Source of the DNA: a virus
IMG/VR virus record: IMGVR_UViG_3300025012_000002
Location: 62,001 to 126,000 of that record
Length of the DNA: 64,000 bases
Direction: 5' to 3' (one strand)
Shown here: positions 1-64,000 of the stretch, in pieces
Layout of the letters: every line of letters starts with the position of its first letter
How positions within the stretch are numbered: position 1 is the first letter of the stretch
Translations under genes and position numbers: made by a program
The notes under the pieces: model-generated
Seen by the model: only the letters and a program-made list of their open reading frames with translations
Databases searched by the model: none
What the model was told of the DNA's origin: nothing

Positions 1-2325
1 TATTCGTTATTATGCAATCTTCCTAAATTACCATTCACACTCCCCATTGATCAAGTTAAATCCTGTGGGATAAATCTAATAGCTTTAATAGAGCAAATGC
101 CCAATCTTAAACTTATAATTGCTATAGGAGATTATCCTCAGAAATTTTTCTTAGGAAAAGCTCAGCCCAAAAAGACCAGAGGGGAATTATTTAAGAAAAA
201 TAATCTGAATATTTTTCCTATATATGATATTGAATACGTTCTTAATAATAAGAATGAAATAGAAATATTTAATAATGATTTAATAAAAGCACGTAAAATA
301 GTTAATAATGAGATAAAATCAGGGCAGGATATTAAATTTTTGCTATGTAAAACTATAGAAGATTTAGAATATGCTAAACAAAAATTAAATGAAGCAGAAT
401 ACTATTCATTTGACATAGAGACTATAGGAGGAGATTATGGGTTAGATGCTTTTTCTCCACATAATAAGATTATGACGATAGGATTTACTACAGATAAATT
501 AGAGAGTTTTTGTATTCCAGTGGATCATCCAGAAACAATAGCAGACTATACAAAAGATATGGTAGTAAAATATTTAGATGAGATATTACATAATAATTCT
601 AAGCGTTTAGGCCACAATATTAAATTTGATATTAAAAATACCATGCAATTATTGGGATTGTCTAATATAGATGCTTATGCTGATACTATGCTAGCCAATT
701 CCCTGCTCGCACAAGGGGATGGTAGCTCTAATAATCTTAAACGTTTAGCAGTAGAATTATTAGGATACACAGAAAATTATTCTGTACTAAAAGACGGTGT
801 GGAGAATGATAAGATTCCATTAAATGATTTAGCACGATATAATTGTGAAGACACGCACAATACAATGCTAGTCTATAGTATACTAATGGAAAAACTTAAG
901 CAAGAAGAACTATACGATTTATTTTTTAGTGTAGTTATGCCCGGTAATGAAGTTCTTACCGAAATAGAATTAACTGGATCTAAAATAGATGTAGCGCAAG
1001 GTGTTAAATTACTCAAGCAGTATGAAGATAGTAAAAATCAGCTACTAGGAAACTTATACGAACCGGGAAGATTTAGGGCAATTAAAAAATTAGGCGCAGA
1101 GCTATACCCAGAAAAAGAAAATGAAATACAAAGATGGACATATAATGAGTATATAAATGGGCAGAATTCTTTTATTAAGTCGGTTAAGCTACTAACTGAA
1201 TTTGAAAAAATGAAAGCAGAGGACTTTTTTAATATTAATTCTAGTAATGATATAGCTAATTTTATATATGATGAGTTAAAATTAAAATGCCCAAAATTAA
1301 CTGATACAGGTAAAAGATCTGTTGACGTTGATTCTCTTAAGAAGTTAGAAAATCAAAGTTCATTTGTAGCAGACTTATTGGCATATAGAAAATACGAGAA
1401 GGCTATAGGAACGTATATAACACCATTAACACAAGATCATTTAAAAAATGATGGTAAAATACATTGTAATTATAATCAAGCTGTAACAGCTACAGGCCGC
1501 AGCTCATCCAGCACACCAAATCTTCAAAACGTACCCTCTAGGGGGGATATGGGAAAAGAAATTAAGAAAATGTTTGTTCCCTCTCATCCTGATTGGTATA
1601 TATTACAGGCCGATTATTCTCAGATAGAATTAAGAATAGCTGCTATAATAGCTAATGAGACAAATATGCTGCAGGCTTATATTGAAGACAAAGATATTCA
1701 TAAAATAACACCGGCAACTATTTTTAATAAAAGAATAGAGGATATCACAAAAAAAGAAAGGCAGGCTGGGAAGTCAATAAATTTTGGACTAATTTATGGT
1801 ATGTCCGCTCAAGGTCTTGTAATATATGCGAAAAAAGGGTATGATACTGATTTTACATTAGAGCAAGCGGAAGAGATAAGAAATAAGTATTTTAAACTCT
1901 ATTCGGGCTTACCTGGATGGTATGGTAAGCTTTTGTCGGGTATACGTAAAACAGGGTATGTTAAGAATTTATTTGGCAGAAAACGTAAGATAGAGAATAT
2001 AAATTCAAATAATAAATATTTAAAAGGATCTGCTGAGCGTCAAGGGATCAATGCCCCTGTTCAGTCTTCAGCTTCAGATATGTTAATGTTAGCTCTATAT
2101 AATATTAATAAGTATTTTAAAATTAATAATATGAAATCTAGAATCATAAATACAGTGCATGACTCCATAATTTTAGAATGCCCTCCAGACGAACTAATGA
2201 GGACTGCTAAAGTAGTTAAAACAATTATGGAAAATGTACCAGTACCATTTGAAAAGCTTTGTCCAATTAAGGTTGATCTAGAGTACGGGAGAAACTGGGG
2301 TGAGCTAGAGCCCTTAAAAATATAA
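1..2325 (+). CDS. polA: DNA polymerase I family A with C-terminal end of a UDG-like domain (5' partial)
   Basis: Replicative family A DNA polymerase. The reading frame is open from base 1, so the gene starts outside the window and ATG at 97 is probably internal. Counting from that Met, residues 1-50 resemble the end of a family 4 uracil-DNA glycosylase (IIAIGDYPQKFFLG, then TRGELF, then FPIYDIEYVL). The 3'-5' exonuclease follows: FDIET near 105, GHNIKFD near 170, YNCEDTHNT near 248. Polymerase motif A is ADYSQIELR near 505, motif B RQAGKSINFGLIYG near 555 and motif C TVHDSIILE near 685. UDG-polymerase fusions are an inference from pattern; the polymerase call is secure. A promoter and the replication genes follow on the same strand. 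Confidence 0.93.
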   Translation, partial: YSLLCNLPKLPFTLPIDQVKSCGINLIALIEQMPNLKLIIAIGDYPQKFFLGKAQPKKTRGELFKKNNLNIFPIYDIEYVLNNKNEIEIFNNDLIKARKIVNNEIKSGQDIKFLLCKTIEDLEYAKQKLNEAEYYSFDIETIGGDYGLDAFSPHNKIMTIGFTTDKLESFCIPVDHPETIADYTKDMVVKYLDEILHNNSKRLGHNIKFDIKNTMQLLGLSNIDAYADTMLANSLLAQGDGSSNNLKRLAVELLGYTENYSVLKDGVENDKIPLNDLARYNCEDTHNTMLVYSILMEKLKQEELYDLFFSVVMPGNEVLTEIELTGSKIDVAQGVKLLKQYEDSKNQLLGNLYEPGRFRAIKKLGAELYPEKENEIQRWTYNEYINGQNSFIKSVKLLTEFEKMKAEDFFNINSSNDIANFIYDELKLKCPKLTDTGKRSVDVDSLKKLENQSSFVADLLAYRKYEKAIGTYITPLTQDHLKNDGKIHCNYNQAVTATGRSSSSTPNLQNVPSRGDMGKEIKKMFVPSHPDWYILQADYSQIELRIAAIIANETNMLQAYIEDKDIHKITPATIFNKRIEDITKKERQAGKSINFGLIYGMSAQGLVIYAKKGYDTDFTLEQAEEIRNKYFKLYSGLPGWYGKLLSGIRKTGYVKNLFGRKRKIENINSNNKYLKGSAERQGINAPVQSSASDMLMLALYNINKYFKINNMKSRIINTVHDSIILECPPDELMRTAKVVKTIMENVPVPFEKLCPIKVDLEYGRNWGELEPLKI

Positions 2326-2335
2326 AATATTTTTC

Positions 2336-2364
2336 TTGACTTCACAGTGAATATATGGTACATT
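2336..2364 (+). promoter_or_regulatory. sigma-70-like promoter for the SSB operon
   Basis: TTGACT at 2336-2341 and TACATT at 2359-2364 are separated by exactly 17 bp, between the polymerase stop and the next ribosome binding site. Predicted from sequence only. Confidence 0.65.
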
Positions 2365-2385
2365 GTTACTTATCGGAGAATTAAC

Positions 2386-2721
2386 ATGAATCTAGAAGAA
2401 CTTACATTAGAAATAGAAAAGAAAGGAAAGATCTGGGTTGGGGCTAAACAAGTAGCAGAGCGACTAGATGATCTTAAGAAAACTGTATTAGCCAAAGTTC
2501 AGACTGATCTAGAACTACGATCTAATGGAACAAAAATTTCAGAGTCAAAATTAGAAAGATTAGCATTAGCATCGCAAGAATATCAGCAGCATATAATAGA
2601 TATGTGTGCTGCTAAGAAGAACGAAAGAGAAGCTTTTATAGAATATGAAGCTTATAAAAATTTATTTGAGGCGACCCGTAGTACTATGGCAATGGAAAGG
2701 GCGAGGATGAATTTAATATAA
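2386..2721 (+). CDS. hypothetical helical protein upstream of SSB
   Basis: A 111-residue, charged, probably all-helical or coiled-coil protein that I do not recognise. The ATG at 2386 is chosen because CGGAGA lies 6 bases upstream; an in-frame GTG at 2347 overlaps the predicted promoter and is less likely. It sits between the polymerase and the SSB gene, 21 bases before the latter, so a role in replication or as an SSB partner is plausible but unproven. Confidence 0.7.
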   Translation: MNLEELTLEIEKKGKIWVGAKQVAERLDDLKKTVLAKVQTDLELRSNGTKISESKLERLALASQEYQQHIIDMCAAKKNEREAFIEYEAYKNLFEATRSTMAMERARMNLI

Positions 2722-2742
2722 AATATAAAAAGGAGGGGAATA

Positions 2743-3720
2743 ATGAAAATTGATATTGCTAGTATGAAAAAGTGGAGTGCCACAGAAAAGAATAATGGTA
2801 AGACTGAGACAGATTCATTATGGTGGACACCATCTCAGGGCGAGAATGAAATAAGATTTATAAATAATCCTGTTTCTGATATTAATACAATCGCAGCAAT
2901 GTATAAGCACTATAATGTTGGGCCAAATAACTGGTCTGTGTGGTGCCCAAAGTCTAATGGGCAATTCGATCCAAAGAAGGGAAGACCATCTAGAGATTGG
3001 AACGCTACGTGTCCTCTGTGTGATAGTGCTCATGAGCTATATAATTCTACTGCGCAGGAAGATAAGGCAATGTCCAATAGGATAAAAGCTACTCCTAGAT
3101 ATATATTTAATATAGTTGATCTCAAGGAGCCGGAGAAGGGAGTAAGATTATTCACATGCGCTCAGACGTTATACGAAATAATAATGAATGTTTGGGATGA
3201 GAAGCATGATCTATCTGACCCTGAAAAAGGTTATAATTTTATGATAGTTAGGGATGGCTCCCAGAAAGAGCCTAGATATTTTAAGAGTAAAAGAGCAGAC
3301 GATCCTTCTCCTATACAGAATAAAGAATGGTTAGATAAGATTATAGACCCATATGCTATGATTAAGCCTACATTTAAATCGTACGAAGATTTGTCTAGGA
3401 TGATGAAGGGGGATATGCTTTCTAAAGAGATTCCCCCAGTAGAACAACCGATAGTGGTACCTACAAAAATAGATGAGATACCTGAATTCTTTTCCATTAA
3501 AAAGGAAGATCCCCTAGTACAGAACGATCCTATTAAGAAGGAAGAGAAGAAATCCAAGAAGCAGCCTCCATGTTTTGGTGAATTTGATGAAACATCTGAA
3601 TTGTGTGAGAAATGTTCATGGGAAGGACTTTGTATAGAAAATTCAGAAAACAAATCAACAGAAGATTCTTCTGAATTGGATGATGAGGAAAAAGAAATAT
3701 TAGCTAGTTTGAAGAAGTAA
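2743..3720 (+). CDS. gp32-like single-stranded DNA binding protein
   Basis: A 325-residue protein that fits the T4 gp32 plan. An early WWTPSQGENEIRFI segment marks the start of the OB-fold core. A zinc-binding cluster with W-C-P (about residue 68) and CPLCD (about 94) follows, and then a Phe/Tyr-rich core. The C-terminal tail is acidic (DDEEKEILASL), which in gp32 binds replication partners. Unusually, before the tail there is a second Cys cluster (CFGEF, LCEKCSWEGLC; about residues 277-300), perhaps a second metal site. The RBS AGGAGGGG is strong. It would coat single-stranded DNA for the polymerase and RecA encoded nearby. Confidence 0.85.
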   Translation: MKIDIASMKKWSATEKNNGKTETDSLWWTPSQGENEIRFINNPVSDINTIAAMYKHYNVGPNNWSVWCPKSNGQFDPKKGRPSRDWNATCPLCDSAHELYNSTAQEDKAMSNRIKATPRYIFNIVDLKEPEKGVRLFTCAQTLYEIIMNVWDEKHDLSDPEKGYNFMIVRDGSQKEPRYFKSKRADDPSPIQNKEWLDKIIDPYAMIKPTFKSYEDLSRMMKGDMLSKEIPPVEQPIVVPTKIDEIPEFFSIKKEDPLVQNDPIKKEEKKSKKQPPCFGEFDETSELCEKCSWEGLCIENSENKSTEDSSELDDEEKEILASLKK

Positions 3721-3739
3721 ATAATTTTATTGGAGCTGT

Positions 3740-4090
3740 ATGAAACCCTGCGAAGCTAAAAGATTTATTAAAAATTATTTTGATGAGATTCCGGAAGGGG
3801 AGGACCCCGTAGCATATTTCATAAATTATTTTTATAATGAAAAAGGATTATCCCTAACAGAAATATCAGATTATATAATAGGAAACAAAAGTCACGCTAC
3901 TGTGCTAAGGCTGGCAAATACACACAAAATTCCTAGACAAATATCTGGTGGGAATGTATTTAAGTATAAAAAAGTTATGAGATGCTTATCTTGTAGTCAT
4001 ACTCAGGAATTATTTTTACTAAGTAGGAATGCAGTAAAGCATAAGAGTTTAGAGTTGAAATGTAAAAAATGTGGTGGGATATTAAAATAA
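3740..4090 (+). CDS. helix-turn-helix plus zinc-ribbon protein
   Basis: A 116-residue protein. The N-terminal half contains a helix-turn-helix-like stretch (LSLTEISDYIIGNKSHATVLR, interrupted here for length at about residues 38-58). The C-terminal half has a CLSC...CKKCGG zinc ribbon. It is probably DNA- or RNA-binding. It lies 20 bases after SSB in the same operon. No family name can be assigned. Confidence 0.65.
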   Translation: MKPCEAKRFIKNYFDEIPEGEDPVAYFINYFYNEKGLSLTEISDYIIGNKSHATVLRLANTHKIPRQISGGNVFKYKKVMRCLSCSHTQELFLLSRNAVKHKSLELKCKKCGGILK

Positions 4091-4106
4091 AGAGAGGAGG
4101 AAACAA

Positions 4107-4382
4107 ATGACAGTAAGTGAATCACTACAGTTAGTAAAAGCAATCAAGCAAAGGACAAATTCACTAGAAAAGCTCAGGGATCAGGTGTCTGTAAAGGAGA
4201 CATATTATTCTGCTACGAACAAGACATCTGAACCATTGTATAATGTGTTAGAGGTAGATAAGAAGTTGGTAGCCCTTAATCAGATATTGTTTACACTTGA
4301 GTCTGCTATAAAGCAGTCTAATGCTGTAACAAATTTAAATATTATTGTAAGTACAGATGATGTATTTGAGGCATTGAAATAA
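4107..4382 (+). CDS. hypothetical protein, helical
   Basis: A 91-residue helical protein with GAGGAGG 6 bases before the ATG. It resembles small phage proteins with two long helices and a short beta segment, but I cannot assign a function. It is co-directional with the SSB operon and is followed by a tRNA gene. Confidence 0.65.
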   Translation: MTVSESLQLVKAIKQRTNSLEKLRDQVSVKETYYSATNKTSEPLYNVLEVDKKLVALNQILFTLESAIKQSNAVTNLNIIVSTDDVFEALK

Positions 4383-4430
4383 CGTTAGACAGTGGGGGTT
4401 TATGGAAATAAATAACAAGGGATTTGTACT

Positions 4431-4583
4431 ATGAAAGTATCTAGTTGCTGTCAGGCAACATTTCGTATTAGTGGGATTGTAACTTTGTATCATATTTGTA
4501 ATAAGTGCAGTCAAGCATGTGACATCATTGAAAAACCAGATCTGTTAGTCTCTTTTTTGTGGCCACCATTAGAAAATAAATAA
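4431..4583 (+). CDS. small Cys-rich protein
   Basis: A 50-residue ORF with CC near residue 6 and C-x2-C (HICNKC) near 23-26, consistent with a tiny zinc ribbon. It has no strong ribosome binding site. The Cys spacing and its fit between the flanking genes support a real gene; the function is unknown. Confidence 0.45.
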   Translation: MKVSSCCQATFRISGIVTLYHICNKCSQACDIIEKPDLLVSFLWPPLENK

Positions 4584-4630
4584 TGACTGGTTATGTGCTA
4601 AACCTAAGTTTTGGCATAGATAGGTTAATG

Positions 4631-4699
4631 GCTTCTGTAGCTTAATCAAAGCCTCTACTTGTAGTAGAGAAGACGTAGGTTTGAATCCTACTGGGAGCT
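4631..4699 (+). tRNA. tRNA-Thr (UGU)
   Basis: It folds as a cloverleaf. The acceptor GCTTCTG pairs with TGGGAGC (with G-U wobbles). The anticodon stem CTCTA/TAGAG encloses loop CTTGTAG, giving anticodon UGU. The T arm is GTAGG-TTTGAAT-CCTAC. The D arm is short and lacks the usual GG, and CCA is not encoded, so maturation would need CCA addition (a CCA-adding enzyme is encoded at 34.6 kb). About 180 bases of AT-rich sequence without a clear gene follow. Confidence 0.75.
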
Positions 4700-4879
4700 A
4701 TAGCCGATAAGGAATATTAGATGGATATCATAGTACTTGGTTAGGGTTGTTGCAGACTTTTCGTTGTTGTTGAGCTGCTTTGCCCCAAAATTATTGTATA
4801 ATTGTAAATATGCCATACGGCTTGTTATATTTTCTATTTTAATATTCTTTCTATGCCAAATTTTTTTAAGGAGGTAACT

Positions 4880-4984
4880 ATGCAACTTATTAGCGCAATC
4901 GATTCAGCAGACTACGTGTGTAATGTTAAAAAGGATGGAGAAGACTTTATGCTGTTCATGAGAAAGCACTACCAATCAAAATGA
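4880..4984 (+). CDS. 34-residue leader-like protein
   Basis: A short ORF with a strong AAGGAGG ribosome binding site. Its stop overlaps the start of the gp47-like gene as ATGA, which implies translational coupling. No homology is recognised; it may be a true small protein or a coupling leader. Confidence 0.6.
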   Translation: MQLISAIDSADYVCNVKKDGEDFMLFMRKHYQSK

Positions 4985-6021
4985 AAATATTATTCTTTTC
5001 CGACCTACACGCACACCAATTTTCTGAATTTGCATATATTAATAATAATGGTATAAATTCAAGACTACAATACTGCCTTGATATTATCGACCAAATTAAA
5101 ATATATGCTATAGAAAATAATATTAAGTATGTGTGTTTTGCTGGCGATTTATTTCATACACGGCCTGCAGTAGATACACTTACACATAATCTTACGCTAA
5201 AAAAGATTATAGAATTATCTAATGAAATAGATAGGTTAATAATACTACCAGGTAATCACGATTCATATACCAAAAATACTGCGTATAATTCTTTAAAAAT
5301 ATTAGAGAGTATGGAAAATATAGAATTGTTAGATACGCATAAATGGTGTACCCTATCTAAAAATATAAGTGACTCTTTAAATAATGATTATATACAAATA
5401 CTATCATTAGAGCATACTGAACTAGTTGACGGGATTTTAGAAAAAGTTAAAGATAGATACTATTTAAATATATTATTATCCCATAACGATATAGTAGGCT
5501 CGCAGACCCCAGCAGGATATATATTCGAGGAGGGTTTAGATAGCAAAACATTATCAGATAATTTTGATTTTGTATTTAATGGGCATATACATAAATATCA
5601 ACAATTTCATCACAATGTATTTAATATAGGATCACTATTACACCAGGATTGGGGGGATAAGTGGCAGGATAAAGGCTTTTTAGTATTAGATATCGAAACT
5701 AAAAAAATTGATTTTATAAAAACAAAATATCCTGAATTTAGGGAAATAGATGAAAATGATGTTGACAAATACAGCGGAGATTGCTATAATTACTACAAGA
5801 TAAATTTTAATAAGGCACTAAAAGAAAGCGATATAAAAAATATAAAAGAGCAGTTTAAATTTTGTGTAATAAATTATAAATTGCAGAATGAAAATAAGAA
5901 ACGCACTAATATTGATTTAGATATGTCATGGGATAAGATATTAAAAACATACGTAAAAAATAGTAAAACAGAATTAGATAAAAAAGTATTGCTTAGTAAA
6001 GGAATGGGGATAATGAAATGA
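4981..6021 (+). CDS. gp47/SbcD-like recombination nuclease subunit
   Basis: A 346-residue calcineurin-like metallophosphoesterase. The metal-binding motifs are in order: FSDLHAHQF (about 6-14), GDLFHTRP (about 59), PGNHDSY (about 95), LLSHND (about 161) and NGHIHKYQ (about 200). This is the Mre11/SbcD arrangement. It should pair with the SMC-like ATPase at 6908-8830 to process double-strand breaks and initiate recombination-dependent replication, as T4 gp46/gp47 do. Three small genes separate the two subunits. Its start is overlapped by the preceding ORF. Confidence 0.9.
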   Translation: MKILFFSDLHAHQFSEFAYINNNGINSRLQYCLDIIDQIKIYAIENNIKYVCFAGDLFHTRPAVDTLTHNLTLKKIIELSNEIDRLIILPGNHDSYTKNTAYNSLKILESMENIELLDTHKWCTLSKNISDSLNNDYIQILSLEHTELVDGILEKVKDRYYLNILLSHNDIVGSQTPAGYIFEEGLDSKTLSDNFDFVFNGHIHKYQQFHHNVFNIGSLLHQDWGDKWQDKGFLVLDIETKKIDFIKTKYPEFREIDENDVDKYSGDCYNYYKINFNKALKESDIKNIKEQFKFCVINYKLQNENKKRTNIDLDMSWDKILKTYVKNSKTELDKKVLLSKGMGIMK

Positions 6022-6236
6022 GTAAAGTGTATTGTATAGATTGTGTATATTTTAGCCGCCACCAATATACGGCGGATTATTGTGCAGCTCCAACAGGAGA
6101 AGTTGTAACAGACTACATATATGGAGACTATAAAAAGTGCATTAATTTAACCATATATTCGGATGATTATCCTAATAAAAAAGATACTAATGGCTGTTCT
6201 TACTATAAGCGTAAATGGTGGAAGTTTTGGGTATGA
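6018..6236 (+). CDS. small Cys-rich protein
   Basis: A 72-residue protein with YCIDCVYF, YCAAP, KCINL and NGCSYYKRKWWKFW. This type of four-Cys small protein is common in phages and probably binds zinc. It overlaps both the upstream gene (ATGAG) and the downstream gene (ATGA), so it belongs to the gp47-gp46 transcript. The function is unknown. Confidence 0.7.
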   Translation: MSKVYCIDCVYFSRHQYTADYCAAPTGEVVTDYIYGDYKKCINLTIYSDDYPNKKDTNGCSYYKRKWWKFWV

Positions 6237-6646
6237 GAGTCACCCCAGAAAATATTATGAGTTTAAAAAATAATGAAGTGTTTATTTTTGGTGCAAATTT
6301 ACAAGGAATCCATGGACGAGGGGCTGCCAAAACTGCATTACAATGGGGCGCGGAAATAGGAGTAGGAGAAGGTTTATGCGGCAGCACATACGCATTGCCT
6401 ACAATAGAAAAATTACGCCCATATACACCATTATCTGTAGCAGCTATAGGACAGCATGTAGATACATTCATAAATGTTGCTAAAGAACGTAGAGATTTAA
6501 TTTTTCTTGTTACGGAAGTAGGTTGTGGGCTTTGTGGGTATGCACCGCAAGATATAGCTCCCCTTTTTAAGGATGCAATAGACTTAGAAAATGTTTATTT
6601 ACCCGAAAGATTTTGGGAGGCAATGAATGACATACCAGGAAGCTAA
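6233..6646 (+). CDS. macro-domain-like conserved phage protein
   Basis: A 137-residue protein with IFGANLQGIHGRGAA near the start, GSTYALPT, and LVTEVGCGLCGY later. Short conserved phage and bacterial proteins of this kind (A1S_2505-like) carry these motifs, and the glycine pattern recalls ADP-ribose-binding macro domains. The start is placed at 6233 because it gives an ATGA overlap with the upstream stop; 6215 is an in-frame alternative. A nucleotide-binding role is inferred. Confidence 0.7.
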   Translation: MRVTPENIMSLKNNEVFIFGANLQGIHGRGAAKTALQWGAEIGVGEGLCGSTYALPTIEKLRPYTPLSVAAIGQHVDTFINVAKERRDLIFLVTEVGCGLCGYAPQDIAPLFKDAIDLENVYLPERFWEAMNDIPGS

Positions 6647-6908
6647 GGAAACATGTCACGTAAGATCTGCTATATTTAGAAAAGGTGATCCAACGAAAAT
6701 ATACACAGAAGAAGACCTAGCCAAAAGTGCTTTTCCTGCATTAAATAAAAATAGAATCGGTACTATTGTCCCCAAGGTATACTGGAAGGATCATCCTGTT
6801 TCTTTAGATAGTAGAATTCCTGATATAGACAAACTATATAACGATTGGGAGGAATATGATCCTCGTGAGCAAGAAGAATGCTCTTCTTATAATGAGAAGC
6901 CCGCCTAA
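6627..6908 (+). CDS. conserved phage hypothetical protein
   Basis: A 93-residue protein with HVRSAIFRKGDP near the start and PKVYWKDHPV in the middle, ending acidic (DWEEYDPREQEE). It looks like a conserved small phage protein. The start overlaps the upstream gene, with GGGAGG as ribosome binding site, and the stop overlaps the next start by one base. The function is unknown. Confidence 0.7.
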   Translation: MTYQEAKETCHVRSAIFRKGDPTKIYTEEDLAKSAFPALNKNRIGTIVPKVYWKDHPVSLDSRIPDIDKLYNDWEEYDPREQEECSSYNEKPA

Positions 6909-8830
6909 TGAAATTACTTAGACTACAAGCCACTAATTTTATGCAATATAAAGACTTAGATATAGACTTTACTTCACAAGGTCTATGCTTAGTTCAGGGC
7001 GAAATTACAGATAGTGGATTTGCCACGTCAAATACTGCAGGTAAAACTACCGCATTTGTGCATGCCCCATTATGGTGCTTATTCGGAGAGACACTAAATG
7101 GATTAAAAGCCGATGATGTAATAAATGATGTAGAAAATAAAAAGTGTTCTGTAACACTAGTAATAGAAAATAAGGATACAAAATATTTTATACAACGTAA
7201 TCGTAAACATGACTTAGCTAAAAACAATTTGCAGTTAGCTATGTACGAAGACTACCCAGAACATTCTACTTACTTAACGAAATCATCAATGGCAGAAACC
7301 CAAGCTGAGATAAATAGATTATTTGATCTTGATTGGAATATATTTACTAACACAATTGTATTCGGTCAAGGTAATATTAAAAGATTCTCTGAGCTTACTG
7401 ATAAGGAGCGTAAAGAATTACTTGATAAAATACTGTCATTAGATGTCTTACAACAGTGGCAAGCTAAAACTAAAGAAACAATTAAGAATTTTAATACACA
7501 AATGTCTAATATAAACCGTGTACTAAACGATAATGAATTATCTTATAAAAATATTACAAATAAATTAGCGAATATAGATAATTCTACAGAAAATTATGAT
7601 AAAACTAAAAAAGAAAAGATAAAAAATATACAGAATGAAATAACAGAATTACAAGCTAAATTAAATGCTCAAAACAATTCTGAAATAGAAAAGCAAGCTC
7701 TTCTATTAGAAAAGATAAAAGTAAGATTAAATAAGACACTGGGGAGCGGAGATGCCTATATAAACGTACTTGATAAGATACATAAAATTGATATAGAAAT
7801 TAAAAAGGAAGAGTATAGTATAGCTGCCTTAAATAGGGATATAAAAATAATAAAAAATAAGATAGATAATATAGAAAACGATGGTAGAGACAACTGTGAT
7901 AGCTGTGGCCAAACTATAACAAAAGAAAGTACTGAACATTTTAAAGAAACATATATTACACAATTATCTACTGAAAATATGCTGCTGGTACAACATGTTC
8001 ATGCTAAGGAAGCTTTTATATTTGAAAAGCAGACGGCGGAAAAAGAAAAAACTAAAATACAAGAAACTCTTAGTAGTAGGAAAGAATATGAGGAGTATAA
8101 AAATTCTATAGAAAAGAATATAGCTTTGCACGAAGCTAATAAGAATGCTCAAGATCATATTAGAGCAACAATAGAACAAAAGCTTGAGAGTATAAATAAA
8201 ATTCAAGATGAAGAAGCTCCTTATTTAAAAATGAAAAAGGAATATGCTGAGGAGCTATCCATTATTAAGCTCACTATTGCTAATTGCGAGGTAGCTAAAG
8301 ATGGTTTATTAAAAGAAATAGAATATTATAAATTTTGGGAAACAGGATTTTCTAATACAGGAATTAAATCATTCTTATTAGATAGTATAGTCCCATTTTT
8401 AACTGAGAAAGCTAATTATTATTTAGATTTTTTAACGAATAGCGAAATAAAAATATTATTTGATACAACTACTGTGAATAAGTCTAATGATAAAGAAGTA
8501 GATAAACTTAGTATAAAACTATATAAGAACGGTAAAGAGTATGGATTTGAGAAGACATCTGGCGGGGAAAAGAAAAGAATTGATATATGTATTTCGCTAG
8601 CACTACAATCTCTATTGACTTCCAAATCAAATTGTGTTAATGTGGGTATATTCGATGAGATATTTGATAGTTTAGATGATGTAGGTATTGATTGTATCAT
8701 GAAATTGTTACAAGAAGAAATAAAGCATAAAGACAGTATATTTGTAATAAGCCATAATGATAATTTAAAAGAAAAATTCAATAATATTATTACAGTTAAG
8801 AAAAATAATGGAGTAAGTATAATTGAATAA
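6908..8830 (+). CDS. gp46/SbcC-like SMC-family ATPase
   Basis: A 640-residue ABC ATPase of the Rad50/SbcC/gp46 type. The Walker A region is SNTAGKTTAF (about residues 42-51), with Ala where Gly is usual. Long coiled coils flank a zinc hook, NCDSCGQT (about 330-337). The signature is TSGGEKKRID (about 550) and Walker B is IFDEIFDSLDD (about 585). It would form the nuclease-ATPase complex with the gp47-like protein at 4981-6021. Its last 8 bases overlap the resolvase gene. Confidence 0.92.
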   Translation: MKLLRLQATNFMQYKDLDIDFTSQGLCLVQGEITDSGFATSNTAGKTTAFVHAPLWCLFGETLNGLKADDVINDVENKKCSVTLVIENKDTKYFIQRNRKHDLAKNNLQLAMYEDYPEHSTYLTKSSMAETQAEINRLFDLDWNIFTNTIVFGQGNIKRFSELTDKERKELLDKILSLDVLQQWQAKTKETIKNFNTQMSNINRVLNDNELSYKNITNKLANIDNSTENYDKTKKEKIKNIQNEITELQAKLNAQNNSEIEKQALLLEKIKVRLNKTLGSGDAYINVLDKIHKIDIEIKKEEYSIAALNRDIKIIKNKIDNIENDGRDNCDSCGQTITKESTEHFKETYITQLSTENMLLVQHVHAKEAFIFEKQTAEKEKTKIQETLSSRKEYEEYKNSIEKNIALHEANKNAQDHIRATIEQKLESINKIQDEEAPYLKMKKEYAEELSIIKLTIANCEVAKDGLLKEIEYYKFWETGFSNTGIKSFLLDSIVPFLTEKANYYLDFLTNSEIKILFDTTTVNKSNDKEVDKLSIKLYKNGKEYGFEKTSGGEKKRIDICISLALQSLLTSKSNCVNVGIFDEIFDSLDDVGIDCIMKLLQEEIKHKDSIFVISHNDNLKEKFNNIITVKKNNGVSIIE

Positions 8831-9353
8831 AATCAAGCATTTATATGTAGGTATAGATCCTGGAATTGCTAATGGTGCAATTGCAATAATAGATAGTGAT
8901 AAAAATATCTTATACAATGCTAATTTGCCAACAACAGATAAACAAGTAAAACGTGTTAGTAAGAAAACAGGGAAGTCTGTTAATAGAAAAATGGCAGAGT
9001 TAGATATATATGCACTAAAAGACACAATAGCATCTTATGATATAACTACCATAACAGTGATTATCGAAAAAGTGCATGCCATGAACACGGCTGGGGAGAA
9101 GCAGGGTATAAGCAGTTCTGGTAGATTTATGAAAGCATGCGGGCTGATAGAAGGGTTATTAATAGGGATGGGGATAAAAGTTGAACTAATTTCACCGCAA
9201 GCGTGGAAGAAATCATTGGGGCTTCTTAAAAAAGAAAAGGAAGACTCAGTAAAATTAGCAGAGGAATTATTTGATGTGAAATTTAAATATAAATATCAGC
9301 ATAACTGTGCAGAAGCTTTGCTAATAGCATATTATGGGATGAGTTATATATAA
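8823..9353 (+). CDS. RuvC-like Holliday junction resolvase
   Basis: A 176-residue RNase H-fold nuclease with GIDPGIANGAIAII (catalytic Asp, about residues 10-23), VIIEKVHAM (Glu, about 80), PQAWKKSLG and NCAEALLIAYY near the end. This is the RuvC/phage resolvase pattern. The start is TTG at 8823, overlapping the stop of the gp46-like gene. It would resolve branched recombination intermediates made by RecA and the gp46/gp47 complex. Confidence 0.85.
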   Translation: MNKIKHLYVGIDPGIANGAIAIIDSDKNILYNANLPTTDKQVKRVSKKTGKSVNRKMAELDIYALKDTIASYDITTITVIIEKVHAMNTAGEKQGISSSGRFMKACGLIEGLLIGMGIKVELISPQAWKKSLGLLKKEKEDSVKLAEELFDVKFKYKYQHNCAEALLIAYYGMSYI

Positions 9354-9355
9354 AA

Positions 9356-9559
9356 TTGGGGCGTAGCTCAGATTTAGGTGTGGACGCACAAAGAGCGGCT
9401 GCAGCGATGCAGAGGGTCGAGGAAGTGATAAGGGATAGACAGACTAGAATAGGATGCTGACAGTTCAGGGGCGTACCCCGGCAGAGGCGGAATCTGCAAG
9501 CTATCAACCTATTTGAAATGGAACGACGTGAAATCTCCTGACCGATACCTCCGCCCCAA
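9356..9559 (+). ncRNA. structured non-coding RNA candidate upstream of recA
   Basis: A roughly 204-base segment, much GC-richer than its surroundings. Its ends pair as TTGGGGCG (9356-9363) with CGCCCCAA (9552-9559). Inside are CTGCA-GCGA-TGCAG, GGGG-CGTA-CCCC (9468-9479), GCAGA/TCTGC (9481-9497) and AATAGG/CCTATT (9448-9453 with 9508-9513). The 5' part looks tRNA-like (GCGTAGCTCAG, with GCTC pairing GAGC), but I find no T arm. The usual conserved sequences of RNase P, tmRNA or group I introns are not recognisable. It lies between ruvC-like and recA, with no protein ORF. Confidence 0.6.
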
Positions 9560-9589
9560 ACATATTAAATGCAAAGTAGGAGCAATTAC

Positions 9590-11884
9590 ATGGCAAGAGA
9601 AAAGAAAGTAAAAGAAGAAACATCTTATCAAGAAATAGAAAAAAAAGGTAAAGTAGAAAGCCTAGATAAAGCGCTTGCTGATATAAAGAAACAGTTTGGT
9701 AATGGTGCTATTATGAAATTTAATAGTGCTAATATAGAAAAGACAGAAACCATATCCACAGGGTCCATGGGGCTTGATAATGCTTTAGGAGTAGGAGGGC
9801 TTCCGCGCGGGAGGATAGTTGAAATATATGGATTCGAGGGGTCTTCCAAGACGACGTTAGCGTTGCACGTAATAAGGGAAGCCCAGAAGTTGGGTGAGAC
9901 GTGTGCTTTCATAGATGCTGAGCATGCTTTGGATATTAATTTAGCTAAAACATATGGAGTTAATGTAAATGAATTACTTATAAGCCAGACGACAACGGGA
10001 GAAGAAGCACTTGAGATAGCGGATACATTGATAAGCAGCGGTTCAATAGGGGTGGTGGTGATCGATTCTGTTGCAGCCTTAGTACCAAAAGCTGAGTTAG
10101 AGGGGGAGATGGGGCAGAGTCATATGGGGCTCCAAGCCCGCTTGCTCAGTCAAGCATGCTTGGCGGAAGATACAGAATTATTTGACCCTTTGACCGGAAA
10201 TATTGAGACTATCAAAAATATTGTTAATAACAAATTAGATTGGAATACCACAACATACAATGAAGGCACTAAGAAATTTATTATCTCTAGTATAGGCGAT
10301 TGGTTTGACCAAGGAAGTAGGACAGTATATAAAGTAAAATTAGATAATAGTAGTGTACTGAAATTAACCGGGGATCATAAAGTATTAACATTTATCGGCT
10401 GGAAAGATGTTAAGGATTTAACACCAACGGACTATATAGCAACCCCATACAGAATACCAGAAATAAAAAATTACAAGACAACGCTGAGTTCGGACGCCAT
10501 AAAAATAATAGCTTATATTTTAGGAGATGGTAATTTTACAACACCTAACTATGGCCTTAGCTTTACTAAGATGGACCCAGTAGTAATTAGTGACTTAGCT
10601 GATGCACTAAAAAGTTTTAATTGTAAGTTAAAAGCAATAGACCATAAAAGTTACCGTATAATAAAAGACGAGAGTCTACCTTTAGGGTCTTTTAAGTCAC
10701 CAGTAAAAGAACTATTAAAGAAATTAGGGATGCATGGCAAAAAATCTCCACAAAAATACATACCAAGCGAAATCTTTACGCTAAATAATACTGAGCTGGC
10801 TTTATTTATCTCTAGATTATGGTCTACAGACGGGCATGTTGTTAATGGTAACATTGTGTACAGCTCAACGTCACAGAAAATGATTAAGCAACTAAAACAT
10901 TTATTACTACGCTTTGGGATTCATAGTAAAATAATAATGTCAACTAGAGAACCTTACCATAATTTGTATAAATTAAATATTTTAGGACGAAAAAATACTA
11001 AAATATTTTTGGATAGCATAGGTTTGGTTGGTTGTAAGGACGCTAAACTTAGAGCCTTATTTAAAAATAAGGAGTATAAATCAGATCAAATTTCTAGAGA
11101 AGAGATGTTGCCTTACTCAGTTTTTGAAAAGATAAAAAAATATACATATGCTGCTGGTTTTACTGGGAAAGACATATCACATTTGATTGGTTATACAAAC
11201 AGAACCTCCTTCCCAGAATTTAGGCCAAATAGATTAAAAATTTCACGTGATATTTTATTTAAAATATCTAAATTTATAAAAAATGAGGAACTATTTGATT
11301 TATCTAACGGAGAATTATGTTGGTCAAAGGTGGAATCAGTAACAGAATGTGGCATGTCTAAAGTATATGATATATCTGTAAACGATTCTCCTAATTTCAT
11401 TATAGATAATATGGTTGTACACAACTGTAGAAAGCTCACAGCTACTATATCAAAAACAAATACAATAGCAATATTCATCAATCAAATAAGGCAAAAACTT
11501 ATTTCGTATGGTGACCCGAATGTTACTACATCAGGAAATGCTCTCAAATTTTATTCTTCTGTTAGGTTGGAGACAAAGAAAAGGGAAACTATAAAAGAGG
11601 GCGATAAGATACTTGGGCAAAAGGTTCATGTAAAGGTTGTTAAAAATAAGGTAGCACCACCGTTCAGTGAGTGTGATTTTGATTTAATTTATGGAAAAGG
11701 TATTGATCGTATAGGAGAAATTGTTGACTTATCTGAAAATTATGGTATAATAGAAAAGTCAGGAGCCTGGTATAAATATAACGGAGAAAACATTGGACAT
11801 GGCAGAGATAAGACTATAGAGTATTTAGAAGCTAACGATAATATTAAAAAAGAAATTGAGAGTAAGTTAAAGGAGATTAAATGA
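9590..11884 (+). CDS. recA: RecA recombinase with intein
   Basis: RecA-family recombinase of 764 residues including an in-frame intein. The RecA halves are 9590-10156 and 11426-11884, about 341 residues once spliced. The ATP-binding loop is [12 protein letters not shown] (about residue 80), with Ser where bacterial RecA has Gly before the Lys. Walker B is [11 protein letters not shown], followed by [11 protein letters not shown] at the insertion junction and INQIRQK after it. The ATG at 9590 follows TAGGAG; an upstream in-frame ATG at 9569 lacks a site. Its stop overlaps the next start (ATGA). It would perform strand exchange with the gp32-like SSB. Confidence 0.92.
10157..11425 (+). mobile_element. 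intein with LAGLIDADG-type homing endonuclease in RecA
   Basis: A 423-residue intein. It begins with Cys ([10 protein letters not shown]), has a TGDHKVLT block-B-like motif, and ends VVHN followed by Cys in the RecA extein, the standard splice chemistry. Two dodecapeptide motifs, AYILGDGNF and RLWSTDGHV, mark a LAGLIDADG endonuclease that would spread the element into empty recA genes. All splice-site residues are present, so it should be active in splicing. Confidence 0.92.
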
Positions 11885-12234
11885 AATATCAAAATGATAC
11901 ATTAGTTTTGGTGGACACAGGTGGTTCATCATATATTGGTAAGATAAAAAATTATGATGGTGATTTTGGGCTTAGCCTATATGATGCTTTTAAAATAAGA
12001 GATGTAAATGCGCTTACTCCAGAAGGAGTAATAATGCAAGTTGGTGCTATGTTACAGCCAATTATTCATGGGGTAGACAAGCCATCGGATATTCACGTTC
12101 ATATTGGAGCAATATCAGAGATTACTGATACAATGCAATTATACAAAAATTATGAAGGAATTATGGCAAAGTGTTCCGGGATAATATTAGCTCCAGCAAA
12201 TGCATTAAATAATATAAAGAAAATTGAGCTATGA
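11881..12234 (+). CDS. hypothetical protein downstream of recA
   Basis: A 117-residue protein, mostly beta-strand by appearance ([32 protein letters not shown]). It overlaps recA and the next gene by ATGA, so it is translationally coupled on both sides. No family is recognised. Confidence 0.7.
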
Positions 12235-12368
12235 TTAGAGATACAGACATAACAGAAGAACTTATTGCTAAGATAGAATATGAGATAGGGATGGGATCTT
12301 GTGCTTGGGATATGATTGACCCTAAGTATCTCATAGCATCTATAATAAATGTATGGAGTGCTAAGTAA
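12231..12368 (+). CDS. small hypothetical protein
   Basis: A 45-residue ORF that starts on the ATGA stop of the previous gene. It is mainly helical and acidic in its first half. The coupling supports reality; no function can be given. Confidence 0.55.
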   Translation: MIRDTDITEELIAKIEYEIGMGSCAWDMIDPKYLIASIINVWSAK

Positions 12369-12373
12369 AAGCA

Positions 12374-12703
12374 ATGGATTTTAATTTTATAATATTAAAC
12401 GATAGTAATCAGTCAGGAGATGCAGAATTATTTTTTGGAGATCACGAAGGTAATTTACACGATGATATAACAATTGAAATAACCCCAGATAAAGATATGT
12501 ATGACATCCTGGTTATGACAAATATTTTCAAGAGCAAAGGAGATGCTCGTAAAAATTGGACTAAAACAGGAAAAGAAATACCATGGGGATTTAGTTACTT
12601 TAGAGTAGGTAAACTACGGCATACTATTTGTATTTTAAATACATTAAAAGATAAAGGAGATGAATGTAGTGAAAATAAGAGTGGGACTGAGTCAGACTAT
12701 TAA
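12374..12703 (+). CDS. hypothetical protein
   Basis: A 109-residue protein with SKGDARKNW and IPWGFSYFRVGKLRH in its second half, a motif style I associate with conserved small phage proteins. It starts 5 bases after the preceding stop and overlaps the next gene. The function is unknown. Confidence 0.65.
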   Translation: MDFNFIILNDSNQSGDAELFFGDHEGNLHDDITIEITPDKDMYDILVMTNIFKSKGDARKNWTKTGKEIPWGFSYFRVGKLRHTICILNTLKDKGDECSENKSGTESDY

Positions 12704-12908
12704 TATAGGAAATTTTGAGAATGTGCGTCCTTCTGTGGAAGTAGAAGACGATCCACAATTCAAGATTAAGACTAAGACTATCTCCTCATTGGGGGAGAAG
12801 GAAGTAGAGACTACAGAAGAATGCTACGAAAGACTATCAAAATTATGTCACAAATTACTGTATAAGGAAATTATAAAGCTTGAGCAGCAAACACAAAATA
12901 ATAAATAA
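12660..12908 (+). CDS. hypothetical protein with N-terminal beta segment
   Basis: Up to 82 residues. The ATG at 12660 directly abuts the AAGGAG, so GTG at 12669 (spacing about 8) may be the true start. It reads VKIRVGLSQTINIGNFENV and then an acidic and helical C-terminus. It may be a small DNA-metabolism partner protein; not assignable. Confidence 0.6.
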   Translation: MNVVKIRVGLSQTINIGNFENVRPSVEVEDDPQFKIKTKTISSLGEKEVETTEECYERLSKLCHKLLYKEIIKLEQQTQNNK

Positions 12909-13098
12909 TTCCCCTGGGAATGAATTATGTAAGGACTGTCAGTATGCGATTTTATTATTAGATACTGTTGAGGAGCACTCATATATGTGCTTAAAGTGTG
13001 CAAAAGTAAATAGTAAAAATTGTACTAGACATTTTATAGTAAAAATGTTAGACTGTATTACTGATTGTAGTATTTGCGGCTACAAAAATTGTGATTGA
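12880..13098 (+). CDS. small zinc-finger-like protein
   Basis: Up to 72 residues. It has CKDC, CLKCAK, NCTR, DCITDCSICGY and NCD, at least eight Cys, suggesting two metal sites. The start is uncertain: TTG at 12880 overlaps the previous gene and lacks a strong ribosome binding site. The function is unknown. The 86 bases that follow hold no gene. Confidence 0.5.
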   Translation: MSSKHKIINNSPGNELCKDCQYAILLLDTVEEHSYMCLKCAKVNSKNCTRHFIVKMLDCITDCSICGYKNCD

Positions 13099-13184
13099 GA
13101 TATAGCTAGTTTTGAGGATCAATTACAAATAACAAATAAATATATTAATAGCACAACAAGAAGAAAAAAAGGTAGAGTTGAATT

Positions 13185-13718
13185 ATGATAATCGGGGTTT
13201 CAGGAAAAGCTGGTTCTGGGAAGGATTGTTTAGCTAGTTACTTAGTAGACAAGTACAATTTTATAAAATTGGCATTTGCAGATGAACTAAAGATAAAATG
13301 TTCCATAGATTTTGATTTGTCTAAAGAACAGATGTATGGTGAATTAAAAAATGCGGTAGACAAAAGATATAATAAAACACCAAGAGAAATATTACAGATC
13401 ACTGGTCAATTTTACCGAGGAATATATGCTAATTTTTGGGTAGACAGATGTATCGATAAAGTTTTACCTAATAAAAACTACGTTATTTCTGACATAAGAT
13501 TTCCAAATGAATATAAGGCGGTGTCCGCTTACGGAGGAAAAATCATTAGACTAGAACGAAACAGTATTTTTCGCAAATCTTTTTTCGGCCAAGGGGATGT
13601 GAGTGAGACCGCCTTAGATAACTTTTCATTTGATTCAGTTATATATAACAATAGCTCTATCATAAATTTATATAATGAGATAGATACATGGGGGGTACAT
13701 AATGATTTATTCAAATAA
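13185..13718 (+). CDS. deoxynucleoside monophosphate kinase (T4 gp1-like)
   Basis: A 177-residue P-loop kinase that phosphorylates dNMPs for phage DNA synthesis. The P-loop is GVSGKAGSGKDCLA (residues 4-17). It has LAFADELK, then TPREILQITGQFYR and VISDIRFPNEY, which are typical of T4 gp1-type dNMP kinases. It overlaps the start of the ThyA-like gene by 17 bases, so both belong to nucleotide supply. Confidence 0.85.
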   Translation: MIIGVSGKAGSGKDCLASYLVDKYNFIKLAFADELKIKCSIDFDLSKEQMYGELKNAVDKRYNKTPREILQITGQFYRGIYANFWVDRCIDKVLPNKNYVISDIRFPNEYKAVSAYGGKIIRLERNSIFRKSFFGQGDVSETALDNFSFDSVIYNNSSIINLYNEIDTWGVHNDLFK

Positions 13719-14358
13719 ATATTACAGTATCTCGGATGCATGGTTTGGACTGTTATACAACATACAAGAGTATGGATACAAACAGATCATACAAAGAGGG
13801 TCTTTTTCTGGTGAGGAAAACTATAGAATACAATACCCTTTTGTCGCAATAGAAATAGAGCACCCAAGTATAGATATGATTCCTATTATGCCGCAGGGAA
13901 TGGAATCATTGGCCCCCACTACTATGTCATATGTAGAAGATTATTTTGCTATGTATTTAATGAATGATGAGTTAAAAGAAAATGAAATTTACACGTATGG
14001 TTCTCGTATAAAACCATATATAAACACACTGATAGAGATGTTAAAAGCTACTCCATATACGAATCAAGCTGCGCTTGAGATAGCTTCTTCTGGTGATATA
14101 TTTAAGACTGACCCACCATGCCTCAGAACGCTTACTTTCAAAGTAGTAGACAATAAATTAAACATGTCTATATTCTTTAGATCAAACGATCTTTACGGAG
14201 GCTTTCCAACAAATTTGGCGGGGTTAGAATTATTAAAACAACTAGTATCCTCCGAGGCAAATTTAGAAAATGGTAAAATATATTACGCCTCGGATGGGCT
14301 GCATATTTATAGTAATCAATTAAGCATTATAAATACAAGATTAAACAGAAAATGTTAA
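13702..14358 (+). CDS. thymidylate synthase-like protein
   Basis: A 218-residue protein, shorter than classical ThyA (about 260). The C-terminal half carries the ThyA signature series: DPPCLRTLTF with the catalytic-type Cys, FFRSNDLYGGFPTNLAGLELL-like substrate region (about residues 155-175), and YYASDGLHIYSNQ. The N-terminal region is divergent. It could be a thymidylate synthase, or a dCMP/dUMP hydroxymethylase-type relative that modifies phage DNA. GGGGG lies just before the start. Last gene before cassette island 1. Confidence 0.75.
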   Translation: MIYSNKYYSISDAWFGLLYNIQEYGYKQIIQRGSFSGEENYRIQYPFVAIEIEHPSIDMIPIMPQGMESLAPTTMSYVEDYFAMYLMNDELKENEIYTYGSRIKPYINTLIEMLKATPYTNQAALEIASSGDIFKTDPPCLRTLTFKVVDNKLNMSIFFRSNDLYGGFPTNLAGLELLKQLVSSEANLENGKIYYASDGLHIYSNQLSIINTRLNRKC

Positions 14359-14360
14359 TA

Positions 14361-14389
14361 TTGACTTTTTAAGATAAATGATATACAAT
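14361..14389 (+). promoter_or_regulatory. sigma-70-like promoter directly upstream of cassette island 1
   Basis: TTGACT at 14361-14366 and TACAAT at 14384-14389 have a 17-bp spacer. It lies between the ThyA-like gene and the first attC-like site, in the position of an integron Pc promoter, and reads into the cassettes. Confidence 0.7.
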
Positions 14390-14390
14390 G

Positions 14391-14446
14391 TAACGCCTAG
14401 ATTATAACAAGGCAGTTCGGGCGTCCGGTTGAAGCGCCAGTTAGGC
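14391..14446 (+). other. attC-like site, island 1 entry
   Basis: It runs from TAACGCCTA, whose CGCCTA pairs with the TAGGCG at its end, to right core GTTAGGC (14440-14446). It is GC-rich and imperfectly palindromic. The left core is degenerate, so it could be an attI-like or decayed site. Confidence 0.55.
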
Positions 14447-14469
14447 GCAAAAGAAATGGAGAGGATGCA

Positions 14470-14700
14470 ATGATTCGCATAATAGTTCGAGTAGATGATG
14501 CAAGTATGGCTGCAAATGTTGGTGGTAGCGTTAGCGTGGAAACAAAGCACAAAACATTTGATCTGGATATTCCAGAAGTAGAAAAGTACCTGCGCGATGC
14601 CTACGGGGCATATTCACATGCCAACGTGGTCGGGGTTGAGTTGTTGGAGCCTAACGCCAGCATCCAGCGGCAGGAGATATATGGACAATATAGAGTTTAA
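14470..14700 (+). CDS. cassette gene, hypothetical (paralogue of the 42991 gene)
   Basis: A 76-residue cassette protein with a GGAGAGG ribosome binding site. It shares M-x-R-x-I, DxDIPxxE and a final xGVExLxPNA with the first gene of island 2 (42991-43176), where PNA is encoded by the start of the attC site. Here reading continues 12 residues further because the attC-like site at 14649 is unusual. The function is unknown. Confidence 0.7.
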   Translation: MIRIIVRVDDASMAANVGGSVSVETKHKTFDLDIPEVEKYLRDAYGAYSHANVVGVELLEPNASIQRQEIYGQYRV

Positions 14701-14768
14701 AGACGGCAAGACATACGAGAAAAGCACAGGCCGGGAGATAGTGAGTCCGCTGGATGCTGGCGTTAGTC
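14649..14768 (+). other. long attC-like inverted repeat
   Basis: GCCTAAC (14649-14655) opens and GTTAGTC (14762-14768) closes a 120-base element. Its arms, CTAACGCCAGCATCCAGCGG and the reverse complement, match perfectly over 20 bases. The start codon of the next ORF lies in the loop. Confidence 0.7.
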
Positions 14769-14944
14769 TTGAGACTTGTGATTGTGATAAGACTGTATTG
14801 CATGATGGTATTTGTCCTTTTTGCAAGTTACGATATCTCGAAAATGAGAATAAGCATCTCAAAGAAGAGCTTGCTACTGAGAAAATGATAGTGACAGACT
14901 TATTATCACAGATCAGAGAGTTAGAAAAGCATTGCATAGATTAA
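14681..14944 (+). CDS. cassette gene, Cys-containing coiled-coil protein
   Basis: An 87-residue protein that starts within the attC-like loop (CAGGAG upstream) and overlaps the end of the previous ORF. It has CDCDKT and CPFCKLRYLENE, a likely zinc knuckle, followed by a leucine-rich helix (HLKEELATEK...LLSQIRELEKH). It resembles the small accessory proteins of phages and integron cassettes. The function is unknown. Confidence 0.65.
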   Translation: MDNIEFKDGKTYEKSTGREIVSPLDAGVSLETCDCDKTVLHDGICPFCKLRYLENENKHLKEELATEKMIVTDLLSQIRELEKHCID

Positions 14945-14996
14945 CACCAAAATGACGCGCAAGCGAAGCGCGTCGCCGTCGATTTTATGGTTAGGA
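14939..14996 (+). other. attC-like site
   Basis: Left core GATTAAC overlaps the upstream stop codon. A GC-rich stem (GACGCGC...GCGCGTC) follows, with right core GTTAGGA at 14990-14996. Confidence 0.75.
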
Positions 14997-15007
14997 TTGG
15001 AGGAGCT

Positions 15008-15238
15008 TTGAATATACCACGCGGATTCAGCGGATATTTTTGTATCGGGAAAACATACGGCGGTTTCAGGATCGAAATTGCGGCAGGATTCTTGTACCGC
15101 GTTTGTCTTGGGTGGGTGTCTTTTGGTTTTATCACCTACGACCTCGAACAGCTCATCGTCCACGGAGCGGAGCATATTAAAGTGCATGATAAATTATCCG
15201 ACGAAGAAATGGCCGATATTCTCAAAGTGAAATCCTAA
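15008..15238 (+). CDS. cassette gene, hypothetical
   Basis: A 76-residue protein. TTG at 15008 follows GGAGGAG at good spacing; an in-frame ATG at 14987 lies inside the attC site. The first half is glycine/aromatic-rich (GFSGYFCIGKTYGGF) and may be beta-sheet; the second half is helical. It ends in the next attC. No family recognised. Confidence 0.6.
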   Translation: MNIPRGFSGYFCIGKTYGGFRIEIAAGFLYRVCLGWVSFGFITYDLEQLIVHGAEHIKVHDKLSDEEMADILKVKS

Positions 15239-15293
15239 CGTATTTAGCACAGCAGCAAGCGGAGCGCAGTCTGTCTGCTGCGGCTTGTTATGT
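15233..15293 (+). other. attC-like site
   Basis: TCCTAAC contains the upstream stop. A palindromic GCAGCAAGCGGAG region follows, and right core GTTATGT is at 15287-15293. Confidence 0.75.
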
Positions 15294-15313
15294 GCGGATT
15301 CAAGGGGGATTAC

Positions 15314-15874
15314 GTGGCAAAAAATAGAGCGAGATTGATGATACTGAGTGAGTTGATGTCGTTTCCGACGATCAACAATAAGGATTGGCGGTCGGATTTT
15401 GGTAACGATAAGCCACAAGTCGGCGACCTCGTTTCGCTGACCTCTGCACCGCCGTCAAAGTGGTATCTGTCTTGGTTCCGGGAATATGACCAGAACAATG
15501 GATGGCCGAAGTACCTGCTGGAAAGTATCGAGGATGGGGAACTTTGCTGGTGGGAAAATGTCGGGCTCAACTTCTATGACCGCGAACGGGTAGCAAATCG
15601 CCCACAGTGGAAATGGGATGACAAGCAGTTCGAGTTTAACGACCGCTGGCACAAGGTCTGCCGCAAGAATGACGCTTACATTGTCCTGGGATGCCAGCCC
15701 GTTTTTCACGATGACGGTTCCGTGACATTGGATGTCCGTAACCGCTTCCAGTTCAGCGACTACCGGAACCCTCGGACGTTCCAAGACTGGAAGAAAGTGA
15801 CAATGAAGCAGATGGATGCCTACTACAAGGAATCCGCAGCGGAGTATGAAACAACGGACAAAAAGAGCACATAA
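15314..15874 (+). CDS. cassette gene, hypothetical tryptophan-rich protein
   Basis: A 186-residue protein, the largest intact in island 1. The GTG start at 15314 is preceded by AAGGGGG; an in-frame ATG at 15290 is inside the attC. It is rich in Trp, Asp and aromatic residues (SKWYLSWFREYD, WPKYLLESI, CWWENVGLNFY, RPQWKWDD), suggesting a compact beta-rich fold. Clearly GC-richer than phage genes. No function recognised. Confidence 0.7.
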   Translation: MAKNRARLMILSELMSFPTINNKDWRSDFGNDKPQVGDLVSLTSAPPSKWYLSWFREYDQNNGWPKYLLESIEDGELCWWENVGLNFYDRERVANRPQWKWDDKQFEFNDRWHKVCRKNDAYIVLGCQPVFHDDGSVTLDVRNRFQFSDYRNPRTFQDWKKVTMKQMDAYYKESAAEYETTDKKST

Positions 15875-15927
15875 CAAAGAATTGAGCCGCGCAGCGAAGC
15901 GGAGTCGGCTCGAATGACTGGTTATAT
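15869..15927 (+). other. attC-like site
   Basis: Left core ACATAAC overlaps the stop. The stem GAGCCGCGC...GTCGGCTCG is imperfect, and right core GTTATAT is at 15921-15927. Confidence 0.8.
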
Positions 15928-15939
15928 TTTGAGGTTTTT

Positions 15940-16350
15940 ATGAACGTACATTTTTCGTCAGAGACAGATTTATGGAGCACACCACAGGCCACGTTCGACA
16001 AATTGCACGAGGAATTTGGTTTTGCTCTTGACGTATGCGCGATACCGGAAAACGCAAAGTGTCCGCGCTTCTTCTCGCCGGAACAAGACGGCTTAAAGCA
16101 AGAGTGGCGCGGGATCTGCTGGATGAACCAGCCGTATGGCCGGGAAATAGCCCGCTGGATGCGTAAGGCATACGAAAGCTCACGCGCCGGTGCAACGGTG
16201 GTTTGTCTTGTTCCGGCGAGAACGGACACGGCATGGTGGCACGATTACGCGGTAAAGGGTGAAATAAGATTTATTAGAGGACGGCTGAAATTCGGAGGGC
16301 AAGCCAACAGTGCGCCTTTTCCGAGTGCAATAGTGATTTTCAAAATATAA
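15940..16350 (+). CDS. cassette-borne DNA N6-adenine methyltransferase (phage Dam type)
   Basis: A 136-residue protein matching the compact phage Dam family. It has WSTPQATFDKLHEEFGFALD at the N-terminus, DVCAIPENAKCP, the catalytic-type NQPYGREI (about residues 68-75), and a conserved end FIRGRLKFGGQANSAPFPSA. It would methylate adenine in DNA and could protect phage DNA from host restriction. It lies between two attC-like sites and has cassette-like base composition. Confidence 0.85.
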   Translation: MNVHFSSETDLWSTPQATFDKLHEEFGFALDVCAIPENAKCPRFFSPEQDGLKQEWRGICWMNQPYGREIARWMRKAYESSRAGATVVCLVPARTDTAWWHDYAVKGEIRFIRGRLKFGGQANSAPFPSAIVIFKI

Positions 16351-16393
16351 CGAATGAGTTAAGTCGTTCATCGGCTTGAACGGCTGGTTGGGT
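16345..16393 (+). other. attC-like site
   Basis: ATATAAC includes the methyltransferase stop. GAGTTAAGTCGTTC...GAACGGC forms the stem, with right core GTTGGGT at 16387-16393. Confidence 0.7.
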
Positions 16394-16409
16394 GAGATGA
16401 GATACGTAT

Positions 16410-16589
16410 ATGGATAAAACAAAGTTTAATTGGAAATGTATTCATTGTGAAAAAAGAAATATTACCCCTCTTAATTTCCAGTTTGATGTCCCTCAAGGGT
16501 ATTCAGTTGAATGGGCATGTAGGCATTGTGGAAAGAATACTACAATATCATGGACGCTAAATATTGCTTATCCAAAAAAACAAAAGTAG
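16410..16589 (+). CDS. cassette gene, small zinc-ribbon protein
   Basis: A 59-residue protein with CIHCEK near residue 10 and CRHCGK near 40, the spacing of a zinc ribbon. It is AT-rich, unlike its neighbours, so it was captured from a different source. Its ribosome binding site is weak. The function is unknown. Confidence 0.55.
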   Translation: MDKTKFNWKCIHCEKRNITPLNFQFDVPQGYSVEWACRHCGKNTTISWTLNIAYPKKQK

Positions 16590-16591
16590 GA

Positions 16592-16647
16592 TATTAACGC
16601 CGAAATAACGGCAGATGGAAGCCGTCCGCGTTGATTGACGGTTAGGA
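16592..16647 (+). other. attC-like site
   Basis: TATTAACGCCG opens it. The stem ACGGCAGATGGAAGCCGT is followed by right core GTTAGGA (16641-16647). Confidence 0.75.
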
Positions 16648-16671
16648 TCTGCAACAACTACGGAGGAAACA

Positions 16672-16971
16672 ATGAAGCAGGTTTTGATTTTTCACACAGG
16701 CGAAACGACATGCAGCGAACCGCCGTCTTACCCCGGCTCGATGTGTCCGTTTGTGTTCGCCCGCAGGTTTGGAACTGAGGGGGTATGTCGTCTATTCGGA
16801 GATGTGCCACTGGATGATGTTGATGGATGGCTGCAACGACTGCCAGAATGCGTAGCCAAGTTTCACGGGGCGCATGACGAGCTGATGGGTGGCGGGTTCG
16901 GCTTAGCTCCGCATTCTCACGGCGCGAAGCACCGGGAGAACGCCGTGTTGAGCGGCGCGGCCAAGAAGTAA
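16672..16971 (+). CDS. cassette gene, hypothetical
   Basis: A 99-residue protein with a good GGAGGAAACA ribosome binding site. It has a beta-like start (KQVLIFHTG), two Cys in the first 25 residues, and a glycine/histidine-rich end (GGGFGLAPHSHGAKHRE). GC-rich. No family recognised. Confidence 0.6.
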   Translation: MKQVLIFHTGETTCSEPPSYPGSMCPFVFARRFGTEGVCRLFGDVPLDDVDGWLQRLPECVAKFHGAHDELMGGGFGLAPHSHGAKHRENAVLSGAAKK

Positions 16972-17019
16972 AACTAGGCGCGGCGTAATTCCGCGTCCGC
17001 CTCGAACACACAGTTAGGT
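16971..17019 (+). other. attC-like site with degenerate left core
   Basis: AAACTAGGCGCGGCG and CCGCGTCCGCCTCG can pair, and right core GTTAGGT is at 17013-17019. The left core is not a clean RYYYAAC. Confidence 0.6.
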
Positions 17020-17027
17020 GCGATTGC

Positions 17028-17189
17028 ATGAACATTAACAAGTGGACTCGCGGAAAAACTTTAATTGGAGGCAAATTGTTATTTGCGGGTGGATACCCAA
17101 AGTACCGGATTTTTCCAAAGATTGTTGTTTGGGGCAAATGTACCAGTATTTTTTGGCTAGGAACTGAAGTGGTGTGGGTTCGCACCTAA
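17028..17189 (+). CDS. cassette gene, small hypothetical
   Basis: A 53-residue basic, aromatic protein (WTRGKTLIGGKLLFAGGYPKY), perhaps membrane-associated or beta-rich. The stop lies in the next attC core. The ribosome binding site is weak. Function unknown. Confidence 0.5.
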   Translation: MNINKWTRGKTLIGGKLLFAGGYPKYRIFPKIVVWGKCTSIFWLGTEVVWVRT

Positions 17190-17243
17190 CGCCAAGCTAA
17201 GGGGTGCGGCCTTATCGCATCCCTCTTGAGCGACTGGTTATAT
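17184..17243 (+). other. attC-like site
   Basis: Left core ACCTAAC, then GCCAAGCTAAGGGGTGCGG with the arm GCATCCCTCTTGAGCG, and right core GTTATAT at 17237-17243. One of the clearest sites. Confidence 0.85.
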
Positions 17244-17381
17244 TTTTAAATCTGCGCTGGCTGGAAGCCATAGGGGGTTAGAATTGGAACTGATGATATT
17301 TGGGATTATTTTTTTGCTTATATGTATTGCAGCCCTTGGCGGGGGGACATCGGGAGACGGGCCACCGCCAGGAGATTACGA

Positions 17382-17950
17382 TTGAGAGTTTTAGTCGCGT
17401 GTGAATTCAGCGGAATAGTTCGGGATGCGTTTATTGAAAGGGGGCATGACGCAATGTCCTGTGATATTTTGCCGACTGATTCCCCTGGCGCGCATTATCA
17501 GGGGATATCAGAGACGTAATACATGGATGTTGGGATATAATGATAGCGCACCCGCCATGTACCCATTTATCTGTATCGGGGGCAAAACATTTTACCGCCA
17601 AGAAACTGGATGGACGGCAGCAAAGTGCAATCAGCTTTTTTATGATGCTGGCAACGGCTGATATTCCAAAGATTGCAATAGAAAACCCAGTATGTATTAT
17701 GTCATCACTGTGGCGGAAGCCTGACCAATTGATACAGCCGTGGCAATTCGGGCACGGGGAGACAAAGGCAACGTGTCTTTGGCTGAAAGGTTTGCCGCCA
17801 TTAAAACCGACGAATATCGTGGACGGGAGAGAAAGTCGGATTCACAGGATGCCGCCAAGTCCTGATAGGTGGAAAGAACGCAGTAAAACATTCCAAGGGA
17901 TAGCCGCTGGAATGGCAGACCAATGGGGTCTGCTTTTAGCGCAGGTTTAA
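17382..17950 (+). pseudogene. frameshifted cassette-borne DNA cytosine methyltransferase-like gene
   Basis: The first frame (TTG at 17382 after AGGAG) reads LRVLVACEFSGIVRDAF and stops at 17519. Homology continues in another frame from about 17505 through MIAHPPCTHLSVSGAKHF, IAIENPVCIMSSLW and ATCLWLKGLPPL to 17950. This is the phage-type C5 cytosine methyltransferase plan, with PPC as catalytic motif. One missing base in the GGGG run near 17502 would account for the break (TATCAG-GGG-ATATC). It is either inactivated, recoded or mis-sequenced. Confidence 0.75.
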
Positions 17951-17952
17951 AA

Positions 17953-18015
17953 ATATAACGTAGAGTTAACCGGCTCCGCGCTTTTGCGGAGTCCGGGTTG
18001 AACGATGGATTGGGC
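17953..18015 (+). other. attC-like site, twin of the one at 44620
   Basis: ATATAAC opens it. The hairpin ACCGGCTCCGC-GCTTTT-GCGGAGTCCGGGT follows, with right core ATTGGGC at 18009-18015. Its body is nearly identical to 44620-44682 in island 2, which shows the islands share ancestry. Confidence 0.8.
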
Positions 18016-18040
18016 TGAACTTTAATCGAAGAGGTGAGTT

Positions 18041-18295
18041 ATGACAAGGCAAGAATTTTACCATAAATATGGGAGCGTGAAAGTAAAGTTTTCGAGCTAC
18101 TACAAATACACTTTCACTTATGAGGCAGACCTTCCAGATGGAAAGCGGCTGACATGCGGTTATGGTGGTAACAGCGATGACATTTACCGGCATGAGTTAA
18201 GCGCAGATGGTGAGGAAACTGTGAGTAGTTTACAGCCACACGAAGGTGGCATTTATGCGGACGGGAAAGAGATCGAAGGCTTCTATGACTACTAA
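18041..18295 (+). CDS. cassette gene, hypothetical beta-rich protein
   Basis: An 84-residue protein with GAGGTGAG upstream. It has strand-like pieces (VKVKFSSYYKYTFTYEA, KRLTCGYGG) and an acidic end, suggesting a small beta-barrel or beta-sandwich. It ends at an attC core. Function unknown. Confidence 0.65.
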   Translation: MTRQEFYHKYGSVKVKFSSYYKYTFTYEADLPDGKRLTCGYGGNSDDIYRHELSADGEETVSSLQPHEGGIYADGKEIEGFYDY

Positions 18296-18356
18296 CGCCC
18301 AACGCCAAGGATCAATAGTGTAGCAAAGTGGAATCTATTGCATCCGCCTGTTATAA
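18290..18356 (+). other. attC-like site
   Basis: TACTAACGCCCAACGCC opens it, and right core GTTATAA is at 18350-18356. This is the last recognised site of island 1. Confidence 0.7.
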
Positions 18357-18373
18357 GGAGGTTACATTTTTGT

Positions 18374-18604
18374 ATGACAAGGCATAGTTGTGATTATACT
18401 AAATTTTACGAAGTAAACAACTATCAACAGCAACTTGATAGTTGTACTGAAGAATCTAACGGGACATTTTGGGTACAGGGAAAAGAAGGATACTTAGGAA
18501 ACCCAGTTAATTTTGTCCCTTTTGCGGCTGTAAAGCACCTATTAGTGCTACACAGCAATTTGAAGAAATATCTCCTCTTCAGCAGTAGGAACCCAGCAGA
18601 GTAG
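18374..18604 (+). CDS. hypothetical protein at the right end of island 1
   Basis: A 76-residue protein with AAGGAGG 10 or so bases before the ATG. It contains GTFWVQGKEGYLGNPVNFVPF. It follows the last attC and has no attC after it, so it is either a cassette that lost its site or the first resident phage gene. Composition is intermediate. Function unknown. Confidence 0.55.
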   Translation: MTRHSCDYTKFYEVNNYQQQLDSCTEESNGTFWVQGKEGYLGNPVNFVPFAAVKHLLVLHSNLKKYLLFSSRNPAE

Positions 18605-18730
18605 TCACGGTTTTGGGATGAGATGAAAATGAATCAGAAAGCACGAGAATGGTTTGTACATCATGGCTAGCCACAGAGACTATTAAAACGATGTTAATCC
18701 ACTAATCAGATAATTAAGGAATTACATAAA

Positions 18731-19123
18731 ATGACAAAACTATATACCTGCACAAAATGCGAAACCAAAGAAGAACCGCCAAAATTTGCAAGAGAAAAAG
18801 CATTTCTCTGCAAAGAATGTATTAGAGGTAGAGAGGAGATAGAGAGGATATGTAATGATGAAGGCTTAGTAGAGGAATACAAGATAGTAGAGTACCTAGT
18901 ATCTAAAAATTATACATTATCTAAAACAGGAATACCTTATAAAAACTATAATAATATACGAATATCTTTTAGTAATATGTGCGGTGCTCCCGCTTTAATG
19001 GTAAAAGATAAATATGATAGTGTGTGTTATACTGATAAATCTATATTATATAACATACCAAAAGAGGCTATAATAGATTTAAAAAAAGTTATTAACACCA
19101 TAGATATGCTATGGCAAAAGTAG
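18731..19123 (+). CDS. zinc-finger-containing hypothetical protein
   Basis: A 130-residue protein with CTKCETKEEPPKF and FLCKECIRG in the first 35 residues, an apparent C2C2 zinc ribbon. A helical and then beta-like region follows. AT-rich like the phage genes. It is probably nucleic-acid binding; no family assigned. Confidence 0.7.
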   Translation: MTKLYTCTKCETKEEPPKFAREKAFLCKECIRGREEIERICNDEGLVEEYKIVEYLVSKNYTLSKTGIPYKNYNNIRISFSNMCGAPALMVKDKYDSVCYTDKSILYNIPKEAIIDLKKVINTIDMLWQK

Positions 19124-19161
19124 TAGTCTACAGAGGCTAAACAATAAATGGAGATAAATAA

Positions 19162-19953
19162 ATGGCTAGGAAAATAGCAGAAACACCAATACTAACCGAT
19201 ATGGATGCTAAAGATTTTATTAAAAAAATAAAATCTAATGAGGAAACTCCAGCAGAAAACTTAAAGAAACTTAGTAGGGAAAAAAGTAAAAAAGATTACT
19301 CTGTTATACTAAGAGATCATGCTGTAAATACATCTAAGCTTAAGTTTCCAGATTTGAATTTTATGTACGATGGTCTGACTAAGAGTCGGTCAATTTTTCC
19401 TCCTATAGACGATACAGTTAAATTTACGCTAACGGGCACAACTGCAGTCTCAGCAGAACCATTTAGAACATTTTCAATGGATGAAATAATAGAAAGATGG
19501 GAAAAACAGAGAATAAAAGATAGTAAATTCCCAAGAAATATCTATGTATATCTTCGTAGAAAATTTTTGGGGATTTATCATAAAATAAAAGATTTTCCTA
19601 GAGAAATTAAATACTTTGTACAAAGAGGTCGTCGTGGTTATAGTGACAGAGATATCTGGTCATACGATTATTTCTTAGCTGATATAATCGGTAATGGGCT
19701 AAAACAATTAGCCGATACTACGCATGGTTGGCCTGATAGTAAGTTTGAAACTTTTGAAGAGTGGCAGGCCGAACTACACAGAGTAGGGGATGCGTTCTTA
19801 GACTACGCGGATGAAAATACTGACATAAATTTTGCTAATTGTAAAACTGATAGAGACAGAAAAAAAGTAATAGTAGAACACACTAAAAAGTGCAAAGAAA
19901 GAAAAAAGATATTAATGAAGGTTATAGATCATTTTGAATGTTTATGGGATTAA
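19162..19953 (+). CDS. conserved phage hypothetical protein
   Basis: A 263-residue protein. The second half has RGRRGYSDRDIWSYDYFLAD and IIGNGLKQLADTTHGWP, then a helical Lys-rich end. I associate this pattern with conserved large-phage proteins of unknown role. RBS is weak (GGAGATAAATA). No catalytic motif visible. Confidence 0.75.
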   Translation: MARKIAETPILTDMDAKDFIKKIKSNEETPAENLKKLSREKSKKDYSVILRDHAVNTSKLKFPDLNFMYDGLTKSRSIFPPIDDTVKFTLTGTTAVSAEPFRTFSMDEIIERWEKQRIKDSKFPRNIYVYLRRKFLGIYHKIKDFPREIKYFVQRGRRGYSDRDIWSYDYFLADIIGNGLKQLADTTHGWPDSKFETFEEWQAELHRVGDAFLDYADENTDINFANCKTDRDRKKVIVEHTKKCKERKKILMKVIDHFECLWD

Positions 19954-19957
19954 TAAC

Positions 19958-20131
19958 ATGGAAAATATAAAAATGAAGAGGTTAACTCCATCCTCATACC
20001 GATTACTAAAAAAGAAAGACACTACAGTTCTACAAGGAGCTTTTGAATGGAAGGGTGTAGATGATAAAGGTAACGATATCATAGGTATTAATTGGGAAGA
20101 CATTCCAGTGGTAGTAGTGGAGGAGCAGTAG
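19958..20131 (+). CDS. small hypothetical protein
   Basis: A 57-residue protein starting 5 bases after the preceding stop. Basic N-terminus, acidic valine-rich C-terminus (DIPVVVVEEQ). Probably co-transcribed with the 263-residue protein. Function unknown. Confidence 0.6.
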   Translation: MENIKMKRLTPSSYRLLKKKDTTVLQGAFEWKGVDDKGNDIIGINWEDIPVVVVEEQ

Positions 20132-20135
20132 ATAG

Positions 20136-20261
20136 ATGCTTAAAATAAAAGAAGATGATTTTGAAAATCTAGAGCATTATGATGAAATGTTATCATTATT
20201 AATGAAAAGAACAGACGAAATAATATCAGTATATAAACAAAATAGTCAGCAGAATGCCTGA
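20136..20261 (+). CDS. small acidic hypothetical protein
   Basis: A 41-residue helical ORF 5 bases after the previous stop, with GGAGGAG upstream. Function unknown. It is the last clear rightward gene before the leftward operon. Confidence 0.5.
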   Translation: MLKIKEDDFENLEHYDEMLSLLMKRTDEIISVYKQNSQQNA

Positions 20262-20300
20262 GAATGTTATTGAGGAAAAATGAAGATTTGAAATGGGGTT

Positions 20301-20411
20301 ATGAATGGTGCGAGTAGAGAGCAAGAAGTAAAAGACTACCATTCTGTTGGTAGGATGCTTAGCGTAGGGCATGAAAGAGAATACGTCATTTTAAATCAGC
20401 AAAGCCACTAA
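20301..20411 (+). CDS. possible 36-residue protein
   Basis: An ORF that runs convergently into the end of the leftward operon. There is only a weak GGGG upstream, so it may be chance. Confidence 0.25.
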   Translation: MNGASREQEVKDYHSVGRMLSVGHEREYVILNQQSH

Positions 20412-20623
20412 ACTAAAATAATTTCATTATTTTCAAACATAGGCTCTGCGCCCATATAAAACTCACCACCAAATATAACGGCAATATCCCACAATTCAGT
20501 TTCCAACAGCCCATCTTTAATTCTATCTAGACTGTTATATAATCCTATATGATATTTATATATATGTTTACCTTTTTCTGTTAACCTCACTCTTACTATA
20601 TCATTTATATTAATAGTAGTCAC
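20408..20623 (-). CDS. hypothetical protein, last gene of leftward operon
   Basis: A 71-residue protein beginning MTTININDIVRVRLTEKGK. It overlaps the end of the upstream gene. Its first 13 codons and the end of the upstream gene are duplicated at 34.08-34.13 kb on the other strand. The N-terminus resembles small SH3-like 'KxGDxV' proteins. Function unknown. Confidence 0.6.
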   Translation of the reverse strand: MTTININDIVRVRLTEKGKHIYKYHIGLYNSLDRIKDGLLETELWDIAVIFGGEFYMGAEPMFENNEIILV

Positions 20624-21062
20624 TTCTTTCCCCTTTTAAATACCAGTCTAACTCTAAGGTAAACTTTACTACTTTAAGTGTATGCTCATTAATGCAACAT
20701 AGTGTATCTTCTTTCAAATTCATAGCAGTAATTCTATGCACTCTATCTAACACTACCTCTAAATTTAATCTATCTAAATAAGTATTTACAAAATAAGAAT
20801 TTAATACATGATTATGTGATATAAGACGCCAATCTAGTTTATCTGAATATTTATCTATGATGGGTTTGGCTAATAATTTATTTTTAGAAATAGAATAAAA
20901 AATTATTTTGTGTATAAATTCCTCTACAAACTCTACAGAAGGTCGAGCGGAGCTGCATAGACGCATCCATTCAAGCCCATTAAAATATTGGCAGAATACC
21001 CAATTAGCTTTGTTATCAATAATGTTTTGAAAGTCTTTTATTGTTTTTATTTTCTGTTGCAT
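20610..21062 (-). CDS. hypothetical protein
   Basis: A 150-residue protein with tandem 'SKNK..AKPIIDKYSDKLDWRLISHNHVLNSYFV'-type segments (quoted loosely, about residues 58-95), which look like short helical repeats. In the leftward RNA-ligase operon. Function unknown. Confidence 0.6.
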   Translation of the reverse strand: MQQKIKTIKDFQNIIDNKANWVFCQYFNGLEWMRLCSSARPSVEFVEEFIHKIIFYSISKNKLLAKPIIDKYSDKLDWRLISHNHVLNSYFVNTYLDRLNLEVVLDRVHRITAMNLKEDTLCCINEHTLKVVKFTLELDWYLKGERSDYY

Positions 21063-21069
21063 AGTCTAA

Positions 21070-21324
21070 TTATTTAATATATTTTTCTACTTGAAGAGCT
21101 TCTTCTAATGTTACGTCTATGATATTTTTTGCTATAAGCTGTTTAATTAGTTTAAGCGAATTAATATTAAGATGTACCCCGTTAATAACTACGGAAATGT
21201 TCTCGGGCAGATTTATTCTGACCATATTGATGTCATGCATATGCATATTGGTTTGGTTGATTATATCCTCAAAGACATGGCTAGAGAACTTATCAACTTT
21301 TGAATCAGGCGGTAGTGTGTGCAC
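21070..21324 (-). CDS. hypothetical protein
   Basis: An 84-residue protein, mixed alpha/beta, lying between the RNA ligase and the 150-residue gene with only 1-7 base gaps. Its co-transcription with the RNA ligase is likely. Function unknown. Confidence 0.55.
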   Translation of the reverse strand: MHTLPPDSKVDKFSSHVFEDIINQTNMHMHDINMVRINLPENISVVINGVHLNINSLKLIKQLIAKNIIDVTLEEALQVEKYIK

Positions 21325-21325
21325 T

Positions 21326-22453
21326 TTAATTTTCCTCCTTTATATCAAATATATCTTTGTAATACTTCATACAAAAACCCCTAACATCAGCAGATCCATG
21401 AGTATATAATACCATAGCCAGGTGAAATAAATTTCCTAATTCCGCCATACCCTTAGTAGCATAATCTTTTCTATTTAAGTTCTTATTAGAATTATAAAAT
21501 AAATTAACAGTACTGTCAATATGATTATATTTAGGGATTACTATATTTTCTACATTACGTATCCTATTTAAAATAAACTCATTATCAATGAATAATGATT
21601 TAACATCATCTATGGTTTCATATAGTATATTCTCAATAAGGGCTTTAGCATTATCTACTGATTCTTTGCATCTATGCTTACGTAAGTATTCTAATGTTTT
21701 TATCTTAATTCTCTGACTAGACTTAAGTAAAATAACAAATCCTTCTATATCAGTCATAGTAGGAACATCATTAATAAACTTTTCTAAATTGTCACAATGA
21801 ACCTCACTAATTAAATATTTTTCTGATATTTCATACTCATTAACAACATCAGAAAAATTAAGATACTCTCCAGTATAATTATGTCGTATGTTTAATACCA
21901 CAAGTTTAGGTTCAGGATATAATAATACTATCCTATTGAGCGGCGAGATCCACTCCAAATTTGTAGTATAATTATCTAAAGCTAGCTTATGTAGTGATTT
22001 CCTAAATAACTCATTACGGGGCGAATTAAGCCACTTGGTGGCATCTATGACCTGCTCACTGTCTAAACTCATTTTAGATTTTAATCTTAGTTCGCCATTT
22101 TGCAAAAATGTACTGATAAGGCTACCATCGGCTTTTTCATAAATATTAGCTATTGTTCTATTAGATAACTCTAAATCAGAGGTAAAAGGATTTTCGTTTA
22201 GCCCAAAAAACTTTTTCATAGGACGGCATACTAAATTAGTATATTTACCATCCACATCTACCACAAACATTATACCACGACACTCTAATGAAGAAGGTAG
22301 TAAGAAGTCTGAATACGAAGCTAGTCTATAGTTGAAGATACGATAATAAGTATTTTCTATATAAAAGTCCTTGTAATAAAAAGCTTCCTTACATAATGGA
22401 TTTTCTACTAAAGACATTAGCTCTTTATATATGGTTTTAGGTTGAGTAGTCAT
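21326..22453 (-). CDS. rnlA: RNA ligase 1 (T4 Rnl1-like)
   Basis: A 375-residue ATP-dependent RNA ligase. The nucleotidyl-transfer motif is EKADGS (catalytic Lys, about residue 108), preceded by ECRGIMFVVD. Later motifs are TNLEWISPLNRIVL, TDIEGFVILL and RIKIKT. Length equals T4 Rnl1 (374). In T4 this enzyme rejoins tRNAs cut in the anticodon loop by a host defence nuclease. Genes for RlaP, CCA-adding enzyme and Thg1 elsewhere in the window fit the same tRNA-repair role. Confidence 0.9.
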   Translation of the reverse strand: MTTQPKTIYKELMSLVENPLCKEAFYYKDFYIENTYYRIFNYRLASYSDFLLPSSLECRGIMFVVDVDGKYTNLVCRPMKKFFGLNENPFTSDLELSNRTIANIYEKADGSLISTFLQNGELRLKSKMSLDSEQVIDATKWLNSPRNELFRKSLHKLALDNYTTNLEWISPLNRIVLLYPEPKLVVLNIRHNYTGEYLNFSDVVNEYEISEKYLISEVHCDNLEKFINDVPTMTDIEGFVILLKSSQRIKIKTLEYLRKHRCKESVDNAKALIENILYETIDDVKSLFIDNEFILNRIRNVENIVIPKYNHIDSTVNLFYNSNKNLNRKDYATKGMAELGNLFHLAMVLYTHGSADVRGFCMKYYKDIFDIKEEN

Positions 22454-22456
22454 AAA

Positions 22457-22666
22457 TTATTTACCATACCTATCAACACCGAGGTAGTATTCCTCTTCAT
22501 CATAGTATGAATCCATTATACAGGCTTCATACAAATCTTTATCCACCCCACCATGTTTAGGATTTTTAATATTTTCATATGCCCACATAATATAATCAGG
22601 ATCTATATTAGATACATCATATATTAATTTATCTTTGTATTTTCCAAATGTAAATTTAGTAGTCAT
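22457..22666 (-). CDS. ExoX C-terminal-like / DUF3820-type small protein
   Basis: A 69-residue protein with FTFGKYKDKLIYDVSNIDPDYIMWAYENI near its start (about residues 5-33, motif FGKYKxxxIxDV then DPxYxxW). That is the pattern of the DUF3820 domain found alone or at the end of exonuclease X. The start at 22666 is chosen over a longer frame because the domain begins there. Probably nucleic-acid binding. Confidence 0.75.
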   Translation of the reverse strand: MTTKFTFGKYKDKLIYDVSNIDPDYIMWAYENIKNPKHGGVDKDLYEACIMDSYYDEEEYYLGVDRYGK

Positions 22667-22712
22667 AAATCTCACAATGATACTATACCACAATTTATTT
22701 ATAATGTAAATA

Positions 22713-23069
22713 TTAAATATAGGTAAGACCACTACATTCAAAATAAAATATTACGTCAATTTTGTTTTCGGTAATTAATCCAAATCTTTCTGCCATACGA
22801 AAATTTCTACTATATTTTCTTGCAGCCGCAACTTGCTTCTGCATCTGCTTTCTAAATTCCTCTACAGAGTATATGCTTTTCCAATTATTACACACTCTGC
22901 ATGCGGGATTAAGATTTTTAATATCATTCACATTGTATCCTATTTTTGCATTAAATAATAGTTTAGGAATGATATGGTCCACCTGCATAGTTTTAACAGT
23001 GATCCCACAACCACAGTATGCACAATGACCATTAAATTTACTATGCACTGCTTCTCTATTTATTTTCAT
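22713..23069 (-). CDS. HNH endonuclease
   Basis: A 118-residue HNH nuclease with CAYCGCGI, the core MQVDHIIPKLL, then NLNPACRVCNNWKS; the two Cys pairs bind structural zinc. It is the first gene of the leftward operon and lies beside the RlaP/homing-endonuclease locus, so it may be a free-standing homing endonuclease. The Met at 23069 is preferred to an earlier in-frame start that overlaps the promoter. Confidence 0.85.
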   Translation of the reverse strand: MKINREAVHSKFNGHCAYCGCGITVKTMQVDHIIPKLLFNAKIGYNVNDIKNLNPACRVCNNWKSIYSVEEFRKQMQKQVAAARKYSRNFRMAERFGLITENKIDVIFYFECSGLTYI

Positions 23070-23076
23070 ACTTAGT

Positions 23077-23105
23077 AATATAGTATAAATAATACTAATT
23101 GTCAA
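23077..23105 (-). promoter_or_regulatory. sigma-70-like promoter of the leftward operon
   Basis: On the minus strand TTGACA (23105-23100) and TATATT (23082-23077) are 17 bp apart. It would transcribe the HNH, DUF3820-like, RNA ligase and downstream genes. Confidence 0.65.
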
Positions 23106-23121
23106 TACTAAAAATATTATA

Positions 23122-23150
23122 TTGCATTAGCATTACAGATATGCTATAGT
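23122..23150 (+). promoter_or_regulatory. sigma-70-like promoter for the RlaP locus
   Basis: TTGCAT at 23122-23127 and TATAGT at 23145-23150 are 17 bp apart, divergent from the minus-strand promoter and 29 bases before the RlaP start. Confidence 0.5.
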
Positions 23151-23178
23151 ATATATAATAAAAATTAGAAAGGTACGT

Positions 23179-23784
23179 ATGTCAAGTGTAGTTCAGAAAT
23201 TATATAAGCAAAATTTACTAAGCGCCCCACCATGGCTCCCTAAAAGCATTCAGTATGAGGTAATGGTGGGATCAGTAGCTTATGGTGTATCTGATGATTT
23301 ATCTGACATTGATATCTATGGATTTTGTATTCCTCATAAGGATATAGTATTCCCTCATCTAGCCGGAGACATAATAGGATTCGGTAGGCAAAAGAATTAC
23401 TTCGAGCAATATCAGGAGCATCATTTAATAGACAAAGATAATAACAGAGAATACGACATATCAGTATATAATATAGTTAAGTATTTTATGCTATGCATGG
23501 AAAATAACCCTAATATGATTGATAGCCTCTTTGTCCCATCAAGATGTGTATTATATATGACTAAGATAGCTAATATGGTAAGAGATGAGAGAAAGGTATT
23601 TCTTCACAAAGGAGCATGGCATAAATTTAAAGGATATGCGTATTCTTCTTTACACAAATTAAGAAATGCACAAGAATCAAAATACATTATAAATGTTCGA
23701 CAATTTGAGAAAAATAAAAATTTAAAGTGCTCTTATAGTTTAGAAGATATAGAAAAAGAAATATATAGAAGACAATTAGTATAA
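23179..23784 (+). CDS. RlaP-type nucleotidyltransferase, N-terminal half (split gene)
   Basis: A 201-residue product with the polymerase-beta-type nucleotidyltransferase core: VMVGSVAYGVSDDLSDIDIYG (about residues 29-49; key GS, then D-x-D), and later EYDISVYNIVKYF. This is the predicted nucleotidyltransferase family often linked to RNA ligases (RlaP). The C-terminal half lies at 24760-25176, after an inserted homing endonuclease gene. The two halves could assemble into one enzyme. Confidence 0.8.
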   Translation: MSSVVQKLYKQNLLSAPPWLPKSIQYEVMVGSVAYGVSDDLSDIDIYGFCIPHKDIVFPHLAGDIIGFGRQKNYFEQYQEHHLIDKDNNREYDISVYNIVKYFMLCMENNPNMIDSLFVPSRCVLYMTKIANMVRDERKVFLHKGAWHKFKGYAYSSLHKLRNAQESKYIINVRQFEKNKNLKCSYSLEDIEKEIYRRQLV

Positions 23785-23801
23785 AATATAGAGGTTGCAT
23801 T

Positions 23802-24773
23802 ATGATACAAGAACGTTTAAAACTTCTTATAGAATTCAAAATAGTTCAATATAGAAATAAAAAGACCGGAAGTCATTTAGTTTTACACCCACACAAAAAG
23901 CTATATCTGAGCAGGCTATCAGGGCTCGCAGATATAGAAAAGTATAAAGGAATAAATATTAATGAGAAAATTTTTAGATATTTATGGGATGATAATATAG
24001 AACATACTTGTCGAATCTGTAGCGAGTCAGTAGAGTTGCACACCCTCGGTTCTGGTTGGAGAGAATTTTGTAGTAAGAAATGTGTCGAGGTATTTGTTAA
24101 GGACCAAAAACTTTTAACTACAAAAGGATACAGACACTCTGAGAAAACAAGAAAGAAAATGTCCCTCAATCATGCAGACATTAGTGGAGATAAAAATCCT
24201 TTTAAAAAGTCACTACAAGACCCACAAAATCGCGAAAATCATAAAGTACGATGCAAGCTTATATGGGAGGGTAGAGATACTACTTGGCGCAACAAATTTA
24301 GTGTAAAAGTTAGCAAAAGTTTAGCTAAATCTGAGTTTACTAAAAATTGTAATTTTCATAAAAATCATAAAGCTGGATTTTTCTTTTCAAATAAAACGGG
24401 TAAAGAATATTTTTATAGAAGTTCTTGGGAAGAGTACGTTCTTAATTATATAGAAAAGTGTGAAACTATAACTTATTATGCACTAGAAGATAGCGTAGTG
24501 CCATATTTAGACTTGGAAGGACATTTACGATATACTCGTATTGATTTTTATATTAAATTTTTAAATGGGAAAGAAATTATTTTTGATGTTAAGCCTTTAC
24601 GTCTTTTGATTAAAATTTTAAATAATAAAAATAAAATGAATGGACTAAAACAATACTGTAAAAAGCAACACATTCAGTATAAGTATCTATCTGGTAGAGC
24701 TATTCACAATGATGCATTAATGGAAAGACTAGTTACAAAAGCTTTAAAAGGAGCATACTATGCAACTTTGTGA
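23802..24773 (+). CDS. homing endonuclease inserted in the RlaP gene
   Basis: A 323-residue protein. The middle has CRICSESVELH and FCSKKCVEVF (zinc-binding), then HSEKTRKKMSLNH and GDKNPFKKS, which resemble NUMOD-type DNA-binding modules of homing enzymes. The C-terminal domain has YRSSWEEYVLNYIEK and RIDFYIKFLNGKEIIFDVKP, a PD-(D/E)XK-like layout. It splits the RlaP coding sequence between its halves and overlaps the start of the second half, typical of phage homing genes. Confidence 0.75.
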   Translation: MIQERLKLLIEFKIVQYRNKKTGSHLVLHPHKKLYLSRLSGLADIEKYKGININEKIFRYLWDDNIEHTCRICSESVELHTLGSGWREFCSKKCVEVFVKDQKLLTTKGYRHSEKTRKKMSLNHADISGDKNPFKKSLQDPQNRENHKVRCKLIWEGRDTTWRNKFSVKVSKSLAKSEFTKNCNFHKNHKAGFFFSNKTGKEYFYRSSWEEYVLNYIEKCETITYYALEDSVVPYLDLEGHLRYTRIDFYIKFLNGKEIIFDVKPLRLLIKILNNKNKMNGLKQYCKKQHIQYKYLSGRAIHNDALMERLVTKALKGAYYATL

Positions 24774-25176
24774 TTTGTCAGATAAAGAACTAGTAGAATA
24801 TGCAAGGCTAGTTAAAGCAGGAATTAAGCGACAGCTCACGTACCAGACACATCAAATGGATCTGAAATTTGCTTATCATATAGTTCGATTATTAAATGAA
24901 ATAGAAATGATTCTTATAGAAGGGGACTTGGACTTAGAACGTAACAATGAGCAATTAAAATCAATAAGAAGAGGTGAGTGGACCCTTGCTCAAATTAAAG
25001 AATATTTCTTTAGTAAGGAAAAAGATTTAGAAAAGTTATATATTGAGAGTAAGCTCCCCCACTCCCCAGATGAACCTAGGATAAAGAAGTTACTTTTAAA
25101 TTGTTTAGAAGAATATTTTGGAACATTAGAAAATTGTATAGTAGAGCCAGATAAAGCAGTAGAATACTTCTTATGA
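24760..25176 (+). CDS. RlaP-type nucleotidyltransferase, C-terminal half
   Basis: A 138-residue product with its own AAAGGAG ribosome binding site inside the end of the homing gene. It contains KFAYHIVRLLNEIEMIL, GDLDLERNNEQLKSIRRGEW and LPHSPDEPRIKKLLL, matching the helical C-terminal part of RlaP-like proteins. No nucleotidyltransferase core is present, so it needs the 23179-23784 product. Confidence 0.78.
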   Translation: MQLCDLSDKELVEYARLVKAGIKRQLTYQTHQMDLKFAYHIVRLLNEIEMILIEGDLDLERNNEQLKSIRRGEWTLAQIKEYFFSKEKDLEKLYIESKLPHSPDEPRIKKLLLNCLEEYFGTLENCIVEPDKAVEYFL

Positions 25177-25189
25177 AGTAAGCAATACA

Positions 25190-25476
25190 AACTTTAAAAG
25201 AAATTAATGAGATAATAAGGAAGTCAAATTTGGTATAAGAATTGAGGGTATTGAGTAATCAATAAGCACTACATTGTTAATAATTTTAAGTAATAGGCAT
25301 ATAATTTTAGAAGTTATGGTGGGTTTTATATGATGCAAATATGAGATGAGTATTAATAGATATTATATAAGTTGTAATATGTCACAATGATAAAATGAAA
25401 ATTATAAGAAATGGATATAAATAAAATGCTCCACCGTCAGCCAGCTCGAATACCCCCCTTTCTAGGATTATCTTCC
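25190..25476. other. AT-rich non-coding stretch
   Basis: No credible ORF and no tRNA seen. It ends with a short GC-richer piece (CCACCGTCAGCCAGCTCG) before the tandem repeats. Confidence 0.4.
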
Positions 25477-25599
25477 AATATGACTATGTAAGATAGTCCT
25501 ACTTATATATAGCACTATATTACAATATGACTATGTAAGATAGTCCTACTTATATATAGCACTATATTACAATATGACTATGTAAGATAGTCCTACTTA
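25477..25599. repeat. 47-bp tandem repeat, 2.6 copies
   Basis: Units start at 25477, 25524 and 25571. Each contains the hairpin GACTAT-GTAAG-ATAGTC. The copies look identical. They lie just upstream of two promoters in a gene-free region, so they may be operators or replication iterons. Confidence 0.85.
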
Positions 25600-25627
25600 A
25601 TAAACTTTCAAATATGTAAAAAACTAC

Positions 25628-25656
25628 TTGACGAGTTTTTAATGATATGAGATAAT
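25628..25656 (+). promoter_or_regulatory. sigma-70-like promoter P1
   Basis: TTGACG (25628-25633), 17-bp spacer, GATAAT (25651-25656). It is preceded by ACTAC, similar to the context of P2. Confidence 0.55.
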
Positions 25657-25728
25657 TGACTTGAATATAAAAAGTCTTTTACTTATTAAAGATATTTTAG
25701 AAAAAGTTTAAGTTTTAGAGAAAACCAC

Positions 25729-25757
25729 TTGACAAGATTTTACAGCTATGTTAATAT
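25729..25757 (+). promoter_or_regulatory. sigma-70-like promoter P2
   Basis: TTGACA (25729-25734), 17-bp spacer, TAATAT (25752-25757). It lies 101 bp downstream of P1, reading toward the gene at 26002. Confidence 0.65.
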
Positions 25758-25837
25758 TATAGTCAAGAGTAAGAGATGAAGGTTTAAAGGATTTATAAAA
25801 AATTAATAAGGGAGGTTAAACGGAAACTAAAAACTAC

Positions 25838-25985
25838 AATTTAAAGGTGAAGGTTAGCACCTGATAAAGTTTAATCAATTATCACTTTCTTATAAAGTGA
25901 TATAAAATAGGATTATCTTACCATAAGTATAGTATGGTAAATATTTAATATAAAGTAGGATAATCTGGGATTTTAGAAATTCTAA
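25838..25985 (+). ncRNA. structured 5' leader of the 26002 gene
   Basis: Successive hairpins: AGGTG/CACCT, TATCACTTT-CTTAT-AAAGTGATA and TTACCATA-AGTATAG-TATGGTAA, then the TTTTAGAAATTCTAAAA palindrome directly before the ribosome binding site. A folded leader is likely; its ligand or role is unknown. Confidence 0.5.
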
Positions 25986-25987
25986 AA
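25971..25987. repeat. first copy of the dispersed 17-bp palindrome
   Basis: TTTTAGAAATTCTAAAA, with GGAGG next to it. About 28 copies or close variants follow up to 63.09 kb; see the findings for positions. Confidence 0.9.
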
Positions 25988-26001
25988 TGGAGGTTTTAAA
26001 A

Positions 26002-26604
26002 ATGATAAGTATACAAGATTTAGAAAAAGAGTTTAACGGTTTTAAAGATGTTAATGAGATTGCAAGCTTAGAACATACAAGAAAGTGCGACTATGCGTTT
26101 AATCTTGACACTAAGATTAATACTCAGATTGTTGGTATGAAAAAAACCGACTGGGAAAATTTGGGTAAGTCTTTTACGGTAAAGGTTGCCTCAACAGCAA
26201 ACGCATATAAGGACATGAAAGAAGGTGATTTGAAGATTGTAAGTGGGAAGGGCACTTTACTTGCTTATCTTGCTAACGGTGATTTACCTCTTGCAAACGC
26301 CTTTTCAAGTGCTGCATCTGAGAAAAGAAACGCAAGCAAAGAAAAAGCAGCAAAGAAAGAAACAGATTGTCTAACAGCTTTTACAAAGTACATAGATAGT
26401 CATATAAAAGACTTGTCAATAGGTGATACCAATATATTGATAAGTGTTATTCAAACAAAGTTGCATGACAAGGAAAAGGCGGAAAAGGAGAAAGAAAAAA
26501 TGCTGTTACTCTCTTCTCTGACTACTGAAGAGATTATTGAAAAGCTGGGTTTACAAGTGCCGGCTGTTAATCCACTTAATCCAATAAGTGAAGGTAGGAT
26601 TTAA
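26002..26604 (+). CDS. hypothetical protein with long structured leader
   Basis: A 200-residue protein, start fixed by GGAGG 10 bases upstream. The N-terminal half is mixed alpha/beta. The C-terminal half is Lys/Glu-rich and helical (KEKAAKKETDC, HDKEKAEKEKEKM). It has its own promoters and a terminator, so it is a single-gene unit, probably highly expressed. No family recognised. Confidence 0.75.
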   Translation: MISIQDLEKEFNGFKDVNEIASLEHTRKCDYAFNLDTKINTQIVGMKKTDWENLGKSFTVKVASTANAYKDMKEGDLKIVSGKGTLLAYLANGDLPLANAFSSAASEKRNASKEKAAKKETDCLTAFTKYIDSHIKDLSIGDTNILISVIQTKLHDKEKAEKEKEKMLLLSSLTTEEIIEKLGLQVPAVNPLNPISEGRI

Positions 26605-26636
26605 CATCATATCAAAATATCAAAAATTGAAGGGGT

Positions 26637-26672
26637 AATTTTAACCCCTTCAATACTTTTTTAATATTATAA
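26637..26672 (+). terminator. rho-independent terminator
   Basis: TTGAAGGGGT and ACCCCTTCAA form a 10-bp stem followed by TACTTTTTT. It ends the 26002 transcription unit. Confidence 0.9.
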
Positions 26673-26818
26673 GTTAGTCTTAATTTATAATATTAAAAAA
26701 GTATCATCTAATCAAAAATTAAATAAACAAATTATACTGAAAGATTTTAGATAACATTCTAAAATTAACGGTATCTTTTTGTTTAAAAGTCAATTAGAAT
26801 ATACTCCAATTTATTTGA

Positions 26819-26999
26819 TTTTAGAAATTCTAAAATGTAAAATTTAAAAATGATTTTAGAAATTCTAAAATGAAATTAACTAAAAAGATTAATGGGGGTT
26901 ACTCACAGGAAATAAAAATAAATAAATCGTAAAGACAATTAAATATGATTATCAGTACTTGAAGTGAAACCCTGTAAAATGATTTTAGAATTTCTAAAA
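26819..26999. repeat. three clustered copies of the 17-bp palindrome
   Basis: Copies at 26819-26835, 26854-26870 and 26983-26999, in a region without genes. The first two are 35 bp apart, as operators often are. Confidence 0.8.
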
Positions 27000-28022
27000 T
27001 GAAATAGCTAAAGTCAATCAGATAGACAATAAATATCTTGTTTACTTCATAAGAAGTATTACTACTGACTGATAATCTATGTCCTGAATAAACTTATATA
27101 GATACACGCTGTAGTAGGTTCCATTAGACCGATAGAAAGGTCTACTCAGAAGCTACAGTTTGAGTGTGAAGATTTGTATAAGCTCAGTGGATAAAGACCA
27201 GTGCTGGGCAAGGTGACCGGTGGGCTTGTGTGTCACGCACAATGTGGCGGTATGTATATTACCGTGGTAGCTATACTTTAACTAATGGTGAACAACAACC
27301 CTAATGAGGGGGTAGTGTTATAAAGACACTGTACCTTAGTAAGGTAAAGGTTGCTAGTAGTATACTGATAAGAGATACTCTGTTGAACTGTGATAACGAA
27401 CTGAGTATATACGTTTTAGATTTTCTAAAACGTATATAATAAAACAAATCAGTCTGAACACTTAAATATGTTCTAAACAGAATATCCAATGGCTAAGGCA
27501 ATCCGTCAGTGACAAGTGACCACGACTACCTACTAAAAAGGTAAACGGTGGCCCCTATGATTCGGTGGGTAAAGAATCAGACAACTAAATAGGTTAAGAG
27601 CAACCTATGTTATAATGCTCTCTAATAAGATATAATAAAACGTTAAAGGCTACGTGAAAAGCCTTCTAATAAGAAACAGTGTTCTTTGGTGGTTTGATTA
27701 GACTGATACTATAGGAATGCTATATAGTATGAACAAAATGAAATCACCACTACAATTGAAAATGTTGTACCTTATCCGTGGGCGGTGAAACGGAAATGAT
27801 ATTATATCAGTGGCCAATATGAGAAACACTATACGTGTTATTGAGGCCACATAACAAAATAATAGTGAGTTATGACGTTATCACTCAAAACAAAAACGTC
27901 TTTTTATTTAAATCCTTAATGTATTATGTTACGACAAATAAACAAATCGTATACTATATGATTTATAGGAAGCGGATACATCACTCGATATGGTCACCGC
28001 CATTGAGGATTTACGTAAGAAA
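26947..28022 (+). ncRNA. candidate large ornate non-coding RNA (region A)
   Basis: About 1.1 kb with no credible ORF and many helices. GATTATCAGT (26947-26956) pairs with 27068-27077. TAGACC/GGTCTA lies at 27125-27144. A 15-bp hairpin built around a palindrome copy lies at 27406-27438. Others are ATAGGTT/AACCTAT (27589-27608), AAGGCT/AGCCTT (27646-27665), ATACTATA/TATAGTAT (27706-27730) and GTGGCC/GGCCAC with an inner AACAC/GTGTT (27810-27850). GC-rich islets in an AT-rich setting suggest selection on RNA structure. It recalls the large phage RNAs known as GOLLD and ROOL, but identity cannot be shown here. Confidence 0.55.
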
Positions 28023-28063
28023 ATATTTTAGAATTTCTAAAACAATTTACATAGGGGGCTAAA

Positions 28064-28234
28064 ATGTGTGAGCATAAGATGGAGTATTTTGTATCTTTTG
28101 ATCAAGATGAGAATCCGATTGCTATGAAAGCTTGTACATGCAGTGATGCAATAGCTTGTAAAAATACTGAATGTGATGCTTGCTTTATCAACTCCGAGTA
28201 TAAAAAGACAGGTGAAAAAGTAAACAAATTTTAG
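28064..28234 (+). CDS. small Cys-rich protein between structured regions
   Basis: A 56-residue protein with a GGGGGC ribosome binding site and a palindrome copy at 28026-28042. It has C at residue 2, CTCSDAIAC, NTECDACFI: six Cys, probably metal-binding. It divides the two structured non-coding parts of region A, as the small ORF at 51831 does in region B. Confidence 0.55.
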   Translation: MCEHKMEYFVSFDQDENPIAMKACTCSDAIACKNTECDACFINSEYKKTGEKVNKF

Positions 28235-28319
28235 ACGCAAATATAGCGTTGGTTGTCAAGAGTAAAAAAATTGACAGTATCATTTATTAAACAAATCAAT
28301 TGACATATAATATTCATTA

Positions 28320-28462
28320 GGTACGAATCAGGATGGTCCAAATTCCATCTTTACGGAACTGCTTATGTCATCCAGATATACTGGAAGCAGTGTGAAGTCT
28401 TCTGATACAAGTATCAAATTCACTTTCAGATTGTGTAATAAATAATGTATGATACTGATTCT
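28320..28462 (+). ncRNA. structured RNA domain, region A2
   Basis: GAATCAG (28325-28331) pairs with CTGATTC (28455-28461). Enclosed are GATGG/CCATC, ACTGCTT/AAGCAGT (28358-28391) with CCAG/CTGG inside, and GTGAA/TTCAC around TGATAC-AA-GTATCA (28403-28416). TATAAT at 28306-28311 would place a transcript start near 28318. Confidence 0.6.
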
Positions 28463-28538
28463 AATAATAAAGATATTAAAACATTTACATCTTGAATCTA
28501 CTACTTAATTCTACTCATCAATAGTTAAGCCCCAACAA

Positions 28539-28769
28539 GGTAGTCTGCGACTTTTATGATTATCTACTAAAGCTTGCTTCGCAAGAAGCATCCTGCAGCA
28601 AGAACGTCATCGACGTATGAACCTTTCAATAATCTTTAACCTTAGGATTGTACTATAACTATCTACATATAACATTAATTATAATCAGGATAGTCTGAGA
28701 CTTTTATGATTAATTACTAGCAGATTTGTCAGCGACATATGCGTTCTGTTAATCTATTATGAACCTTTA
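28539..28769 (+). repeat. two diverged copies of a structured unit
   Basis: 28539-28627 and 28688-28769 share GG(A)TAGTCTG(C/A)GACTTTTATGATT at the start and TATGAACCTTT at the end, but have different middles. The first contains CTTGC-TTC-GCAAG and ACGTC-ATC-GACGT. No ORF; likely structured RNA. Confidence 0.6.
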
Positions 28770-28888
28770 CTTTTATGTTATATAAATATTATAACATAGA
28801 ATAATTTAAAAAATTTTTAAAAAAGTAAAAAAATGATATGTTAAATAAATAATTTTAGAATTTCTAAAACAAAAAAATGAGGTGCAAA

Positions 28889-28984
28889 ATGAAAAATATT
28901 AATTGGGAATTTTTAGTAGCATGGCTTGCTATATCAATAGGCGTATACTGGTTTTGGAAAAGTGTACTGATATACATTTTATAA
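28889..28984 (+). CDS. small membrane peptide
   Basis: A 31-residue ORF, largely one transmembrane helix (FLVAWLAISIGVYWFWK). It is preceded by a palindrome copy (28853-28869) and GAGGTG. Function unknown. Confidence 0.5.
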   Translation: MKNINWEFLVAWLAISIGVYWFWKSVLIYIL

Positions 28985-29012
28985 TTTACTAAAATATAAA
29001 GGGGGGTATCAA

Positions 29013-29162
29013 ATGAGAATGAAGATACTAAGTAGTGTTGTGCAAGTAGTGGTGAGTGTAATACTTTTTAAATTAGCTAATAGTTATTTTCATTTTTCAT
29101 TAAATGAAAACATGCTAATAGGGTGTGGGATAGCTGGTATAATTTATCTCGAACATAGATAG
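29013..29162 (+). CDS. small membrane protein
   Basis: A 49-residue protein with two hydrophobic segments (VVQVVVSVILFKLA and MLIGCGIAGIIYL) and a GGGGGG ribosome binding site. Function unknown. Confidence 0.55.
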   Translation: MRMKILSSVVQVVVSVILFKLANSYFHFSLNENMLIGCGIAGIIYLEHR

Positions 29163-29247
29163 GTTAGTTATACTCACTATAAGACTTATTTTAGCTTTTC
29201 GTTTCACTTCAAAGAAAAACTTGTTTATAAATTCTAAAAGGAGAAAT

Positions 29248-29448
29248 ATGATAGGGTTATTAAAAAATATTATTCCTAATGATGTAATGATATACTCAGA
29301 AGAAGAGGTTAGTGTGGCTAATCACATGCCATTATCACAAGCTAGACTGTGTGTAAATTGTGAAACTATACATGCCAGTAAGATCTGTCCTAGATGTGAG
29401 TCTAAACAATTCTTGTCAATTAATAATATAGTAAAGAGTTTAAAATGA
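29248..29448 (+). CDS. zinc-ribbon protein
   Basis: A 66-residue protein; AAAGGAG precedes the ATG and a half palindrome (AAATTCTAAAA) precedes that. LCVNCETIHASKICPRCESK is a clear CxxC...CxxC ribbon (residues about 37-56). It ends near the tRNA-Gln gene. Nucleic-acid or protein binding is likely. Confidence 0.7.
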   Translation: MIGLLKNIIPNDVMIYSEEEVSVANHMPLSQARLCVNCETIHASKICPRCESKQFLSINNIVKSLK

Positions 29449-29668
29449 AGCATACAAGAGCATGCTTGAGAAAATCAAAGCATATGAGAGTGTACGTGAG
29501 AAATCTAATAAAATATATTTATGGTTTAGGTTATATAACCCCCGTAAATTTTGACATAAGTTATTGAAATCATTACATGTCAATTTTGCTGCTGCGTTTT
29601 TAAAATCTGTTGAAATCTGCATAAAATAGAGAAATAATATTAAGGGGTCATCTAATGGTAGGGCATAG

Positions 29669-29742
29669 TTACCCGTGGACTAATGGCAAGTCGCTGTCCT
29701 TTGAAGTCAGATATCCTCGTTCGAGTCGAGGCGGGTAAGCCA
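29669..29742 (+). tRNA. tRNA-Gln (UUG)
   Basis: Acceptor TTACCCG pairs with CGGGTAA, and GCCA follows with CCA encoded. D arm is GACT-AATGGCA-AGTC. The anticodon loop CTTTGAA gives UUG; its stem has one mismatch. T arm is CCTCG-TTCGAGT-CGAGG. Just upstream (29644-29667) GGGGTCATCTAATGGTAGGGCA looks like the 5' half of another Gln-like tRNA. Confidence 0.85.
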
Positions 29743-29770
29743 TTTATTTATTACAAAAGGAGGACAACAA

Positions 29771-30073
29771 ATGAGAGTGCTACTAGCTATACTATTATGT
29801 ATAGGCAGTATATCCTATGCAGAAGATAGAACAATCAGTATTACTGGAAACAGTATAAATGACAATAGTAATGATATTCGTATAGTAGAAGATACTCATT
29901 GGATAACCTTTAGTAGTTCTGTAGTTGATAGATATGATATGATGATCTTTGGTGATGAGTATCTTAGAGCTGCTGTAGATAATAATGATATTCTTGAATG
30001 GGTCATAGTAGGCGCATCAGCTACGCATGAGGCTGGTGGTTTCTTGCGCTATCTTATAATAAGGAATATGTAA
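29771..30073 (+). CDS. secreted or periplasmic hypothetical protein
   Basis: A 100-residue protein with an N-terminal signal peptide (MRVLLAILLCIGSISYA, cleavage after SYA). The mature part is acidic and beta-rich. AAAGGAGG is upstream. It would be exported by the host. Function unknown. Confidence 0.7.
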   Translation: MRVLLAILLCIGSISYAEDRTISITGNSINDNSNDIRIVEDTHWITFSSSVVDRYDMMIFGDEYLRAAVDNNDILEWVIVGASATHEAGGFLRYLIIRNM

Positions 30074-30082
30074 TATTTTATA

Positions 30083-30260
30083 CTATGCAAACTTTTCATA
30101 GTAAAATTATTAAATAAACTATATAGTTATAAATGCAATCCTTATTTTATATGGGTTTATATAACTATGCAAAGTTTTCATAGCAAAAACTGTAATGATA
30201 TAATACAGTTATGTATAGCTATGCAAAGTTTGCATAGTGGAATGTAAGTTTTACATAGTA
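30083..30260. repeat. CTATGCAAA hairpin repeats
   Basis: Three imperfect palindromes with CTATG...CATAG ends occur at 30083-30101, 30165-30183 and 30219-30237, with a fourth half-copy near 30246-30260. The 350-base intergenic region has no gene, so these may be operator sites. Confidence 0.65.
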
Positions 30261-30421
30261 AAATGTGAAAATTTTGGTTGGTAAAAACCTTCTTATATAT
30301 GTATTACTTATCAAACCATTTTAGAATATCTAAAATAATAATATGTATTAACTAATAACTTTATATTTATAATATCAAATCTATATAAAGTATGTTAGGT
30401 TATATAAAATATATTTAAAGA

Positions 30422-30439
30422 AGAGTGATTAATCACTCT
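30422..30439. promoter_or_regulatory. 18-bp perfect palindrome AGAGTGATTAATCACTCT
   Basis: Directly upstream of the 30467 gene and distinct from the TTTTAGAAATTCTAAAA family. It may bind a dimeric regulator. Confidence 0.6.
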
Positions 30440-30466
30440 ACAATTTCTTACACAAAGGAGAAAGAT

Positions 30467-30829
30467 ATGAAAAAGCTTACAATTACTGTTGGTACTATTG
30501 GTGTGGATGGGTTCTTACAATTAAGAAATCAATTGGATGATTTTGTAGGAAGTAACTTTAATATTCTTTATACAGGTGCTTGCAGGTTAGGGTTTAATAT
30601 TGATAAGGACTACTACGCACCCAGAAGAATTCAGATTAATTCTACTCGACTACATGAATTTACATATTTAAAATATGCCGATGGACATAAATATAATAGT
30701 AATACCTCACCTTCTGAAGAAAATTTAAGAAATACAGTAAGGGATTTACAACTACTACTTGATGCTGCTGCAAAAAATATAAAACCTCCTTTTACCATAG
30801 AAATAAAAGAGGCTGTAGCCCAGGAGTAA
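30467..30829 (+). CDS. hypothetical protein
   Basis: A 120-residue protein, start set by AAAGGAG. Beta-rich first half (KKLTITVGTIGVDGF) and a helical C-terminus. The upstream palindrome suggests regulated expression. Function unknown. Confidence 0.7.
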   Translation: MKKLTITVGTIGVDGFLQLRNQLDDFVGSNFNILYTGACRLGFNIDKDYYAPRRIQINSTRLHEFTYLKYADGHKYNSNTSPSEENLRNTVRDLQLLLDAAAKNIKPPFTIEIKEAVAQE

Positions 30830-30955
30830 GCGAGAAGAAAACTTCATAAGTTTTAAATTCTTAGTTAAATTTATAAGGAAAGATATAAAATTATAAGTTA
30901 TTGACATTATTAAAGAAATTAATTTTAGAATTTCTAAAATAATAAAGGAGGCTTT

Positions 30956-32968
30956 ATGTTTAGTGATATAAAGATAGGAGTTCAGAAACAATTTGATAGA
31001 ATGAAAAGTCACAGTCTTTTCAGGGTTCAGGTTGATAAAGATTTGCTTTGGCAGACATATCTCAATAGTTTTCCAGAGGGTACTAACACTACATTCAGAG
31101 AACGAACAGAACATGACTGTCAGTGTTGCAGGCAGTTTATTAGAGCAATAGGAAATGTAGTTGCTGTAATTGATGGAAAGCTTGAGAGTATTTGGGATGT
31201 AAAAGTTGGTGGACATTATCAGATAGTAGCTGATGCTCTCTCTACATTGATTAAGAAATCATCTATTGAGAATGTTTTTCTACACACCGAACATACTGCT
31301 GGAACTGATAAGAATTATCAGAATCTTGAGTCAGGAGAAATCTTAACTTGGGAACATTTCCTCATGCAGATTCCGGGGGAATCAGTTGTTGGGAAAGCTG
31401 GTATAGGCACTAAGCTTGCTGATTTCCAAGGTTCAAAAGATGTATTGTATCGCAGCTTATCAGAGATTACTACTGATGCTATTGATACTGTTCTTGAACT
31501 AATTGCACAGAATTCTTTGTATCGAGGAGAGGAGAATAAATTTGCAATAGAAAGTTTTCAGAAGCTTAAGAAGCAATTTGACAAACTGAAGACTGCTAAA
31601 GAGAAAGATATATTTTGCTGGTCTCAAATTAAATCTATATCGCAGTCAGTATCCCGTATTCGTAATACTGCTATTGGTACATTACTAGTTGACATATCTG
31701 AGGGGCGTGAGCTTGAAGCATCTGTAGCTTCTTTCGAGTCAAAAGTTGCCCCAACAAATTACAAGCGTCCAACTGCTTTGATTACAAAAGCTATGATAGA
31801 AAAGGCAAAAGAGAAGATTGAGGAACTTGGGCTTACCTCTGCACTTGAACGTAGATATGCTATCATGAATGATATAACAATCAATAATATTTTGTTTGCT
31901 GATCGTGAGACAAAAAAGAAATTAAATGCTGATATCTTTGATGAGCTTAGTAGTAAAGTACCAGAGACTGTCAAGAACTTTGACAAGGTTGAAGAAGTTA
32001 CTATTGAGACCTTTATCGACAATATCCTGCCCAAGGCCGAATCTATAGAGCTTATGTTTGAAAACAAGCATGTAGGAAATTTAGTTAGCTTGATAGCACC
32101 TGTTGATTCTGATGCCAAGAATATGTTTAAATGGCCTAATAAGTTTTCATGGTCGTATGCTGGTGAACTGGCAGATTCAATCAAGGAACGAGTCAAGAAT
32201 GCTGGAGGTAGGGTTGACGGAGATTTAAGATGCTCTCTATCGTGGTTTAATTTTGACGACCTTGATTTGCATATGGTTGAGCCTAAAGAACATATTTACT
32301 ATGGACACAAGGTATCTTATCACACAAAAGGCAATCTTGATGTTGATATGAATGTAGGTGTAGGTAGGTCAAGAACTCCTGTAGAGAATATCTGTTATCC
32401 AGACCGTAAGCATATTACAGAAGGTATATATAAACTACAGGTGAATAATTTTAGCAGGAGAGAAACTGTTGACACTGGTTTTGATGTAGAGATTGAATTT
32501 GACGGGATAATTCATTCATGTTCCTATACAAAGCCTGTTAAAGATGGTGAGACCATAACTGTTGCTGAGATTAAGTATACACATAAGAATGGTTTTGAGA
32601 TTATTAATTCTTTACCACCTTCTCAGACTACAAAAGAAGTTTGGAATATTTCAACACAGGCATTTCATAAAGTCTCAATGGTAATGTTTTCACCTAATCA
32701 CTGGGATGATAAAGTCGTTGGTAATAAGCACTATTTCTTTATGCTTGATGATTGCTTGAATGATGGTAAGGCAAGAGGATTCTTTAATGAATTTCTAACC
32801 GATGAACTTAGTGCACATAGAAAGGTATTTGAAGTAGTTGGAGCAAAGATGAAGACTGAGGAATCTAACAATCAGTTAAGTGGTCTTGGTTTCTCATCAA
32901 CACAAAGAAACAGTGTATTATGTAAAGTTAAGGGAAGTTTCAATCGTGTAGTTAAAATTAACTTTTAA
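30956..32968 (+). CDS. large conserved hypothetical protein with C-terminal beta domain
   Basis: A 670-residue protein preceded by TTGACA, a palindrome copy (30923-30939) and AAAGGAGG. The N-terminus has FRVQVDKDLLWQTYLNSFPEG and HDCQCCRQFIRAIGN (CxCC, perhaps metal). A long helical middle follows. At about residues 425-560, DLDLHMVEPKEHIYYGHK and GNLDVDMNVG resemble the YfaP/DUF2135-like beta domain. It forms a unit with the 134-residue gene 11 bases downstream. Role unknown; its size and leader suggest an important early or middle protein. Confidence 0.75.
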   Translation: MFSDIKIGVQKQFDRMKSHSLFRVQVDKDLLWQTYLNSFPEGTNTTFRERTEHDCQCCRQFIRAIGNVVAVIDGKLESIWDVKVGGHYQIVADALSTLIKKSSIENVFLHTEHTAGTDKNYQNLESGEILTWEHFLMQIPGESVVGKAGIGTKLADFQGSKDVLYRSLSEITTDAIDTVLELIAQNSLYRGEENKFAIESFQKLKKQFDKLKTAKEKDIFCWSQIKSISQSVSRIRNTAIGTLLVDISEGRELEASVASFESKVAPTNYKRPTALITKAMIEKAKEKIEELGLTSALERRYAIMNDITINNILFADRETKKKLNADIFDELSSKVPETVKNFDKVEEVTIETFIDNILPKAESIELMFENKHVGNLVSLIAPVDSDAKNMFKWPNKFSWSYAGELADSIKERVKNAGGRVDGDLRCSLSWFNFDDLDLHMVEPKEHIYYGHKVSYHTKGNLDVDMNVGVGRSRTPVENICYPDRKHITEGIYKLQVNNFSRRETVDTGFDVEIEFDGIIHSCSYTKPVKDGETITVAEIKYTHKNGFEIINSLPPSQTTKEVWNISTQAFHKVSMVMFSPNHWDDKVVGNKHYFFMLDDCLNDGKARGFFNEFLTDELSAHRKVFEVVGAKMKTEESNNQLSGLGFSSTQRNSVLCKVKGSFNRVVKINF

Positions 32969-32979
32969 AGGAGGAAGTC

Positions 32980-33384
32980 ATGGAAACAATGTTTGAACAG
33001 GCAAGTAGGCAGAAGGTACGGTTTGATACAGCAAAGGGTGGAGTTACAGTGGAGGATTTGTGGGATATGCCACTAATCACCACAAAGACTGATGGAGTAA
33101 GCTTAGATAATATCGCCAAGGATATCTTTCATAAATTGAAGGATAGCGAAACTGATGTGAGTTTTGTCCAGAGAGCAAGGAAGACTGACGAGGCTCTTCA
33201 GCTTAAATTCGATATAGTTAAGCATGTTATTGACATAAGATTGAAGGAAGCTGAGACAGCAGAGTTAGCTATGGTTGCTAAGGAGAAGAAGCAGAAGCTT
33301 CTATCCATCATTGCACAGAAGGAAGATGAGAAGCTTTTGGGTGTGTCTCTTGAGGAGCTTAAGAAAATGGTAGAAACACTGTAA
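32980..33384 (+). CDS. hypothetical helical protein
   Basis: A 134-residue, Lys/Glu-rich, coiled-coil-prone protein with AAAGGAGG upstream. Immediately follows the 670-residue gene and its codon use is the same, so they are probably partners. Function unknown. Confidence 0.7.
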   Translation: METMFEQASRQKVRFDTAKGGVTVEDLWDMPLITTKTDGVSLDNIAKDIFHKLKDSETDVSFVQRARKTDEALQLKFDIVKHVIDIRLKEAETAELAMVAKEKKQKLLSIIAQKEDEKLLGVSLEELKKMVETL

Positions 33385-33473
33385 TAATAAATGAGTCGTA
33401 GGATTCTATTTAGTCTATCTAATTATACTCCAGCTACTCATTTATTTTTTAGAATTTCTAAAGGAGAGAAATT

Positions 33474-33800
33474 ATGCTTGCGGATAGCAAACTATCAATA
33501 GAAGACAAAATATTAAAAGGCTTGCCATTGAGGGAAGAAGAAATTATTAAACCTTTCGCGTTTGTATTTAATAACATAGCTAGTAGAATTACTGATACAA
33601 AAACTACCGGTAATGTTATGCTATTTATACTTACATTAAAAAGGGACGAAGATGTATTGAACTGTATTTCTCATATATACAATGGTAATAAGCAATTCAT
33701 TATACACCCAGATAATACCAGTACATGGGTGGCCTGTGCTGAGAGATGCTATAAGTTTATTGGTATTACACTAAGCCAGTCTACAACCTGCAGATTGTAA
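33474..33800 (+). CDS. hypothetical protein
   Basis: A 108-residue protein with a palindrome copy (33447-33462) and GGAGAG upstream. Mixed alpha/beta; no motif recognised. Confidence 0.65.
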   Translation: MLADSKLSIEDKILKGLPLREEEIIKPFAFVFNNIASRITDTKTTGNVMLFILTLKRDEDVLNCISHIYNGNKQFIIHPDNTSTWVACAERCYKFIGITLSQSTTCRL

Positions 33801-33835
33801 ATTTAGAATTTCTAAAAACTAATAAGGAGGGTAAT

Positions 33836-34108
33836 ATGTCAGGCGGTTCATTTGATTACGGGTGTTTTAGGATTTCACAGTTTGCAGAGAACTTACAAAA
33901 TAAAATAGATGAGAATGAGACTAAAGACGATTTTGGTTACTCTCCTAGTGTCAGCCCAGACGTACTTAAGCTTATTCAGGATTGCCAAAGGACCATTGAT
34001 TTAGCTGGTAAACTGGCACATGATATCGAGTGGTTTTACTCTGGGGATATTGGAGAAGATACTTTAGCTAAGCGCTTAGACTGGTATTTAAAAGGGGGAA
34101 AGAAGTGA
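33836..34108 (+). CDS. conserved small phage protein (MSGGSFDY type)
   Basis: A 90-residue protein starting MSGGSFDYGCFRI, a widely seen start in phage hypothetical proteins. AAGGAGG and a palindrome copy (33801-33817) precede it. Its 3' end and the next 40 bases are duplicated, inverted, at 20.58-20.65 kb. Function unknown. Confidence 0.7.
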   Translation: MSGGSFDYGCFRISQFAENLQNKIDENETKDDFGYSPSVSPDVLKLIQDCQRTIDLAGKLAHDIEWFYSGDIGEDTLAKRLDWYLKGGKK

Positions 34109-34164
34109 CTACTATTAATATAAATGATATAGTAAGATTATGGTATTGGAGATATGGAGTTTAG
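34105..34164 (+). pseudogene. truncated copy of the 20408-20623 gene
   Basis: GTGACTACTATTAATATAAATG begins a 19-codon remnant identical in its first 11 codons to the start of the minus-strand gene at 20623. It then diverges and stops. Together with the flanking match it marks an inverted duplication of about 58 bases. Confidence 0.6.
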
Positions 34165-34206
34165 TAACAGTTTTATTGTAGACATAACAAAGGAGAGTTA
34201 GCCTAT

Positions 34207-34371
34207 ATGAATGCTAATAAATTAATAGAAATATTGGAAGAGCAGCAAAAAGTATATGAGAAGTTATTGAGTAAAGAAATGCCATCAGAGGGGAAGGCAT
34301 TTCTTTATGGTAAGGTATCTGCGGCAAAAGAAATAATAGCGATAGCAAAATTAGTATTGGAGGTAAAATGA
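34207..34371 (+). CDS. small helical protein
   Basis: A 54-residue ORF with GGAGAG upstream, ending in an ATGA overlap with the next, frameshifted gene. Amphipathic helices; function unknown. Confidence 0.55.
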   Translation: MNANKLIEILEEQQKVYEKLLSKEMPSEGKAFLYGKVSAAKEIIAIAKLVLEVK

Positions 34372-34557
34372 AGTTTCAAATGAAAATAATAGTAGGTGTT
34401 CTTGAAGTCAGTTATGTAACACCAATACGAGTAGAGACGGCCCCAATAAGATGTAGCTAAATCTGTATATAATGCAGGTAGTTCCAATGATGACTTAGAG
34501 GATGTGCTTGAAAATCTTGGCATTGATTTTTGCTATGCCTTGTCAATTGGGTTTTAG
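34368..34557 (+). pseudogene. frameshifted small gene
   Basis: The first frame (start overlapping ATGA) reads MKFQMKIIVGVLEVSYV and stops at 34460. A second frame from about 34450 reads DVAKSVYNAGSSNDDLEDVL to 34557, with a natural-looking continuation. One base change near 34440 would join them into a protein of about 62 residues. The stop TAG lies inside a palindrome copy. Confidence 0.5.
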
Positions 34558-34583
34558 AAATTCTAAAATTAAGTGGGAGCGCT

Positions 34584-36007
34584 ATGATAATTGCAATGGA
34601 GATATGCAAGATATTAAAAGACAATGGCTACCAATCATATTTAGTTGGTGGATTTGTTAGAGATTTAATATTAGGAAAATCATCCTCTGATATAGATATA
34701 GCGACTGATGCACCACCTAATGGGCTACTGAATATGTTTAGTAAAGAACATTTTAAAGCTATACCCACTGGAATAGCACATGGCACAGTTACTGTGATAC
34801 ATGAACATCTTAATCCCAACAAAGGGTATGAGATTACTGTATTCAGGAAAGATGTTAGTTGTGATGGGAGGTATGCTAAAGTTGAATTCATTAATGACCT
34901 AATAGAAGATCTAACCAGACGGGATTTTACAATTAATGCAATTGCATACGATCCATTTAATAATAAATTTATTGACCCCTACAATGGTATAGCTGACATA
35001 CATAATAAAATAATACAATGTGTGGGTAACCCACATGACAGATTTAAAGAGGATTATCTTAGAATGCTTAGAGCATTTAGATTTGCAGCTACACTAGGGT
35101 TTACTTTGGATACGGCTACAGAAGAAGCTATATATCTCTTAGGTGGAAATATTAAAAATATATCAATTGAACGAATTAAATCTGAGATAGATAAATGTTT
35201 TAACAAGTCTGATGAACCATCTGTTATGTTTTATATGCTGTACCAATCTCATTTGCTCAATAATATTCTGCCTGAACTTGAAAAGTGTTACGGGTTTCTG
35301 CAAAATAAATATCACAAACATGACGTGTTCAGACACACAATGGAAGCAATAGATGCAGTTCCTAAAGAGTATCCCTTAATAAGATGGGCAGCATTGTTTC
35401 ATGATTTAGGCAAAGTGTACACATGTACATACTATAGTACACCAGAAGCATCGTTTCATAATCATGAGTACGTATCGGAGGAGATAGCTAGAAAGATAAT
35501 GACACGTTTGAAGTTTAGCAATGATGATATCGAGTATGTCTGTAATCTAGTCAAGCACCATATGTTCATGGCTTCTATGGAAATGAAAGATTCTGCTATA
35601 AGAAGATTTGTAAATAAGTTAGGGGAAGAATATGTAGATGACATTTGTATACTAAAATGGGCGGACATGATTGGGAATGGTCTAAAAGAACCACGCGGGG
35701 GGGTGCACTGGACATAGAGGGCACATTATTAAAGCGTAGATATCTAGAAATAAAAGCTAAGTCAAATGTATTCAGTCTAAAACATCTCGCTATAAACGGT
35801 AATGATATAATGGAAGAGTTTGCTCTTCCGCAAGGAAAGACTATAGGCAGTCTATTAAAGGATTGCTTTGAGATGGTAATGGAAAATCCTGCATTAAATG
35901 ATAAAGATATTCTGATACAGCAATGTAATTATCTACTATTTAAATACCAAAATTTAGAAATTCTAAAAAATGAAAGGAGAATAACAAATGAGAGAAAATA
36001 TTTTTGA
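34584..36007 (+). CDS. cca: CCA-adding tRNA nucleotidyltransferase / poly(A) polymerase family, frameshifted at G7
   Basis: The head domain has LVGGFVRDLILG, SSDIDIATDAPP (catalytic DxD) and RRDFTINAIAYDP. The HD-like domain has HDVFRHTMEAID, RWAALFHDLGK and VKHHMFMA. The frame stops at 35717, but homology resumes in the -1 frame as RGGALDIEGTLLKRRYLEIK and runs to 36007. The switch is at GGGGGGG (35695-35702), where reading slips between the GGG codons. Without it the C-terminal arm is lost. It would repair or add tRNA 3' CCA ends. The start at 34584 follows GGGAG. Confidence 0.85.
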
Positions 36008-36176
36008 TGCAGGTGGCAATCATATTGGGTGGAAGGATAAGCATGCTGATGGGACTATACATGTGTACAGCAGTGATGGTTCTCACAAAGGATGGGCTGG
36101 TGACTCTGGTACATTTAGTAATGATGGTGCTATCAAGAGCTTTAACAATATACCAGATACATTATTAGAAAATTAA
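35988..36176 (+). CDS. small repeat-type protein
   Basis: A 62-residue protein overlapping the CCA-enzyme tail, with AAAGGAG upstream. It has repeated G-x-x-x-G-W and HxDG turns (GGNHIGWKDKHADGT, SDGSHKGWAGDSG), like beta-hairpin 'toxin-immunity'-type repeats. Function unknown. Confidence 0.6.
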   Translation: MRENIFDAGGNHIGWKDKHADGTIHVYSSDGSHKGWAGDSGTFSNDGAIKSFNNIPDTLLEN

Positions 36177-36189
36177 GAGGTGTAATAAA

Positions 36190-36519
36190 ATGAAATGTAT
36201 AACCGAGTTCCAGGATATTAAAGGTAAAACAATTAGGGAAATTGTGGTGCTTGATTGGGATAGTGTTGGGTTGGTATTTATAGATGACACATACTGTATA
36301 ATTAATTCAAAATCTGATTATATTGATGGGTCATCTAGTGTACGTTTGCTAGCCTACAATGCTACTAACTATGGCATAGATACTGAATTTAAGCTTGGTA
36401 TTATAACTAAGGAAGAATATGAAAAAAAGAAAGCTGAGAATGAAAAAATTGAGAATAAGAGAAAAGAAATAGCAGACTATTTTAAGTATATGGAACTTAA
36501 GGATAAATTTGAAAAGTAG
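36190..36519 (+). CDS. paralogous family protein 1 (MKCI family)
   Basis: A 109-residue protein. It shares MKCI, GKTIxxI, GxVFxDDxYCII, then YxIDxxxKLGxI and a Lys/Glu-rich helical tail with the 38309-38653 protein. AGAGGTG lies upstream. Probable gene duplication. Function unknown. Confidence 0.7.
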   Translation: MKCITEFQDIKGKTIREIVVLDWDSVGLVFIDDTYCIINSKSDYIDGSSSVRLLAYNATNYGIDTEFKLGIITKEEYEKKKAENEKIENKRKEIADYFKYMELKDKFEK

Positions 36520-36613
36520 TGCCCTAGGGTAAACATAGGTCAGAAATGGTTTTAAAGATACAAAAGCTAGAAGGGTATTTAGAAATTCTAAAAAATAATG
36601 TAAAGGGGAACGC

Positions 36614-36841
36614 ATGCTAGTCCTGTCTAACACAAATTATCAAATATATAGAAGCATAGTCAAAAATAAAAAAATAAAAATTCATAAATGTTTAAAATGT
36701 AATACAGAACTTCCTGACTATAATAAAGTAACCATGTCAAGGCAATCAGAAAATATTATAATAAACAAATACAGACTCTGTGATAGCTGTAATATCTCTA
36801 ATAGAGCCCACTCTCCTGTAAATGGGAGATATGGAATCTGA
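36614..36841 (+). CDS. small zinc-ribbon protein
   Basis: A 75-residue protein with CLKCNTELPDY and RLCDSCNIS, a zinc ribbon. A palindrome copy (36577-36593) and AAAGGGG are upstream. Function unknown. Confidence 0.65.
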   Translation: MLVLSNTNYQIYRSIVKNKKIKIHKCLKCNTELPDYNKVTMSRQSENIIINKYRLCDSCNISNRAHSPVNGRYGI

Positions 36842-36874
36842 ATGCTGATATTTTAATTTCTTGACGGAGGTGCA

Positions 36875-37102
36875 ATGATGGTGGCATTTTACAAGCTAGA
36901 AAGGACTGTGCAGAAGAAACACCTTGATGTAGTAAAAGAGACCGTGGTAAAAAATCCCAAATCATTTAGTGATTTTAATTTAACAGAGGAGCAAATTGAT
37001 ATGCTAGCATATTCATACTGTAGTAATGCTTTATATAACTCAAGCAATAATATGATTAACTCACTAATGATTCAGATGGAAGAAAGTAACATAATAAATT
37101 AG
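36875..37102 (+). CDS. small helical protein
   Basis: A 75-residue helical protein with GGAGGTG upstream. No motif recognised. Confidence 0.6.
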   Translation: MMVAFYKLERTVQKKHLDVVKETVVKNPKSFSDFNLTEEQIDMLAYSYCSNALYNSSNNMINSLMIQMEESNIIN

Positions 37103-37114
37103 TATGGAGTGATT

Positions 37115-37267
37115 ATGGCAAAAGCTACTGAGTTAGAACTAAAGGTAACTGAATATCTTGATGAAATCTATGAAGACAGGCCAGACTGCAACCATGATAC
37201 AGCTAAAGAACTAATAAAAATTATTAAATACTCAACAGAAGTTCGTAATTTTTATACGTGGAAATAA
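37115..37267 (+). CDS. small acidic protein
   Basis: A 50-residue helical ORF 12 bases after the previous stop, TGGAGTG upstream. Function unknown. Confidence 0.5.
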   Translation: MAKATELELKVTEYLDEIYEDRPDCNHDTAKELIKIIKYSTEVRNFYTWK

Positions 37268-37303
37268 TTTTAGAATTTCTAAAATGATTAATTGGAGGCT
37301 AAC

Positions 37304-37504
37304 ATGAATACTTATAAGAAAGGTGATGACCTTATGAATGAGTTTACATTTGAACAACTTCTTATTAATTATTTTAATTCTAATTTAGGAGACGAGCAGG
37401 CTATAGTAAATAATGTTCTTGCTGCATTAAAAGAAGACTATATAGTATTGGTAGACGAGGCAGATGAGTGGGACGTTTCCAGAATGATATCAACAAAATG
37501 TTGA
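37304..37504 (+). CDS. small acidic protein
   Basis: A 66-residue protein. A palindrome copy (37268-37284) and TTGGAGG come before the ATG. The C-terminus is acidic (VDEADEWDVSRM). Function unknown. Confidence 0.6.
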   Translation: MNTYKKGDDLMNEFTFEQLLINYFNSNLGDEQAIVNNVLAALKEDYIVLVDEADEWDVSRMISTKC

Positions 37505-37514
37505 GGGGTTGACT

Positions 37515-37649
37515 ATGAAACATAAAATATTATGTGATAGTTGCTATAATGCAATCAAGTTAGAAGATAATGGGTTTATCATGTATCAGTGTAAACTAAA
37601 ATTAAGTCCTAATTCTACAGAATGCTACGATGAGTATATAGAAATATAA
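37515..37649 (+). CDS. small Cys-containing protein
   Basis: A 44-residue protein with CDSCYN near residue 7, YQCKLK and ECYDEY, similar in plan to other small four-Cys proteins here. GAGGGG upstream. Function unknown. Confidence 0.5.
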   Translation: MKHKILCDSCYNAIKLEDNGFIMYQCKLKLSPNSTECYDEYIEI

Positions 37650-37680
37650 TTTTAGAAATTCTAAAATAGGAGAAGAACTT

Positions 37681-37923
37681 ATGTCTTACTCTAGCAAAGG
37701 AGAACTGACTCTCACCAATCAGAATGGTAAAGTTTATAATTATAAGGTTGAAACATTTGGTAATCATATGATTATAACTGGGGAAGGTGAGCAATGGTAT
37801 TATATTTCCGAGAAGCCTCCGATTCTAATAGAAAAATTAAAAAGAGAAATTGAACTTTTGGTGGAGGGAATAGCTATTAAAGAGGAATCTATTAATAGTA
37901 TTTTAGATGCGCAGACCGGATAG
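37681..37923 (+). CDS. small hypothetical protein
   Basis: An 80-residue protein with a beta-rich N-terminus (GELTLTNQNGKVYNYKV) and a helical C-terminus. A palindrome copy (37650-37666) and AGGAGAAG precede it. Function unknown. Confidence 0.6.
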   Translation: MSYSSKGELTLTNQNGKVYNYKVETFGNHMIITGEGEQWYYISEKPPILIEKLKREIELLVEGIAIKEESINSILDAQTG

Positions 37924-37968
37924 TAGCTGATTACTATTTGATTTGATTTGTTATGATAGGAGCTAACT

Positions 37969-38070
37969 GTGAATGACGATGAAATATGTCCTGTGTGTGA
38001 GAGTGGTTTAGATGAAGTACATAGTGGGTTACTCTACTGTGAAACATGCCATAACTGGTTTGCATCATGA
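37969..38070 (+). CDS. 33-residue zinc-ribbon peptide
   Basis: GTG start after AGGAGC; it has CPVCESG and YCETCHNWF, a minimal zinc ribbon. Its stop overlaps the next start (ATGA). Confidence 0.5.
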   Translation: MNDDEICPVCESGLDEVHSGLLYCETCHNWFAS

Positions 38071-38306
38071 ATAAATTTAAAGTAGGTGATTTGATATCTT
38101 CCAGTTATGCTAGCTCTTTATATGTGATAACTAGAGTATCGGAAGAGGACAGTAGATATTATGTAGAATGTTTACTTGATTGGGACAGCGCTGGCTCACA
38201 TAGTAGCACCATGAAGTGGTACGTATTATTCAAGAGTAGTCAAATACCTACATTTGAGACTATGCTTAGGTACGAGAAATTAAAAAGAAAATTAGGAGGC
38301 GAATAA
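38067..38306 (+). CDS. FKVGD-family protein with FET-type C-terminal motif
   Basis: A 79-residue protein starting MNKFKVGDLISS, an SH3/KOW-like start shared with the genes at 48177 and 48398. It ends PTFETMLRYEKLKRKL, the C-terminal motif found across this phage's small proteins. Function unknown. Confidence 0.65.
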   Translation: MNKFKVGDLISSSYASSLYVITRVSEEDSRYYVECLLDWDSAGSHSSTMKWYVLFKSSQIPTFETMLRYEKLKRKLGGE

Positions 38307-38308
38307 TT

Positions 38309-38653
38309 ATGAAATGTATAATAAATGAGAATGAATTAGTAGGAAAAACAATCAGTAAGATTAGGCTCAATGAATTTAATGGGAACTTAGGTATAGTATT
38401 CTCCGATGATTCTTACTGTATAATAATCGCAGCAATACACGATGACGAACCAGAATTAGAATTAATAAAATTAGATGAAAATAACAAATATGATATAGAT
38501 GAATTATATAAATTAGGAGTAATAGCAGCGGAGCACCATAAGAGTATACTACTACAGGAGGAGAAGAAAAAACAAAAGGATATAGATACGAGAGAATTAA
38601 TAGAATATAATAGACTTAAAAATAAATTTGAAAAAGCTCTAGGCTCCGCCTAG
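38309..38653 (+). CDS. paralogous family protein 2 (MKCI family)
   Basis: A 114-residue paralogue of the 36190 protein. Its last codons are encoded by the hairpin CTCTAGGC-TCC-GCCTAGAG (38637-38655), which is repeated at three other places. AGGAGGC upstream. Function unknown. Confidence 0.7.
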   Translation: MKCIINENELVGKTISKIRLNEFNGNLGIVFSDDSYCIIIAAIHDDEPELELIKLDENNKYDIDELYKLGVIAAEHHKSILLQEEKKKQKDIDTRELIEYNRLKNKFEKALGSA

Positions 38654-38655
38654 AG
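38637..38655 (+). repeat. CTCTAGGC hairpin, copy 1
   Basis: CTCTAGGC and GCCTAGAG form an 8-bp stem, followed by AACTACATAGAGGAGG before the next gene. Other copies lie at 42941, 44943 and 46975. Confidence 0.75.
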
Positions 38656-38679
38656 AACTACATAGAGGAGGAAACTAAC

Positions 38680-39012
38680 ATGAGTGACTTTGAAAGAGAA
38701 GTTAAGAACTTAGCAGAAAAAGCTGTGCTTAGATTTATATCGGATGGCGGGTGGGTAATACCTGACTACAGCAGTAGAGTAAAAATTCCAGCTGACTTTA
38801 TGGCAGGCGTATGGAAGCTTGTTGATACTAAAAAGTTACAGCAAGCTATGGCTACTCGTCTTGAGAACGAGCTCGCAGATAGAATAGTAAATCATATAGC
38901 GGCGGAGTTATCTACAGATATAAAACAAATACTTTCTGTAGCAGAACGGCGCGAAGCATTAAGAAGCTTAGCTAGGCAGCATATAGAAACAATTACAAAA
39001 CTTGGTATTTAA
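38680..39012 (+). CDS. hypothetical helical protein
   Basis: A 110-residue alanine-rich, helical protein ending RQHIETITKLGI. Its last 11 codons and the following 80 bases are copied at 41606-41725. GGAGGA upstream. Function unknown. Confidence 0.65.
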   Translation: MSDFEREVKNLAEKAVLRFISDGGWVIPDYSSRVKIPADFMAGVWKLVDTKKLQQAMATRLENELADRIVNHIAAELSTDIKQILSVAERREALRSLARQHIETITKLGI

Positions 39013-39041
39013 AATTTACTATTAAAATGGAGGATACTAAA

Positions 39042-39260
39042 ATGGAAGGAATGTCATTTAAAAGAAATGCGAATGGGGAGATACATGTTGACAATGTGGA
39101 CGCTACAAAGGCACTTAATCCCAATAGTGTCGAGATAACATTGGGAGCGAAGAATGAGGTACGCTTCACAGTAAAGGCATATTCTGAAACTACTGATGAA
39201 GCTATGGCAGAAGCTACCAAAATATTTGATGAACTTACGAAGAAGTATGTAAAAGAATAA
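39042..39260 (+). CDS. small hypothetical protein (MSFK family)
   Basis: A 72-residue protein starting MEGMSFKRNANGEIHVDNV. The same start occurs in the 41670 gene because of the duplication. Beta-rich then helical. GGAGG upstream. Function unknown. Confidence 0.65.
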   Translation: MEGMSFKRNANGEIHVDNVDATKALNPNSVEITLGAKNEVRFTVKAYSETTDEAMAEATKIFDELTKKYVKE

Positions 39261-39305
39261 TTTTTAGGTTGTGTTAGTTACTTAACTTTGTAAGAGGAGG
39301 CTAAT

Positions 39306-39677
39306 ATGTTAAAATGGAAAGATGCAAATTTTCAAAGTAATCAAATACTCAGCTTTGCTTGGCAAAAAGATTTATTGTGTATTAATAAATATTTAACAAA
39401 GTTTAAACGACTAGGTGTTCAGATAACATTATTTGAGCCTACGTTTATGTATTGCGTTATGGAGCTAAGCCTGAACATATATAGATGTGGTCATTACATA
39501 TCTATTATACATACTATATTGGGAGATTTATTTACAGTAGATATTGAGTGGACTAAAGAGCAAGACCACGCAGGATTCTATTTTAACTTACGACTAATGG
39601 GATTATTTATATCATTCACAATATCAGATACAAGGCATTGGGATGATGATGAAGATTGTTGGGAGAAGTGCTTTTAG
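39306..39677 (+). CDS. hypothetical protein
   Basis: A 123-residue protein, aromatic and mixed alpha/beta, with a GAGGAGG ribosome binding site. No motif recognised; its end reaches a palindrome copy (39672-39688). Confidence 0.65.
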   Translation: MLKWKDANFQSNQILSFAWQKDLLCINKYLTKFKRLGVQITLFEPTFMYCVMELSLNIYRCGHYISIIHTILGDLFTVDIEWTKEQDHAGFYFNLRLMGLFISFTISDTRHWDDDEDCWEKCF

Positions 39678-39705
39678 AAAATCTAAAATTAAAAGGAGAA
39701 ACAAA

Positions 39706-39900
39706 ATGACTAATGATGAATTGTATAATGCTTTAGACGGAGTATTGAAGAGTCTATCAATCTGTGCCGGAAATTGCACGGTGCTTATGAAGAACATAAA
39801 AGCAGAGACACTGACAGAAGAATACAAGATTAAAATTATTAATGAGTTAAATAGTAATCTAAGGACTGTCTTTGAGGGGGGTGTTCGCCATACCTACTGA
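39706..39900 (+). CDS. small helical protein
   Basis: A 64-residue helical protein. A palindrome copy and AAAAGGAG lie upstream of the ATG. Overlaps the next gene. Function unknown. Confidence 0.6.
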   Translation: MTNDELYNALDGVLKSLSICAGNCTVLMKNIKAETLTEEYKIKIINELNSNLRTVFEGGVRHTY

Positions 39901-40090
39901 GGAAGACGAACCAACCGATATCAAGTTAGTGGAGAAGGTAAGTAGGTGGCAGGAGATGGCCGGCGACAACGATGCAGAGAAGGCAATAAACAGTTATTTA
40001 ACTTCAACATTTGTAGGAAAGAATAACATGCCAGCAGACGAATGTTTAGCGGAGGCTAGAGTAATTCTCTCTATAATAAAAAAGAGCTAA
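39872..40090 (+). CDS. small hypothetical protein
   Basis: Up to 72 residues. TTG at 39872 or GTG at 39881 (after GAGGGGG) may be the start. Acidic N-terminus, helical C-terminus. Function unknown. Confidence 0.5.
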   Translation: MRGVFAIPTEEDEPTDIKLVEKVSRWQEMAGDNDAEKAINSYLTSTFVGKNNMPADECLAEARVILSIIKKS

Positions 40091-40126
40091 TAAGTATTTT
40101 TAGAAAATATAAAAGGAGGATGTAAG

Positions 40127-40507
40127 ATGGAAGACATAATAAAGGAAGGTATTCCTGCACGACTGATGCATGCTAGGCGGAGGGAGGTAGAAAAAATATT
40201 AGATGACCCTAAATGTTATAGGCGTGAATTTCGCCCAAAAACACTTGACTTTCTAAACGAACTATCAGTTGCTGAGCAAGTAGAAATTTTAAAAAATAAA
40301 GACCATGCTATATATGATGATGTCAAAGTAGTGGAATACAGGCACAAAGTCTGGCCAAAAATGTTTGGGGTAGTTACTAAACTTCTTACAGCAACTATCG
40401 GAGATACAGATTACGATCTAGGCAATCTTGTCAGATTGGATGCAATGACAGCGGAAGAGATATACGATGAACTTTTACGTAAAACATCAGCTCTTGCTGC
40501 TTTGTAG
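40127..40507 (+). CDS. hypothetical helical protein
   Basis: A 126-residue basic/acidic helical protein with AAAGGAGG and a degenerate palindrome copy (40097-40114) upstream. No family recognised. Confidence 0.65.
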   Translation: MEDIIKEGIPARLMHARRREVEKILDDPKCYRREFRPKTLDFLNELSVAEQVEILKNKDHAIYDDVKVVEYRHKVWPKMFGVVTKLLTATIGDTDYDLGNLVRLDAMTAEEIYDELLRKTSALAAL

Positions 40508-40537
40508 AATGGTAATGCCTACTCCAGTCCTCTACAT

Positions 40538-40903
40538 TTATAACGAAAAAATGGCCTTCTCATGTGCTAATTCTTCCTCATAAGTAGGGAACCCCACCTT
40601 TACTTTTATATATATATTTTTTAATTCATTAGCAGATTCTATAATATTATTAATAGTTTCTATTATCACATTATTATGTATAGGGTAATTCTCTATGGCT
40701 CTTGTAAGCTGAAGATTTAGTTTACCAATTACGGAGGTTTTATCTAGTAGCATATTTATTTTTTCATCTTCAGTAACAGCTTCAATCTTAATCTTATTAG
40801 CTGCGCACCACATAAAAAAGTCATCAAGTTCATTAGATACTTTGTGGCCAGTCTTAGTCGCTAGTGTCTTGTCTTTGAGATATGCCTGCTTAATATTTTT
40901 CAT
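40538..40903 (-). CDS. hypothetical protein, lone leftward gene
   Basis: A 121-residue helical protein on the opposite strand to its neighbours, with its own upstream AT-rich region shared with the divergent Thg1 gene. It may be a regulator, but no helix-turn-helix is evident. Ribosome binding site on minus strand is GAGGTTAC. Confidence 0.6.
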   Translation of the reverse strand: MKNIKQAYLKDKTLATKTGHKVSNELDDFFMWCAANKIKIEAVTEDEKINMLLDKTSVIGKLNLQLTRAIENYPIHNNVIIETINNIIESANELKNIYIKVKVGFPTYEEELAHEKAIFSL

Positions 40904-41023
40904 AGTAACCTCTTTACTTAAATTTATTTATCTACTATTATAACACATAATTTTTTAAAAAATTTTCAAAAAATGAAATAAATTTATAATTTAGAAATTC
41001 TAAAATATAGTTAGGAGAATTAT

Positions 41024-41640
41024 ATGAAAGATAGTCTAGGCGATAGAATTAAGCATAACTATGAGAATAGAAACAGAAGCTATCTCCTCAGACGAACTCC
41101 AGTTATAATGAGACTAGATGGTAAAGCATTTCATACTCTCACGCGTAATTGTAATAAACCATTTGATATAGAATTTTCTAGCGCTATGATATACGCCGGC
41201 CATAAATTACTTAAAGAAATACAGGGTGCTGAGTGCGCTTATACACAGTCCGATGAAATATCTATATTAATAACTGACTACGAAACGTTGGAAACAGAAG
41301 CATGGTTTGACTATAATGTTCAAAAAATGACGTCAGTTGCAGCCTCTGTTGCTTCGTTAGCTTTTTCTGATGCGTATAAAAAGAGGGTATATTTGATTGT
41401 AGGGTATTTAATATTCCTAAAGAAGAAGTATGTAATTATTTTATATGGCGACAGAAAGATTGGATTAGAAATTCTATACAGATGCTGGCCCGTAAATATT
41501 TTTCTCATAATGAATTACATAATAAGAAAATAAAAGACATACATGATATGTTATATACTAAAAATATTAATTGGGCGGACTTAGAAGATAGATGGAAAAA
41601 CGGTATACATATAGAAACAATTACAAAACTTGGTATTTAA
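41024..41640 (+). CDS. tRNA-His guanylyltransferase (Thg1-like), frameshifted
   Basis: Thg1-family 3'-5' polymerase. The first frame has RTPVIMRLDGKAFHTLTR, the metal-binding DGKAF motif, and AYTQSDEISILI. It stops at 41533. From about 41395 another frame continues as FDCRVFNIPKEEV, YFIWRQKDWIRNSIQMLAR, to 41640. A single missing T in TATTTGATTG would restore one frame. The end (HIETITKLGI) was acquired by duplication from the 38680 gene. A palindrome copy (40989-41005) precedes it. Role: 5' end tRNA repair or His-tRNA maturation. Confidence 0.8.
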
Positions 41641-41725
41641 AATTTACTATTAAAATGGAGGAGACTAACATGAATGGAATGTCATTTAAGAAAAATGCCA
41701 ATGGTGAAATACATGTTGACAATGT
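41606..41725 (+). repeat. duplicated segment (copy of 38986-39105)
   Basis: CATATAGAAACAATTACAAAAC... (start only quoted) with the following stop, ribosome binding site and first codons of the next gene recurs almost unchanged. It gives Thg1 a borrowed C-terminus and supplies the start of the 41670 gene. Confidence 0.85.
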
Positions 41726-42083
41726 GGCACACCTAGATAAAGAATATTTTGACACATTAGAGCAGGCTATCGATTGGGAATATTGTAAAAAATGTCCTAA
41801 ACAAATATGTGATAATTATCGTACGTCCTTATCAAAAGAAGTCATGGTAACTGTTGATAACGCATACTTTTACTTATTCATGCCATGCGATCATAAGAAG
41901 CTTGCTGCAACAGAATGTGAAAAATTCATAGTTGACAATGTGGCACACCCAGATAAAGAATATTTTGACACATTAGAGCAGGCTATCGATTTTGAATTAT
42001 CCGAACCAGTTGACTTAGAGACTGCACTTGCTTTATCTAAGATTAAAAGTATGATAGAAGTTCCGGACGATAGAGGAGAATAA
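41670..42083 (+). CDS. hypothetical protein with internal repeat
   Basis: A 137-residue protein. A near-perfect internal repeat, VDNVAHxDKEYFDTLEQAID, occurs at about residues 15-34 and 88-107. Between them lies CKKCPKQICDNY, Cys-rich. It ends DLETALALSKIKSM, a member of the shared C-terminal motif family. GGAGGAG upstream. Function unknown. Confidence 0.65.
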   Translation: MNGMSFKKNANGEIHVDNVAHLDKEYFDTLEQAIDWEYCKKCPKQICDNYRTSLSKEVMVTVDNAYFYLFMPCDHKKLAATECEKFIVDNVAHPDKEYFDTLEQAIDFELSEPVDLETALALSKIKSMIEVPDDRGE

Positions 42084-42084
42084 C

Positions 42085-42912
42085 ATGGGAAACAACCATA
42101 GTTCATTAGCAGAACAATTTGCAAGTGGTGCGACTAAAGGGCAAGCATCTAATATGTTTATTGAGGATGATACTATATATTCTTATGGTAAGCACTTCCC
42201 TATCGCAAAAAGATTATCCCATAATGAATACTTAATTAATTCAAATAGTTATAGTGTATCTACTGCGAAGCATATGAGTAGGGTGAGCTCTGCACTAAGA
42301 AATAAAATAACATGGGATTGTCCTAATTGTGACAGCAACAATATACCAGAGTACATAAAAGAAAATAGTACAGAAACATTTAATAAGATTCAAACTGCTA
42401 AGTCTTATATATCTCATTATATTGGTATTCTTAGTGGTTATGAAAATTATTGGAATGAGTGCAAAGTAAGATTCGAATTTAGAAATTCTAAAATAGATAA
42501 GATGTTTAAATCATTTGTATTTAATGATAAAATAAAAGCTAAGATAGCTAAGTATGCGCTGATAGATAAATTCTTGTTTGCAGTAAGAGATGATAATGTG
42601 GAAGAAGTGGCAGCTTGTATAAAAGCCGGAGTAAATGTCAATGCTAAAAATGGGGATGCTCTGAATAGGGCAGTAGGAGGCTATGTTGGTACAACAAAGT
42701 TATTATTAGACAACGGAGCGAAAATCACAAACTTGACCCTATGTAACGCAATATGGGCACACTCTCCAGCTACAGTTAAACTCCTCTTAGAATATGGTGC
42801 CCGTATAAAAGATTATACTCAATTCAATTATATAAAAGAAAAAGTAGAATTGACAAATGAGATAAAAGGAAAGCTCTTAGACTTTGAGTTACACACGAAT
42901 AGTAAAAAATAG
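42085..42912 (+). CDS. ankyrin-repeat protein
   Basis: A 275-residue protein. The N-terminal part has CPNCDSNNIPEY (one zinc-type pair). From about residue 170, ankyrin units occur: FAVRDDNVEEVAACIKAGVN, GDALNRAVGGYVGTTKLLLD, and ATVKLLLEYGARI. Protein-protein binding is likely, perhaps to a host target. One palindrome copy (42477-42493) is inside the coding sequence and one (42913-42929) follows the stop. Confidence 0.75.
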   Translation: MGNNHSSLAEQFASGATKGQASNMFIEDDTIYSYGKHFPIAKRLSHNEYLINSNSYSVSTAKHMSRVSSALRNKITWDCPNCDSNNIPEYIKENSTETFNKIQTAKSYISHYIGILSGYENYWNECKVRFEFRNSKIDKMFKSFVFNDKIKAKIAKYALIDKFLFAVRDDNVEEVAACIKAGVNVNAKNGDALNRAVGGYVGTTKLLLDNGAKITNLTLCNAIWAHSPATVKLLLEYGARIKDYTQFNYIKEKVELTNEIKGKLLDFELHTNSKK

Positions 42913-42940
42913 TTTTAGAAATTCTAAAATAAAAATAAAG

Positions 42941-42959
42941 CTCTAGGCATAGCCTAGAG
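42941..42959 (+). repeat. CTCTAGGC hairpin, left border of island 2
   Basis: CTCTAGGC-ATA-GCCTAGAG, followed by AACTACGAGTG and then the first core GTTAGAC. A matching hairpin borders the right end at 44943. Confidence 0.8.
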
Positions 42960-42970
42960 AACTACGAGTG

Positions 42971-42977
42971 GTTAGAC
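42971..42977 (+). other. lone recombination core at the left end of island 2
   Basis: GTTAGAC occurs without a full attC on its left, only the hairpin. It marks the entry point of the array and could be an attI-like half. Confidence 0.5.
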
Positions 42978-42990
42978 ATAGGGAGATGAT

Positions 42991-43176
42991 ATGGTCAGAC
43001 TAATTTTTAAGCGTACATGGCAGGACAATATTAGCGGCTCTAGGAGCGAAAGTTTTGAAACCGTTGACATGGATATTCCAGTCATTGAGGAGAAATTATC
43101 AGCAGGTGGATTCGGTGAGTCTGGGTTCGACCGAACCGATTTAATCGGCGTGGAGATATTGACGCCCAACGCATAG
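42991..43176 (+). CDS. cassette gene, paralogue of 14470 gene
   Basis: A 61-residue protein ending LIGVEILTPNA, where the last codons and stop lie in the attC site. It matches the 14470 product in M-x-R, DMDIP and GVE(L/I)L-x-PNA. GGGAGATGAT is the ribosome binding site. Function unknown. Confidence 0.7.
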   Translation: MVRLIFKRTWQDNISGSRSESFETVDMDIPVIEEKLSAGGFGESGFDRTDLIGVEILTPNA

Positions 43177-43227
43177 CTCAGGCGCGGCGGTGCTTTTCCG
43201 CCGTCGCGCTGGAGCGCAGGGTTAGCA
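43164..43227 (+). other. attC-like site
   Basis: GCCCAAC left core, GGCGCGGCGGTGC-TTTT-CCGCCGTCGCGC stem, right core GTTAGCA at 43221-43227. Clear site. Confidence 0.85.
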
Positions 43228-43245
43228 CACAATTACGGAGGAAAA

Positions 43246-43575
43246 ATGAAAGACAAAATTCTTGACTGGTTTGCACATGGCGAGCGCGGAATCAGTTCCG
43301 AGGCGATGGCCTGTGCTGTCGGTGGCGTGAAGCCAAACGAATCGTGGGCGCGGTTCGGAAACCACCCGAGCGACCCCGACGACCTGAAACGGTGCATCAA
43401 GTTTTTGGACGCCGTACCAGAGGCGCGGCAGCACCTTGGCGAGGTAGCAAAACTCAGCAAGACGTGGGCGAAGTTGGTTGAGCATTGGGACGAACTCGAA
43501 TCGATGTTCCGCGAAGAATTCCCGACCGGCAAAGCCCCGAAGCTGTACGAGCGGATGAAAAATCTTGGGTGCTAA
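43246..43575 (+). CDS. cassette gene, hypothetical
   Basis: A 109-residue GC-rich gene with CGGAGGAAAA upstream. The product looks like a small helical protein with FAHGERGISSEAMACAVGG and NHPSDPDDLKRC. This type is familiar from mobile regions as an unknown conserved protein. Its stop lies in the next attC. Confidence 0.7.
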   Translation: MKDKILDWFAHGERGISSEAMACAVGGVKPNESWARFGNHPSDPDDLKRCIKFLDAVPEARQHLGEVAKLSKTWAKLVEHWDELESMFREEFPTGKAPKLYERMKNLGC

Positions 43576-43625
43576 CGATGAAGTCAGCGGCGGGTCTTTT
43601 CGCCCGCTGGACTGACTTGTTATGC
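43570..43625 (+). other. attC-like site
   Basis: TGCTAAC left core, AGTCAGCGGCGGG...CCCGCTGGACT stem, right core GTTATGC at 43619-43625. Confidence 0.85.
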
Positions 43626-43638
43626 AAAGGAGAGACTT

Positions 43639-43854
43639 ATGACTATCGGAGACAAAGTTAAAGTTAAGCACGGGGCAACAAGGTGGCTTAAAAGTCGAGA
43701 TCATTGGGATGATTACATAGATCACGATATTGATGAGATGGTCGGCGTGATTACTGATGATTATAGTCATTTATCTGGGGACGATTCTCATTTTTGTGTT
43801 GAACTTGGATTTGATTATGTTGTTGGCATACCAGAGCGCCTACTTGAGTTGTAG
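43639..43854 (+). CDS. cassette gene, SH3-like small protein
   Basis: A 71-residue protein with GDKVKVKHGATRW and VGIPERLLEL at the end, typical of SH3-like small beta-barrels. AAAGGAG upstream. Function unknown. Confidence 0.65.
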   Translation: MTIGDKVKVKHGATRWLKSRDHWDDYIDHDIDEMVGVITDDYSHLSGDDSHFCVELGFDYVVGIPERLLEL

Positions 43855-43895
43855 GCATAACGTAAAAGTCACCGGATCGCCGGCACCAACGAAGA
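43855..43895 (+). other. degenerate attC-like site
   Basis: GCATAAC and a CACCGGATCGCCGGC hairpin are present, but I see no GTTRRRY right core. The site may be decayed, making the flanking two ORFs one unit. Confidence 0.45.
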
Positions 43896-43907
43896 AAGGA
43901 GATGAGC

Positions 43908-44072
43908 ATGACAAAGGGAGAATTACTTAGAGCACTAGATGGATATGACGATGATGCGGTTGTTGTTTGCAGAGACGAACACTGCGGGTGGGACAACATC
44001 CTGCGAGTAGAGCCGGACGGATGCTCTGTCGCAATCGTATTTGGCGGCGGATCACCGTTCAGCGACGAGTGA
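43908..44072 (+). CDS. cassette gene, small acidic protein
   Basis: A 54-residue protein with TKGELLRALDGYDDDAVVV, CxxEHCGWDNI and a glycine-rich end. Proteins with this start are common in phages and cassettes. AAGGAGATG upstream. Function unknown. Confidence 0.65.
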   Translation: MTKGELLRALDGYDDDAVVVCRDEHCGWDNILRVEPDGCSVAIVFGGGSPFSDE

Positions 44073-44073
44073 C

Positions 44074-44120
44074 GCACAACAATTAGTTGACCCCGTATGG
44101 GGTCGAACGGGAGGTTAGAA
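44074..44120 (+). other. attC-like site
   Basis: GCACAAC, GTTGACCCCGTATGGGGTCGAAC hairpin, right core GTTAGAA at 44114-44120. Confidence 0.75.
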
Positions 44121-44121
44121 A

Positions 44122-44298
44122 ATGCACTGGCTCACTTTGGATTGGTGGAAATTTCTTCTCGGAAAACCAGCCGACGGAATAAGCCGATGGACTGCGTTTT
44201 GGTGCAGAGCAAGAGGACACCCGTATGGTGTAGTTTGGTACAACATGGGACTTGAACCAGACATGCACTGTAAAAACTGTTACGACGATTTGGGATAA
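44122..44298 (+). CDS. cassette gene, small Cys/Trp protein
   Basis: A 58-residue protein starting in the attC edge. It has WCRARGHPYGVVWYN and CKNCYDDLG, three Cys that may bind zinc, and many Trp. Function unknown. Confidence 0.6.
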   Translation: MHWLTLDWWKFLLGKPADGISRWTAFWCRARGHPYGVVWYNMGLEPDMHCKNCYDDLG

Positions 44299-44354
44299 CG
44301 CCGGAATTCAGCCGTCCGAGCGTAGCGAGGATCGGCTGGAATGACTTGTTATGC
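44293..44354 (+). other. attC-like site
   Basis: GGATAAC includes the stop. CAGCCGTCCGAGCG...GATCGGCTG stem, right core GTTATGC at 44348-44354. Confidence 0.8.
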
Positions 44355-44370
44355 ATCTTTGGAGGTTTGA

Positions 44371-44625
44371 ATGAGCGAAGAAAAGATTGTAGTGATCGAC
44401 AAAAGAGAAAGCGTTCTGGAGTCTTTTTACAAAGATTTTGTGACGTTCTCTTTGCTGGCGTTTTGCATCTACATAAGCCAAGGCAGCACATTTTGGACAT
44501 TCGTTACCGGGTTGTTGTTTTTGCTTTTCACGTTTGCCAAGATTTCAATCATCATGAAACGGCACAATGTCTTTAAGAGCAAGAAGGAACTTCTGGATTG
44601 GGCGAACAAGCTAGATGATGCATAA
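44371..44625 (+). CDS. cassette gene, membrane protein
   Basis: An 84-residue protein with two hydrophobic helices (FSLLAFCIYI and FVTGLLFLLFTFAKISII) and a charged C-terminus. GGAGG upstream. Probably inner-membrane. Function unknown. Confidence 0.65.
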   Translation: MSEEKIVVIDKRESVLESFYKDFVTFSLLAFCIYISQGSTFWTFVTGLLFLLFTFAKISIIMKRHNVFKSKKELLDWANKLDDA

Positions 44626-44682
44626 CGTAAAGTTAACCGGCTCCGCGCTTTTGCGGAGTCCGGGTTGAACGACAGGTTAGAG
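44620..44682 (+). other. attC-like site, twin of 17953
   Basis: GCATAAC, then the same ACCGGCTCCGC-GCTTTT-GCGGAGTCCGGGT hairpin as in island 1, right core GTTAGAG at 44676-44682. Confidence 0.85.
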
Positions 44683-44688
44683 GGCATC

Positions 44689-44856
44689 ATGAAGCTGTTT
44701 GACGAAAGTAGGTTGGCCGCGCTATACCGGAAGTTGCAAGCTGAGTCGGTAAGCTCATGTTCTGGCGGGCTTGCAGCAGCCAGAAGCGGAAAGAATCGAG
44801 CCACGACAAAGGGCGCGCGACCTTTGAAAATGGAAAGTACCCAGACAGTTTCATGA
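44689..44856 (+). CDS. cassette gene, small basic protein (uncertain)
   Basis: A 55-residue Ser/Arg/Lys-rich ORF with a weak ribosome binding site. It fills the last cassette of island 2. A longer frame on the opposite strand also exists, so the coding strand is not certain. Confidence 0.4.
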   Translation: MKLFDESRLAALYRKLQAESVSSCSGGLAAARSGKNRATTKGARPLKMESTQTVS

Positions 44857-44860
44857 TGCG

Positions 44861-44926
44861 CTCTAACGCTGGCGTAACCGGCGCGGAGCCGAAGGCGAAG
44901 CGTCCGCGTTGACGCAAATGTTGGAA
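44861..44926 (+). other. attC-like site, last of island 2
   Basis: CTCTAAC, CGGCGCGGAGCC...CGTCCGCGTTG arms, right core GTTGGAA at 44920-44926. The hairpin repeat follows 16 bases later. Confidence 0.75.
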
Positions 44927-44942
44927 CTCAGGAGAAGCAAAG

Positions 44943-44982
44943 CTAGGCACAGCCTAGAGAATTTACTACGTAAAGGGAGAAA
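44943..44982 (+). repeat. CTAGGC hairpin, right border of island 2
   Basis: CTAGGC-ACA-GCCTAG, then AGAATTTACTACGTAAAGG. Apart from the first two bases it equals the leader at 46975-47010 in front of the MoxR gene. It lacks the leading CT, as if cut at the island junction. Confidence 0.8.
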
Positions 44983-44985
44983 ATA

Positions 44986-45375
44986 ATGAGAACAATCACC
45001 ACATTTTCAGTAGATGGTAAAATATATGAACGTTGTAGGAATATGAAAACTATAAAGATAGGTAGTAATGGAACTCCGATATGTTCTTGTGGTTTAGATA
45101 TTTCAAGACAAAAGATAGTGATGTCTCCGTACAGAGGCATGCAGTATGATAAAGATTTTTTAAATAAAATGGACAGTATGGAAGCTACTATAATAGAATG
45201 TGGATGCGGACAACTCTATCTAAAAAGAGAAGGTAGGGACTATGACTATTTTACATACACACCCATTAAACAGACAGGCCTAGATAATAGTCAATTGAAT
45301 ACAAATATGCCAAATCCTGTAATAGATAATAGAGTAAATGCTGTAGAAGATTTTATTAAAGCTCTTCATGGGTAA
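44986..45375 (+). CDS. Cys-rich hypothetical protein
   Basis: A 129-residue AT-rich phage gene. CSCGLDIS and IIECGCGQLYL give a zinc-ribbon-like arrangement. AAGGGAG upstream. Nucleic-acid or metal binding likely; function unknown. Confidence 0.65.
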   Translation: MRTITTFSVDGKIYERCRNMKTIKIGSNGTPICSCGLDISRQKIVMSPYRGMQYDKDFLNKMDSMEATIIECGCGQLYLKREGRDYDYFTYTPIKQTGLDNSQLNTNMPNPVIDNRVNAVEDFIKALHG

Positions 45376-45399
45376 TAAAAAATTTTAGGGGGTAATCAA

Positions 45400-46164
45400 A
45401 TGCTAACACTGGAATATGATTTAAGAAAGACCAAAATCCTATCTAAATTTATTTCACTAAAAAAGTGGTTTGAAAGTAGAGATTATAGAAGCTATGACCA
45501 TGATAGAACTCAAGGCTTAGCCTGGAATATTAAAGTGCATAATAATGATGAGACAGGCCATTCTGGAAGCGAGAAAATAAATAGTAAGTATGATAAGCTG
45601 TGGGAGAGATATTTAAAAGGGTATGAATGTTTTTTCGACGAATGCTGTGAAGACGGTCTTGGGTTTGTTGGTGATGCTAAATATAGACAGTATGATTGGA
45701 ATGCTGGTATACCGGAGATAGAAGCTATAGATTATGACTTAGCGCAAGCAGGAAGAAGTGGCGGCTGGTTAATACTGAGCACATTTGATGGGGTAGAGAT
45801 AAGCGAGTTAAAAGATAACATAGAATCTTTTATTGACAGATTAGAAACACACGAAGCCGATGGAAACCTAGACTTAGCAGATGAATTATTAGACGAGACA
45901 GAAAACAATAACAGCATAGATCTTTTAGAGAAACTAAAAATATTCTGTGACAGTTTAGATAAGTTTAATGCCACACAGGAATGGAATCATCAATGCAGTT
46001 TCAGAAGATATAATTTAGAATGTGAATGGGATAATAAAAACTTTGATTGTTTTGATGCTAATAATTTAGTAGAGTTATATGAGGATGACGCGATAGACGA
46101 TAGTATTAAAAAGAGTATATTTAACTATTGGAACATAAAGTACCAATTAAAATTAGCAATTTAG
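45400..46164 (+). CDS. hypothetical protein
   Basis: A 254-residue acidic protein (many Asp/Glu), with YDHDRTQGLAWNIKVHNND near the start and EAGRSGGWLIL-like (LAQAGRSGGWLIL) near residue 120. Long acidic helices follow. No family recognised. Confidence 0.7.
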   Translation: MLTLEYDLRKTKILSKFISLKKWFESRDYRSYDHDRTQGLAWNIKVHNNDETGHSGSEKINSKYDKLWERYLKGYECFFDECCEDGLGFVGDAKYRQYDWNAGIPEIEAIDYDLAQAGRSGGWLILSTFDGVEISELKDNIESFIDRLETHEADGNLDLADELLDETENNNSIDLLEKLKIFCDSLDKFNATQEWNHQCSFRRYNLECEWDNKNFDCFDANNLVELYEDDAIDDSIKKSIFNYWNIKYQLKLAI

Positions 46165-46179
46165 GATAAAGGAGTAAAT

Positions 46180-46527
46180 ATGAAACTAGCAAAAGTGCAA
46201 GAATCTATATATGATATACAAAAGCAACTTAATTTTATAGTTATGCAGTTAAATGATTGCATATCATCCTTGCCAGATAACCCAAACATCCAACGTAAAA
46301 ATAGTAAATGTTTTACTATGAATTCAAAACATTTAAAAAATAATTGGTCTGTGCTGTATTATAATTATAAGCAACAGTATGAAGAGATTATCAAAATAAT
46401 ATCTAAAGGAGAACCTCAATTTGTAGTTAGTAAACTAAAAAGTATAATTAAAGAAAAAAAATACGAAAAGACAAACTTTCATCTTGCTGTTATTAAGAAT
46501 TTAAAAATGGTTTTACTACGTGGGTAA
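46180..46527 (+). CDS. hypothetical helical protein
   Basis: A 115-residue, Lys-rich helical protein 15 bases after the preceding gene, with AAAGGAG. Function unknown. Confidence 0.6.
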   Translation: MKLAKVQESIYDIQKQLNFIVMQLNDCISSLPDNPNIQRKNSKCFTMNSKHLKNNWSVLYYNYKQQYEEIIKIISKGEPQFVVSKLKSIIKEKKYEKTNFHLAVIKNLKMVLLRG

Positions 46528-46538
46528 AAGGGGGTACT

Positions 46539-46937
46539 ATGAAAAAATGGCGCTATGCAACTAATAGTTATTATAAAACAGCTTCTATATCATTAGATGA
46601 AGCACCAGCTTATATATTCATACTAGCAAATAGTATAAGGTGGATATGTGATAAGACGCCGCATATTAAAATTCCTTTCTTAAACAAGATTAAGATTACA
46701 AGAGACAATGAAGTATATGATGTGGCAGAATATTATGGAGATACGATTAATCAAATATTTCATTGTATGATATGTCTTCCAATTACTAGATTTTGTTGGA
46801 ATAGGATTGATACTAAACATATTGAGATAGGATGGGATGAATGCAAAAAAGTATTTTATAAGGGGGATAAAGAACGATGGGATGAAATTGAAAAAGAATA
46901 TGAGGAGTGCCAGAAAGAGATAAACAAAAGTGAATAA
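46539..46937 (+). CDS. hypothetical protein
   Basis: A 132-residue protein, aromatic, with a C-terminal charged helix. It follows the previous gene by 11 bases, GGGGG upstream. Its stop is next to a palindrome copy (46938-46954). Function unknown. Confidence 0.6.
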   Translation: MKKWRYATNSYYKTASISLDEAPAYIFILANSIRWICDKTPHIKIPFLNKIKITRDNEVYDVAEYYGDTINQIFHCMICLPITRFCWNRIDTKHIEIGWDECKKVFYKGDKERWDEIEKEYEECQKEINKSE

Positions 46938-46974
46938 TTTTAGAAATTCTAAAAATAACAATTAAGAAAAAAAG

Positions 46975-47010
46975 CTCTAGGCACAGCCTAGAGAATTTAC
47001 TACGTAAAAG
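46975..47010 (+). repeat. CTCTAGGC hairpin leader of the MoxR gene
   Basis: CTCTAGGC-ACA-GCCTAGAG plus AATTTACTACGTAAAAGGAGG, directly before the MoxR start. Near-identical to the right border of island 2. Confidence 0.8.
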
Positions 47011-47021
47011 GAGGAAGGAAA

Positions 47022-48092
47022 ATGGAATCAATTACACTAAGACAAGCAAGAGAGATAGTGAAGGCATGTATTCGTAGGAAGAGGTCTGTATACTTGAAGG
47101 GTAGCCCAGGTATAGGAAAGTCTGCAATAGTAAAACAGGTAGCTAAAGAAATGAATTATGGGATAAAAATATTTGAGGGGTCGTCATTAGACCCCACAGA
47201 TGTCCGTGGGGTAATGGGGTATGACACAAAGACGCAGCGCTCATTCTTTTCTGTATCTCCTCTCCTCCCTACATCAGCAGACTTAGAAGGAAAAGATGGT
47301 ATGATAATTCTTATTGATGAGCTAGGTAGTGCTATGCCTTCCACTAAGGTAGCACTACAGCCGGTTTTTCACCCAGATGATAGGAGGGTTGGAGAGCACA
47401 GGCTTCCTGATAATGTTATCCCGATAGCTACAGGTAACTTGCTTACAGATGGAAGTGGGGCTACGTCAGACTCTGAAGCTATGAAGGATAGAGTAATGAT
47501 GCTTAATGTCATGCTCCCATTCCAAGATTGGAAAGAAGACTTTGCATTAGCAAGAGAGTTTCATCCTCTTGTTATGAGCTACCTAAATGAATTTAAAGAA
47601 TCAAAATTTAATACATTCGATAAGAGAAACAAGAGTCATGCCTATAAGGATTTTGTTACAGCAAGAACATGGGAAATGATATCTGAGGCGTTGGTGGACG
47701 CAAATGCTAATGGGATGTCAGACGAGCTTGTTATGCATGAGATAGCTGGCTATGCTGGAACTGGTATTGCTAGTGAAATAATTGCGTATAAGAAATGGTT
47801 TAGAGAACTTCCTGATATAGATAAAATATACGCTGGTGATAACAAAGTTCCTAAAGAACCATCTGTATTGTTCGCGTTGTGCAGCATGCTGATATCAAGA
47901 TTTGTCGAAAAGGCAGATAAGATGGGTGTACAAAAGGCAATGGACAGAATACTAGAGTATAGCCTTGGTATGGATGCAGAATATGGTGGGTTGCTTGTGA
48001 AAGACCTGTATGCCTATAATACGGCAAAATATAGGGAAAATATTATCAAATCCAAATATTGGAATGAGAAAATTGCCCCGCGCTATTTCTGA
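47022..48092 (+). CDS. MoxR-type AAA+ ATPase
   Basis: A 356-residue AAA+ protein. Walker A is GSPGIGKSAIVKQ (about residues 27-39), Walker B MIILIDELGSAMP (about 92-104), with ATGNLLTDGS (sensor-1-like) and a helical C-terminal domain. MoxR ATPases remodel partner proteins that carry VWA domains; one is encoded at 49357-50649. The pair is found in phages and bacteria, but substrates are usually unknown. Confidence 0.85.
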   Translation: MESITLRQAREIVKACIRRKRSVYLKGSPGIGKSAIVKQVAKEMNYGIKIFEGSSLDPTDVRGVMGYDTKTQRSFFSVSPLLPTSADLEGKDGMIILIDELGSAMPSTKVALQPVFHPDDRRVGEHRLPDNVIPIATGNLLTDGSGATSDSEAMKDRVMMLNVMLPFQDWKEDFALAREFHPLVMSYLNEFKESKFNTFDKRNKSHAYKDFVTARTWEMISEALVDANANGMSDELVMHEIAGYAGTGIASEIIAYKKWFRELPDIDKIYAGDNKVPKEPSVLFALCSMLISRFVEKADKMGVQKAMDRILEYSLGMDAEYGGLLVKDLYAYNTAKYRENIIKSKYWNEKIAPRYF

Positions 48093-48176
48093 GTAATTTC
48101 AAGTACTTAGCTCCTGTAGGTTCGATTACTATAGGGGCTATTTTAATTTTAGAAAATCTAAAAGTAAAGGATTACA

Positions 48177-48401
48177 ATGCGTAAATTTAAAGTGGGGGAT
48201 ATAGTATCCACAAGTAAAAATCCTGATAGGTTATATAAAATACTAGAATGTAAACCTGAATGGTATATAGTAGAGTGTATTCCATTGTCAGGCCCACGTA
48301 AATCATTTTATTTAGAAACTACTTTAAATTATACCCACAGGCCTGCTATCATACCAAGCATAGAACAAACAATACTATTAACTAAACTAGGATTAATATG
48401 A
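48177..48401 (+). CDS. FKVGD-family protein
   Basis: A 74-residue protein starting MRKFKVGDIVSTSKN and ending SIEQTILLTKLGLI. Paralogous to 48398 and 38067. A palindrome copy (48147-48163) precedes it. It overlaps the next gene. Confidence 0.65.
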   Translation: MRKFKVGDIVSTSKNPDRLYKILECKPEWYIVECIPLSGPRKSFYLETTLNYTHRPAIIPSIEQTILLTKLGLI

Positions 48402-48619
48402 ATAAATTTAAAGTAGGAGATATAGTAGCATTTAATAAAGATACAGGTGGTTTTAATTTTAATAGAATTCTATATAGCTATGCTGACGGGTGCTATGACG
48501 TAGAAATAATATGCATGGCTGGAAAGTCTGTGGGAATGCTGAAAGAGTACCCGTCCGATTGTCTTTCTCCACTGTCATTCGAGCAGACATTATTAGCAAC
48601 TAAACTAGGAGTAATATAG
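48398..48619 (+). CDS. FKVGD-family protein
   Basis: A 73-residue protein starting MNKFKVGDIVAFNKD and ending SFEQTLLATKLGVI. Starts on the ATGA overlap with its paralogue. SH3-like fold suspected; function unknown. Confidence 0.65.
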   Translation: MNKFKVGDIVAFNKDTGGFNFNRILYSYADGCYDVEIICMAGKSVGMLKEYPSDCLSPLSFEQTLLATKLGVI

Positions 48620-48634
48620 AGTGGGAGGGTAGGC

Positions 48635-49054
48635 ATGGGATACTGTTCGACGATGGAAAATGATATAGTGTTTAAAAGTAGATACTCCTTAGAAGAATTA
48701 CAAAATAAAATAAACTCATCTCCTATAAATAGTTATTATGAAGTACGACAAGATGGTGATAGCTTTGCTATGTATCCTGACGGGGGAGAGTACTATGCTA
48801 AGCATTATGAAGAAAAAGAACTAGCACAATTCGTGTCGTCTGTAATGCTGCCTAATACTTCTACTACGGTAGAGTTTACTGGGGACGATGGGTGTAAATG
48901 GGGCTATGTAATATTTCATAGCAATGTATTTGATATTTCGCTTGGCAAGTGGCAAATATTTGATATAGAATATAGAGCATCTATAGAAGGAAAAAGCATA
49001 GGTGAGTTTATAAATAATTATTTAGAAAATCTAAAACCTGAGAGTGCAGAATGA
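48635..49054 (+). CDS. conserved small phage protein
   Basis: A 139-residue protein starting MGYCSTMENDIVFK, a start I associate with conserved phage and mobile-element proteins of unknown role. The middle includes FTGDDGCKWGYVIF. A palindrome copy (49020-49036) sits in its last codons. Overlaps the next start by ATGA. Confidence 0.7.
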   Translation: MGYCSTMENDIVFKSRYSLEELQNKINSSPINSYYEVRQDGDSFAMYPDGGEYYAKHYEEKELAQFVSSVMLPNTSTTVEFTGDDGCKWGYVIFHSNVFDISLGKWQIFDIEYRASIEGKSIGEFINNYLENLKPESAE

Positions 49055-49344
49055 AAACCTATATTAAGAAATGGAAGAATTGTAGGTACTGCCCAAGAGA
49101 ACTTTGTAGGAATTTACACTACTATAATTATTTAATAATAGGTGAAAATTTTACATTCGATGCAAAATGTACAGGTAAGAGATTGCATAGATATCGCTGC
49201 TCAGTTGAGCTAGATACAGAATTTCCTATGCACAAACAAAATTTAAAATCTGTCATCCTTGGATTATTGAAGTGGCCCTACCTTACGTTTGAAGATGCGC
49301 TAATGCTTAGTAGGTTTAAAAAAGATTTAGAATTTCTAAAATAA
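49051..49344 (+). CDS. Cys-containing protein with shared C-terminal motif
   Basis: A 97-residue protein with KNCRYCPRELCRN (three Cys) and KCTGKRLHRYRCSVE. It ends LTFEDALMLSRFKKDLEFL, in the shared C-terminal motif family. A palindrome copy (49325-49341) overlaps its 3' end. Function unknown. Confidence 0.65.
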   Translation: MKTYIKKWKNCRYCPRELCRNLHYYNYLIIGENFTFDAKCTGKRLHRYRCSVELDTEFPMHKQNLKSVILGLLKWPYLTFEDALMLSRFKKDLEFLK

Positions 49345-49356
49345 AGGAGAACAATC

Positions 49357-50649
49357 ATGGCAAATGAGTTATCAGTAAAGGATAGAATAGGAAAGTGCAA
49401 GTTTAATTTTCTTCTAAGGCACCCATTCCTTGGGGAGCTGGCCTGTAGGTTAGTTACAAAGGAAGACAAGACATTACCAGCAGTAATGGCAACAGATGGT
49501 AGATCGTTATATTTTAATGCAGAAAAAATACAAGAAGAGAAAATTGATGATGATTTGTTAGAAGAAATAATTGCTCACGAAGTTGGGCACAATCTCATGG
49601 GTCATACAGGAAAAAGAGGAGTAGAAAGGTCGAGGCATAAGATAGAACCAGTATGGAGAATAGCCTGTGAGTTTACAGTTAATCATTTTGTTGTTGATAT
49701 GTGTTGTACACAAATAGGGCAGAATGGAACTTTTAGGCCGTCTAAGATAGCGGCTGGTAAATATTATTATGATAAGAAATATTCAGATGGTAACTGGACT
49801 ACAGAAAATATCTATGATGATTTAATGAAGAGCGATAAGGTTAAGTTCTGTAGCGTAGATGCTGATGGTAATGTTACAGACCAAGACGGAAATGTACTAG
49901 GTAAAATAGCAGACGACCATTCTAAATGGGGAAAAGATAAAGAAGGAAAAGGTGGGGGTAGGGGCAAGACCAAAGAGAATGGGCAAGGGGAGGGCGGAGG
50001 TAAGGATGAATCTGATGGAAGCTTAGATGGTGATTGGAAAATATGGGTAGCACAAGCAGCCCAGAGTGCACAACGTCAGGGTAAACTTCCCGCTGGTATA
50101 GAAAGAATGGTTGGAGATTTATTAGAAAGCAAAATTAATTGGCGGCAGATGTTAGCAGAATTTCTTTTAACTAAAACCAAGGATGATTATAGTTGGAGAA
50201 AACTTAATAAGAGAAATTTAAATAGAGGGGTGTTCAGTCCAGCATTATACAGTGAGGCTATCAATGTAGGCTTCGCTGTTGATACCTCCGGCTCAATGGG
50301 AGAAAAAGAATTAAGAGAAGCATTCTCAGAAGTAAATGCTATATGTAATTCATTCTCCTCATATAGATTACATCTTATAGCTTGTGATGCTGCGGTGCAC
50401 CACTATCAGGAAGTACTGCCTGGGGATGAGATAGATTTTAAGGGGTTAGCTAAGGGAGGGGGAGGAACGGATTTCCGACCAGTCGGGATGTTCTTCTCAG
50501 AGCATGATATTAAAATAGATGCGCTTATTTATTTTACAGATCTATTCGGAACATTCCCAGAAGACGCCCCGGAGTATCCTGTCATGTGGCTGACTAAGAC
50601 TCCTAATATTGAAATACCATTCGGGCAGAAGGTTATGTATGAAGATTGA
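49357..50649 (+). CDS. VWA-domain metallopeptidase-like protein (DUF2201 type)
   Basis: A 430-residue protein. The N-terminal part has IIAHEVGHNLMGH, an HExGH-type zinc motif (about residues 72-84). A glycine/charged linker follows (KGGGRGKTKENGQGEGGG, about 205-222). The C-terminal VWA domain has a MIDAS, FAVDTSGSMGEKE (about 306-318), and GGGGTDFRPV. It is the expected partner of the MoxR ATPase at 47022. AAAGGAG upstream. Confidence 0.87.
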   Translation: MANELSVKDRIGKCKFNFLLRHPFLGELACRLVTKEDKTLPAVMATDGRSLYFNAEKIQEEKIDDDLLEEIIAHEVGHNLMGHTGKRGVERSRHKIEPVWRIACEFTVNHFVVDMCCTQIGQNGTFRPSKIAAGKYYYDKKYSDGNWTTENIYDDLMKSDKVKFCSVDADGNVTDQDGNVLGKIADDHSKWGKDKEGKGGGRGKTKENGQGEGGGKDESDGSLDGDWKIWVAQAAQSAQRQGKLPAGIERMVGDLLESKINWRQMLAEFLLTKTKDDYSWRKLNKRNLNRGVFSPALYSEAINVGFAVDTSGSMGEKELREAFSEVNAICNSFSSYRLHLIACDAAVHHYQEVLPGDEIDFKGLAKGGGGTDFRPVGMFFSEHDIKIDALIYFTDLFGTFPEDAPEYPVMWLTKTPNIEIPFGQKVMYED

Positions 50650-50687
50650 TTTTAGAATTTCTAAAATATAAGGAGCAGTGTGCTAAA

Positions 50688-50804
50688 ATGGAGGCTATTA
50701 ATTATATAATAATTAGGCTAGATACATTTGCTGTAGGGTGGTGTGCAGCTCTACTATTCTGGATGTTAATTTATTATACAATTAATTTAAGAGGTAAAAA
50801 ATAG
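50688..50804 (+). CDS. small membrane protein
   Basis: A 38-residue protein with one transmembrane helix (WCAALLFWMLIYYTI). A palindrome copy (50650-50666) and AAGGAGC lie upstream. Function unknown. Confidence 0.5.
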   Translation: MEAINYIIIRLDTFAVGWCAALLFWMLIYYTINLRGKK

Positions 50805-50852
50805 TTATGAAATTAGTAAAACAATGTGAGGATGTTTACAAAGGAGTGGCAT

Positions 50853-50996
50853 ATGCTAGAAACTATAGATAGGTTATTAAAGACTAAAAATATAACTATG
50901 GGGCAAGTATACTGGCTACACAATTTACAGTCGATTATTCCCAATCTCTCGCTAGAACAAGCTATAGCATATACAAAAATATTAAACGCAATGTAA
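50853..50996 (+). CDS. small protein with shared C-terminal motif
   Basis: A 47-residue helical protein ending LSLEQAIAYTKILNAM, an example of the shared C-terminal motif standing almost alone. AAAGGAGTGG upstream. Confidence 0.55.
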   Translation: MLETIDRLLKTKNITMGQVYWLHNLQSIIPNLSLEQAIAYTKILNAM

Positions 50997-51007
50997 AATG
51001 AAAAATT

Positions 51008-51202
51008 ATGATAAACAGGATTGATGGTCTATTAAACAAGTATGAAGTAATTCTGAAAGAGCATATCTATCTAAGAAACCAATTATATCATATCAGAAAT
51101 ATACTTATCAGGGAGCGCGCACCATCGTTAGAGAAAGATTTATATTATACTAAAATTATAAATAAAGCAGAAGACATGCTACAACGTAGACAGGAGAACT
51201 AA
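51008..51202 (+). CDS. small helical protein with motif-like segment
   Basis: A 64-residue helical protein with PSLEKDLYYTKIINKAED near its end, related to the shared C-terminal motif. Weak ribosome binding site. Function unknown. Confidence 0.55.
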   Translation: MINRIDGLLNKYEVILKEHIYLRNQLYHIRNILIRERAPSLEKDLYYTKIINKAEDMLQRRQEN

Positions 51203-51274
51203 ATGCCAAATCATTGTGATAACGATTTATATATAAGAGGTACGAGGGTTGATTTAAATAAGTTCAGAAATTAA
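51203..51274 (+). pseudogene. 5' remnant of an Api92-like (DUF1281-type) gene
   Basis: AGGAG, then 23 codons reading MPNHCDNDLYIRGTRVDLNKF, which is the typical N-terminus of Api92-like phage proteins (MPNWCxNxLxIxG). It stops abruptly where the structured non-coding region B starts, and no remainder is seen. Confidence 0.6.
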
Positions 51275-51815
51275 ACTGTCATGAGTCTCGCAATAACAAT
51301 TGCAGTTGGTGCTTCGCCAACAAGTGCAAAGATTTAATTACTACAAACATATTAACCTAATTATTATTATAAGATCTTCTTGTGAAAAATTACAACTTCC
51401 AATTTGTCACATTCAGATACTTATAATAATAATTAGATCAAATTCTTTAGTCATGATGTTTTAGAAATTATAAATTAATTAATTGTATTGCTTATTTCGT
51501 AAGAAATATTATTGCACGTCTATGGTCAATAAAATTGACAGGTCAGATGCTTCGTCTGATTAGAGAAGTACTTTTAATACTACTAATTGTTTGATCCGCT
51601 TCTTTTAACTACACTACGTTTCGTTAAAAGCTTAGGATCAAAAGTGGGTGCAATAAAATAATAGTAAGTTATGCGTCTCAAATTGGATAGTGCTGCGCTA
51701 TCTTTACACAAAAAAGTTTTGTGAAAACACATACAATTTTAATGTTTTGCGATACTACCGCAAAAAGCTTCGCTTACGAATCATTAAAATTAGTCAATAG
51801 GCATAACTAGAAAAT
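51275..51815 (+). ncRNA. structured non-coding region B1
   Basis: No ORF but many stems. A 17-bp perfect inverted repeat lies at 51357-51373 and 51420-51436. TTTGATCC/GGATCAAA (51590-51642) encloses TTTTAAC/GTTAAAA. ATTTTAATG/CATTAAAAT (51736-51790) encloses TTTTGCG/CGCAAAA. AGTTATGC (51667-51674) closes on GCATAACT (51801-51808). Several hairpins have CTTCG-type loops. Some short strings recur in region A. It may be part of the retron-like locus or a separate large RNA. Confidence 0.55.
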
Positions 51816-51830
51816 AAATGGAGGGAAAAT

Positions 51831-51956
51831 ATGGAGACTATTAAGGGCATTGTAATAGCTGGTCTGTGCACAGATGATGGACACCATAAGCAATGGTATC
51901 TAGAACAGATACTAATAAGACTAGGATTTGACTTAGAAGTTCTAAACCCAGACTAA
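51831..51956 (+). CDS. small protein inside region B
   Basis: A 41-residue ORF with GGAGGG upstream (ETIKGIVIAGLCTDDGHHKQW at its start, first 20 or so residues, not a known motif). It divides the structured region as the 28064 ORF does in region A. Function unknown. Confidence 0.45.
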   Translation: METIKGIVIAGLCTDDGHHKQWYLEQILIRLGFDLEVLNPD

Positions 51957-51989
51957 ATTAGCTGGGAAAAGGGATACCAAATTAAATAA

Positions 51990-52340
51990 TTATTGAGCGT
52001 CTCTGTCTGAGTGACAACTATAGTGGTTCGCTATATTATGTAAAAATTTACTACAATTTATCCAGGCGACACGCCTGGATTTCTTTGGCTCAATTAACAA
52101 GTATTTTGCTCGTCTATGCAATAAACCTTGCCAATTCTATAAAAGTATAGAATGGTTATAAAGGTGCTGGAGGTAGATGTTTCATCTACTCGAAAATAAA
52201 TTAAAAGATAACAACACGATCGGAGTCGTTCTCGGCGCAGGACAGATATAAAATGCTATGGTACGTGTGCTTTAATTATAGCACTACTTATTGATTCGAT
52301 AAGTATTAGTAAAATTAGTAGTTAACATCTACCACATTAG
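51990..52340 (+). ncRNA. structured region B2 with candidate retron msr-msd
   Basis: ATTGAGC (51992-51998) closes on GCTCAAT (52088-52094), around TATAG/CTATA and a 9-bp hairpin ATCCAGGCG-ACA-CGCCTGGAT (52060-52080). ATTCTATA/TATAGAAT follows (52134-52153). Then GGTAGATGTT (52172-52181) and AACATCTACC (52324-52333) form an inverted repeat about 160 bases long, the size and layout of retron a1/a2 repeats. Inside is TACTTAT/ATAAGTA. I cannot identify the branch guanosine with confidence. Confidence 0.5.
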
Positions 52341-52374
52341 GTAAGCATAGTATATTAAAAAAAGGAGGCTAAAA

Positions 52375-52605
52375 ATGAAAATACATGATGATGTACTCCA
52401 TGCAATAGATATAGATGAGTGGAAACATAGCTGGCATCTTAAAAGAAATAAGTGCGCTGATGTGGATTGGATGGATGAAGACAATATTAGACAATGTAAA
52501 AGAGTTATACTAGATAAAATATATAGTAGAGAACATGAATTGAAATTGTTACGTATAGCTCGGGATGCAATTAACATAATAGATGTCAGTAGTAAGGAGG
52601 GCTAA
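52375..52605 (+). CDS. small protein between the RNA region and the RT
   Basis: A 76-residue charged helical protein with AAAGGAGG upstream, ending 1 base before the RT start. It contains DIDEWKHSWHLKRNKCADVD. Its position suggests an accessory of the retron-like unit, but nothing in its sequence shows an effector function. Confidence 0.6.
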   Translation: MKIHDDVLHAIDIDEWKHSWHLKRNKCADVDWMDEDNIRQCKRVILDKIYSREHELKLLRIARDAINIIDVSSKEG

Positions 52606-52606
52606 A

Positions 52607-53509
52607 ATGTCTTATACAATTTTCAGAATTCCTAAAAGGAAGGGCGGAGAGAGAATCATAGAAGCCCCAGATGCAATACTAAAAGCTAAGCAGCAAGCTT
52701 TAATTCCTATACTACAAAAGACATTTAAAGTGTCACCATTTGCCCACGCATTTCAGCCATATAAAAATATAGTTACAATGGCAATACCGCATGTAGGGAA
52801 GAAATGGGTGGGTTGCATAGATATTGAGGACTTCTTTCCGTCAATACAATATAGAATATTTATGGAGGTGTCTTCTTGCAAAACCAATAGTTTTAGTAAA
52901 AATAAAAACTTTAAATTATACCACGAAGGAAACGAAAAGACTAGAAAAGAATTTAATGAGAATTATAATATTTTGAATACATGTTTTAATGATTTCGAGG
53001 ATAATAAATACCAAAGGTTACCACAAGGAGCCCCCACTTCTCCTCTTATATCTAATATAATTATGTATAGTATTGATTGGAAAATGGCATGGAAATGTTT
53101 TACTTATCAGTGTGACTACACAAGATATGCAGATGATTTGGTTGTATCTGGTAGTAGTAAGCAGGATGTAGTTAACAGTTTGAAGTACGCTGAAAAATTA
53201 CTTACTGGGATTGGGTTAAAAGTTAATCATAAGAAAACCAAAATAATGCATAGATCTAAGAGACAATTAGTATGTGGTATAGTAGTAAATGAAAAATTAA
53301 ATATACCACGTAAGTATAGAAAGAATCTTAGAGCAGAGATCCATCAGCAGAACTTAAGAGGAGAAGAACTGCGTAATGATACTAAAGGTAAGATGGCATT
53401 CCAAGATATGGTATTAAAAAATAAGAAAGATACTTGGAGTAGTTATAGTGTGGTTAGAAGTATCTTATTTACTAAGCGTATGGACAGTGAGTTAAGGGTG
53501 CAGATATGA
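52607..53509 (+). CDS. retron-type reverse transcriptase
   Basis: A 300-residue RT, the usual length for retron RTs. It has FRIPKRKGGERIIEAPD (about 5-21), FAHAFQPYKNIVTMAIPHVG (where retrons have NAxxH), motif A DIEDFFPSI (about 74-82), motif B LPQGAPTSPLISN (about 142-154), motif C YTRYADDLVV (about 178-187), GLKVNHKKTK and QLVCGIVVNEKLNIPRKYRK (retrons usually VTG). The motif set is retron, not DGR or group II. It would make cDNA from an adjacent RNA. AGGAGG upstream. Confidence 0.87.
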   Translation: MSYTIFRIPKRKGGERIIEAPDAILKAKQQALIPILQKTFKVSPFAHAFQPYKNIVTMAIPHVGKKWVGCIDIEDFFPSIQYRIFMEVSSCKTNSFSKNKNFKLYHEGNEKTRKEFNENYNILNTCFNDFEDNKYQRLPQGAPTSPLISNIIMYSIDWKMAWKCFTYQCDYTRYADDLVVSGSSKQDVVNSLKYAEKLLTGIGLKVNHKKTKIMHRSKRQLVCGIVVNEKLNIPRKYRKNLRAEIHQQNLRGEELRNDTKGKMAFQDMVLKNKKDTWSSYSVVRSILFTKRMDSELRVQI

Positions 53510-53739
53510 TTTACTTATATGATATGACTACTGGACTAGCTATAGAAAGTCTCAGCACACCATATTCGGCATTTAACATGATAGTCGGCCACCCTATGAT
53601 TAATGGTGTACAACATAACACTTATAGTACTTTAGCAGATGCAATACAATTTGCATATGACAACCGTTATAGATGGGATATTTCTTTAGAAATAGAAATA
53701 CAATTACAAAAATTACATAAAGAATATTGTGAAAAATAG
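53506..53739 (+). CDS. small protein with shared C-terminal motif
   Basis: A 77-residue protein overlapping the RT stop by ATGA. It ends DISLEIEIQLQKLHKEY. Mixed beta/alpha; function unknown, but it may be co-translated with the RT. Confidence 0.6.
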   Translation: MIYLYDMTTGLAIESLSTPYSAFNMIVGHPMINGVQHNTYSTLADAIQFAYDNRYRWDISLEIEIQLQKLHKEYCEK

Positions 53740-53748
53740 GAGAATAAT

Positions 53749-54450
53749 ATGTTTGATGCAAAGGGTGCATATGGGTTCTTATATAGGATTTGTGATTTTA
53801 CAGATATAGATCATACTATGGACAGAGGCGACTTGAGATTCACAAAATTATCTGATGTTGAAAAATTAATAAAGATATGTAAATTTAAGCATTGGGATAT
53901 AATTAAACTTAAAGATAATGACTATTGGAACTACGATAGTATCTCGGCATCACCAGCAGTATTAGAGTACAAGGAAAATGCAAGAATAAAGACAGAAAAA
54001 GAAGAAGCTATTAAACAAGCATTACTAGCCAAGATTAATTCATTACCAACAGAGTTTCATCTGTTTCCAGATATTATTGATGGTGTGCATGTATGGATAA
54101 CTAGGGAAAAAGACTACCAGCCAAATACGTATCCTATCCCATGCAGAGTTATGTATACTCTCTGTTTACCTCTGTGCGAAACTGAACCATCATTTAAATT
54201 AGCGCGAACATTAGAGTTGGCCACTAACAAGAACTATAAAGAAATATCTATTCATATAGATAGTTTTGTTACTGGTGATAACAAAATATTAGTTGCGTCA
54301 TTTCTTGGTTTAGGGGGTAACTGGTGTAAACATGATGACCTGGCTGCTAAATTTAACGGTGATAAAAAACTAGCTAAAGCATTCATTAGATACGTCTATG
54401 ACTGGAGTAAAAAGGTAACTGCTCATATTAGATGTGTCATTATAAATTAG
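53749..54450 (+). CDS. hypothetical protein
   Basis: A 233-residue protein with a charged helix (LEYKENARIKTEKEEAIKQ) and FLGLGGNWCKHDD later. AGGAGAA upstream. No family recognised. Confidence 0.65.
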   Translation: MFDAKGAYGFLYRICDFTDIDHTMDRGDLRFTKLSDVEKLIKICKFKHWDIIKLKDNDYWNYDSISASPAVLEYKENARIKTEKEEAIKQALLAKINSLPTEFHLFPDIIDGVHVWITREKDYQPNTYPIPCRVMYTLCLPLCETEPSFKLARTLELATNKNYKEISIHIDSFVTGDNKILVASFLGLGGNWCKHDDLAAKFNGDKKLAKAFIRYVYDWSKKVTAHIRCVIIN

Positions 54451-54459
54451 AGGTAATCT

Positions 54460-54795
54460 ATGAATTGTATAGAGGCTATAGGAGAGTGGGAAGAGGTCAC
54501 TTATCTAGCAAAGCGTATAAAAATTGGTAAGTTAACTTTGGTGAGCGTTGGGGGTAATAGCTTTACACTATGTTCCGATAGACATGTGTGTTATGGAACA
54601 GACTTGTCCGCAATACTTAACTATGCCATAAGTAAGCTGCCAACAAAATGGAACCTAGATTTAGAGACAACCCTCCAGTTAACAAAATTACGACATAAAA
54701 TATATAATTTTAGAAATCCTAAAACTAAGTTTTTCTTAGGAACGAATGAAGAAGCTAAAAATAAGCTGGGGGTAAAATGGCAAAGCAAAAAGTAA
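54460..54795 (+). CDS. hypothetical protein with shared motif
   Basis: A 111-residue protein with LDLETTLQLTKLRHKIYNF at about residues 66-84, the shared motif followed here by a 25-residue tail that includes a palindrome copy (54708-54724). Overlaps the next gene. Function unknown. Confidence 0.65.
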   Translation: MNCIEAIGEWEEVTYLAKRIKIGKLTLVSVGGNSFTLCSDRHVCYGTDLSAILNYAISKLPTKWNLDLETTLQLTKLRHKIYNFRNPKTKFFLGTNEEAKNKLGVKWQSKK

Positions 54796-55541
54796 GAATG
54801 AGTGATGTAATGACTGCATTTTTTAAGCACCAAACTGCCGCATCGGGACGGCATAAAACAGAGAATGGTGAGTATTATTATTGTGAATATTTACTAGCAA
54901 AGATTACTAAAACTAAGTTTATAATTAATCCTAACAAAAAGGCGTGGCCAAAAGGTACTTTTAATGGGGCATATGCCGCAATGTTATTAAGAAAATATTT
55001 AACAGATAGAAAAATAGTAAAGTCTCATTGGAGAAGCGAATACCCTTTTATAAGTAATAAAGGTTGGGAGTACACATATAGGTCTATGATATTTGATTTT
55101 CCTTTAGTCTTGGATAGGAAGACTAATAAGATAAAAAATAAAATAGAGTATAAGTATGTAATAGATAAATTTAAATTTGCTAGAAATATTTATAATATAG
55201 ATAAAATTGTTCAATGTATTAAGCATTTCGATATTAAAGTTCCAGACGATACTATGAATAGAAAAAAAGAAATATTATGTGGTCATCTATCTAAGGAGAG
55301 GAGCCCCTTCTCGGAAATGACATTAATTGTTTTGCTTGATCTAAAGACTAATGATACTGATATCATAAATATTAAAAATGCTATAAAAGACTATATAGTT
55401 AAGTGTACTAATTTTAACTGTGCGGAGAATGTAAGAAAAGCTATAGATAAATATTTTAAAAATGATGCTGGGTTGCTTACTGAACTTAAGCCTAAATATG
55501 TAGAGTTAAAATTTGATATGGAACTTAATGCGAAGAAATGA
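54777..55541 (+). CDS. hypothetical protein
   Basis: A 254-residue Lys-rich basic protein, start after GGGGG. It contains ASGRHKTENGEYYYCEYLL. The C-terminus is helical. Possibly nucleic-acid binding. It is the last phage gene before island 3. Confidence 0.65.
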   Translation: MAKQKVRMSDVMTAFFKHQTAASGRHKTENGEYYYCEYLLAKITKTKFIINPNKKAWPKGTFNGAYAAMLLRKYLTDRKIVKSHWRSEYPFISNKGWEYTYRSMIFDFPLVLDRKTNKIKNKIEYKYVIDKFKFARNIYNIDKIVQCIKHFDIKVPDDTMNRKKEILCGHLSKERSPFSEMTLIVLLDLKTNDTDIINIKNAIKDYIVKCTNFNCAENVRKAIDKYFKNDAGLLTELKPKYVELKFDMELNAKK

Positions 55542-55616
55542 CTCTACTTTTGTATGGTGCTACAATCAGCATTTGATTATTTACTAATTAGCACAAAGAT
55601 TTAGAAGGAGCTATTT

Positions 55617-55676
55617 GTATAACGTAAAGGTGAGGGTCGCCCTATTTTGGGCAATCCCTCTTGGCCGCCGGGTGTG
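55617..55676 (+). other. attC-like site, left end of island 3
   Basis: GTATAACGTAAAGG opens it and GAGGGTCGCC/GGCAATCCCTC are the arms. The right core is degenerate (GGTGTGC). A further core, GTTATCA, lies at 55784-55790. Confidence 0.55.
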
Positions 55677-55809
55677 CGACTACAGTGCCGGATTGCACCA
55701 TGCACCGCTACCATGCAATGCAGAGGTGGTGATATGTTGACTCGCGCAAAGGTTGTTCAGGTGTGCCCCACACCACCAGCCTTGTTATCACTTTTTTATG
55801 GAGGACCAC

Positions 55810-56043
55810 ATGAAGTTCTTAATTTTCATTGCAGCATTGATTGCCATATCTTTCGCGGGAGACTATTTTCGCTGGGCCTATGACGTCACTGACGACTACA
55901 GACCGGGAAAGCTGTTCGGGAAGCGTTCCGGCCTGTCGGTCTATACCGATCACGCGACGGGCATTCAGTATGTCAAAGCCGGACTATTCGGAGATATTAC
56001 TCCGCGCCTCTACAAAGACGGGGCACCGATAGTTTTAAAGTGA
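55810..56043 (+). CDS. cassette gene, membrane-anchored protein (DUF6440-like)
   Basis: A 77-residue protein with a hydrophobic N-terminal helix (FLIFIAALIAISFAGDYF). The C-terminal part has LSVYTDHATGIQYV and ITPRLYKDGAPI, a pattern of the small DUF6440-like domain. ATGGAGGACC upstream. Membrane-anchored or exported. Function unknown. Confidence 0.65.
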   Translation: MKFLIFIAALIAISFAGDYFRWAYDVTDDYRPGKLFGKRSGLSVYTDHATGIQYVKAGLFGDITPRLYKDGAPIVLK

Positions 56044-56051
56044 TAATGCTG

Positions 56052-56088
56052 AGATAACGGGCCTGTCCCGTTCAGCTATTGGTTATGT
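56052..56088 (+). other. short (37-bp) attC-like site, twin of 56663
   Basis: AGATAACGGGCCTGTCCCGTTCAGCTATTG core to GTTATGT; the inner hairpin is AACGGG-CCTGT-CCCGTT. The first 34 bases are identical to the site at 56663-56699. Confidence 0.75.
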
Positions 56089-56102
56089 GAAAGGCAGGTG
56101 AT

Positions 56103-56192
56103 GTGACGTGGAAGCTGATGCAGCTGCACAGGCGCATTAAAGGGGGATGTGCATCCTTACAAAACACACATAACACCCAGGATGAGCCGTAA
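56103..56192 (+). CDS. possible 29-residue cassette ORF
   Basis: GTG-started ORF ending in the next attC core. It is the only frame in this short cassette (about 100 bases); it may be non-coding. Confidence 0.25.
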   Translation: MTWKLMQLHRRIKGGCASLQNTHNTQDEP

Positions 56193-56217
56193 CGTCGGCT
56201 CCATCCGCTGGTTAGCT
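56168..56217 (+). other. attC-like site
   Basis: CACATAAC, then GATGAGCCGTAACGTCGGCTCCATC hairpin, right core GTTAGCT at 56211-56217. Confidence 0.7.
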
Positions 56218-56231
56218 AAAAGGAGATAAAT

Positions 56232-56486
56232 TTGAAAATAAATCCAGTAAACAAAACCATCCAGATTAATATTGATAATCTGGAATCAACCTACTATGCG
56301 TTACGACATGCTATTAAATGTATCCGAGAAATGTCAGGGTTGCCTTTAACTTCATATGAGAGAGATACAGCGGTATTGGAACTTCCAGATCACGCCATGA
56401 AGTCCATAATAGAAGCCGGAGAAAGTATCGGCTTGGATATGGGCGGGAAATGGGGCAACCAGGTAGATGTAAGCAAAGCAAGCTAA
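56232..56486 (+). CDS. cassette gene, hypothetical
   Basis: An 84-residue protein, TTG start after AAAAGGAG. Beta-rich first 20 residues and then helical (YYALRHAIKCIREM). It ends in the following attC. Function unknown. Confidence 0.65.
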   Translation: MKINPVNKTIQINIDNLESTYYALRHAIKCIREMSGLPLTSYERDTAVLELPDHAMKSIIEAGESIGLDMGGKWGNQVDVSKAS

Positions 56487-56517
56487 CGGGCTTGCCCCGT
56501 TCAGCGATTGGTTAAAA
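56481..56517 (+). other. short (37-bp) attC-like site
   Basis: AGCTAAC, hairpin AACGGG-CTTGC-CCCGTT, right core GTTAAAA at 56511-56517. Same architecture as 56052 and 56663. Confidence 0.75.
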
Positions 56518-56524
56518 AATATTA

Positions 56525-56651
56525 TGGCGAGGCGAGCGTTGCGGGAAACCTCCTGTCGGGGATGACTGACTGGAAAATTGACAAGGGAATAGTGAATAGG
56601 CTGCACCATCAGGCGGCCTATTCAGATGGTTCGACTCCATTCCTCGTCTCA
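56525..56651 (+). ncRNA. tRNA-like RNA in a cassette
   Basis: GGCGAGG near the start pairs with CCTCGTC near the end. A clear T arm GATGG-TTCGACT-CCATT precedes the 3' strand, then TCA. A long arm GAATAGGC/GCCTATTC lies just before it. No protein ORF fits. I cannot find a normal anticodon arm, so it may be a mimic or an inserted/long-arm tRNA. Confidence 0.55.
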
Positions 56652-56662
56652 ATTTAACACAG

Positions 56663-56699
56663 AGATAACGGGCCTGTCCCGTTCAGCTATTGGTTGGGA
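56663..56699 (+). other. short (37-bp) attC-like site
   Basis: AGATAAC, AACGGG-CCTGT-CCCGTT, right core GTTGGGA at 56693-56699. Identical through its first 34 bases to 56052. Confidence 0.75.
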
Positions 56700-56705
56700 G
56701 GATGT

Positions 56706-57122
56706 ATGGCAAAAACAATAAGCATTGATTGGAAAAAACGGATGATAGAGAAAATAGACACAGGGCAGGAAATAGATATAACCTCTGGATTTCTTGCGGG
56801 AATGCAGTGGCTCATTGAAGCACTGTCTCGCAAAGGTGTCCCATTCGCAATCTACAATATCGGCGCAGGAGTTAGGAGAGTCACGACCGTTACGGACAAA
56901 TGTCCATGCTGTAAACGGGTTTTAGTATACCGTGGAGGTGAACAGTTGAGCAAAGCGAAATCTGATTCCAGCAATTTGTTAGCTTGCCTTTCTTGCGGAA
57001 AAACCGAAGCCCATATGGTTGTGATAAGGGAGGCATCATCTCGGTGTGGCAAATGTCTCTGTGTGCAGTGCGACGAAGAAGAACGGCGACAAAATAGAGC
57101 ATTAAACTGGCTGAGCAGCTAA
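56706..57122 (+). CDS. cassette gene, zinc-binding protein
   Basis: A 138-residue protein. CPCCKRVLV, LACLSCGKTE and CGKCLCVQCDEEE give several zinc-type pairs. The ribosome binding site GGGAGGATG is strong. The N-terminal half is helical. A nucleic-acid or protein adaptor role is plausible; no family recognised. Confidence 0.7.
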   Translation: MAKTISIDWKKRMIEKIDTGQEIDITSGFLAGMQWLIEALSRKGVPFAIYNIGAGVRRVTTVTDKCPCCKRVLVYRGGEQLSKAKSDSSNLLACLSCGKTEAHMVVIREASSRCGKCLCVQCDEEERRQNRALNWLSS

Positions 57123-57175
57123 CGCGGAGCTAAGCCGCGAGCGGTAGCGAGTCGGATTTGATGGCGTTGTTAAAT
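57117..57175 (+). other. attC-like site
   Basis: AGCTAACGCGGAGC, GCCGCGAGCGGTAGCGAGTCGG arms, right core GTTAAAT at 57169-57175. Confidence 0.75.
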
Positions 57176-57189
57176 ACATGGGGGTTGAT

Positions 57190-57387
57190 ATGGGACCGGC
57201 AAGACTTTGCGCGAAGGCAGCAACACATGAGGAATTGTCCGACCTTCTTGAGAAACTGGAAGAAGAGAATACGCGCTTTCGGATGGCGATTCTTTGGGCT
57301 CTTGGTGAACATGAGGAGTTTCCGCTGCCGCCTGAGGGTGTGGATGGTAAACCGAAGCGGCGCTATTACTGGCAAGCTGAGCTGTAG
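57190..57387 (+). CDS. cassette gene, hypothetical (coiled-coil plus KPKRRYYW end)
   Basis: A 65-residue protein. LLEKLEEENTRFRMAILWA is a leucine-rich helix, followed by FPLPPEGVDG and KPKRRYYWQAEL. This arrangement recurs in small phage/cassette proteins. GGGGG before ATG 57190; ATG 57178 is an alternative. Function unknown. Confidence 0.65.
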   Translation: MGPARLCAKAATHEELSDLLEKLEEENTRFRMAILWALGEHEEFPLPPEGVDGKPKRRYYWQAEL

Positions 57388-57389
57388 AT

Positions 57390-57420
57390 GTATAACTAAG
57401 ATTAGAAAACAATTGAGGTT
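57390..57420 (+). other. truncated attC-like left core, right end of island 3
   Basis: GTATAAC at 57390-57396 overlaps the stop of the last cassette gene. No matching right core follows before the phage gene at 57421, so the site looks cut off. Confidence 0.45.
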
Positions 57421-57843
57421 ATGATGATGCTTAGAAGAAAATCATATATAGTAAATAAAAGTGGTTATGTAGTGTATGATAGAGATGGTGGCATAAGTAA
57501 AAAATATTTAAGTAGATACTGTAACACATACAAAATAGTTAAGACATATAAATGCCCAGGATGCACACAACGCAACTGTAGACTTCCTTCCGGAAAAACA
57601 CCGTTCACAATTATAGATAAAGATTTAAATTTTGAATCGGGATGCTCAATTGGTCTACCTGGGCACACCTTAAAAATTAAAGACGGATACGAGCTATATT
57701 TAACAATACAAGAGGCTATAAAAGTAATATACGATAACTTACTTTATCTAAATAACTTATCACTTGAAACTACTTTATTAATAACCAATATGTATAATTT
57801 CTTTTTATCGCAAGGAGAATATAATGCCAACAATAAAATGTGA
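57421..57843 (+). CDS. hypothetical protein with shared C-terminal motif
   Basis: A 140-residue AT-rich phage gene. CPGCTQRNC is a Cys cluster near residue 43. It ends LSLETTLLITNMYNFFL plus a tail. Overlaps the next gene. Function unknown. Confidence 0.65.
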   Translation: MMMLRRKSYIVNKSGYVVYDRDGGISKKYLSRYCNTYKIVKTYKCPGCTQRNCRLPSGKTPFTIIDKDLNFESGCSIGLPGHTLKIKDGYELYLTIQEAIKVIYDNLLYLNNLSLETTLLITNMYNFFLSQGEYNANNKM

Positions 57844-57988
57844 GGCATTAGCCTGCCTATATAATTTAGAAGGGTACTGCAGCGCACATGACCAAATTGA
57901 CATAGCTAGGGATGGTAGGTGCTTAGATCACACTCCACTTACAGATGAAGAATATGAAACTATAAATGGAAGAGCAGGGAGCAAATAA
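57824..57988 (+). CDS. small Cys-containing protein
   Basis: A 54-residue protein with CEALACLYNLEGYC and RCLDH, four Cys; AAGGAG upstream. Its stop TAA shares a base with the next ATG. It may bind zinc. Function unknown. Confidence 0.55.
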   Translation: MPTIKCEALACLYNLEGYCSAHDQIDIARDGRCLDHTPLTDEEYETINGRAGSK

Positions 57989-58764
57989 TGAAACTATTTA
58001 TATCTATAGCTTGCATCACAATGGGGATTGCGATTGCAATATGGACAACGATAATGCAAAGTAATTTCTTATCTACAATAGGTGTAAGTAAGTTAGGTGC
58101 GATTGCAATAGAACCATTACTAATTATAGTATCATTTCTAATTGGTTTTAGGATTTCTAAAACGCACCAAGTAGTATCTGTTATATTTATTGTAGCAATT
58201 ACTACAGTATCATTACTAACAATATCCTCAATGTATATTCAAAATGTGCAGAAAGAGCTACACACTATGCAAGCTAATAGTCAAATAATTGACAGTAGCA
58301 AACAGACACAGAAGTTGATTCAAGACAGCTTAGCAACATTATCTAATAGGGGAATATCATCCAGATCGACACTAGCATTAGTGGATAGACTACAGAAGCA
58401 AGAGCAAGTTATTACTACACAAATCACAACTACTGAATTAGTGGTCATTGCAACAATACTAGCAAACATCTTGACAACATCACAAGAACATGCTATAATG
58501 ATTTTCACAATATTAATATCGTTAGTCACTGCATTTGCTCCGTCGTTCTTATTTTTTAGCGCCGGATTACTTATTAAAGATTACGGTATGAAAGATACTA
58601 AAGAAGTACCTATTGTGAGGCGAAGTAGACCAAAGAAGGCTGTTGAAATTAAAAATGATACTCCGATAGCTGCTCCACAAGAAGAGCCAAAGCAAGGGCA
58701 TTTTGTTACGTTTAAAAAGAAATTAAACAATGTTTGGGATAGTACACCATTTAGGAGAAATTAA
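57988..58764 (+). CDS. multi-pass membrane protein
   Basis: A 258-residue protein with about four hydrophobic helices (residues about 2-22, 37-58, 61-82, 160-200). A coiled region lies between helices 3 and 4, and a basic cytoplasmic tail (RRSRPKKAVEIK) at the end. A degenerate palindrome copy (58146-58162) is in the coding sequence. It may be a membrane regulator or lysis-related protein. Confidence 0.65.
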   Translation: MKLFISIACITMGIAIAIWTTIMQSNFLSTIGVSKLGAIAIEPLLIIVSFLIGFRISKTHQVVSVIFIVAITTVSLLTISSMYIQNVQKELHTMQANSQIIDSSKQTQKLIQDSLATLSNRGISSRSTLALVDRLQKQEQVITTQITTTELVVIATILANILTTSQEHAIMIFTILISLVTAFAPSFLFFSAGLLIKDYGMKDTKEVPIVRRSRPKKAVEIKNDTPIAAPQEEPKQGHFVTFKKKLNNVWDSTPFRRN

Positions 58765-58765
58765 T

Positions 58766-58987
58766 ATGTACTTTATTTGTAATAATGAGATAGCTATACA
58801 AAAGATTTCTACGCGGCATATCTTTGTATCCATTATTTTTAATAAAAAGCAACACACTGCAAATTTTAAAACATTTAAAGAGACTATAGATTTCCTATAT
58901 GAAAATCATATTGATAAGTTATCTCTAGAAACTATGCTGCAATTAACTAAGTTACATAATGAATTGCTAAATGGAGGAGTATGCTAG
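58766..58987 (+). CDS. small protein with shared C-terminal motif
   Basis: A 73-residue protein with beta-rich start and KLSLETMLQLTKLHNELL near the end, the clearest example of the shared motif. AGGAG upstream. Overlaps the next gene. Confidence 0.65.
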   Translation: MYFICNNEIAIQKISTRHIFVSIIFNKKQHTANFKTFKETIDFLYENHIDKLSLETMLQLTKLHNELLNGGVC

Positions 58988-59100
58988 TAGTAGAATGGAA
59001 GATTAGGGATATTGAACAAAAGGCTGAAAGGGCGGAATGGCGACTCTATGATTGGAGACTGTCTCGAAAGAATCCAAAGACTAGAAGATGCAGCAATTAA
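58981..59100 (+). CDS. small basic protein
   Basis: A 39-residue Arg/Trp-rich helical ORF overlapping the preceding stop, with GGAGG upstream. Function unknown. Confidence 0.5.
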   Translation: MLVVEWKIRDIEQKAERAEWRLYDWRLSRKNPKTRRCSN

Positions 59101-59135
59101 TTAAGCTAAATATAATGAGTATTGTGGAGGGAATA

Positions 59136-59270
59136 ATGGACTATAAATTCCTTAAACCAAAATTAAAAACCTGCTATAAGCATACTGACGTAGGTTACAA
59201 AAAAAGATGCAAAGATTGCTTCGATGAAAATAAAAAGGAAGACAGAGACGGCTCTTGGCATACCTCATAG
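59136..59270 (+). CDS. small Cys protein
   Basis: A 44-residue protein with CYKHTDVGYKKRCKDCFDE, a possible zinc knuckle. GGAGGG precedes the ATG. Function unknown. Confidence 0.5.
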   Translation: MDYKFLKPKLKTCYKHTDVGYKKRCKDCFDENKKEDRDGSWHTS

Positions 59271-59320
59271 GAACGAGATAATTTTGGAGATAGAGATTAA
59301 ATTGGTAGGAGAAATTAAAT

Positions 59321-59467
59321 ATGATTAGTAGAGAAGAAATAATAGAATCTATAATACATGAACTACCTATGCCAGACAACGAAATATTACAGGGGGTATA
59401 TAATACAATACTACCAAAAATAAAATATAGATGGGATAGTGATGCATTTGAGGAGGAAATTGAATGA
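59321..59467 (+). CDS. small acidic protein
   Basis: A 48-residue helical protein with TAGGAG upstream. Its stop overlaps the next start. Function unknown. Confidence 0.5.
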   Translation: MISREEIIESIIHELPMPDNEILQGVYNTILPKIKYRWDSDAFEEEIE

Positions 59468-59568
59468 GGATTAAAGACATTGAATTTGGAAGCTTTTTCA
59501 TAGGCCTACTTTGCGGCGGAATTTTTGGGGTATTTATTTCAGTAATAGTTTGGACTTTAAAAAATTAA
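59464..59568 (+). CDS. small membrane protein
   Basis: A 34-residue protein with one transmembrane helix (FFIGLLCGGIFGVFISVIVW), starting on an ATGA overlap. It lies in the lysis region and could be a small holin or regulator. Confidence 0.5.
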   Translation: MRIKDIEFGSFFIGLLCGGIFGVFISVIVWTLKN

Positions 59569-59579
59569 AAGAGGAACAA

Positions 59580-59906
59580 ATGAAAACATTTAATGTAAAA
59601 TGGGAAATTGAAATTGATGCAAATAGTGAGATTGAGGCTGCTAAGATAGCATTAGAAATACAACGCGATCTCAATTCTGTTGCTACAGTATTTATTGTAG
59701 ACGGGCAGGAGATAGATGCTACAGATGCCTTATTTACTAGTGAGGATATCAATAATCTATTTAATGCTTTATCTAAAGAAGACCAAGTAAAAATATTGGA
59801 GACTACATTTACACGCCTAAAATACTGTCATGATAAGTCTCGTATTGACTATATTGCATCAGCGATGGGGTCTATTAATAATACTTATACCAAGGCTGTT
59901 AAATGA
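59580..59906 (+). CDS. hypothetical protein
   Basis: A 108-residue protein, with a beta-strand start (KTFNVKWEIEID) and a helical rest. GAGGAAC upstream. Overlaps the transglycosylase start by ATGA. Function unknown. Confidence 0.65.
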   Translation: MKTFNVKWEIEIDANSEIEAAKIALEIQRDLNSVATVFIVDGQEIDATDALFTSEDINNLFNALSKEDQVKILETTFTRLKYCHDKSRIDYIASAMGSINNTYTKAVK

Positions 59907-60433
59907 AGTACATAATACTATTTTTATTCTTACTATCTATATCTAATTTTATTTTATTGGTGGATAAAATACCTCTTCCTGTGCATATAAAAAAAGATAA
60001 TAGAAAAGAGTTAATATCTGTTATACTAAAGGATTTAGGTATATATAATACTAAGGAAAGGAACAAACTATCCGACGCCATACTACTATCAGCAGACACA
60101 ATAAATGCGTCCCCAATGTTGATAATTGCGGTAATGAAAACTGAATCTAATTTCAGAACCAATGTGATATCACCAAAAGGATATGAAGGACTAATGCAAA
60201 CTCCGACTGCTACTATGCAATTTCATGATGTTGATACTTTATATGGAGCTAGGATACTAGAAGAGAAATTAAAATATTGTAATAATGATTTAATGGAAGC
60301 TCTTATATTGTACAAAGGGGGTGGGGGTGGTCCAGCTGCTAGACGACAAGCCGCACAACAAGCGGAAGAAGTCTACAGTCTATATACAAAACTAAAATCT
60401 AAATATGATAAAAATAAAAAGGAGGCACAATGA
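59903..60433 (+). CDS. lytic transglycosylase (SLT-like)
   Basis: A 176-residue protein with an N-terminal hydrophobic signal/anchor (IILFLFLLSISNFILLV). The SLT-type core has MLIIAVMKTESNF (catalytic Glu, about residue 84), ISPKGYEGLMQTP and ALILYKGGGGG. It cleaves peptidoglycan glycan strands from the periplasm and is a likely endolysin or cell-wall remodelling enzyme. Small membrane proteins on both sides fit a lysis cluster. Confidence 0.85.
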   Translation: MKYIILFLFLLSISNFILLVDKIPLPVHIKKDNRKELISVILKDLGIYNTKERNKLSDAILLSADTINASPMLIIAVMKTESNFRTNVISPKGYEGLMQTPTATMQFHDVDTLYGARILEEKLKYCNNDLMEALILYKGGGGGPAARRQAAQQAEEVYSLYTKLKSKYDKNKKEAQ

Positions 60434-60639
60434 CAAACATTATTAGCAGGGAACAGATAGCCAAAGTATATCATGGTATGATTAAACATCTTAATTTATT
60501 TGCAATAGCTATGTTGATAGGAATTACACTTGGGTTTAAAATTGCAGAAATATATTTTAATTATCGTATGAATGAGGCTGTACTACTCCAGGGCTTTATC
60601 CATAATAATATTGTATATGAAATTAAAACTAAACCATAA
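60430..60639 (+). CDS. small membrane protein (possible holin)
   Basis: A 69-residue protein with one transmembrane helix (LFAIAMLIGITLGFKIA), starting on the transglycosylase stop. Its position suggests a holin or spanin-like role; not provable from the sequence. Confidence 0.6.
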   Translation: MTNIISREQIAKVYHGMIKHLNLFAIAMLIGITLGFKIAEIYFNYRMNEAVLLQGFIHNNIVYEIKTKP

Positions 60640-60670
60640 TAAGAATATATGTGCTAGAGGGGGCTAACTA

Positions 60671-60883
60671 ATGAATAAAGTAATACAGTTATTGGGTAGT
60701 ATGTCAACCTTAATAGTAATGTTTGTACCAACATATATAAACATTTTTATTTGGGGTGGGCTTAAACCAGAAACATTTTATCAAAAATTTGTACTAATTC
60801 TCACATTTATAATTGTTGCCCCGATACAGTTACTATTTTTACTCTTAGGAACTGTGCTACTATTTTCAATAAACCGTAAGTAG
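60671..60883 (+). CDS. small membrane protein (possible holin)
   Basis: A 70-residue protein with two hydrophobic helices (LIVMFVPTYINIFIW and FVLILTFIIVAPIQLLFLL), a class II holin-like topology. GAGGGGGC upstream. Last gene of the lysis cluster. Confidence 0.6.
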   Translation: MNKVIQLLGSMSTLIVMFVPTYINIFIWGGLKPETFYQKFVLILTFIIVAPIQLLFLLLGTVLLFSINRK

Positions 60884-60884
60884 A

Positions 60885-61026
60885 TTACTGTGTGTCAACC
60901 CTAAGTGGGGATATAGTGTATCGCTATAACTAGTAATATCTTTAGAGTTACTGATAGGCTATTCGGTTTGGGGCCTACGGATAATACCCTGCGGCTTAAA
61001 ACCGAATAGCTTTATAGACACAGTAA
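60885..61026 (+). ncRNA. structured leader or small RNA upstream of the helix-turn-helix gene
   Basis: TTACTG-TGTC near 60885-60896 pairs with GACACAGTAA (61017-61026), closing a junction. Arms: TATAG/CTATA (60912-60928), AGTAA/TTACT (60932-60952) and a 12-bp stem GCTATTCGGTTT/AAACCGAATAGC (60958-61010) with a GC-rich loop. A-rich sequence and the ribosome binding site of the next gene follow. It could be a riboswitch-like or cis-regulatory element; no known class matches. Confidence 0.65.
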
Positions 61027-61065
61027 AAAATATATAAAAGATAATTTGTGAAAAAGGAGAACCTA

Positions 61066-61575
61066 ATGGGATTACGTGGACCTAAACAAGATATTTCTAT
61101 GTTAGAAGAAACTAAAAAATTATATGATAGTAACAATTATAATATGGCTAAGGTGGCTAAACTTTTAAATATATCAAGAGAAGGTGTACGACAAAGACTT
61201 CTTAACTACAACAAATACCATTCAGATTACATTAAGAAGAGTACTATTATCTCTGTCATTAAAAACAGTCATGCAAAATTTGAAGAAGCTATCATCAGTA
61301 GTAGTAGTAGCATAGCAGAATACATAAAATATATAAATTACCCGATACAAGAATGTACATTTAAAAAATGTCTGGATAAAGATAAATTAAAAGAAATAAA
61401 AACAATACAAACAAAAAATAGAATTAAATCAGATTTTAAAAAATTATGTGTTGATATAGGCCATATACCGTGTACCATAACAGACTTACGAAAAACAAAT
61501 GCAGGTAATAGTTTATATGTTAGGCTTAATAGATTATTTGGTACATATAAAAATTTCCTACAAGAATTAGAATAG
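61066..61575 (+). CDS. helix-turn-helix DNA-binding protein
   Basis: A 169-residue protein. NMAKVAKLLNISREGVRQRL (about residues 26-45) is a sigma region 4/NUMOD-like helix-turn-helix. The C-terminal part has GHIPCTITDLRK and RLNRLFGTYKNFLQ. It starts after AAAGGAG and precedes the sigma factor, so a transcription regulator is the best guess; a homing-endonuclease-derived binding protein is possible. Confidence 0.7.
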   Translation: MGLRGPKQDISMLEETKKLYDSNNYNMAKVAKLLNISREGVRQRLLNYNKYHSDYIKKSTIISVIKNSHAKFEEAIISSSSSIAEYIKYINYPIQECTFKKCLDKDKLKEIKTIQTKNRIKSDFKKLCVDIGHIPCTITDLRKTNAGNSLYVRLNRLFGTYKNFLQELE

Positions 61576-61589
61576 GCGGAGCGATCAGA

Positions 61590-62465
61590 ATGGATATATT
61601 AAAAGCCACATCATTGCATTCTATAAAAGCTAAAATATACAGCATTCCAATACTAACATATGAAGAAGAACTACTATTAACTACTGATTACTACACTAAT
61701 AAAAACAAAGAATCTGCTAATAAAATAGTCCTACATAATATAAGACAGGTGTATATTATAGTGATGACTACATACAATAAGTATACGCATATAGCATTAG
61801 ATCTTATACAAGAGGGCGTCATAGGGTTAATAAAAGCTTTAGATAAATTTGACCCAACTAAGGGGGTTAGATTTATTCAATATGCTGGTTGGTGGGTTAA
61901 ATCTATGATTAATAAATATCTAACCAAATATAATACAATTGTAGAGAGACCATGTTTCGGGGGCGGCCAAACCAAGGTAGTAGATGGCAAAAAAATATAT
62001 AGTGGAAGTTCTACTATAGACAAAATACGAACAGCTCTACAGGATGGTATGAGTAGAAGTGATATTATAACTAATTTAGATATCCCTAAAAAAAATATAG
62101 ATATGCACTTATCTAAGTTAAACTATAAAGAAATATCTGTGGATATAACTTATGAAGGTGACGTTGATGAGGATCTTCATAGTAGAGATCTGTTAGTAGA
62201 CTATAACACACCGGAAGATATAGTGGGGCATAAACTAGAGAATAACAACAGAAGTAGCATACTAAACAAAATTTTAAAAGATAAATTTAATGAAAGAGAA
62301 CTATATATTATACAGCATAGATTAATAGAGGAAGATATGTCTATGCAAGAAATAGGTATTAAGTATGGTATAAGTAGAGAAAGAGTAAGACAGATAGAAA
62401 ATACTATTAGAAAAAGATTAATGACATTACTTAATAAGAGGAATTGTGCGGCACTACATATGTAG
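61590..62465 (+). CDS. sigma-70 family RNA polymerase factor
   Basis: A 291-residue sigma factor. Region 2 is DLIQEGVIGLIKALDKFDP and GVRFIQYAGWWVKSMI (about residues 70-108). Region 4 is SMQEIGIKYGISRERVRQIE (about 250-269). A lineage-specific insertion lies between. It would redirect host RNA polymerase to phage promoters, perhaps late ones. The RBS is weak (GGCGGAGCG). Confidence 0.9.
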   Translation: MDILKATSLHSIKAKIYSIPILTYEEELLLTTDYYTNKNKESANKIVLHNIRQVYIIVMTTYNKYTHIALDLIQEGVIGLIKALDKFDPTKGVRFIQYAGWWVKSMINKYLTKYNTIVERPCFGGGQTKVVDGKKIYSGSSTIDKIRTALQDGMSRSDIITNLDIPKKNIDMHLSKLNYKEISVDITYEGDVDEDLHSRDLLVDYNTPEDIVGHKLENNNRSSILNKILKDKFNERELYIIQHRLIEEDMSMQEIGIKYGISRERVRQIENTIRKRLMTLLNKRNCAALHM

Positions 62466-62495
62466 TAGATCACCAAATAATTAAAGGAGACAAAT

Positions 62496-62753
62496 ATGGA
62501 GCAACAAAGAATATCTGAAGGAGTGCGTGACACAGCAGAGGTAGAGTTTAATGAGCAACCAATGATTAACATTATAATGAGAATGAAAACAGTCATGGTA
62601 ACACTCACAAAAGAAGATAAAGAAGGCAACAGATATGCAATACGTTTGGCTGGTGAGGAAGCCACTAAGTGGGCAGAGGCAGTAAATGGACAGGGCATGT
62701 TGGCGTATCAACATGGAATTAAATTTCCTGAGCTTAAATGGGAAGAAATATGA
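62496..62753 (+). CDS. hypothetical protein
   Basis: An 85-residue protein with AAAGGAG upstream. Beta-rich middle (MKTVMVTLTKEDK) and a C-terminal KFPELKWEEI. Function unknown. Confidence 0.6.
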   Translation: MEQQRISEGVRDTAEVEFNEQPMINIIMRMKTVMVTLTKEDKEGNRYAIRLAGEEATKWAEAVNGQGMLAYQHGIKFPELKWEEI

Positions 62754-62833
62754 TTCCATTTTGTATTATATTAGTGATCTTGGCATGAGTAGCTTTAGGA
62801 ATATTTTGTGGCTAAAAATGAAAGGAGAAACAA

Positions 62834-63196
62834 ATGAATTTAAAAGCATTGTATAAAACATGTGGAGATATTACTACAAGTAAGGGCTTTAATACTAGTC
62901 AACATGCCACACAGATATGTCTCATAGCAACAGAAATTGCAGAAGCATTAGAGCATGTAAGTACAGCATCCTGTGGATATGAAACTAAAATGTTTATTGA
63001 AACACTAAGAACCATATCAGATGTATACGAGAAGTATAGAAAGGATGAAACTATCAGTCATGAAGATAATTCTAATTTAGAAAATCTAAATGATTTCTTA
63101 GAAGAGATAGCAGACATACAAATTAGAATAGCATCTTATGTGACTACTCTACTGGGGCTAAAGCCCAGTAGCTTCCTAGTTCAACGACCCGTCTGA
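62834..63196 (+). CDS. MazG-like nucleotide pyrophosphohydrolase, 3' end cut by an IS200/IS605-type element
   Basis: A 120-residue reading frame. ICLIATEIAEALEHV and FLEEIADIQIRIASYV supply the ExxE...ExxD metal-binding pattern of all-alpha MazG-like enzymes, which hydrolyse (d)NTPs. From about 63140 the frame reads into the right end of the TnpB element (LGLKPSSFLVQRPV), so the natural C-terminus is missing. The core may still be active. Confidence 0.75.
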   Translation: MNLKALYKTCGDITTSKGFNTSQHATQICLIATEIAEALEHVSTASCGYETKMFIETLRTISDVYEKYRKDETISHEDNSNLENLNDFLEEIADIQIRIASYVTTLLGLKPSSFLVQRPV

Positions 63197-64000
63197 CAGC
63201 ACGTGGTCTCCCTGGGCGTTTAGTTTCCGAGTGTCCCTCGGTACTCTGTAATAATCCGAATTGGAGTATATTCTTGGCTGCATTGTTGTCTCTATCAATT
63301 ATAGTATTACATTCTCGACAAGTCCATTCTCTGTCCTTTAAACTAAGAGATGTATTAATCCAACCACAGTTGTTACATCTTTTAGATGAAGGAAAGAAAC
63401 GATCAACCTGACCAAAATATACTCCGTTCCAATTTGATTTGTATTTAAGTTGCTGGATAAATTCTGACCAACCACTATCGGCAATAGACTTAGCCAACTT
63501 ATGGTTTGCCAGCATACCTTTCACATTTAAGTCTTCAACAAATATAGCTTGGCTCTCGCTAACTAATTTATGACTTAACTTGTGTAGGAAATCTTTTCTT
63601 TGATTAGTTATTTTATCGTGTACACATGCAACTTTGATTTTTGCTTTGTTTCTTCTATTACTTCCTTTTTGTTTACGAGAGAGTAATCTTTGTAGCCGTT
63701 TCAGTTTAAGTTCAGATTTTCTTAGGAACTTAGGAGCATCTATTGTTTCTCCAGTAGATGTAACTATAAATGATTTAATTCCTAAATCAATACCTATAGT
63801 ATCTCCTTGTTGTTTTTGCTTGACATCAATATCTAATTCACATAATATAGATGCGAAGTACTTTCCTGATGAGGACTTAGATATGGTAATGCTTTTCATT
63901 ACCCCATCTATATCCCTGTGAATAACAATAGGTATGGAGTTAAATTTCGGGAGATATAATAACTTACTCTGCACATCAATAGAAAAATGTTGAGGAGCAA
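63144..64000 (-). CDS. tnpB: TnpB, RNA-guided nuclease of an IS200/IS605-type element (N-terminus beyond the window)
   Basis: The frame is open to the window edge on the minus strand; GTG at 63974 is internal. The RuvC-type residues are GIDLGIKSF, FVEDLNVKGML and CNTIIDRDNNAAKN. The zinc ribbon is CNNCG...CRECN. All three catalytic acidic residues are present. TnpB cleaves DNA guided by an omega RNA from the element's right end, protecting the element at its site. No TnpA is visible. Confidence 0.9.
   Translation of the reverse strand, partial: APQHFSIDVQSKLLYLPKFNSIPIVIHRDIDGVMKSITISKSSSGKYFASILCELDIDVKQKQQGDTIGIDLGIKSFIVTSTGETIDAPKFLRKSELKLKRLQRLLSRKQKGSNRRNKAKIKVACVHDKITNQRKDFLHKLSHKLVSESQAIFVEDLNVKGMLANHKLAKSIADSGWSEFIQQLKYKSNWNGVYFGQVDRFFPSSKRCNNCGWINTSLSLKDREWTCRECNTIIDRDNNAAKNILQFGLLQSTEGHSETKRPGRPRAVRRVVELGSYWALAPVE
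63150..63172 (-). mobile_element. right-end hairpin of the TnpB element
   Basis: CTACTGGGGCT-A-AGCCCAGTAG is a near-perfect stem at the 3' end of tnpB, overlapping its last codons, as expected for the right end and omega RNA of IS605-type elements. It abuts the truncated MazG-like gene. Confidence 0.7.

Follow-up and report, generated by a model that had tools for sequence, protein, structure and literature searches.

A gene-free stretch of a large phage genome as a candidate for an orphan structured RNA of about 0.95 kb

The analysed window is a stretch of 64,000 nucleotides that corresponds to bases 62001-126000 of a virus record of 194,269 bases. It contains a region of more than 1 kb without genes (26947-28022, here called region A), which we consider a well-supported candidate for a structured RNA, not a proven one. 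Our preferred reading, which we hold tentatively and at slightly below an even chance, is that the segment from 26947 to about 27905 encodes on its plus strand a single structured, non-coding RNA, an orphan with a length of roughly 0.95 kb. The reading is based on the fold excess and its bias to one strand, on the lack of open reading frames (ORFs) and on the location in a tRNA island. What is observed is the lack of an ORF, a plus-biased fold excess, the uniqueness in this genome, an upstream terminator and the tRNA-rich setting, and from this we infer transcription, the presence of a single molecule and every functional step outlined below.

The window contains genes for a family A DNA polymerase, a T4 Rnl1-like RNA ligase, a CCA-adding-type nucleotidyltransferase and a sigma-70-like factor, and a reading of the sequence also identified a RecA gene with an intein-like insertion (9569-11884). 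Judged from this gene content, the window is part of a large tailed-phage genome. With the DNA polymerase as bait, the sole match was an identical fragment of 6 kb, in a collection from which records very near to the window may be absent. Compared by a protein of 670 amino acids, the closest relatives have an identity of about 64%. Three tandem repeats of 47 nt, each containing the hairpin GACTATGTAAGATAGTC, are located at 25463-25603.

The features in and around region A, in order along the window, are as follows.
26626-26654, plus strand: intrinsic terminator that closes the preceding gene (25987-26604), with an 11-bp stem that includes five G-C pairs, followed by a T-run
26656-26704, plus strand: A+T-rich inverted repeat of 24 bp, 96% complementary, directly 3' of the terminator
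26819-26835 and 26854-26870: two copies of the palindrome TTTTAGAAATTCTAAAA upstream of region A
26947-27077, plus strand: domain A1, with a 10-bp closing stem GATTATCAGT/ACTGATAATC (pair probability at least 0.97), inner hairpins and the palindrome copy at 26983-26999
27094-27181, plus strand: domain A2, a long interrupted rod with the cap TAGACC[GATAGAAA]GGTCTA, from pair probabilities
27182-27252, plus strand: A3, a G+C-rich stretch with no local structure excess (z -0.7)
27254-27365, plus strand: domain A4, a long arm that branches close to its tip, with helices that have a mean pair probability of 0.93-0.98
27406-27438, plus strand: 15-bp hairpin built around the palindrome copy at 27414-27430, from the palindrome scan and pair probabilities
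27439-27600, plus strand: middle of A5, with G+C islets and no local structure excess (z -0.8)
about 27609-27876, plus strand: domain A6, branched, with the arms TGGTGGTTTGATT/AATGAAATCACCA, TCCGT[GGGCGGTGAA]ACGGA and GTGGCC/GGCCAC, from pair probabilities
27874-27905, plus strand: uncertain candidate for a weak 3' end, from a reading of the sequence (GACGTT, a 15-nt loop, AACGTC and TTTTT)
28026-28042: palindrome copy ahead of the next gene
28064-28234: ORF of 56 amino acids, the next gene after region A
29669-29742, plus strand: tRNA-Gln (TTG), identified by ARAGORN and by Rfam RF00005 (54 bits)

The surroundings agree with what the initial annotation had described, namely a gene-free stretch that follows a terminator and precedes small ORFs, with a tRNA gene 1.6 kb downstream (the tRNA-Gln starts at 29669, 1.65 kb away). 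The longest ORFs that overlap 26947-28022 encode 75 amino acids (plus strand, GTG start, 27835-28062) and 62 amino acids (minus strand), and the small ORFs of region A obtained no support from PHROGs (best E 0.14). A conserved ORF hidden in the region had been named as an observation that would count against an RNA; no credible one was found under the genetic codes tried. Reading through any single stop codon yields at most 115 codons, and alternative genetic codes were rejected. The low z of the segment between the terminator and region A (26655-26940, z -6.4) is explained by the A+T-rich inverted repeat at 26656-26704. The terminator scan did not call the candidate 3' end at 27874-27905, and region A has no clear terminator at its 3' end.

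Folded as RNA, 26947-27900 has an MFE of -262.2 kcal/mol on the plus strand (z -8.5), compared to -231.7 kcal/mol on the minus strand (z -5.1). An independent run on a stretch of 959 nt gave -262.4 kcal/mol and a z of -9.0, with none of 20 shuffles as stable as region A; as only 10 to 20 shuffles were made, the z values of these long stretches are approximate. In comparison, 40 other windows of 959 nt tiled over the 64 kb gave z values from +1.4 to -4.7, the extremes of which include windows that overlap region A and a second structured region, region B. Within 184 kb of the 194-kb record, 12 gaps without ORFs are 450 nt or longer; the gap holding region A ranks first (z -9.0 and -7.4 kcal per 100 nt), followed by the gap of region B (z -6.2), while the remaining gaps range from -2.6 to +0.6. 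The chain of long stems noted at the outset is thus borne out, with more than 30 helices of at least four pairs in the pair probabilities. The G+C islets in the stems (TAGACC/GGTCTA, AAGGCT/AGCCTT, TCCGT/ACGGA and GTGGCC/GGCCAC) are also real, with minimum pair probabilities of 0.78-0.98, whereas the claim that they are compensating comes from a single sequence.

The fold signal is concentrated in the discrete domains A1, A2, A4 and A6. When scored with 200 shuffles each, the z values on the plus and minus strands were -5.4 and -3.2 for A1 (26940-27082), -4.1 and -2.2 for A2 (27083-27185), -2.6 and -0.8 for A4 (27246-27370), and -4.5 and -2.9 for the core of A6 (27617-27870). Both in the region as a whole and in each of these domains singly, the fold is stronger on the plus strand, which is expected from G-U pairs in RNA and not from DNA inverted repeats. 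The extent of 26947-28022 given in the initial annotation holds only in part: the structured portion spans approximately 26947-27905, while the tail at 27906-28062 has little structure on the plus strand (z -2.1) and two internal stretches lack a local excess. A long-range helix of 8 bp (27390-27397/27877-27884) has a pair probability of about 0.7, and such helices are expected by chance in a sequence of 1 kb. Since the helices that would tie the 3' half together are modest and of this chance-like kind, pairing does not support the notion that region A is one molecule.

Region A is an orphan, with no homolog in any of the collections searched. A search of Rfam, proposed in the initial annotation, identified only tRNAs at the gathering score and no family for region A, and even at E<=10 over 26600-28900 there was only noise below every cut-off. 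The Rfam covariance models of group I and group II introns did not match region A either. BLASTN searches against phages and plasmids gave short chance matches only, and 38 related viral records, searched at the DNA level, gave nothing below an E of 0.015. Covariance models built from a single sequence, for A2 and A4 (run against 81 sources) and for a part of A6 (run against 46 records), recovered only themselves or nothing, an empty result being weak evidence for models of this kind. The exact motifs ATCCGTGGGCGGTGAAACGGA and ATTCGGTGGGTAAAGAAT had no matches in viral contigs. The motif GGTGGCCCCTATGATT had four, which are chance matches in contigs richer in G+C (0.42-0.61), with no likeness beyond the 16 bases. 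Among the nine matches to GGTGACCGGTGGGCTTG in viral contigs, those in two A+T-rich contigs (L102 and L107; 24 nt, 96%) seemed promising but were rejected, as the match in L102 is internal to an ATPase-like gene and the L107 contig is a near twin of L102. An exact match of 20 bases in a Phycisphaerae genome was also rejected, as its surroundings have no similarity to region A. The upstream protein of 200 amino acids, used as bait, identified no relative.

Region A is located in a block of the genome that is marked by a palindrome of 17 bp, TTTTAGAAWTTCTAAAA, for which the window contains 31 near-matches where 0.17 are expected, none of them before 25971. With at most one mismatch, the palindrome is confined to a block of 32 kb (25971-58162 in the window) within the whole 194-kb record. 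Two copies are placed inside region A (26983-26999 and 27414-27430), and many copies are found 2-12 nt ahead of a ribosome-binding site. The palindrome is probably the DNA operator of a phage regulator for a gene block that includes region A.

The next large gene downstream encodes the protein of 670 amino acids (30956-32968), which belongs to phrog_1735. At least one tRNA was found within the stretch examined in 29 of 80 related loci with homologs of this protein. In the related phage L013, tRNAs and further folded RNAs occupy the stretch directly upstream of the phrog_1735 gene. The folded RNAs at 7820-8780 lie among small ORFs and tRNAs, and one of them (8471-8690) is closed by a 19-bp stem and has an energy of -74 kcal/mol. 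A search for the folded RNAs of L013 in phages gave no match. Given the tRNA-Gln at 29669 and the tRNAs and folded RNAs upstream of the phrog_1735 gene in L013, region A and the tRNA-Gln appear to sit in an island of tRNAs and small RNAs. At 28490-28800, in a gene-free segment with a weak fold excess, an element of 34 nt (CAAGGTAGTCTGCGACTTTTATGATTATCTACTA) occurs twice, the copies being 85% alike and 150 nt apart.

Large phage RNAs are abundant and elaborate, and region A shares with them a fold that is far more stable than that of shuffled sequences. The GOLLD RNAs are encoded by phages, long (many exceed 800 nt), have an elaborate predicted fold and are often located near tRNA genes, while the ROOL RNAs occur in phages and prophages near tRNA islands, have a complex fold and no known protein partner; the function of both is unknown (PMC12286853). 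Region A resembles GOLLD in that it has about 959 folded nucleotides and no ORF, which is within the length of GOLLD (about 800 nt or more), and in its location in a phage record 1.65 kb upstream of the tRNA-Gln, a weak likeness as it concerns a single tRNA. However, it does not match the Rfam model, which covers the conserved 3' region of GOLLD, at the gathering score or at E<=10. A closed multimeric nanocage is a further characteristic of GOLLD. With ROOL it shares the phage setting near a tRNA island and the complex fold, but it has no Rfam match or homologs and is longer than the ROOL of 659 nt studied by cryo-EM. The initial annotation is thus supported in part: a large structured non-coding RNA is what best fits the fold, strand bias, absence of ORFs and setting, whereas its being of the GOLLD/ROOL kind is an analogy only.

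The second structured region, region B, lies in the non-coding stretch 51203-52330. At 51265-52335 on the plus strand it consists of four clear tandem units and a weaker fifth, with z values from -3.1 to -5.0. Every unit has a closing stem whose 5' arm is followed by a shared GTCT motif, as well as a long hairpin and smaller ones. Directly 3' of the array is a gene for a retron-type reverse transcriptase (RT; 52583-53509, plus strand; Pfam RVT_1, 8e-26; PADLOC RT_XIII, 1e-64), and region B looks like a retron of a phage that carries multiple msr-msd RNAs. It would be unusual for a phage retron to have more than one template RNA; the literature searched contained no description of such an array, although this does not establish that it is new. 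Region A is similar in being a structured non-coding RNA candidate in the same phage block, and 22 nt close to its end (27853-27874) are similar to the beginning of unit B3 (91%, E 0.05). However, its domains lack the a1/a2 plan and a shared GTCT motif, and the RT gene is about 24.7 kb away.

Elsewhere in the window, a G+C-rich island at 42940-44960 (plus strand) contains small ORFs separated by attC-like sites, with a G+C content of about 0.51 in 43201-44159 compared to 0.34 for the window. One of the attC-like sites matches a plasmid sequence beside aadA2/aadA3 (82%, E 2e-5). A search for the tyrosine-recombinase family in the record gave no match, and the island looks like an integron cassette array without an integrase, which has already been described in virulent phages (PMC9892861). 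The hairpin AAGCTCTAGGCAYAGCCTAGAGAA is present in three copies, at 42938 and 46972 in the window and at 100634 in the record, two of which flank the cassette array. A TnpB-like protein is encoded near the end of the window (63144-63974, minus strand).

The main rival to a single RNA is that region A represents a chain of small independent RNAs (A1, A2, A4 and A6), either cut from one precursor or transcribed separately, which we regard as unlikely but worth serious weight. The significant signal falls into local domains that unstructured stretches set apart, region B in the same genome is a chain of this kind with four to five self-folding units, and the syntenic place in L013 contains separate folded RNAs between tRNAs. 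On the other hand, the domains of region A have no common plan or motif, unlike the units of region B, and no promoter or terminator convincingly divides one domain from another.

There is a small probability that region A is decayed or incidental, that is, a relic of a gene, an intron or a mobile element that folds well by chance and through A+T-rich palindromes. No homologs were found, other parts of the window contain mobile material (integron cassettes, TnpB, HNH and the intein), and a part of the fold, the 15-bp hairpin at 27406-27438, stems from a DNA palindrome. However, a z of -9 compared both to shuffles and to all other gaps speaks against decay, as does the finding that A2 and A6, which lack the palindrome hairpin, are still significant; the bias to the plus strand and the lack of matches to group I or II introns or to any other Rfam family also argue against it. 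A function at the level of DNA or as a leader, with operators, a promoter, a leader of the small genes from 28064 or an origin, and with the structure being secondary, is slightly less likely still. It would account for the four copies of the palindrome in or just ahead of region A and for the small genes that come next, but a leader or an operator has no need of 0.95 kb of folding biased to the plus strand, and the other gaps in the block that carry the palindrome show no such fold excess.

Under the preferred reading of a single structured RNA, region A would be transcribed on the plus strand along with the 32-kb gene block that carries the palindrome, and it would act as an RNA with four stable domains joined by G+C-rich stretches, which may be engaged in contacts over a long range or between molecules. 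If it behaves like the known large phage RNAs, an analogy, it would build up in infected cells as an assembly of RNA or of RNA and protein. It is doubtful, yet conceivable, that region A is the first member to be seen of a new family of giant phage RNAs that is unrelated in sequence to GOLLD and ROOL, folds by itself and perhaps assembles itself without protein. If so, it would be a third sequence-unrelated large phage RNA in a tRNA-rich setting, suggesting that such RNAs have evolved repeatedly in phages, and it would offer a new case in which to examine how common assemblies made only of RNA are.
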